A DNA stretch of 24,515 bases from a virus. A program made the position numbers and the translations under genes. The stretch spans positions 1-24,515 of IMG/VR virus record IMGVR_UViG_3300046506_000094; one strand, written 5' to 3'. The notes under the pieces are model-generated. The model was not told where the DNA came from and made no database searches. It was given only the letters and a program-made list of their open reading frames with translations. Positions 1 through 24,515 of this stretch are shown piece by piece (the first letter of the stretch is position 1; every line of letters begins with the position of its first letter).

Positions 1-6
1 CACCCC

Positions 7-186
7 ATGAAGGTCTACCCGGCTCCGGGTCTCAAGGTACGAGACCCGGTCACGATGAGCTTGCTCGACGAAAACGAAGGTCTCGAAGTCGCCGAATTCG
101 ATCTGCACTGGAATCGCATGCTGCGCGACGGCGACGTGGTTCTGACGGCTCCAGTTAAGGCGAAGGTCGGAGGTAACAAAGAATGA
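7..186 (+). CDS. DUF2635 family phage tail protein (Mu gp38-like)
   Basis: A 59-residue protein starting MKVYPAPGLKVRDP and containing the block RMLRDGDVVL. This is the pattern of the short DUF2635 proteins that sit just upstream of the sheath gene in Mu-like phages. Its role in tail formation is not established. The stop codon overlaps the sheath start as ATGA (183-186), so the two are probably translationally coupled. The ATG at 7 is the first start in this frame and matches the family N-terminus; the window begins only six bases upstream, so its ribosome binding site cannot be judged. Family assignment rests on remembered motifs and on position before the sheath gene. Confidence 0.85.
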   Translation: MKVYPAPGLKVRDPVTMSLLDENEGLEVAEFDLHWNRMLRDGDVVLTAPVKAKVGGNKE

Positions 187-1664
187 CTATCGGCTTTAAA
201 CAAATCCCGTCGAATATCCGCGTTCCCCTCTTCTACGCGGAAGTCGACGCGTCGCAGGCTAACACTGCGACGGCCAATCAGCGTGCGCTGATCATCGGCC
301 AGATTACGTCGGCAGGCACAGCTACGCCCAACGTCCCTGTCATCTCGCAAGGCGTATCAGATGCGAAGACGGCTGGCGGCCAAGGTTCGATGCTCGCGCA
401 GATGACGTACACGTATCGCCAGAACGATAACTTCGGCGAACTGTGGTATCTGCCGTTGCAGGATGATGCGGCTGCTGTCGCCGCGACCGGCACGATCGCA
501 TTCACTGGCGCTCCTACGGCTGCCGGCACGCTCTCGCTGTACATCGGCGGGATGCTGGTGACAACCGTCATCACGGCGAGCCAGACGACGGCGCAGGTTG
601 CAACGGCTGTTGCTGCGGCAATCAACGCTATCAGCGATCTGGCAGTAACGGCGACCGCGTCTACGTCGTCAGTGACGATCACGGCAAAGAACAAGGGTCT
701 CGCCGGCAACGACATCGACATCCGCGTGAACTACCTCGGCACCGCAGGCGGTCAGGCTACGCCGGCTGGCCTCGCGTTCACCATCACGGCGATGGCGAGC
801 GGTGCGACCAATCCGAGTCTGACGACCGGGCTGGCGAACCTTCAGTCGATGCCGTTCGACTTCATCGTGTGCCCGTACACCGACACGACGTCGCTCAACG
901 CGTTGCAGTCGTTCCTGAACGATACGACGGGCCGTTGGTCGTGGAGCGTACAGGTCTACGGTCACTGCTTCTTCGCATACCGCGGTACTTCGTCGGCGAT
1001 TACGACATTCGGCCTGACTCGGAACAATCAGCACGAGTCGTGCATGGGGTTCTTCGACTCGCCGACGCCGGTCTGGAAGTGGGCTGCTGCATTCGCTGCA
1101 GCATCGGCTGTGAGCCTGCGTGCCGACCCTGGCGTGCCGTTGCAGACGCTCGCGCTCGCCGATGTGTTGGCGCCGCCGCTTGCATCGCAGTTCAGCCTGT
1201 CGCAGCGGAACACGAACCTGTTCGACGGTATTTCGACGTTCACTTGTGGCACGGACGGCACGGTTCGCATCGAAAACGCGATCACGACGTATCAAACGAA
1301 CGCGTTCGGCCAGCCGGACAACTCGTATCTCGAAGTTGAAACGATGTTCCTGCTGACGTTTGTGCTGCGCAACCTGGCATCGATCGTTACGACGAAGTAT
1401 GCGCGCGTGAAGCTGGCCGCAGACGGTACGCGGTTCGCGCCGGGTTCAAACATCGTGACGCCGAGCATGATCCGCGCCGATCTGATCGCTGCATATCAGA
1501 CGCTTGAGTACAACGGGTATGTGCAGAAGTCTCAGGCGTTCGCGCAGGCGCTCATCGTGCAGCAGAACGCACAGAACCCGAACCGCGTTGATGTCCTGTG
1601 GCCGGGAACTCTGATCAACCAGTTGCGCATTTTTGCCCTTCTGGCTCAGTTCCGCCTGCAGTAA
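183..1664 (+). CDS. Contractile tail sheath protein (Mu gpL-like)
   Basis: A 493-residue protein, close to the roughly 495 residues of Mu gpL. The N-terminus (MTIGFKQIPSNIRVPLFYAE) is typical of the Mu-type sheath family. It forms the outer contractile tube that drives the inner tube through the cell envelope. The middle (about residues 100-200) is Ala/Thr/Gly-rich and resembles the surface domain inserted in sheath proteins. The C-terminal part (about 350-493) should contain the conserved strand-exchange core. A TCGGAGG-like ribosome site lies just before the ATG, and the start overlaps the upstream stop. An intrinsic terminator hairpin follows directly, separating it from the tube gene. Confidence 0.93.
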   Translation: MTIGFKQIPSNIRVPLFYAEVDASQANTATANQRALIIGQITSAGTATPNVPVISQGVSDAKTAGGQGSMLAQMTYTYRQNDNFGELWYLPLQDDAAAVAATGTIAFTGAPTAAGTLSLYIGGMLVTTVITASQTTAQVATAVAAAINAISDLAVTATASTSSVTITAKNKGLAGNDIDIRVNYLGTAGGQATPAGLAFTITAMASGATNPSLTTGLANLQSMPFDFIVCPYTDTTSLNALQSFLNDTTGRWSWSVQVYGHCFFAYRGTSSAITTFGLTRNNQHESCMGFFDSPTPVWKWAAAFAAASAVSLRADPGVPLQTLALADVLAPPLASQFSLSQRNTNLFDGISTFTCGTDGTVRIENAITTYQTNAFGQPDNSYLEVETMFLLTFVLRNLASIVTTKYARVKLAADGTRFAPGSNIVTPSMIRADLIAAYQTLEYNGYVQKSQAFAQALIVQQNAQNPNRVDVLWPGTLINQLRIFALLAQFRLQ

Positions 1665-1682
1665 CCAATCCCCGTCGAACAT

Positions 1683-1705
1683 AAGCCGCCTCCGGGCGGC
1701 TTTTT
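1683..1705 (+). terminator. Intrinsic terminator between sheath and tube genes
   Basis: AAGCCGCC (1683-1690) pairs perfectly with GGCGGCTT (1695-1702) around a TCCG loop, followed by a T run to 1705. It lies inside the tail operon, so it is probably a partial terminator or an mRNA 3'-end stabiliser giving more sheath than downstream product. The T run leads straight into CATTTGGAGG, the ribosome site of the tube gene. Confidence 0.8.
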
Positions 1706-1720
1706 CATTTGGAGGCCAAA

Positions 1721-2089
1721 TTGGCTGACAACACAAATCGTTTGGCCGGGATTGCGTTCATCTCGGTCGATGGCCAGAGCTACATGCTCCAGGCCGACCT
1801 TACGTACCGTGTTTCGAACATCAGCCGCGAAACGCTGATCGGTCAGGACACGGTGCACGGCTACGCCGAAAAGCCCGAAGCCGGCATGATCTCTGCGACG
1901 CTGCGTGATGCAAAAAACCTTAGCGTTGCGTCGTTCAACTCGATGACAAACGTTACGGTCGTCTGCCAATTGGCGTCAGGAAAAACGGTGATAGGACGCA
2001 ATATGTGGACCGTTGACGTGCAAGAAGTTAAAACCGCAGAGGCGACTTTCGATGTAAAATTCGAGGGTCCATCCGTTACGGAAGCCTAA
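1721..2089 (+). CDS. Tail tube protein (Mu gpM-like), TTG start
   Basis: A 122-residue protein with a sequence typical of Mu gpM tail tube proteins (M-ADNTNRLAGIAFISVDGQ at the start; the block WTVDVQEVKTAEATFDVKFEG near the end). It polymerises into the inner tube that the sheath surrounds. The frame is open to a TTG at 1709, but GGAGG at 1711-1715 lies five bases before the TTG at 1721. The 1721 start is therefore preferred; it puts the Shine-Dalgarno outside the coding region and gives the usual family length. The neighbours are the sheath gene upstream, beyond a terminator, and an inserted HNH gene four bases downstream. Product call is strong, exact start moderately so. Confidence 0.87.
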   Translation: MADNTNRLAGIAFISVDGQSYMLQADLTYRVSNISRETLIGQDTVHGYAEKPEAGMISATLRDAKNLSVASFNSMTNVTVVCQLASGKTVIGRNMWTVDVQEVKTAEATFDVKFEGPSVTEA

Positions 2090-2092
2090 CTA

Positions 2093-2902
2093 ATGACCAC
2101 GCTGACGTGCCGCATTTGCAAATCAGAAAAGCCAAACACAGGCTTTTCTCCGTCGAAGACTGCTAAGAGCGGCTATCGCAGCGAATGCAAAGCATGCGGC
2201 ACCGCTCGTGCGAAAGCGTGGAATCTCGCCAATGCAGAGAGGGTCCGCGAGGCAGGACGGCGGCGGTACGCTGAGGACCCGACAAAAAAGCGCGAAGCCG
2301 CAAAGAAGTGGTGCGACGCCAATTTGGAGCAAGCAAAGGAAAGTCGCGCCAAATGGGCATCTGAGAATACTGGCAAGGTTCGCGAGCAAGTCAAAAGGTG
2401 GGCCGAGGCGAATCCTGAGCGGTATCGGGAAATTTGCCGAAATGCTGAAAAGCGATGGATTGCCGCAAACCCGGAAAAGATCTCCGAAAAGAGAAAGCGT
2501 CACTACCTCGCAAACCGCGAAAAGAAAATCGAACAGGCTCGGCTACATAGGGCGCTGAACCCAGAAAATCTTCGCGAAAGCCTCAAGAGGTATGCCGCAA
2601 ACAACCCTCACAAGCTGCGCGCCAATGAAAGGCGCCGGCAAGCAGCAAAGATGGAGCGGACGCCGCCCTGGTTCGGCGAGTTCGATCAGTTCGTGATGGA
2701 GTCCGCTTACTCTTTGTGCAAACTGCGTGAGGCTGTAACCGGGATCGAATGGCACGTCGACCACATGATCCCGCTGCGCGCGAAGACTGCGAGCGGTCTT
2801 CATATCGGCATCAACACTCAGGTGATTCCAGAAATCCTGAATCAGCGAAAGAGCAATAAGTTGCTCTACACGAACCCAGGCGAATGGGTGAAGGACATTT
2901 AG
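2093..2902 (+). CDS. Zinc-ribbon HNH endonuclease with 15-residue repeats
   Basis: A 269-residue protein, probably a mobile HNH homing-type nuclease. Cys6/Cys9 and Cys32/Cys35 form an N-terminal zinc ribbon. Residues 47-185 are highly charged and helical, built on a motif like NPEKxRE that recurs with asparagine or aspartate at 47, 62, 77, 92, 107, 126, 141, 156 and 171: a 15-residue period with one longer step. The C-terminal HNH core is WHVDHMIPL (220-228), followed by INTQVIP (240-246) and QRKSNK (251-256). Phage nucleases with this layout are known. It sits three bases after the tube gene and one base before the chaperone gene, splitting two genes that are adjacent in Mu, which suggests insertion by mobility. 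Confidence 0.85.
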   Translation: MTTLTCRICKSEKPNTGFSPSKTAKSGYRSECKACGTARAKAWNLANAERVREAGRRRYAEDPTKKREAAKKWCDANLEQAKESRAKWASENTGKVREQVKRWAEANPERYREICRNAEKRWIAANPEKISEKRKRHYLANREKKIEQARLHRALNPENLRESLKRYAANNPHKLRANERRRQAAKMERTPPWFGEFDQFVMESAYSLCKLREAVTGIEWHVDHMIPLRAKTASGLHIGINTQVIPEILNQRKSNKLLYTNPGEWVKDI

Positions 2903-2903
2903 C

Positions 2904-3188
2904 ATGCAACCCGAAGAAAAAATCCTGAATCTCCGCAAGCCCGTCACGATCGGCTCGGGTGAGGGCGCGGTGACGTATGACAAGCTAAACCTCCGCGAGC
3001 CGACCGCCGGCGAGCTTGATAAGGCCATGTCCGCATCGACCAACATCGGTATCGGCATCATGCTGATTCACCTGGTGGCCGGCGTCCCGAAACTTGCTGT
3101 TGAGAAACTTTGCCAACGTGACTTCACGGAGGCGAACGAGTATCTCGGGGGTTTTACCGACGATGGCCAGACGGTTGCGGAAACGTAG
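2904..3188 (+). CDS. Tail assembly chaperone, short form (Mu gp41-like)
   Basis: A 94-residue zero-frame product with the tail-chaperone signature LREPTAGELDKA (about residues 31-42). Such proteins coat the tape measure during tail assembly and are absent from the mature virion. The position between tube and tape measure is the expected one. A heptamer G GGT TTT (3149-3155) allows a -1 shift into a second open frame that runs to the tape measure start, so this gene should encode a short and a long form, as in many tailed phages. The ATG at 2904 is one base after the HNH stop codon. An internal GGAGG (3128-3132) lies 16 bases upstream of the slip site and may stimulate shifting. Confidence 0.85.
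   Translation: MQPEEKILNLRKPVTIGSGEGAVTYDKLNLREPTAGELDKAMSASTNIGIGIMLIHLVAGVPKLAVEKLCQRDFTEANEYLGGFTDDGQTVAET
3149..3155 (+). promoter_or_regulatory. Slippery heptamer for -1 ribosomal frameshifting
   Basis: GGGTTTT reads G GGT TTT in the chaperone frame, which fits the X XXY YYZ rule. Both tRNAs can re-pair one base back (GGG, TTT). The -1 frame is open and protein-like from here to the TAA at 3305-3307. An upstream GGAGG (3128-3132) could act as an internal Shine-Dalgarno stimulator. No downstream pseudoknot was worked out by hand. Confidence 0.85.
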
Positions 3189-3307
3189 TCGCCTCGGTCA
3201 CCTACCTCTACCGCTGGGGGCCGCACGAGGCATGGACGTTGCCTCTATCGCGGCTCGCCTGGTGGTTGGAGCAGGCTGAACAAATCAAGAAACAGATGGA
3301 GTCGTAA
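3155..3307 (+). CDS. Frameshift extension of the tail assembly chaperone (long form)
   Basis: This is the -1 frame continuation of the chaperone. After slipping at 3149-3155 the ribosome reads on from TAC at 3155 for 50 codons, giving a fusion of about 134 residues. The extension begins YRRWPDGCGNVV and contains YLYRWGPHEAW and LAWWLEQAEQ. This pattern of a tryptophan-rich helix before the tape measure is usual for the T half of G/GT-type chaperones, which is thought to contact tube protein while the G half holds the tape. There is no start codon of its own near the beginning. The TAA overlaps the tape measure ATG as TAATG (3305-3309), coupling the two. Expression as a fusion is inferred from frame and synteny. 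Confidence 0.82.
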   Translation, partial: YRRWPDGCGNVVASVTYLYRWGPHEAWTLPLSRLAWWLEQAEQIKKQMES

Positions 3308-5157
3308 TGGCAGCCGCTACGCCTTTTGTCGTCACGATTACCGCTGTCGATAAAGCCACGGCCTCTGTTCGCAAGATCAAGGCGTCTATCGCCGGCATCA
3401 CGAAACCAGCGCGTGATCTGAAGGCCTCGTTCTCGAGCTTCAGCAAAGAGGCCGGTCTTGATCGCGTCGGTAAGTCGATGAAATCGCTTGGCACGGCGGC
3501 GGCGGATACGGCGCGCTCTGTAGCCTCGCTCATTACCCCGCTGACAGCGATTGCGGGTCTCGGTTCGATAGCCGGCATTGCCCTCCTCGCCAATGAGTGG
3601 GGCAAGATGGGCGCTGAAGTTGAGCGCACGTCGGGCGTTTTGGGCGTCGGTACTGGTGATCTGCAGGCGTACCGTGCTGCGGCGAAACTCGCTGGCCTGT
3701 CGGCTGACGACATGACTGGTAGCCTCAAATCACTGGGCCGCACGATCGAGGATGCAACCTACGGGCGCAATCAGGATGCGCTCGTGATGATGCACAAGTT
3801 CGGCATCTCGCTTCACCGCACGAAGGATGGTGCTGTCGATGCGACGCGCGCACTGAAGGAAGTCGCGAATGCGATCGTCGCTCAGAAGGGTAACGTGCAG
3901 GCGCAGGGTCTTATTGCTGGCGCGTTCGGCGTTGAATCGCTGTTGCCTCTCCTTCAGAAGGGCGGCAAGGGGATCGACGAATTCGTGAAAAAGGCCCGAT
4001 CGATGGGCCTCGTCTTTGACGAGAAGGAACTCGCCAAGGGGCGGCAGTTCGACGCCAACATGCTGCACCTCGAGGCAGCGGCAACGCGGCTCAAGTATTC
4101 GTTTGGCGAGGCGTTGGCCCCCGCCGTCGAGAAGGTTTTAAACGTCGTTGGTCGGCTCGTCGACAAGTACGGCGATGTCGTCGCGACGCGCGTCTCGGAG
4201 TATGTCGAAAAGTTCGCCAATTGGATTGATTCGGTCGATTGGGATGAGACAGCCAAGGGCATCGGAAGCTTCGTCGATCAACTCGGCGGCGTGAAAGGAA
4301 TTGCCGTTGTCATTGCGGCGATCACGTTCGCTGGACCAATCGGGGGCGTCCTGAACCTTATTGCCAGCCTCGTCACCTTGACGACTCTTACCATCCCGGC
4401 CGCAGTTGGTGCCCTAGGAACGCTCGGCCTTGCTGGTATCGCTGCATGGGGTGCTCTGAAGGTCGCAAAAATGGCTGGGTTGCCAGATGTCGACAACAAT
4501 CAGGGCATCGAGGATGTGAAGAACGGCGATTGGCTCGCCGCGTCCACACATCTGTCGGCTGGCGATTTTCTTCGGGCCCTTGCCGCACGCGCAGCAGGTA
4601 CGTCGAATGTCGACATCGCAGCATCGCTTGGCACTGGAGGGAATCCTGCATCGTCCAGCGATAAGGGCGTGCCGCTCGGCATCCGCAGTAATAACCCGCT
4701 GAACATCCTTCACGACGGGAACGAGAGAACCTACGCGACGCCTGAGGATGGCATCGCTGCGGCTACGGCGAATCTTCGGCGCCGCTACGGCGGCCTGACT
4801 CTCGCTCAGATCTCGGATAAGTGGACGGGTGGCGCGCGCACTGGCAACACGCCCCAGCAGATGGCCAACTATACCGGCCTGCTATCAAAAGGTACGGGGC
4901 TATCGGCCGATCAGGTGCCGAATCTGAACGATCGAGACACGCTTGCAGGTTTAATCAAGGCGCAGATTCGGGCGGAAAACGGTGTTCAGCCTTACAGCGA
5001 TTCACAGGTCGCAGCAGGCGTCGACAAGGGAATTCAAGTCGACGTGCATCTCCACAATGCGCCTGCTGGAACGAAAGCAACGGCGAGCGTCCGGTCGGGC
5101 AAAGGCACCGCAACGGCGCGAGTCGGAACCTCTAACGTAACTGGACCCCCTGTATGA
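3307..5157 (+). CDS. Tape measure protein with embedded peptidoglycan-hydrolase-like domain
   Basis: A 616-residue protein that sets tail length and is expelled during DNA entry. The N-terminal half is Ala/Lys-rich and helical, with a hydrophobic segment near residues 78-96 and a long hydrophobic stretch at about 330-385. Both are normal for tape measures. Residues about 456-570 begin GIRSNNPLNI and continue with ATPEDGIAAATANLRRRYGG, then LAGLIKAQIRAENG. This resembles the GIRNNNPGNL muralytic domain found in phage virion and lysin proteins, so the protein may open the cell wall locally during infection. Assembly chaperones lie upstream and gpN downstream, with ATGA overlap (5154-5157). The tape measure call is strong; enzymatic activity is an inference. 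Confidence 0.85.
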   Translation: MAAATPFVVTITAVDKATASVRKIKASIAGITKPARDLKASFSSFSKEAGLDRVGKSMKSLGTAAADTARSVASLITPLTAIAGLGSIAGIALLANEWGKMGAEVERTSGVLGVGTGDLQAYRAAAKLAGLSADDMTGSLKSLGRTIEDATYGRNQDALVMMHKFGISLHRTKDGAVDATRALKEVANAIVAQKGNVQAQGLIAGAFGVESLLPLLQKGGKGIDEFVKKARSMGLVFDEKELAKGRQFDANMLHLEAAATRLKYSFGEALAPAVEKVLNVVGRLVDKYGDVVATRVSEYVEKFANWIDSVDWDETAKGIGSFVDQLGGVKGIAVVIAAITFAGPIGGVLNLIASLVTLTTLTIPAAVGALGTLGLAGIAAWGALKVAKMAGLPDVDNNQGIEDVKNGDWLAASTHLSAGDFLRALAARAAGTSNVDIAASLGTGGNPASSSDKGVPLGIRSNNPLNILHDGNERTYATPEDGIAAATANLRRRYGGLTLAQISDKWTGGARTGNTPQQMANYTGLLSKGTGLSADQVPNLNDRDTLAGLIKAQIRAENGVQPYSDSQVAAGVDKGIQVDVHLHNAPAGTKATASVRSGKGTATARVGTSNVTGPPV

Positions 5158-6611
5158 GCTTTTCGGCAAACGTCGGTAACGCTGTAGGGGCTATTGGCGG
5201 CGTTGCGCAGGCGGCATCCGACATTGCGAGCCTGTTCAATGGCGCCAACTACTTTAACCAGCTGCGGCCGGCGAGCTATAACGGCGTGCCATTCGCTGTG
5301 CTGTCCGAGACTGGCACGTTTGGCCGGCGCAATGTCATCCACGAGTATCCGAACAAGGAAACGAGCCCGTGGATTGAGGATCTCGGGCTTGCGACGAACG
5401 TCTTCCGCATTCAGGGCTTTCTCGTTGAAAGCAGTCTGGTCTATGGTGGCGGCTCGGTTCTCGGCCAGCGTGACAGGCTGATCAAGCAGATTCAAGGCGG
5501 GACCGCTGGAAGTACAAAGGCTCCCGGACTGGGGACGTTGGTTCACCCGACGTATGGGTCGATCAAGGTCAACTGCCTGACGGTCGAATTCGGCACGGAG
5601 TGGGACCGCGGGCGCGTCGTCGAAGTGCGCTTCGTCTTCGCGCGTGGCGGCGACCGCCTCTATCCGAAGGCGCAACAGCCGACTGCGAACGCCGTCAAGG
5701 CTGCGGCAAATGGGCTATACACGCCAACCTTGTTGGGATGCATCAAGGCGCTAGCATCGGCAGTCGCGAGCGGCGCCGCGATGGTCAAAGCGGCGGTGTC
5801 GACGGTCATCGGCTGGTATCAGGCCGTCACTACGCTGATTCACGACGTCAAACGGTTCTGGAATTCGATCTCGACGCTGACAGGTAACTTCGGACGCCTG
5901 TTTGGTGGCGGCAACAGTGGCTATACAGGCGCGAATCTAAAGACGTCGTCGACCGCTACCGTTTCCAGCCTGATTTCGTCTGATACGGCCAACCGTGCAG
6001 CCATTGTTACGGCCGGATCTGCGCTAAGCGCTGCAGCCCAGAATATCGCCATCGACCCGACGACGTTCGCCAATGCAGCGCGGGGCGTCGTAACGGCGCT
6101 GGCGGCGTCTGCAGCATCCCCGGCTGATGCTATCCGGCTGCTTTCATCGCTGATGTCGTTTAGTCCGGCGCCGGTTGTGGGCACATCGCAAACCGCCATC
6201 GCTCAAGCGACGACGCAGAAGGCATGCGCCGACTTATTTAGGCGAGTGACCATAGCCCAGATTGCGATTTCGTCCACTGACTATCAGCCCTCGTCGGCCG
6301 ATGATGCGTCAGCAATGCGAGACGGCATCACGGCGCTGATCGACAACGAGATCACGACGGCAGCCAACCAGGGTGAGGATGATGTCTACACCTCGCTCCG
6401 CACGCTTCGTCAGGCGGTAGTCGCTGATCTGGATACGCGCGGCTCCGGCCTTGCATCGATTGCGACGTTCAATTTCAACGCAACGCTGCCGGCGCTGACA
6501 CTGGCGAACCGGCTGTATCGGGACTCGACGCGTTCCGATGAGCTTGTGTCGCAGGCAAACCCCATTCATCCGGCCTTCGTCGGCACGACGTTCAAAGCAC
6601 TATCGAGCTAA
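5154..6611 (+). CDS. DNA circularisation / tail protein N (Mu gpN-like)
   Basis: A 485-residue protein, close to Mu gpN in length. Residues about 35-160 match the DNA_circ_N family pattern: LRPASYNGVPFAVLSETGTF, then RNVIHEYPNKETSPWIEDLG and GTLVHPTYGSIKVNC. In Mu this is a baseplate or tail-tip component; the DNA circularisation name is historical. The rest is Ala/Ser-rich and less conserved. The start overlaps the tape measure stop. In Mu the next gene is gpP, but here a reverse-strand gene lies in between, its stop codon overlapping this stop by three bases. Confidence 0.88.
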   Translation: MSFSANVGNAVGAIGGVAQAASDIASLFNGANYFNQLRPASYNGVPFAVLSETGTFGRRNVIHEYPNKETSPWIEDLGLATNVFRIQGFLVESSLVYGGGSVLGQRDRLIKQIQGGTAGSTKAPGLGTLVHPTYGSIKVNCLTVEFGTEWDRGRVVEVRFVFARGGDRLYPKAQQPTANAVKAAANGLYTPTLLGCIKALASAVASGAAMVKAAVSTVIGWYQAVTTLIHDVKRFWNSISTLTGNFGRLFGGGNSGYTGANLKTSSTATVSSLISSDTANRAAIVTAGSALSAAAQNIAIDPTTFANAARGVVTALAASAASPADAIRLLSSLMSFSPAPVVGTSQTAIAQATTQKACADLFRRVTIAQIAISSTDYQPSSADDASAMRDGITALIDNEITTAANQGEDDVYTSLRTLRQAVVADLDTRGSGLASIATFNFNATLPALTLANRLYRDSTRSDELVSQANPIHPAFVGTTFKALSS

Positions 6612-7006
6612 TTCTTGCACGTAGGGTCGGACATGAAGCAAGGCTTGGATTTTTTGAAAGGCGCGCAATTCAGGTAGTCGGTTGCCATGAATCCAGAATC
6701 GCGGTCATTGACGATGATCTGGGCTACTCGGACCCACCCATTCGGGGTGGCGATCCTTCCCACCTGGTATGTCTCAACGGAATCCGTTTTGTAGGTCTTC
6801 CCATATGCACGCCCGCAACCGGCATTGATCAATAGCTGTCGGTTGTAGTCGATATTGGTCCGAGCAATGTCGAATCCGAATGCCTGGTAGGCATAGGCGG
6901 CGGCTTCAGTCGTGGTGCATATCGCGGCATTCGACGTCTTTATTCGACACTCATCGGCTAACGCTAGCGTTGGCAGCATGAGTAGGATCGCAGATAGTTT
7001 TTTCAT
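6608..7006 (-). CDS. Secreted cysteine-rich protein of unknown function (tail-operon moron)
   Basis: A 132-residue protein on the opposite strand to the whole tail operon. It starts with a clear Sec signal peptide (MKKLSAILLMLPTLALA, likely cut before DE). The mature part has six cysteines (20, 30, 64, 114, 123, 130), suggesting disulphides and a periplasmic location. A strong GGAGG (7011-7015) precedes the ATG. I do not recognise the family. It fits exactly between gpN, whose stop it overlaps, and gpP, whose start is 20 bases away. Orientation and placement mark it as a moron, a gene added to a phage that can be expressed independently in the lysogen. I could not identify a convincing promoter inside the 5' part of gpP. 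Confidence 0.75.
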   Translation of the reverse strand: MKKLSAILLMLPTLALADECRIKTSNAAICTTTEAAAYAYQAFGFDIARTNIDYNRQLLINAGCGRAYGKTYKTDSVETYQVGRIATPNGWVRVAQIIVNDRDSGFMATDYLNCAPFKKSKPCFMSDPTCKN

Positions 7007-7026
7007 TCTTCCTCCAATGGGTACTT

Positions 7027-8121
7027 ATGGTTGACGACGGCATTCTACTGTCGGTGGGCAACTACATGCTGTCCGGGTGGACGACCCTGCGCTGTACTCG
7101 CGGAATTGAACGATTCCCGAGCGACTTCGAAATCGGCATGACGGAGTTATTTCCCGGTCAGGCGCGCGATGTCGTCGTCCAGCCCGGTGACGAGTGCATT
7201 CTGACGATCGGGCTCGACCCGGTCGTGACGGGCTATGTCGATCGCGTCGTGCCGAGTATCAACGCGGGCATGCATGAAATTCGCGTGACTGGCCGCGGCA
7301 AGTGTCAAGATCTGCTCGACTGCGCAGCGGAGTGGCCGAGCGGGCAAATTAGTAACTGCACGGCTGCGGACATCGCGACGAAACTCGCGGTGCCGTACAA
7401 CATCACCGTCAATTGCGATGTTGCGGGCCTGCCGATCATTCCGCAGCAGAACATCATGCTAGGCGAGACGGCCTACGAGATCATTGAACGGTCATCGCGC
7501 TTCAGTGCGCTGCTCGTCTATGAGGATCGCGACGGTTCTTTGCGTCTCACGCGCGCTACCACGACGGATGTGATGTCGAGTGGCGTGCAGGAAGGCGTCA
7601 ACATGGAAAGCGCGTCAGTTGAATGGTCGATGGATCAACGCTATTCCGACATCACTTGCGTGATGATCGGGACAAACAACCTGCAAGACCTTAACGCAGT
7701 CAATCAGCCCGCATACACCATCATCGATCCGAACGTCCCGCGCTTTAGGAACAGAATCATTATTGCCGAAGCCGGTCAGCTTGGCTGGGATGTCGGCAAG
7801 CAGCGCGCCGATTGGGAAATTGCGCGGCGCGCGGGGAGATCAAGGGTCGTTCATCTGACCGTCGATAACTGGCGTGACGTGGATGGAAACCTCTGGGAGC
7901 CGAATAAGCTAATCGACGTCCTGATTCCATCACTAAAGGTTTCGGGCGATCAGACTGGCACGGTGCCCGTTCGGTATCTCATCGCTGAAGTGACGTACCA
8001 CCTTGGCCTCGAAGGCACGCACGCGGAATTGATGCTGATGGTGCCAGAAGCATTCACGCCGCAGCCGGTGCTTATCCAGCCGCAATATGGCGAACTCATC
8101 GGAACAGTGCCGCAGCAATGA
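7027..8121 (+). CDS. Baseplate hub protein (Mu gpP-like)
   Basis: A 364-residue protein corresponding to Mu gpP / gp44, a T4 gp27-like hub trimer. The N-terminal block LSGWTTLRCTRGIERFPSDF, the central TGYVDRVVPSINAGMHEIRVTGRGKCQDLLDCAA and the C-terminal QTGTVPVRYLIAEVTYHLGLEGTHAELM lie in the order usual for this family. The hub joins the tail tube to the spike, whose gene follows with ATGA overlap (8118-8121). The ATG at 7027 lacks a recognisable Shine-Dalgarno; the purine-rich site in this gap is on the other strand and serves the moron. The usual coupling from gpN is therefore lost. Confidence 0.88.
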   Translation: MVDDGILLSVGNYMLSGWTTLRCTRGIERFPSDFEIGMTELFPGQARDVVVQPGDECILTIGLDPVVTGYVDRVVPSINAGMHEIRVTGRGKCQDLLDCAAEWPSGQISNCTAADIATKLAVPYNITVNCDVAGLPIIPQQNIMLGETAYEIIERSSRFSALLVYEDRDGSLRLTRATTTDVMSSGVQEGVNMESASVEWSMDQRYSDITCVMIGTNNLQDLNAVNQPAYTIIDPNVPRFRNRIIIAEAGQLGWDVGKQRADWEIARRAGRSRVVHLTVDNWRDVDGNLWEPNKLIDVLIPSLKVSGDQTGTVPVRYLIAEVTYHLGLEGTHAELMLMVPEAFTPQPVLIQPQYGELIGTVPQQ

Positions 8122-8717
8122 GCGATCAACAAGGAATTCTGGAACGCACCGCACGGCGCGTTCTGCTTTCGCTCGCCCGCGCGCTGGTGACGACGGTGAA
8201 CGATGCCGGCGGCTTTCAGCGCGTACAGGTGAAGATCAATGCGCTTGAGACGGCCGACAACACGCCGCGCCCGGTTGAGTTCGGGCTGACGTCGAATCCG
8301 CCGGTCGGCTCCGATGCTTTCGTAGTGTTCCTCGGCGGCGATCGTTCGAACGGCGTCGTGCTCGGCACTGTGCATCAGCCGTCGAGGCCAAAGAACCTCG
8401 CGTCGGGAGAAACGATGATCTACAGCCAGGATGGAAAGCAGATTTATCTGACGGCGTCAGGCGGGATTGTGGTCGATGCCAAGAATCAGGCCGTCACGGT
8501 CAACGACGCCACGACGGTGACGATCAACGCAGCGTCGAAAGTGGTCATGAATACGCCACTACTTCAGGTATCTGGCGACATCATCGACAACGCCGGCAGC
8601 AATGCTCACACGATGGCGCAGATGCGCTCCATCTACAACACGCACACGCACCCGGTCGTCAACGTTCAGACGGGCGGCAGCACGATCAACACCAACGGGC
8701 CGAGCGCGACGGAATGA
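8118..8717 (+). CDS. Baseplate assembly / membrane-piercing spike protein (Mu gp45-like)
   Basis: A 199-residue protein. Residues 10-90 form an OB-fold-like domain (RVQVKINALETADNTP, then GSDAFVVFLGGDRSNGVVLGTVHQP). Residues about 95-165 are rich in alternating Val/Thr/Ala/Asn, as in a triple-stranded beta-helix. The tip holds H176-T-H178, matching the HxH iron-binding apex described for Mu gp45 and P2 gpV. It is the central spike that punctures the outer membrane. It overlaps gpP upstream and gp46 downstream by ATGA. Confidence 0.9.
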   Translation: MSDQQGILERTARRVLLSLARALVTTVNDAGGFQRVQVKINALETADNTPRPVEFGLTSNPPVGSDAFVVFLGGDRSNGVVLGTVHQPSRPKNLASGETMIYSQDGKQIYLTASGGIVVDAKNQAVTVNDATTVTINAASKVVMNTPLLQVSGDIIDNAGSNAHTMAQMRSIYNTHTHPVVNVQTGGSTINTNGPSATE

Positions 8718-9160
8718 CGGATACGACGACAGTTTGGGACACCGCTAATTCCCGCGGAGACTGGGTCATGTCCGGCGCATTGCTCGAGACGGGCAGTGAT
8801 CTTCAAACGGCCCTGCTCATCTCTCTTTTCACCGATCGGATAGCCGCTCCAGACGACGTCATTCCCGACGGATCAAACGACCCGCGCGGCTGGTGGGGCG
8901 ATGCCGGCGAGACCGTGAATATTGGCTCTCGTCTCTGGCTGCTGAATCGCGCGAAGCAGACGCAGGAAACGTTGCAGCGGGCCTACGACTACATCGTAGA
9001 GGCGCTGCAATGGATGATCGACGACGGGGTAGTAGCTAAGTTTGATGTGCTGGTCGAGTGGACCAAGGCAAGCGAACTAGGTGCACAGGTCGTCGCATAC
9101 AAACAGGATGGCTCCACGGTGGCGAGTGCCTTTACGTGGGCGTGGCAAGGGGTTAGCTAA
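8714..9160 (+). CDS. Baseplate protein, phage GP46 family (Mu gp46-like)
   Basis: A 148-residue protein of the GP46 family. The block [16 protein letters not shown] followed by DPRGWWGD is characteristic; the tryptophan-rich stretch is found in most gp46/gpW-type wedge proteins. It is expected to be the gp25-like wedge subunit that links sheath to baseplate. It is coupled by ATGA to the spike gene (8714-8717) and by TAATG to gp47 (9158-9162). Length agrees with Mu gp46. Confidence 0.9.
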
Positions 9161-10281
9161 TGCCGTTTTCTAGACCGTTGCTGACGGATTTGCAGACTCA
9201 GGTCGCGTCCGACATTGCCTCCAGCGTGCCGGGTTCAGATCCTCTGCTCCGCATCGCTAACCTGAAGATCACCGGCAAGGTGCAGGCTGGTCTTGCTCAC
9301 CTTCACTACGGCTATATCGACTGGATCTCCAAGCAGGCCGTACCGTGGACAGCGACAGATGAATACCTCGCCGGATGGGGCGCACTGAAGGGTGCCTATC
9401 TGAAGGGTGCGGATCTTGCGACAGGCAACGTGACGTTTCCGGGATCTTCCGGAACCATCCTCGCTGGGACGCAGGTTGTTCGCGGCGATGGCGTGACGTA
9501 TACGACCAACGCAGACGCAACCGTATCGGGCTCGTCGGTGACGGTCGCAGTGACCGCCACGACTCCCGGCGCTAACGGGAACTGTGATTCGGGAACCGCA
9601 CTAACGCTCGGCAAGGCTGTTACCGGCATTCAGTCGGGCGGCACTGCTACGGGAGCGTTCACTGGCGGCGCCGACGTCGAGACTCAGGCTGCTTTCAGTA
9701 GCCGCGTCATGTCGGCGTTTCAGACATCGCCGCAGGGCGGCGCACAAGGCGACTACAAGACGTGGGCGCTCGCCGTCCCAGGCGTCACGCGCGCATGGGT
9801 GGCGCCGAACGGATTCGGGACCGGGACCGTAGTCGTGTATTTCATGATGGACGTGTCCGAAGCTGCCCACAACGGTTTCCCGCAAGGTACGAATGGCGTA
9901 TCTGCGAACGATCAAGGCCCTGGCGGAGTTCCGCGCGGCACGGTGGCTACTGGCGATCAGCTAACGGTCGCGAACGCCATCATCGCGCTTCAGCCGGTCA
10001 CGGCTCTCGTCTACGCCTGCGCGCCGATTCAGAACACGGTCAACTTCACGATTTCCGGGCTTTCGTCGTCCAGCACGACGACGCGCAACGCAATTTCGGC
10101 GGCGATTGCCGGCGTGTTCCTTGCCAATGGCGCACCGGGCGGGACGATCAACCTGTCTGATATTGAATCAGCCATCGGTGCGGTCTCCGGCACAGCCGGA
10201 TTCGTGATCACGTCTCCATCCGGAAACATCACGAATGCGACCGGCAATCTGCCAGTCCTCGGCAGCATCAACTATCCGTGA
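9160..10281 (+). CDS. Baseplate J-like wedge protein (Mu gp47-like)
   Basis: A 373-residue protein of the baseplate J family. The N-terminus ([20 protein letters not shown]) and the block [27 protein letters not shown] are typical. A beta-rich insert (about residues 85-165; [20 protein letters not shown]) is the usual J-family subdomain. [40 protein letters not shown] is the best-conserved region. It is the wedge component that connects hub and fibre attachment proteins. It starts on the TAATG overlap with gp46 and is followed eight bases later by the gp48 homologue. Confidence 0.92.
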
Positions 10282-10289
10282 GGTGAGCC

Positions 10290-10886
10290 ATGCCAGCACC
10301 AAACCTCACTGGCGCGGACTTTCTCCGCGCGTTTCAGGCCTTGATGCCACAGGGCCGCGTGTGGCCTCGCGATCCTGACGCCGTACAGACACAGGTCTTT
10401 ACCGGCCTAACGCAGATTTACGGACGCAACACCGCGCGAGCGAACTACCTGCTTGTCGATGCGTTCCCCGCAACGACATATGAGTTGCTTCCGGAATGGG
10501 AAGCGACGCTCGGCCTTCCTGATCCGTGCGCCGGAGAATCGCCAACGGTCCAGCAACGTCGAGCCCAAGTCGTCGCGCGGCTCTCGAATAGTGGCGGCCA
10601 GTCCGCTGCGTACTACATCGGCTTCGCGGCGCAGCTCGGCTACGGCATCACGATTACCAACTACGCGCCCTTCCGTTGCGGGCAAAGCACGTGCGGTCAG
10701 CAACTCGGGAATGCCGACTGGTTTTTTACCTGGTCGGCCAACGCGCCTCTTAACACCGTGACCAGATTCGCCGCAGGCCAATCAACGGCCGGCGAACCGC
10801 TCGCGTCCTGGAGCAATACCGTCCTTCAGTGTGAATTGAACGCCATCGCGCCGGCTCACACGGTCCTGCAATTCAGATTCTCGTAA
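10290..10886 (+). CDS. DUF2313 (YmfQ-like) tail protein (Mu gp48-like)
   Basis: A 198-residue protein of the DUF2313 / YmfQ family, which joins baseplate and fibres in Mu-like phages. Conserved blocks are LTGADFLRAFQALMPQGRVWP at the start, LLPEWEATLGLPDPC, and QQRRAQVVARLSNSGGQS. The C-terminal region has paired cysteines (FRCGQSTCGQQL) as seen in many homologues. GTGAGGTGAGCC just before the ATG supplies the ribosome site. Position between gp47 and the tail fibre gene is conserved. Confidence 0.9.
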   Translation: MPAPNLTGADFLRAFQALMPQGRVWPRDPDAVQTQVFTGLTQIYGRNTARANYLLVDAFPATTYELLPEWEATLGLPDPCAGESPTVQQRRAQVVARLSNSGGQSAAYYIGFAAQLGYGITITNYAPFRCGQSTCGQQLGNADWFFTWSANAPLNTVTRFAAGQSTAGEPLASWSNTVLQCELNAIAPAHTVLQFRFS

Positions 10887-10895
10887 AGGCTCTCC

Positions 10896-12158
10896 ATGTA
10901 TCAAATCGATAACTCGACTGCGGCAGTGTCGCAGCCGGCGGCTACTGCTGCCGGTTCGGCTGGCTTTTTCACGGACGGCAATCCGGCAACGAGCACGCCT
11001 GCGACGATCGTCCCGGCTGAATGGCTGAATGCCGTGATGATGGAGCTGTCCAATGTCGTCACTGGCGCAGGGCTTACGCTGAGCAAGCCGACCTACACCC
11101 AGGTACTGGCAGCGATCAGGCGGATTGGCCAGAACACCATCGTATTGGCCGACACTGGCGCAGTGAATGCCTATACGGCAACCAATGCAACACCGCTTGT
11201 CGCGGGTACGTGGATCGACGGTGTTGTTCAGGCAGTCAAGATCGCCCACGCGAACACCGGAGCATCGACGTACGCTCCGGATGGCCTGACCGCAATTCCG
11301 ATCTACGGCCTTGGTCTGCAACCGCTGCAAGGTGGTGAACTGGCGCTGAACGGTACTGCCGTCTTGATGCGCCTGACCATCGCGGGCGTGAACAGCGGCA
11401 ACCCGATTGCGGTCCTCATGGAATGCGCCGGCGGTGCACAGCAAATCGCCCCCGCCACTGCAAGCCAGCATGCGGTGCAGCTTGGGCAGATCGGCGGCGG
11501 CCAATATCTCGGCACGCAGATCTTTACATCGAGCGGCACCTATACGCCTGGCGTCTATACGGTAGGTGGACGCAGTGTCACTGCCAGCAAGGCGCGATTC
11601 CGTGGCGTGGCGGCCGGTGGTGCTGGCGGCGGCACTGCAGCCACTTCTGCCGGGCAAGCTGCATCTGGCGGTGGCGGTGCCGCAGGCAATCCGTTCGAAT
11701 TCACTCTTTCACCGGCCGCCACTCAAACGATCACGATAGGTGCCGCCGGAACGGGTGTTGCCGGTAGTTCTGGCGGATCGGGCGGCAATCTTGTAATCGG
11801 TGCAATTGCAACCATCAAGGGTGGCGCTGGCGGCGCGGTTGGAGGCGTGCTCGGTTCGTTCCCTGGCAATTCGGGTCAAGGTGGTTTGCCCTCGGCATCG
11901 ACGATTTCCGGAACCGGCGTGACCGTGATTTACAACGGTTATGGTCAGGGCGGAAACGTCGGCTCGTGCTTCTCGATCAGTTTCACCATCAACGGGCCGG
12001 GTGGTTCGTCTCCCTATGGTTCGAGCGGTGTGTTCGGGCAGCCTGGCGCGCTCGGATTTGGGAGTGGTGGCCTGGGTGCTGGTGTAGGTCAAAGCACGGC
12101 AGCAGCAGCCGGATCACCCGCAGCCCCTGGAATTCTTTTCATCGACGAGTACGCCTAA
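10896..12158 (+). CDS. Tail fibre protein with glycine-rich C-terminal domain
   Basis: A 420-residue protein. Residues 1-80 (with the blocks GFFTDGNPATSTPATIVPAE and WLNAVMMELSNVV) form the N-terminal attachment module common to phage tail fibres. Residues about 80-190 look like a shaft. From about residue 205 (FTSSGTYTPGVYT) the chain becomes a glycine-rich domain with runs such as GGGGAAG and GGSGGN, ending in a hydrophobic strand FIDEY. Glycine-rich fibre tips are known as receptor-binding domains in other phages, so this part likely contacts the host surface. An AAAGG precedes the ATG. The TAA overlaps the next gene (TAATG). Confidence 0.88.
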   Translation: MYQIDNSTAAVSQPAATAAGSAGFFTDGNPATSTPATIVPAEWLNAVMMELSNVVTGAGLTLSKPTYTQVLAAIRRIGQNTIVLADTGAVNAYTATNATPLVAGTWIDGVVQAVKIAHANTGASTYAPDGLTAIPIYGLGLQPLQGGELALNGTAVLMRLTIAGVNSGNPIAVLMECAGGAQQIAPATASQHAVQLGQIGGGQYLGTQIFTSSGTYTPGVYTVGGRSVTASKARFRGVAAGGAGGGTAATSAGQAASGGGGAAGNPFEFTLSPAATQTITIGAAGTGVAGSSGGSGGNLVIGAIATIKGGAGGAVGGVLGSFPGNSGQGGLPSASTISGTGVTVIYNGYGQGGNVGSCFSISFTINGPGGSSPYGSSGVFGQPGALGFGSGGLGAGVGQSTAAAAGSPAAPGILFIDEYA

Positions 12159-12331
12159 TGAGTAATCGATACGCAATCGTAGAAAACGGTGTTGTGACCA
12201 ATGTGATTCTGTGGGATGGAGAGGCCGAATGGAGTCCGGAATCCGGCACGGCTAATCCGCTTCCGGATGGCTCGCCTGTAGCGCCGGGATACACCTTCGA
12301 CGGCGCCAAGTACACCGAACCCTCAGCTTAA
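12158..12331 (+). CDS. Small tail-fibre-associated protein
   Basis: A 57-residue protein, MSNRYAIVENGVVTNVILWDG and onward. The RYAIVENGVVxNVIxWDG pattern is frequent in short proteins, or N-terminal domains of longer ones, encoded directly after tail fibre genes in phages of Burkholderia and relatives. A role in fibre folding or attachment is commonly assumed but not shown. It starts on the TAATG overlap with the tail fibre gene, so it is translated with it. The ending (YTFDGAKYTEPSA) is complete in the usual way for the small form. Confidence 0.75.
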   Translation: MSNRYAIVENGVVTNVILWDGEAEWSPESGTANPLPDGSPVAPGYTFDGAKYTEPSA

Positions 12332-12344
12332 GAACTGCACTCTG

Positions 12345-13670
12345 ATGAAGAAAATTCTTTTTGCGGCACTTCTTGTGCCGTTGATGGCCCTCGCTCAAAC
12401 TCCGCTATCCGTATCGCAAGGGGGAACTGGCGCGGCGACGTTGTCAGGCTATCTTTACGGCAATGGAACTAATGCTGTAACGGGGTCGGCGACGCTGCCT
12501 GCCACGTCGATCGACTATGGCGCTGGCGTCACAGCGCTATCGGGTGTCTCGCTACCCATTTCTCTGTTTGGCGAGTCCGCTGGTGCCTGGTATTTTTCTG
12601 GCGGCGGCATTTCCGTAACGGACAGTTCATCGCATGCTGGCGTTGGGCACGCGGCATACAGCTTTGCGAGTTACCCTCTCGGAACTGGCGCGATCGGCCC
12701 GACGAATGCAGACTTTGGATTTTCCGTTAGCCTGCTGAAGCAGAATTTGGGAACCGTCAATGCGCACGCTGGAGAGCTGGATGGCGCATACTTTGTGGTT
12801 CGCAATGATGGCTCCAACTCTGATACGACCGGCTTCCTGATCGACGTCGGGAATTATGGGTCTGGATTCAATGCGCTATTCGAAGGTAACAATACGGCCT
12901 TTTCGGGTGGATCGATCACGCAAGCGGTGAATAACCAGGCCGGCGTCGTGGATACGCGCACGGGGAGTCAGTTTGGTTATGTTGTGCAGAAGACCACTGG
13001 TAACGGCGGCGTCGCGTATCTCGCGGCGCAGGGGTCGGGGCAATGGCAACACCTGCTCCAATTCTCCGGCGGTGGCGCGGTTCGCTTCGATATGCCGATC
13101 GATTCGAACAATGTCGTCACGATGCGAATGGTAGACGCAAGCCTTCAATCGAAGACGATCCGCGTCAACAACAACGCACTGTCGGTGGTCAACAACGCCG
13201 GCAATGCTGAGATTTTTGCGTTAGCGGATAACGGCAATCTGACATTGGGCGGCGGCATCGTCGGGGCAACCGGAGTTGGCAATGCCAATTCCGGCAATGT
13301 CGGCGAATATCAATCTGCCACCAGCAATGGCGTTTCTCTGACGAGCAACACAGTCACGAATATGGCGTCTTTTCCATTGTCGGCAGGCGACTGGGATGTG
13401 CAGGGGTGCGCGCAATTCGTGCCAGCAGGATCAACTAACATCGCAGCAATTGCTGCCAGCATCAGCACTTCATCCGGTGGCCTTGGCGGTCTCGGCTCGC
13501 TATCGCAAATGAATGCGTCATTCTTGACGGGCCAAGGCGATTATCTGTGCACGCCTACGGTGCGGGAGAATTTCTCATCGGCAACCCAGGTGTACCTGAC
13601 GGGATATTCCTCGTTTGGCACAAGCTCCATGACCGCGAACGGCTTTATTAGGGCTCGGCGCGCACGTTGA
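12345..13670 (+). CDS. Fibre-like phage protein with an N-terminal signal peptide
   Basis: A 441-residue protein. The start, MKKILFAALLVPLMALAQ, is a good Sec signal peptide. Next comes SQGGTGAATLSGYLYGNGT, a motif often found in phage fibre proteins. The middle is Gly/Asn/Ser-rich and beta-prone. The last 110 residues, with FPLSAGDWDVQGCAQF and a terminal GFIRARRAR, match a C-terminal domain shared by many phage structural proteins (often GTIRARRVR). It is thus a virion-type fibre or decoration protein by sequence, yet it carries an export signal, which is unusual. No strong ribosome site precedes the ATG. The function is not known. Confidence 0.7.
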   Translation: MKKILFAALLVPLMALAQTPLSVSQGGTGAATLSGYLYGNGTNAVTGSATLPATSIDYGAGVTALSGVSLPISLFGESAGAWYFSGGGISVTDSSSHAGVGHAAYSFASYPLGTGAIGPTNADFGFSVSLLKQNLGTVNAHAGELDGAYFVVRNDGSNSDTTGFLIDVGNYGSGFNALFEGNNTAFSGGSITQAVNNQAGVVDTRTGSQFGYVVQKTTGNGGVAYLAAQGSGQWQHLLQFSGGGAVRFDMPIDSNNVVTMRMVDASLQSKTIRVNNNALSVVNNAGNAEIFALADNGNLTLGGGIVGATGVGNANSGNVGEYQSATSNGVSLTSNTVTNMASFPLSAGDWDVQGCAQFVPAGSTNIAAIAASISTSSGGLGGLGSLSQMNASFLTGQGDYLCTPTVRENFSSATQVYLTGYSSFGTSSMTANGFIRARRAR

Positions 13671-13674
13671 GCAT

Positions 13675-13776
13675 CTAGAATGGCAGGTAGCCTTCCGCGA
13701 TTATCCACAGCGTGAAGGCTGCCCACGCCGTCATGGCGATGGCGAGCAGGACTTTTTGTTTGGATGTGAGCGTCAT
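13675..13776 (-). CDS. 33-residue single-span membrane peptide
   Basis: A small frame, MTLTSKQKVLLAIAMTAWAA and onward, ending EGYLPF. After a short lysine-bearing N-terminus, residues about 9-28 form one hydrophobic helix with two tryptophans. It is divergent from the large membrane glycosyltransferase-like gene, the two starts being 74 bases apart. A modest TGGAAAA lies upstream of its ATG. The organised charge and helix pattern favours a real product, perhaps an accessory of the neighbouring membrane protein, but size keeps confidence low. Confidence 0.45.
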   Translation of the reverse strand: MTLTSKQKVLLAIAMTAWAAFTLWIIAEGYLPF

Positions 13777-13850
13777 GTGATTTTCCAGGGAGAGTCGGGA
13801 TTCTAGCAGACGCCCATAGGGTATGATTCCGCCGATTATTGGAGATCGAT

Positions 13851-15524
13851 ATGGCGGATGTTCTGAACCCAAATAATGCAAAAAGCGCCAGCCAAGCCAC
13901 GACCTATCTGACGGCTGCAGCGCTCCTGATCGGCGCATTCGTAACACTCACCACGTGGTACGGGGTATATCACTTCTATTCTCCGATTCCATGGTGGGAC
14001 GAGTGGGACGGATACCTGACCTTCTACCGCAGCGTCGCCATTGACGGCGCTGGCCTGCATGTCTGGTTTTCTCAACACGTTGACCACCGGATATTCACGT
14101 CGCGAGTCCTGTTCTGGCTGGACCTTCGATATTTCCACGGTAATCACATTATCCTGTTCGTCGCCCAGCAGGCCATGCTGGTCGCGATTGTCGCCGCGCT
14201 CGCGCTGGCCGCGCGCCGCACGCAGAAGAATCCGTGGTGGGTGCTCGGGATATCCGCTGCCTTTGTCTTCTCATGGGTGCAGTACGAGACGTTCAAATGG
14301 GGCTTCGAAACACAGGTGGTCGCGGCGTTCTTCTTCACGGTAATGTCGATTAACGAGTATGTCAGGCCCGAGTCTGGACCGATCCGGCGCATTGTGGTCG
14401 CGTTCCTGCTGGCTGCACTGGCTGAGTTCTCAATGGGCAATGGCATCGCGGCACCGTGCTGCATCGTGGCGATTGCGATCATCACCCGGCGCCCGCTTAA
14501 GGAGATTGTGCTCGTTGGAATTGTGGCTGCCGCGCTGGTTTCGCTCTACCTCATCGGCTACGTGAGCCCCGGAACTTACCAGATTCCGCTGCCCGGATCG
14601 CTGACGCTGCATCGCCTCGCCTTCCTGCTCGCATTCATGGCGAACCCGCTGGCGCAGGTTGGCTCGTCGAACAAGGTATGCATTGTGATCGGCGCACTGG
14701 TGCTACTCGCTGGTACGGGAGTTTCATTGCGTGATTATTTCGCAAGGAACGTTACGCCGTACCGCGCGCTGCTAATTGGCATTTTCCTGTTCGTCGCGGT
14801 GTCAGGTCTGGCTGCGGCATTCGGGCGCGGCTTGGGCGGTGCAGGCGCGGCGCTCGCGAGCCGGTACACGATGGGGCCGCTGCTCGGGTGGACAGTCCTG
14901 CTCATGCTCCTGGCGGAATCATATGCTGTTCCGGCCATGTCCATTGCGGCTGTCGGTGCCGTCGTGCTGTCTGTCGCACAGCTTCAGACATTTTCCAGCA
15001 ATGGGTATCTGTATGGGTGGAAGCTCGGGATTCTCAGCACGAAGATTGGCCTAGAGCACACTGAGTTTTCGAGTCAGGTCTATCCCGGAACACCGGAGTT
15101 TATGCACCAGCGATTTCTGAAAACAGCCGAGTTTGCGACAAGGTATCAACTCGGCGTGTATCAGAGGGCGTGGCTCAAGGATGCGGGTGTGGTGAAGTTC
15201 GACCCAGCGAAGGTTGGCGGGAAATGCCGCGGCAACGTTGATCGTGTCGTCACTGATCCTGTCGGATTGACCGCAGAAGGATGGTCAGTGACTAAACAGA
15301 AGCGCGACGTGCTGATCGTGCTCACAGACGCGCACGGCGAAACGATCGGCTATGGTGTAACGGGGCAGACGCGCAAGGACGTGCATAAGGATGTAGCTGG
15401 GGCCGGCGCTCACAATGGCTGGGTCGGATTCGCGAAACATGTCGATGGCCCGGTGGCAGCTTACGCTTACACGGGAGGGATGTTCTGCAGGCTGAGCGGT
15501 CAGCCCGCAGTCGCAGATCACTGA
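13851..15524 (+). CDS. Polytopic membrane protein, probable GT-C type glycosyltransferase (Gtr-like)
   Basis: A 557-residue inner-membrane protein with about ten or more hydrophobic helices over residues 18-390 and a soluble C-terminal domain. The first predicted periplasmic loop carries WWDEWD (residues 48-53) and HVDHR (76-80), an acidic arrangement like that of lipid-linked-sugar GT-C enzymes. Phages use such enzymes to decorate O-antigen and so change serotype and block superinfection. The C-terminal 110 residues (from CRGNVDRVV) look like a beta-rich periplasmic domain. GGAG at 13841-13844 fixes the ATG at 13851 over the upstream TTG at 13839. A TATGAT (13822-13827) could be a -10 box. 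No GtrA or GtrB partner is seen, and the substrate cannot be named. Confidence 0.65.
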   Translation: MADVLNPNNAKSASQATTYLTAAALLIGAFVTLTTWYGVYHFYSPIPWWDEWDGYLTFYRSVAIDGAGLHVWFSQHVDHRIFTSRVLFWLDLRYFHGNHIILFVAQQAMLVAIVAALALAARRTQKNPWWVLGISAAFVFSWVQYETFKWGFETQVVAAFFFTVMSINEYVRPESGPIRRIVVAFLLAALAEFSMGNGIAAPCCIVAIAIITRRPLKEIVLVGIVAAALVSLYLIGYVSPGTYQIPLPGSLTLHRLAFLLAFMANPLAQVGSSNKVCIVIGALVLLAGTGVSLRDYFARNVTPYRALLIGIFLFVAVSGLAAAFGRGLGGAGAALASRYTMGPLLGWTVLLMLLAESYAVPAMSIAAVGAVVLSVAQLQTFSSNGYLYGWKLGILSTKIGLEHTEFSSQVYPGTPEFMHQRFLKTAEFATRYQLGVYQRAWLKDAGVVKFDPAKVGGKCRGNVDRVVTDPVGLTAEGWSVTKQKRDVLIVLTDAHGETIGYGVTGQTRKDVHKDVAGAGAHNGWVGFAKHVDGPVAAYAYTGGMFCRLSGQPAVADH

Positions 15525-15539
15525 TGTACGGTACGTCGG

Positions 15540-16313
15540 CTAATGTCCTATGACCGCCTTGACAAGCGGCGCAAGAACTGCGGCCTGACGTTGCGCCTTG
15601 ACGCTAAGCATCCACTCATCCGGATAAAGACAGCCCGACAGGTGGCTTTGCCAGTTGGGAAGCGATTGGATGTAGTCATACTGCTTCACGAGCGGCACAT
15701 TGTACGCGGTGGCTACGTTCTGCATCGTCGTAACGTAGTTCTCGAGATACGGATGGTTACCGTCGCAAACCGGGTTCGGCTCCTCGAAAACGGGGATTTT
15801 TCCAGCCTTTCGAACAGCCAACACCCAGGCAATCAGGCCATCGGTGTACGGCCCCAAGGACTGCACAAGATCATCGTTTATTGCATGGTTGGTCAAGACA
15901 ATCTGTGCCTGCGACGACTTGATGCGATCCGCAAAGGGCGCGCCCCCACCGTCGACGCCATTCATCATGTTGACGAGACTGCTGGCGGTACCGCCTTCGG
16001 CGTGATTGGAGATGGTGATCTGATCTGCAAACTGAGCCTGCAAAAGCGTTTGCGTGGCAGCGGGCTCAGTTTGTTGTGTGATGGTGACCATTCCGTTGCT
16101 GTTGCTCGTAATGCCCATCATCGCATCGTCGCCGTAAACATCAATACGGACGGAAACGGGATCGGGCTTGACGACTGGCGTTGATGGAGTTGATGCGGTC
16201 GGCGCCGACTGAACAGCCGCCTGTGTAGGCGAATCTGATCCGCCGCCGCCACCGCAGGCCACAAGAGCGCAGGAAGTCAGTGCCGCGACAAATGCGGCGC
16301 GCAAAGTATTCAT
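15540..16313 (-). CDS. Lipoprotein with an SGNH-hydrolase-like fold, catalytic residues apparently lost
   Basis: A 257-residue protein. The signal peptide MNTLRAAFVAALTSCALVAC has a lipobox ending at Cys20, followed by GGGGG, so it is probably membrane-anchored. From residue 56 the order of blocks follows phage SGNH/GDSL-like proteins: VYGDDAMMG (59-67), NHAEGGTAS (103-111), NHAIND (142-147) and SGCLYPDEW (226-234). In active relatives the first block reads GDS and the last contains D-x-x-H; here they read GDD and G-C-L-Y. The nucleophile and the Asp/His pair appear to be missing, pointing to a binding protein rather than an esterase. It lies downstream of a possible regulator gene on the same strand. 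Confidence 0.72.
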   Translation of the reverse strand: MNTLRAAFVAALTSCALVACGGGGGSDSPTQAAVQSAPTASTPSTPVVKPDPVSVRIDVYGDDAMMGITSNSNGMVTITQQTEPAATQTLLQAQFADQITISNHAEGGTASSLVNMMNGVDGGGAPFADRIKSSQAQIVLTNHAINDDLVQSLGPYTDGLIAWVLAVRKAGKIPVFEEPNPVCDGNHPYLENYVTTMQNVATAYNVPLVKQYDYIQSLPNWQSHLSGCLYPDEWMLSVKAQRQAAVLAPLVKAVIGH

Positions 16314-16396
16314 GATATTGCTCCGAGAGAGGAAGGAAACAGCCGTCAGTTCTGCAAATCGGCGCCTTCTTCTCGGGTCTTGCTGCGCGGTCGCCG

Positions 16397-16690
16397 TTAG
16401 TCCAGCGATGACTCCGACTCGCCATCGGTCACCTGCCGAACGTGCGCGCCGAACGTCTCCATGAACTGCAGAACGCGGTTGAACTCCTCGTCCGTCAGGG
16501 CCATGCGAGCCGCTCCCACAAAAGCCACGTGCGGGCCCATCTTCCGCGGCGTGTGACCTCCGGTGTATTTCCGGAACTGCTGATCGCCGCCCAGCCAGAA
16601 TATTTCGGCCATCTCCTTGCCTGTCGCATTGCGACGGCGCTTGAGGTCCGCCAAGTCTTCTGTCGATGGTTCGCTGAATTGGATTGGCAT
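16397..16690 (-). CDS. Small protein, possible helix-turn-helix regulator
   Basis: A 97-residue protein. Residues 9-45 (TEDLADLKRRRNATGKEMAE, then IFWLGGDQQFRKYTGG) resemble the first helices of an XRE-type DNA-binding domain, although the turn is not canonical. The C-terminal half (TDEEFNRVLQFMETFG) is helical. It is the first gene of a reverse-strand unit that also contains the lipoprotein gene, 83 bases further on. A sigma70-like promoter at 16792-16821 points at it. The ATG is weakly supported by a purine run (CAGAAGAC). Regulation of the cassette is a reasonable guess, not shown. Confidence 0.6.
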   Translation of the reverse strand: MPIQFSEPSTEDLADLKRRRNATGKEMAEIFWLGGDQQFRKYTGGHTPRKMGPHVAFVGAARMALTDEEFNRVLQFMETFGAHVRQVTDGESESSLD

Positions 16691-16791
16691 GTCTTCTGGG
16701 TGCGCGGTCGAGGCGCGTGCGAAAGCTGATTTTCATTAGTTTCATCCTTTCGGGTTGTTTGGGCTGCGCTATTGCGCTACCTCTGAGGCGG

Positions 16792-16821
16792 ATATTAGAC
16801 CCGTAGGGGCTAAGTCGTCAA
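16792..16821 (-). promoter_or_regulatory. Candidate sigma70 promoter for the reverse cassette
   Basis: On the minus strand TTGACG (16816-16821) and TAATAT (16792-16797) are separated by 18 bases and face the possible regulator gene starting at 16690. The -35 matches five of six consensus bases, the -10 four of six. It lies in the 187-base gap between the reverse cassette and the forward lysis unit. The same gap also holds a forward terminator-like hairpin. Confidence 0.45.
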
Positions 16822-16842
16822 GCATAAATTTAATGACCAACC

Positions 16843-16863
16843 AGTCGCCTTGAGCGGCTTTTC
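16843..16863 (+). terminator. Terminator-like hairpin upstream of the lysis unit
   Basis: AGTCGC (16843-16848) pairs with GCGGCT (16854-16859, one G-T pair) around CTTGA, followed by TTTTC. The T run passes into CATTCGGGG, the probable ribosome site of the next gene, the same layout as before the tube gene. The stem is short, so efficiency may be low. Confidence 0.5.
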
Positions 16864-16877
16864 ATTCGGGGCTCCCC

Positions 16878-17180
16878 TTGAACCATTCACACACGCATGG
16901 CGATGAACGCATCACCGCCCTGGAGCAACGCATGAGCACGATCGAGCAGCAAGTCGGTGATTGGCGCGCTGAGTTATCGACAAACACCGAAGCCACACTG
17001 CGCGTCGAGTCGAACACGAAAGAGTTGGTCGAGTTGCTAAAGCTCGCCAAGGGTGGAATCGGATTCTTCACTGCGACCGGTCGCGTTCTTCGCAAGCTGG
17101 TCGTGTGGTTCGGGCCGTTTATCGCGTTTGCGTCGGCGGTCTATGCGCTTATGCACGGCAAGTGGCCGGGGCAATCATGA
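16878..17180 (+). CDS. Coiled-coil membrane protein, probable holin or lysis accessory, TTG start
   Basis: A 100-residue protein. Residues 8-60 are polar, with heptad-like ITALEQRMSTIEQQV and VESNTKELVELLKL, a likely coiled coil. Residues 74-93 form one hydrophobic helix ending in a short basic tail. Small proteins of this design (haemolysin XhlA-like or holin-like) commonly precede phage endolysin genes. The stop overlaps the endolysin ATG (ATGA 17177-17180), supporting a lysis role. The TTG at 16878 is preferred because CGGGG lies six bases upstream and the peptide from there is uniformly hydrophilic; an internal ATG at 16932 would shorten the coil. Confidence 0.65.
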   Translation: MNHSHTHGDERITALEQRMSTIEQQVGDWRAELSTNTEATLRVESNTKELVELLKLAKGGIGFFTATGRVLRKLVVWFGPFIAFASAVYALMHGKWPGQS

Positions 17181-17791
17181 ACTTGACAGCGCAGATCGTC
17201 GCTGCCGGTTGTGGTGCGACGTTGCTGCGCTCGGCGCAATGGACGTCCGCGCTCCAATCAGCCTGCGACCGCTACCACATCAACACGCCCCTCCGCGTGG
17301 CCGCCTTCCTCGCCAACGTAGGCGTCGAGAGTGCCCGCCTAACCGCCGTCGTCGAGAACCTGAACTACAGCGCGACCGGTCTGCTGACGACCTTTCCTAA
17401 ATATTTCAACGCTGTCCAGGCGGCGCAGTACGAGCATCAACCGCAGCGCATCGCGAATCGGGTCTATGCGGGCCGGTATGGCAATGGTGACGAGGCGAGT
17501 GGCGACGGATGGCGATTTAAAGGCCGCGGCTGCTTGCAAGTGACATTCCACGACAACTACGCCTCATGCGGTAAGGCGATTGCATTGCCTCTCGACTCAC
17601 ATCCTGAGTTGCTCGAGCAACCGTGCAATGCGGCGCTCGCTGCGGGCTGGTTCTGGGATTCACGCGATCTGAATAAGTTGGCGGATGCGGGCAACTTTTC
17701 GGGGTTATGCCGCGCGGTGAATGGCGGCCTCAATGGTTATTCCGAACGCCTCGCGCTCTATGCATCGGGCAAGAAGGCGCTCGGCCTCTAG
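17177..17791 (+). CDS. GH19 family endolysin (chitinase-like lysozyme)
   Basis: A 204-residue glycoside hydrolase family 19 protein that cuts peptidoglycan to release progeny. Key blocks are FLANVGVESARL with the likely catalytic Glu51, VVENLNYSATGLL with second Glu60, GDGWRFKGRGCLQVTF (109-124) and RAVNGGLNGYSERL (179-192). All are standard for phage GH19 lysins. The length is that of a bare catalytic domain, with no signal peptide or wall-binding domain, so export needs a holin. The start overlaps the preceding membrane protein stop. A second forward lysis unit lies at 21694-22757. Confidence 0.92.
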   Translation: MNLTAQIVAAGCGATLLRSAQWTSALQSACDRYHINTPLRVAAFLANVGVESARLTAVVENLNYSATGLLTTFPKYFNAVQAAQYEHQPQRIANRVYAGRYGNGDEASGDGWRFKGRGCLQVTFHDNYASCGKAIALPLDSHPELLEQPCNAALAAGWFWDSRDLNKLADAGNFSGLCRAVNGGLNGYSERLALYASGKKALGL

Positions 17792-17835
17792 CAGTCTCGC
17801 AGTTAATCCGCGTTTACCTCTTTCACGCATAAATC

Positions 17836-19464
17836 ATGGCGCAAAAAGTCGTCACCCTCACTGTCGCGGGTGCGGGTAACTGGACGCGCCCCGCCGACTG
17901 TCCGCTCGTCGTCGACCTCATCGAGGTCTTCCCGGCTGGCGGCTCGGGTGGTGGGTGCGGCAGCAGCGCGACGGGCTCGTCAGGCGGCGGGGGCGGCCCC
18001 GCGTATTCGGCATCAAGCAACGTTACGATCGTCGACAGCAACCCGTACAACATCCCCGGCCCCGCGACGGGCGGTGCGGCCACGGGTGCGAACGGCGTCT
18101 CGGGTGTCGATGGCGGCGACTGCTGGTTTGGCTCTGCAACCTACGCGTCAGCCTCGGTGGCAGCTAAGGGCGGCAAGGCAGGCGGCAACGGCGCCACGGC
18201 GGGCAGCAATGGCGGCCTTGGCGGCGACTCGACGGTCGGCATCGGCACGACCCGCTTCAGTGGCGGCAAGGGCGGCAACGGCGTGGCAGCGGGTGCCGCA
18301 GGCGGTGGTGGCGGTGCGGCTGGACCGCATGGCGCTGGCGTCGCTGGCACCAACGGCTCGGGCGCATCTGGAGGCGCGGGCGGTGCGGGTGATAACGGTT
18401 CGGGCGGTGCTGGCGGCTCTGGTGGAGCGACGGGCGGCGGCGCAGGGACGGCCAACGCGAACGGGGGTGGCGGTGGCGGTGGCGTCGGAGACACTGGCGG
18501 CACATCGCAGCTAGCAGGCGGTAATGGCGGCTTTCCTGGTGGAGCTGGTGGCGGCGCAAACGGCGCAGGTAATGGCGGCGTCGGCGGCAATTCATCGGGC
18601 GGCCAGATTCGCATCACCTACACGCCCGTAGCAGCGACATTCTCGGCCCCGCTTGCCGAAACAGAAACGCTCTCAGCCGCGCTTACCACATCTGTTACAG
18701 GCTCGGCGGCGCTCGCGGAATCTGGGTCTGTCTCGGCTTCACTGGGCACGTCCGTTCGACTTGCGGCATCGTTAAGCGAAGCGGGCTCAACATCGGCGAG
18801 CCTTTCGACCTCCGTCAGCATGTCGTGCGCGATGGCGGGTGCGTCGGCCATCTCGCCAGCACTATCGACATCGATCCGCCTGGCCGCTTCATTAGCCGAT
18901 GCCGGCGCGCTCAATGCAACGTTCGCCTCTGCATTCACGGCTGCGCTAAGCGAATCCGGCTCACTCCAGCCGTCACTATCGACCGGTGTTCGCCTTGCAT
19001 GCGCTGCTAACGATTCTGGCGCGTTGTCGGCGAGTCTGCTAACCCAGCCGACTCTTGCGGTATCGCTGGTGGAAAGCGGCACGCTGCAATCTGCGCTTCA
19101 GACATTCGTCACGCTGGCGGCCACGCTAACGGAAAGCGGCTCAGTCATCTGCAGCGCAACGACGTCTGTTCGCCTGTCTGCTGCATTGCTCGAGTCGGGC
19201 ACACTTGCGCAGTCGTTCTCAACAACTCTCGCTGCGGCACTTGTCGAACAGGGTGTTCTTTCTTCGTCTATCGGCGTCCCGACTACCGACCTTGCCGCAG
19301 CACTCGCCGAAATCGGAACATTGCTCGCGTCATCAACGGCGCCTCCGCATCCAAATCCGATCACGTTCGCGGTAGCGGCCGATAAGCGCATCTTCGCCGT
19401 TACCGCAGAAGCACGAATCTTCCCTGTCGCATCCGAACGAAGGATTTTCAAAGTCGCAGCATAA
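17836..19464 (+). CDS. Glycine-rich, repeat-bearing adhesin-like phage protein
   Basis: A 542-residue protein, likely a fibre or receptor-binding component. Residues 1-60 start with TLTVAGAGNWTRPADCPLVV, the strand pattern that opens phage Gly-rich domains. Residues about 35-265 are dominated by Gly with runs such as GGAGGSGG and GGGGGGG. Residues 273-501 consist of about twelve copies of an 18-21-residue unit, consensus LxESGSLSASLSTSVRLAAS. Residues 509-542 contain four nine-residue units of the type RIFAVTAEA. No ribosome site is obvious before the ATG at 17836. A terminator follows at once. The next two genes also look like virion and adaptor proteins, which supports a structural role. 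Confidence 0.75.
   Translation: MAQKVVTLTVAGAGNWTRPADCPLVVDLIEVFPAGGSGGGCGSSATGSSGGGGGPAYSASSNVTIVDSNPYNIPGPATGGAATGANGVSGVDGGDCWFGSATYASASVAAKGGKAGGNGATAGSNGGLGGDSTVGIGTTRFSGGKGGNGVAAGAAGGGGGAAGPHGAGVAGTNGSGASGGAGGAGDNGSGGAGGSGGATGGGAGTANANGGGGGGGVGDTGGTSQLAGGNGGFPGGAGGGANGAGNGGVGGNSSGGQIRITYTPVAATFSAPLAETETLSAALTTSVTGSAALAESGSVSASLGTSVRLAASLSEAGSTSASLSTSVSMSCAMAGASAISPALSTSIRLAASLADAGALNATFASAFTAALSESGSLQPSLSTGVRLACAANDSGALSASLLTQPTLAVSLVESGTLQSALQTFVTLAATLTESGSVICSATTSVRLSAALLESGTLAQSFSTTLAAALVEQGVLSSSIGVPTTDLAAALAEIGTLLASSTAPPHPNPITFAVAADKRIFAVTAEARIFPVASERRIFKVAA
18652..19338 (+). repeat. Tandem ~60-bp coding repeats (about 12 imperfect copies)
   Basis: The reading frame of the adhesin-like gene carries about twelve units of 54-63 bp encoding variants of LxESGSLSASLSTSVRLAAS. 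Examples are LAESGSVSASLGTSVRLAAS, LSESGSLQPSLSTGVRLACA and LVESGTLQSALQTFVTLAAT. Divergence between copies is considerable, so the array is old or selected, not a recent slippage product. Confidence 0.8.
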
Positions 19465-19482
19465 GCCCCGAAAGGGGCTTTT
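19463..19482 (+). terminator. Intrinsic terminator after the adhesin-like gene
   Basis: AAGCCCC (19463-19469) pairs perfectly with GGGGCTT (19474-19480) around a GAAA tetraloop, followed by TTTTC. It begins at the TAA stop of the adhesin-like gene. The sequence then runs on through CTATTTCTGGAG into the next gene start. Confidence 0.82.
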
Positions 19483-19501
19483 CTATTTCTGGAGCCCATA
19501 G

Positions 19502-20122
19502 ATGGCATCTTTCACGAACTTCGCGCAGAACAAACTCCTCGACAACCTTTTGCGCGGCCAGACGAATACGCTGCCGGCGACCTTCTTTGTAGCGCTGATC
19601 GCGGCGACTAAAGGCATTGCGGCAGTCAGCACAGCGTACAGCTTGAACGATACGGTTATCCCGGCGACGCCGAATGGCCGCATCTACCGCTGCACTACGG
19701 CTGGCACTTCTGGCGGTAGCGCACCCACCTGGCCGACCACGGCCGGCGGCACTGTTAGTGATGGCACTGTCGTATGGACCGAGCAAACGACCCAGTTGAA
19801 CGCAGGCACGTTCACCGAGGCAACGTACACGGGCTATGCGCGCGTGTCCTATGCCTCGTCGCTGGCTAACTGGTCCGGCACGCAAGGTGCTGGTACGACC
19901 GTCGCATCGAGTGGCACATCGGGACTCGTGAGCAACAACAACGCGATCACGTTCGGTGCTCCGACTTCGGGACCGTCAATCATCTTCGGCACGATCCTGA
20001 TGGATGCGTCGTCGTCGGGCAATGCGTGGACGTACGGGGCCTTGGCTGTCAGCAAAACTTTGAATAACGGCGACGCGGCTCCGTCCTTCCCGGCCGCAAG
20101 CCTATCGCAAGCGCTGAGCTAA
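19502..20122 (+). CDS. Phage virion / tail-fibre region structural protein
   Basis: A 206-residue protein. The start, [20 protein letters not shown], and the closing [16 protein letters not shown] are typical of a phage protein family found with fibre genes in siphophages and myophages; members are usually annotated as virion or tail-fibre proteins. A short insert rich in Ser/Thr/Gly (about 60-95; [14 protein letters not shown], then GTVVWTE) resembles a carbohydrate-binding-like strand repeat seen in fibre tips. CTGGAG lies upstream of the ATG, just after the terminator. The fibre-tail adaptor-like gene follows two bases after its stop. Exact role unknown. Confidence 0.72.
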
Positions 20123-20124
20123 TC

Positions 20125-20457
20125 ATGGCTTTCGGGCAAGGGACGCCGACGATAGCCAAAGATCCATCAAGCACGATCGATATTGGACTGGATTTGTCCG
20201 CCCCGGTCACGCAGCTATATCAACCGTGGCTAGCTGCTGGTGAGGCCGTTACCAATCTCCAGGTGACCGCCGATCCCGGCATCACTCTCGGTTCGACCGG
20301 CATCAACACCAACGCGAGCGGCGTTCCTGCCTCCCTTCTTATCGCGTGGGTCTCTGGCGGCACCGCAAACAACACGTACGCCGTTCATCTCACCTTTACG
20401 ACCAATCAAGGCCGCACGGACTGCCGGTCTATCTCAATTCAGTGCGTATCTCGCTGA
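20125..20457 (+). CDS. Fibre-tail adaptor-like protein
   Basis: A 110-residue protein. KDPSSTIDIGLDLSAPVT near the start, AWVSGGTANNTYAVHLTFTT and GRTDCRSISIQC at the end match the pattern of small Ig-like phage proteins annotated as fibre-tail adaptors (Gp80-type). In such proteins a beta-sandwich links fibres to the tail. Its place immediately after two fibre-type genes suits that role. The ATG at 20125 is two bases after the previous stop, so translation is probably coupled. Family match is from memory of the strand pattern. Confidence 0.72.
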   Translation: MAFGQGTPTIAKDPSSTIDIGLDLSAPVTQLYQPWLAAGEAVTNLQVTADPGITLGSTGINTNASGVPASLLIAWVSGGTANNTYAVHLTFTTNQGRTDCRSISIQCVSR

Positions 20458-20458
20458 C

Positions 20459-20824
20459 ATGCCAATCATCAAACACCTAGTCGATTCCGCACAGGGCAAA
20501 CACCCCGTGACGGCTAAGCGCTCGGGCCACTGGCCAACCGTGCGTAAGCATCACCTTGCGTTGCATCCGGTCTGCGAAGTGTGCGGCGGCACGGAAAAGC
20601 TCGAAGTGCATCACAAACTTCCATTTCACATTGACCCGTCGCTGGAAACCAATCCCGACAACCTGATCACGCTTTGCGAGGCAAACCCCGTTCTGAACTG
20701 CCATCGTATTTTTGGCCATCTGAATAATTTCCGGGGGTGGAATCCAGACGTGGTTGAGGATGCAAAGGCATGGCGTGCAAAGCTTGCTGAAAATCAGGCG
20801 CGAGTTCGCCAGAAGGCTGAATAA
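20459..20824 (+). CDS. HNH endonuclease
   Basis: A 121-residue HNH nuclease. The metal and catalytic core reads CEVCGG (39-44), LEVHHKLPFH (48-57), NPDNLITLCEA (65-75) and NCHRIFGH (80-87). This gives the Cys pairs expected for a structural zinc and the His-Asn-His active site. Such short HNH proteins in phages can be packaging nucleases acting with terminase or free-standing homing enzymes; nothing here decides between them, and no terminase gene is in the window. It starts one base after the adaptor gene stop. Its 3' end overlaps the degraded GIY-YIG gene on the other strand. Confidence 0.88.
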   Translation: MPIIKHLVDSAQGKHPVTAKRSGHWPTVRKHHLALHPVCEVCGGTEKLEVHHKLPFHIDPSLETNPDNLITLCEANPVLNCHRIFGHLNNFRGWNPDVVEDAKAWRAKLAENQARVRQKAE

Positions 20825-21619
20825 AAGCAAGTAGTCGCGTCCGAAAGATCGCGATGTCGTTGCTGTCGATGAATGCGTGACGCTCGATGGCCGCTCGTTT
20901 TCCTCGGCTCTCTGATATGTGCAGACCCAACTCGCGAAATACCCTGCAGAGCGCCTTTCGGCTAATCTTTCGACCGGTCTTCTCCAAGTGGACGGCGATC
21001 ATTTCCTTGTCGGTGTATTTCTGAAAATAGCAATCGAGAATTATGCTGCGATCAGCGTCCGCCCATGACCCAGCCTTCTCGCCAGTTGCCCAATTCCGGC
21101 CCTTGCTCTTGGCGCCGATCAGTCGCTTCGTTTCCTCTGCATGGGTCTTGCCGAAAAACGAATTCTTTTCGCCAGTGCGGGCTTTGAATTTCTCTATGGC
21201 TGACGGCGGCATCTTCATGCCCTTACGCATCCGGCTTTGTTTCTGGCGCGTCTCAGCAGAAACCACGCGTCCCTTCAGGGCTTCGGATATGCGCTGCTTG
21301 TGAGACCAAGGTAAGCGCCGCCCTTACCGCCCTCCGCTGAATTGTATCCGGCTGGGGCCATGCATGCGCAATGATCGATCCAGTATTGCTCACGCGCATG
21401 TAGTGATTGTTTTGAGGCGCAATTATCGACGATCTCCCACGAGAAGTTTGCGAATCCATGCTTGGCGAGAGCTCGATGAAAGTATGTCGATGGCTTAGCA
21501 GAAAGGTTTTCATGAGCGCGCCTGCGGCGCCGTAGCGTCTGAACCGTTTGACCGATGTAGACCTTTCCATCAATCAGGTTTGTGACCTTGTAGACGATCC
21601 CATAAATCGCTTCGCTCAC
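20667..21619 (-). pseudogene. GIY-YIG homing endonuclease, disrupted by a -1 frameshift
   Basis: The first part (GTG at 21619, after AGGAAGGG) carries the GIY-YIG core IYGIVYKVTNLIDGKVYIGQ, then RRRRAHENL and GYNSAEGGKGG. That frame ends at a TGA near 21275. The sequence continues in another frame as LPWSHKQRISEALKGR, then KQSRMRKGMKMPPSAIEKF and NSFFGKTHAEETKRL, the NUMOD3-type DNA-binding motifs expected next. One base is missing around 21315-21325. The total span is one base short of 318 codons. The C-terminal end runs 158 bases antisense into the HNH gene, so its original stop may also be lost. It could be inactive, a sequencing error, or rescued by shifting. Confidence 0.8.
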
Positions 21620-21693
21620 GTCGCCCTTCCTCTTGTTTGGACACCTTAGCAACTATACCACAAAACCGTCCGCTCTCGGACAAGGAGTAATCC

Positions 21694-21903
21694 ATGAATG
21701 CCTCCGCAGTTACCACTGGTGGCATTGCCATCAGCACAGCCACGCTCATGCCCGCTGTCGAATGGGTATTGGGCCTCATGTTTCACGTCCCGGTTCCGCC
21801 TAGCGTTTCCTCGCTTGTGGCCGGCGTCGTTGTCGCTGCAGTGCACGCCGGCATCAACGCCGTGAACGCCCGCACCGCATCCAAAGCCGCTCCCGCGCAG
21901 TAA
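21694..21903 (+). CDS. Small holin-like membrane protein
   Basis: A 69-residue protein with two hydrophobic segments (about residues 11-31 and 37-56) joined by a short turn, HVPVPPS, and a polar basic tail NARTASKAAPAQ. This is the shape of a class II holin, which makes inner-membrane holes to let endolysin out. A strong AAGGAG lies before the ATG. It heads a short forward unit with a lipoprotein and a DUF1353 protein, a combination frequent in the lysis region of Burkholderia phages. The endolysin itself is 4 kb upstream. Confidence 0.7.
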   Translation: MNASAVTTGGIAISTATLMPAVEWVLGLMFHVPVPPSVSSLVAGVVVAAVHAGINAVNARTASKAAPAQ

Positions 21904-21921
21904 TTCTCCGAAGGAAACCCC

Positions 21922-22362
21922 ATGAAATCGTTTCTGATTGCCGCATTCGCGGCTGTTTGTGTTGCGTTCGCTGGCTGCGCCAATGCACCGAAAGTCGCTG
22001 GCGATTTTCAGGCGCAAGTCGCAAAGGCCTGCGCCGTCGTCCAGCCGACGCTTCTGTCGGTGCAGGCAATGACGGTTAGCGACCCGACCCAACAAGTCAT
22101 CATCGGCCAGGTGGTGAAGCTCAACGGTTCCGTGTGCGCCGCCAATGCATCTGTCGATCCATCCAATGTATCCGCGCTCGTCAATACGTCGATTCCGGCC
22201 GCCGTGCAGGTGATCGCACTGCTGCCGATCGATGATGCAGCGAAGGCGGGCGCGCAGATCGGTCTGATGGCGTTTCAAGTCGCGCTCTCCGCAGCGCTCG
22301 CGCAATACGGCACGCCGACGACTGCAGCGCCTGCGCCAGCATCCGGGGCGGCTACGCAATGA
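21922..22362 (+). CDS. Phage lipoprotein of unknown function
   Basis: A 146-residue protein. The signal peptide MKSFLIAAFAAVCVAFAGC ends in a lipobox with Cys19 as the acylated residue. The mature part is Ala/Val-rich and mostly helical, with two further cysteines, and ends in an Ala/Pro/Thr tail. Lipoproteins in phage lysis units may act as outer-membrane spanin subunits, but this one has no inner-membrane partner overlapping it and is long for an o-spanin, so the role is open. GAAGGAAA precedes the ATG, and the stop overlaps the next start as ATGA. Confidence 0.7.
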   Translation: MKSFLIAAFAAVCVAFAGCANAPKVAGDFQAQVAKACAVVQPTLLSVQAMTVSDPTQQVIIGQVVKLNGSVCAANASVDPSNVSALVNTSIPAAVQVIALLPIDDAAKAGAQIGLMAFQVALSAALAQYGTPTTAAPAPASGAATQ

Positions 22363-22757
22363 GCAAGTTCCTGACTTCGCTCGAAGCGGAACTAGTCAAG
22401 GATGAGCCGGCAACGTGGCGGCTCACCTCTCCGCTGATTTACCAGTCTGACGTGGCGAAGCAAACTTTCACGGTTCCGACCGGGTTCGTGACGGACCTTG
22501 CGAGCACGCCCAGATTGCCATTCGTCTACGAACTGGCGGGGGGAGTTGCCAACATGGCCAGCGTGATCCACGATTGGGCGTATTCAACGCATCCGGTCTC
22601 GCGCGCAATGGCTGATGCCATCCTGAAAGAGGCTTCGGCGGTCACTGGCGTTCCTGCCTTTACCCGCTGGATTATGTGGGCGGGGGTTCGATTGGGCGGA
22701 GCATCGCATTGGAGCCCGGAATCGGCTGCGCCCGTTGCGGAACACGAGCACCACTGA
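22359..22757 (+). CDS. DUF1353 family protein
   Basis: A 132-residue protein of the DUF1353 family. Diagnostic blocks are FTVPTGFVTDLASTPRLP (36-53), ASVIHDWAY (67-75), SRAMADAILKEASAVTGVP and MWAGVRLGG. Members are common near phage lysis genes; a peptidase-like role has been suggested from conserved His and Asp residues but is not established. It is coupled to the lipoprotein by ATGA and is the last forward gene before the convergent reverse operon. Confidence 0.85.
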   Translation: MSKFLTSLEAELVKDEPATWRLTSPLIYQSDVAKQTFTVPTGFVTDLASTPRLPFVYELAGGVANMASVIHDWAYSTHPVSRAMADAILKEASAVTGVPAFTRWIMWAGVRLGGASHWSPESAAPVAEHEHH

Positions 22758-22814
22758 CAGGCGCTTCACAGCCTATCAACTATATTTGCCAAAAACAGCT
22801 TTTGATTTGTATTC

Positions 22815-22851
22815 CCGCTATACCCTAGCATCTCTTTCCGGGGTATAGCGG
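22815..22851. terminator. Perfect 11-bp inverted repeat between convergent units
   Basis: CCGCTATACCC (22815-22825) is the exact reverse complement of GGGTATAGCGG (22841-22851), with a 15-base loop. It lies in the 103-base gap between the DUF1353 gene and the end of the reverse operon, where a two-way transcription stop is expected. No T run follows on either strand, so it may instead be an mRNA stabiliser or a protein-binding site. Confidence 0.5.
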
Positions 22852-22860
22852 CACCCCTCT

Positions 22861-23043
22861 CTAGCCCGCAGTCTGCGGCGCATCAATCAGACTTTCCAAC
22901 ATTTCCCGCACATCATCAAGCCTGACGTACTCGCCGGGCTCTCCATCCTCGCACGGAACTACCCAGTACGATCCGCTGTAGTCGCCCTTCTGCTCATGGC
23001 GTTGCAGTTTGGCTAGCAATGCTTCGACCTGTTCTCGCGTCAT
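22861..23043 (-). CDS. Small phage protein, last gene of the reverse operon
   Basis: A 60-residue acidic protein, MTREQVEALLAKLQRHEQKG and onward. It looks like a helix (2-18), then a strand region SYWVVPCEDGEPGEYVRLDD and a C-terminal helix DVREMLESLI. The frame is open further upstream, but the ATG at 23043 is chosen because it overlaps the stop of the preceding gene as ATGA. I do not recognise a family. It belongs to the coupled set of small proteins behind the LexA-like box. Confidence 0.65.
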   Translation of the reverse strand: MTREQVEALLAKLQRHEQKGDYSGSYWVVPCEDGEPGEYVRLDDVREMLESLIDAPQTAG

Positions 23044-23312
23044 ATCTGCCCCGCCAAATCCGGATAGTCCTCGGTAAAACAAAACCACCTCAGCCACGCG
23101 AGCACTTTCCCGCGATTGGCTTCATGAAATTTAGCCATTACCATGTCTTGCATGTAAGCGGAACCATCCCCTCCGATGCATGGCGACATTGTGGGCTGCA
23201 CATTCTGAAGCGCCATCACTGGACCATGCCTGAAATTTCGGTTGATGACTTGCAGCCGGTCTCCGCGCTTCCATCCTGTCGGCAACCATCCCGGCACAAA
23301 CGCTTCGCTCAT
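23040..23312 (-). CDS. Small hypothetical phage protein
   Basis: A 90-residue protein. The ATG at 23312 is preferred over an upstream TTG because GAGGAGA lies about six bases before it. The sequence has GWKRGDRLQVINRNF, then a Gly/Met-rich middle and a tryptophan-bearing C-terminal helix VLAWLRWFCF. No known domain was recognised. The gene starts 24 bases after the previous stop and overlaps the next start by ATGA, so it is clearly part of the reverse operon. Confidence 0.65.
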   Translation of the reverse strand: MSEAFVPGWLPTGWKRGDRLQVINRNFRHGPVMALQNVQPTMSPCIGGDGSAYMQDMVMAKFHEANRGKVLAWLRWFCFTEDYPDLAGQI

Positions 23313-23335
23313 CGCGTCTCCTCGAACGAAATCGG

Positions 23336-23665
23336 TCAAGCGGTTGTCTTTGCCATAGCGGCAGCGGCGCGTACGACTGCACGTCGCGTGGCGGCGCAGT
23401 AGTCATCGAGCACGGCCTCGCATAGAACCTTGCGCTCGTTGAATTCCTCATCGAGGCATGGATAGTCGGCCTGCACCATGGCGACTTTCTGGCGGATGCT
23501 GATGTCGAGCTTGACCGCCAGCCGCAGCGCGTCGCCGTCATCGGCTAGAGGGCTCCATTGTCCCGCGTAATCTTTGTCGCGACGGAAAGCAACATCGAGA
23601 CAGGTGAAAGTTACCTCGTATCCTGCCGCCTTCGCCGCCAGTTCAGTCAATTCCCTGTCCGTCAT
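23336..23665 (-). CDS. Phage protein resembling the ABA-sandwich / DUF2591 type
   Basis: A 109-residue protein. The start, MTDRELTELAAKAAGY, and the block WSPLADDGDALRLAVKL resemble small phage proteins annotated as DUF2591 or phage ABA-sandwich domain, where a WNPLxDDxxALxLA motif recurs. The C-terminal third is a charged helix ending in an alanine-rich stretch. Function in that group is unknown. The ATG overlaps the preceding stop (ATGA, 23662-23665). Confidence 0.65.
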   Translation of the reverse strand: MTDRELTELAAKAAGYEVTFTCLDVAFRRDKDYAGQWSPLADDGDALRLAVKLDISIRQKVAMVQADYPCLDEEFNERKVLCEAVLDDYCAATRRAVVRAAAAMAKTTA

Positions 23666-23841
23666 TTTTCACCCTTTGAGTTTGTCGCCCAAACCATCGC
23701 CAGCTTCGCCCACGCATTGTCTCGCGGGCAGCCTGTGACTGAGCAAAAATGGTCGAAGTCATCCAGCGGCGTATGCCCCAGATCGTTCGCCACGATCGGC
23801 ATGTCAGCCAGGATTGCTTCGGGGTTGGCGTACTCGAACAT
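23662..23841 (-). CDS. Small hypothetical phage protein
   Basis: A 59-residue acidic protein, MFEYANPEAILADMPIVAND and onward, ending WATNSKGEK. The start at 23841 is chosen because GAGGTG lies five bases upstream; the longer open frame above it is basic and unlike the rest. No domain recognised. It overlaps the zinc-binding-type gene by 38 bases at its 5' end and the next gene by four at its 3' end. Confidence 0.6.
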   Translation of the reverse strand: MFEYANPEAILADMPIVANDLGHTPLDDFDHFCSVTGCPRDNAWAKLAMVWATNSKGEK

Positions 23842-24025
23842 TTTGCACCTCATCATCTGAGCCGGTCGCGCGGACCCAGAACACGCAACCGCGCGCTCCA
23901 TCCGCCTGCACTCGTATCTCGTTACCACGCAGACAGTCCGCATGCGATGTTCCAGCGATGTCGCCGCCGCAGTGCTCGCATTGGCGACAAGGGCGCTTCG
24001 TTCCGTAGGGGTTGCGGAGGTTCAT
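23804..24025 (-). CDS. Small cysteine-rich, probably zinc-binding phage protein
   Basis: A 73-residue protein, first of the reverse operon. CRQCEHC (13-19) with H28 and C31 could bind zinc, and GCVFWVR (46-52) follows. Small proteins with this Cys pattern are frequent in the early or accessory genes of Burkholderia phages but have no assigned role. The ATG at 24025 lies six bases downstream of a LexA-like operator, so this gene and the operon behind it may be DNA-damage controlled. The last dozen codons overlap the next gene. Confidence 0.6.
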   Translation of the reverse strand: MNLRNPYGTKRPCRQCEHCGGDIAGTSHADCLRGNEIRVQADGARGCVFWVRATGSDDEVQNVRVRQPRSNPG

Positions 24026-24031
24026 GGCAAG

Positions 24032-24051
24032 CACTGTATGGGCATACAGTA
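24032..24051 (-). promoter_or_regulatory. LexA (SOS) box upstream of the reverse operon
   Basis: Read on the minus strand: TACTGTATGCCCATACAGTG. It has the CTGT-N8-ACAG core, and the arms ACTGTATG/CATACAGT are perfect inverted repeats around a two-base centre. It nearly matches the E. coli consensus TACTGTATATATATACAGTA. It ends six bases before the ATG of the first operon gene, so LexA binding would block initiation. No clear -35/-10 pair was found around it. Confidence 0.7.
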
Positions 24052-24065
24052 CAGGATATCGCACT

Positions 24066-24282
24066 TTTGCGGAAAAGACCCAAATTTGCGGAAATCGTGC
24101 AATCCGTCAAACCTTTGTGTGATGTGGCTTTTAAGCCGATTTGATATGATGGATCGCCGGATCAGGAGTCCAGCGTATTAACCATTCAAATCAAAGCGTT
24201 ATCCTCAATTTCGTTCCTCAAAATTAGTAAACCGACACGCGCGAAAGCCTTGCTGGGCAAGGCCCCATATTGATTTGCGGAA
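24066..24282 (+). repeat. Three direct repeats TTTGCGGAA near the integrase
   Basis: TTTGCGGAA occurs at 24066-24074, 24085-24093 and 24274-24282, all in the same direction within the non-coding gap. The first two are spaced 19 bases apart, about two helical turns. Repeats of this size beside an integrase gene are candidates for integrase arm-type or excisionase sites of attP. Outside these and the hairpin at 24244-24263 I see no gene in 24052-24287. Confidence 0.5.
24244..24263 (-). terminator. Terminator-like hairpin downstream of the integrase gene
   Basis: GCCTTGC (24247-24253) and GCAAGGC (24257-24263) are perfect inverted repeats with a three-base loop. On the minus strand the stem is followed by TTTCGC, so it could end integrase transcription about 25 bases after its stop codon. 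The T run is short. Confidence 0.55.
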
Positions 24283-24287
24283 CGGTT

Positions 24288-24515
24288 TTATCGCGTCGGA
24301 CCGACCTTTTCACCACGCCTCTTTCGCACGTAATGTTCCGTCATGGTCACGGATTCGTGCCCTAGCTGCTTCTGTGCCTGTCGGATGTCACCGGACGAAT
24401 CAGCCTTGTCCGTAGCCGCCTTCGCACGCAGATCCCGGAACTGAAATTCCGCGCTCACTCCAGCGGCTTTCCGAGCCTTCTGAAAGCGCCTTTGCAAGGC
24501 GTTCAGTGTCATCCG
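24288..24515 (-). CDS. Tyrosine-family phage integrase, C-terminal part (runs off the window)
   Basis: At least the last 75 residues of a site-specific recombinase; the frame is open to the window edge, so the N-terminus lies outside. FQFRDLRAKAATD is the box with the catalytic Arg (the usual preceding His is Arg here, as in this phage integrase group). QKQLGHESVTMTEHYVRKRR holds the conserved LGH His and the nucleophilic Tyr of EHYV. The enzyme integrates and excises phage DNA at att sites. An internal ATG at 24512 is not proposed as the start. Its presence beside a Mu-like tail shows that lysogeny here uses site-specific recombination, not transposition. Confidence 0.9.
   Translation of the reverse strand, partial: RMTLNALQRRFQKARKAAGVSAEFQFRDLRAKAATDKADSSGDIRQAQKQLGHESVTMTEHYVRKRRGEKVGPTR

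Follow-up and report, generated by a model that had tools for sequence, protein, structure and literature searches.

The window considered here, the whole stretch of 24,515 nucleotides of viral DNA that was analysed, contains a gene for a tail-assembly chaperone, and the question raised by this locus is whether some of the ribosomes translating that gene change frame and so make a second, longer protein. It is very probable, judging from the sequence, that -1 slippage at the heptamer GGGTTTT yields such a longer chaperone in this Mu-like phage. Frameshifted tail chaperones have long been known, and the present case is a further well-supported member of that group. The gene lies between those for the tail tube protein (PF10618) and the tape measure, and ahead of it an HNH endonuclease gene has been inserted; the order tail tube, chaperone, tape measure confirms an earlier, sequence-only reading of this DNA, in which the place and layout had been likened to those of the chaperones of other tailed phages. 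The features are collected in Table 1.

Table 1. Features of the chaperone locus and its neighbours, in window coordinates.
Feature	Position	Strand	Evidence
Tail tube protein gene; expected partner of the extension	1709..2089	+	PF10618, E 6.4e-38
Short-form tail-assembly chaperone, zero frame, 94 aa, Phage_TAC_7	2904..3188	+	PF10109, phrog_166
GGAGG, Shine-Dalgarno-like; candidate stimulator	3128..3132	+	16 nt before heptamer; shared by close relatives
Slippery heptamer G GGT TTT	3149..3155	+	X XXY YYZ phase; 39/82 non-redundant loci
-1 extension, 50 aa plus TAA; E'-like C-terminal domain of the predicted long form	3155..3307	+	phrog_10636; pN/pS; P2 E' profile match
Tape-measure protein gene; start overlaps the stop of the extension (TAATG)	3307..5157	+	phrog_2276, E 2.7e-47

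The identity of the short form is given by its match to PF10109 (E 6.9e-13, 48.9 bits against a curated cut-off of 25) and to the tail protein family phrog_166 (E 4.2e-10). The zero frame of its gene runs ...CTC GGG GGT TTT ACC... to a TAG at 3186-3188, and the codons GGG GGT TTT (3147-3155) contain G GGT TTT in the X XXY YYZ phase; when re-read in the window, the site proved to have been placed correctly to the base. On its + strand the window has GGGTTTT at this one place. Of 3072 codon positions in its other late genes, five begin an in-phase X XXY YYZ site. When the 30 final codons of the chaperone gene were resampled synonymously, a heptamer in phase turned up in 10.6% of draws, and GGGTTTT itself in 0.55%. 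The heptamer alone is thus suggestive, and as evidence for a frameshift only moderate; it is conservation in relatives, rather than the motif, that decides the case.

From 3122 the -1 frame stays open, past the zero-frame TAG, as far as the TAA at 3305-3307, and the 50 residues that would be read from 3155 after the shift are YRRWPDGCGNVV...KKQMES; the TAA shares its last base with the ATG of the tape measure (3307-3309). The extension alone matches phrog_10636 with an E value of 2.4e-10. In 23 close relatives, pN/pS in the single-frame part is 0.32 in the -1 frame, as opposed to 1.42 and 1.60 in the others, and the extension is therefore evolving as protein in the -1 frame, under purifying selection. 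A Pfam search with the extension of the window by itself did not find PF06528 (Phage_P2_GpE), returning only DUF6760, at 0.09. The link to E' of phage P2 comes instead from the family, since the extension of the window alone is insufficient for it: in hhalign, a profile of 50 family extensions aligned with P2 E' with a probability of 96.8% (E 2.1e-10), and PF06528 is matched by 19 of the 50 members, at best with 1e-16. PDB matches of both alignments, to the plastid ribosomal protein PSRP-3 and to a designed repeat protein, were weak (E ~0.01) and were judged to be due to chance. The earlier description of 50 protein-like residues in the -1 frame, ending at TAATG with the tape measure, thus agrees with the coordinates and is strengthened by the evidence for selection and by the homology to P2 E'.

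Counting the window itself, 82 non-redundant loci were obtained from scans of IMG/VR, GTDB genomes and phage collections; Cupriavidus, Pandoraea and Paraburkholderia are the hosts named for close relatives. Beyond the zero-frame stop, 81 of the 82 continue in the -1 frame for at least 32 codons, whereas the third frame is open for at least 30 codons in only 15. The sole exception is L010, in which an IS4/Tn5-type transposase gene interrupts the chaperone gene just after GGGTTTTACC; the interruption (L010:3240-3501) falls at the slippery site, and at a contig end. The slippery sequence is GGGTTTT at 39 loci, TTTTTTN at 31 (in most cases aligned three codons farther upstream) and AAATTTT at one, and 11 have no canonical heptamer; the class has changed at least eight times on the tree, with the extension persisting throughout. 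Where the site is GGGTTTT, G stands at the wobble position ahead of GGT, be the codon one for Gly, Ala, Glu or Ser, and the heptamer retains GGT and TTT although these genes otherwise prefer GGC (66%) and TTC (79%). Homologues without a heptamer and without the second frame, which the sequence-only reading had regarded as the finding that would speak against it, were not encountered; the 11 loci that lack a canonical heptamer retain the second frame. The turnover of slippery sites over the 82 loci constitutes a natural series for asking to what extent a -1 shift depends on a complete heptamer.

Most of the heptamer-less loci form a sister lineage (L049, L058, L075, L077, L078, L082, L085, L091 and L094), to which L079 and L099 are to be added as further loci with no X XXY YYZ site. 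At the place aligned with the heptamer they have kept the codon pair NNT TTT/TTC, together with the -1 extension. The Phe codon is preceded by T in 11/11 of them and in 3/22 at the aligned Phe of members with a slippery site elsewhere (p 2e-6, a value uncorrected for relatedness). It is conceivable, although the balance tips slightly the other way, that this lineage arose from a GGGTTTT ancestor and makes a candidate -1 shift by re-pairing of the Phe-tRNA only.

The site had also been called a textbook one, which holds for the motif but not for the downstream RNA, where no stable element was found: the structure following the heptamer in the window is not unusually stable (z 0.37 for 85 nt and -0.23 for 55 nt), there are no covarying or compensatory pairs in 16 close relatives, and an Rfam search of the window returned no family. 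A consensus fold was not taken as meaningful, since the slippery site itself is paired in it. The GGAGG ahead of the heptamer is found mainly in close relatives and is missing from the GGGTTTT members L053, L057, L060, L065 and L067; its conservation, as judged from the codons it spans, is probably for the most part a by-product of xEA codons. Its distance from the heptamer also exceeds the usual spacing of stimulators. Strong hairpins (z ~-4) occur right after the heptamer in L059, L066 and L093, outside the lineage of the window, and are candidate stimulators there.

The second frame might be read without any ribosomal slippage. It might encode a separate small protein, translated from its own start or by re-initiation after the zero-frame stop rather than as a fusion, and there is some precedent for this in a Zymomonas record, which annotates the counterpart as a separate gene; furthermore, 17 of 81 family members, distant ones, have an early ATG, GTG or TTG in the -1 frame (ATG in four). 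However, the window and the remaining 64 have none of these codons in that frame before the conserved core, with its W motif, and an own start is unlikely for that reason, while slippery sites are kept exactly where the two frames must join. We consider a separate protein very unlikely. That the frame is open merely by chance, or is the end of an inactivated gene, is barely credible: although open frames are favoured by high G+C and the overlap beyond the heptamer spans only 33 bases, such an origin is contradicted by the purifying selection in the -1 frame, the presence of the extension throughout the family and its homology to P2 E'.

The frame could, alternatively, be changed during transcription, by polymerase slippage giving mRNAs with insertions or deletions, and the runs of T6 or T7 in some relatives might lend themselves to this. 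The G5T4 of the window is short for efficient polymerase slippage, which counts against such a mechanism, as does the fact that the X XXY YYZ phase is kept over 39 loci, and transcriptional slippage is regarded as highly improbable. The earlier interpretation as a -1 ribosomal frameshift is thus supported by an extension that is family-wide, under purifying selection in the -1 frame and homologous to P2 E'.

In the scheme that follows, we infer the occurrence of the long form, its ratio to the short one and its binding partners. Most ribosomes would stop at the TAG and release the chaperone of 94 residues. A minority would slip back by one base at G GGT TTT while GGT is occupied by tRNA-Gly and TTT by tRNA-Phe, the two tRNAs re-pairing in tandem, tRNA-Gly from GGT to GGG and tRNA-Phe from TTT to TTT, and would continue to the TAA to give a 134-residue fusion, ...EYLGGF-YRRWPDG...KKQMES. 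By analogy with phage lambda, the N-terminal part shared by both forms may bind or coat the tape measure, the extension of the rare long form may recruit tail tube subunits, and both forms would be expected to leave the finished tail.

Among known systems, gpE/gpE+E' of P2 is the closest. There, too, the short form belongs to PF10109 and the shift, annotated for E+E', is -1; the extensions are homologous, and in both phages the gene stands between those for tail tube and tape measure, with an in-phase site and a -1 overlap, the extension overlapping the tape-measure start. The P2 site is T6G (PMC3931495) rather than GGGTTTT, and the P2 case is experimentally supported whereas the present one is predicted from sequence. 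The sequence-only reading had taken the long form of Mu-like gp41 as its model. This is apt in so far as Mu gp41/Mu_56 belongs to the same tail module and the extensions look alike (GPEWALSLPLSRFFRHCQQA against GPHEAWTLPLSRLAWWLEQA), but Mu gp41 matches PF10109 weakly, the extension profile match is just 39% and, above all, the Mu long form is made, and so annotated, by a -2 shift (PMC5009743). A -2 shift would place the extension in the +1 frame, but it is the -1 frame that carries it in the window and its relatives; because of this difference, the closest mechanism is that of P2, whose E/E+E' pair fits better. These Mu-like tail modules of Burkholderiaceae would have a -1 shift homologous to that of P2, rather than the -2 shift of Mu. 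The gpG/gpGT pair of lambda shares the logic and the gene position, a short chaperone accompanied by a rare form with a -1 extension. The lambda heptamer is GGGAAAG, unlike GGGTTTT, and the comparison made was one of logic and position. In lambda it is the short form that coats the tape measure, and the rare -1 long form uses its extension to recruit the tube protein (PMC5009743). The identical heptamer GGGTTTT is the predicted -1 site of the tape-measure chaperone gp16/gp16.1 of Burkholderia phage PhiE067 (PMC7266877), which was compared by site only; its proteins are longer, with the shift at G127 and a fusion of 204 aa. The authors of the Burkholderia Mu-like phage KS10 found no such frameshift site (PMC2628397).

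It had been anticipated that ordinary gene calling would overlook the extension, and this is borne out by the records of related phages, for example Citrobacter phiNP and Serratia BZS1, which lack the long form and for which an annotation correction is indicated.

Two further observations concern genes of a homing type. The tail tube and chaperone genes of the window are separated by an HNH/endonuclease VII-like gene (phrog_1035, 2093-2902, + strand), whereas in most relatives the two are only a short distance apart; a related gene is found at other places of the tail module in L002, L003 and L010, and this scattered placement is as expected for a mobile homing-type endonuclease. On the - strand of the window, at 20667-21652, an ORF with a GIY-YIG domain (21275-21652) and one with NUMOD3 (20667-21266) follow one another head to tail, each in a frame of its own, and are perhaps a single homing endonuclease split by a frameshift.
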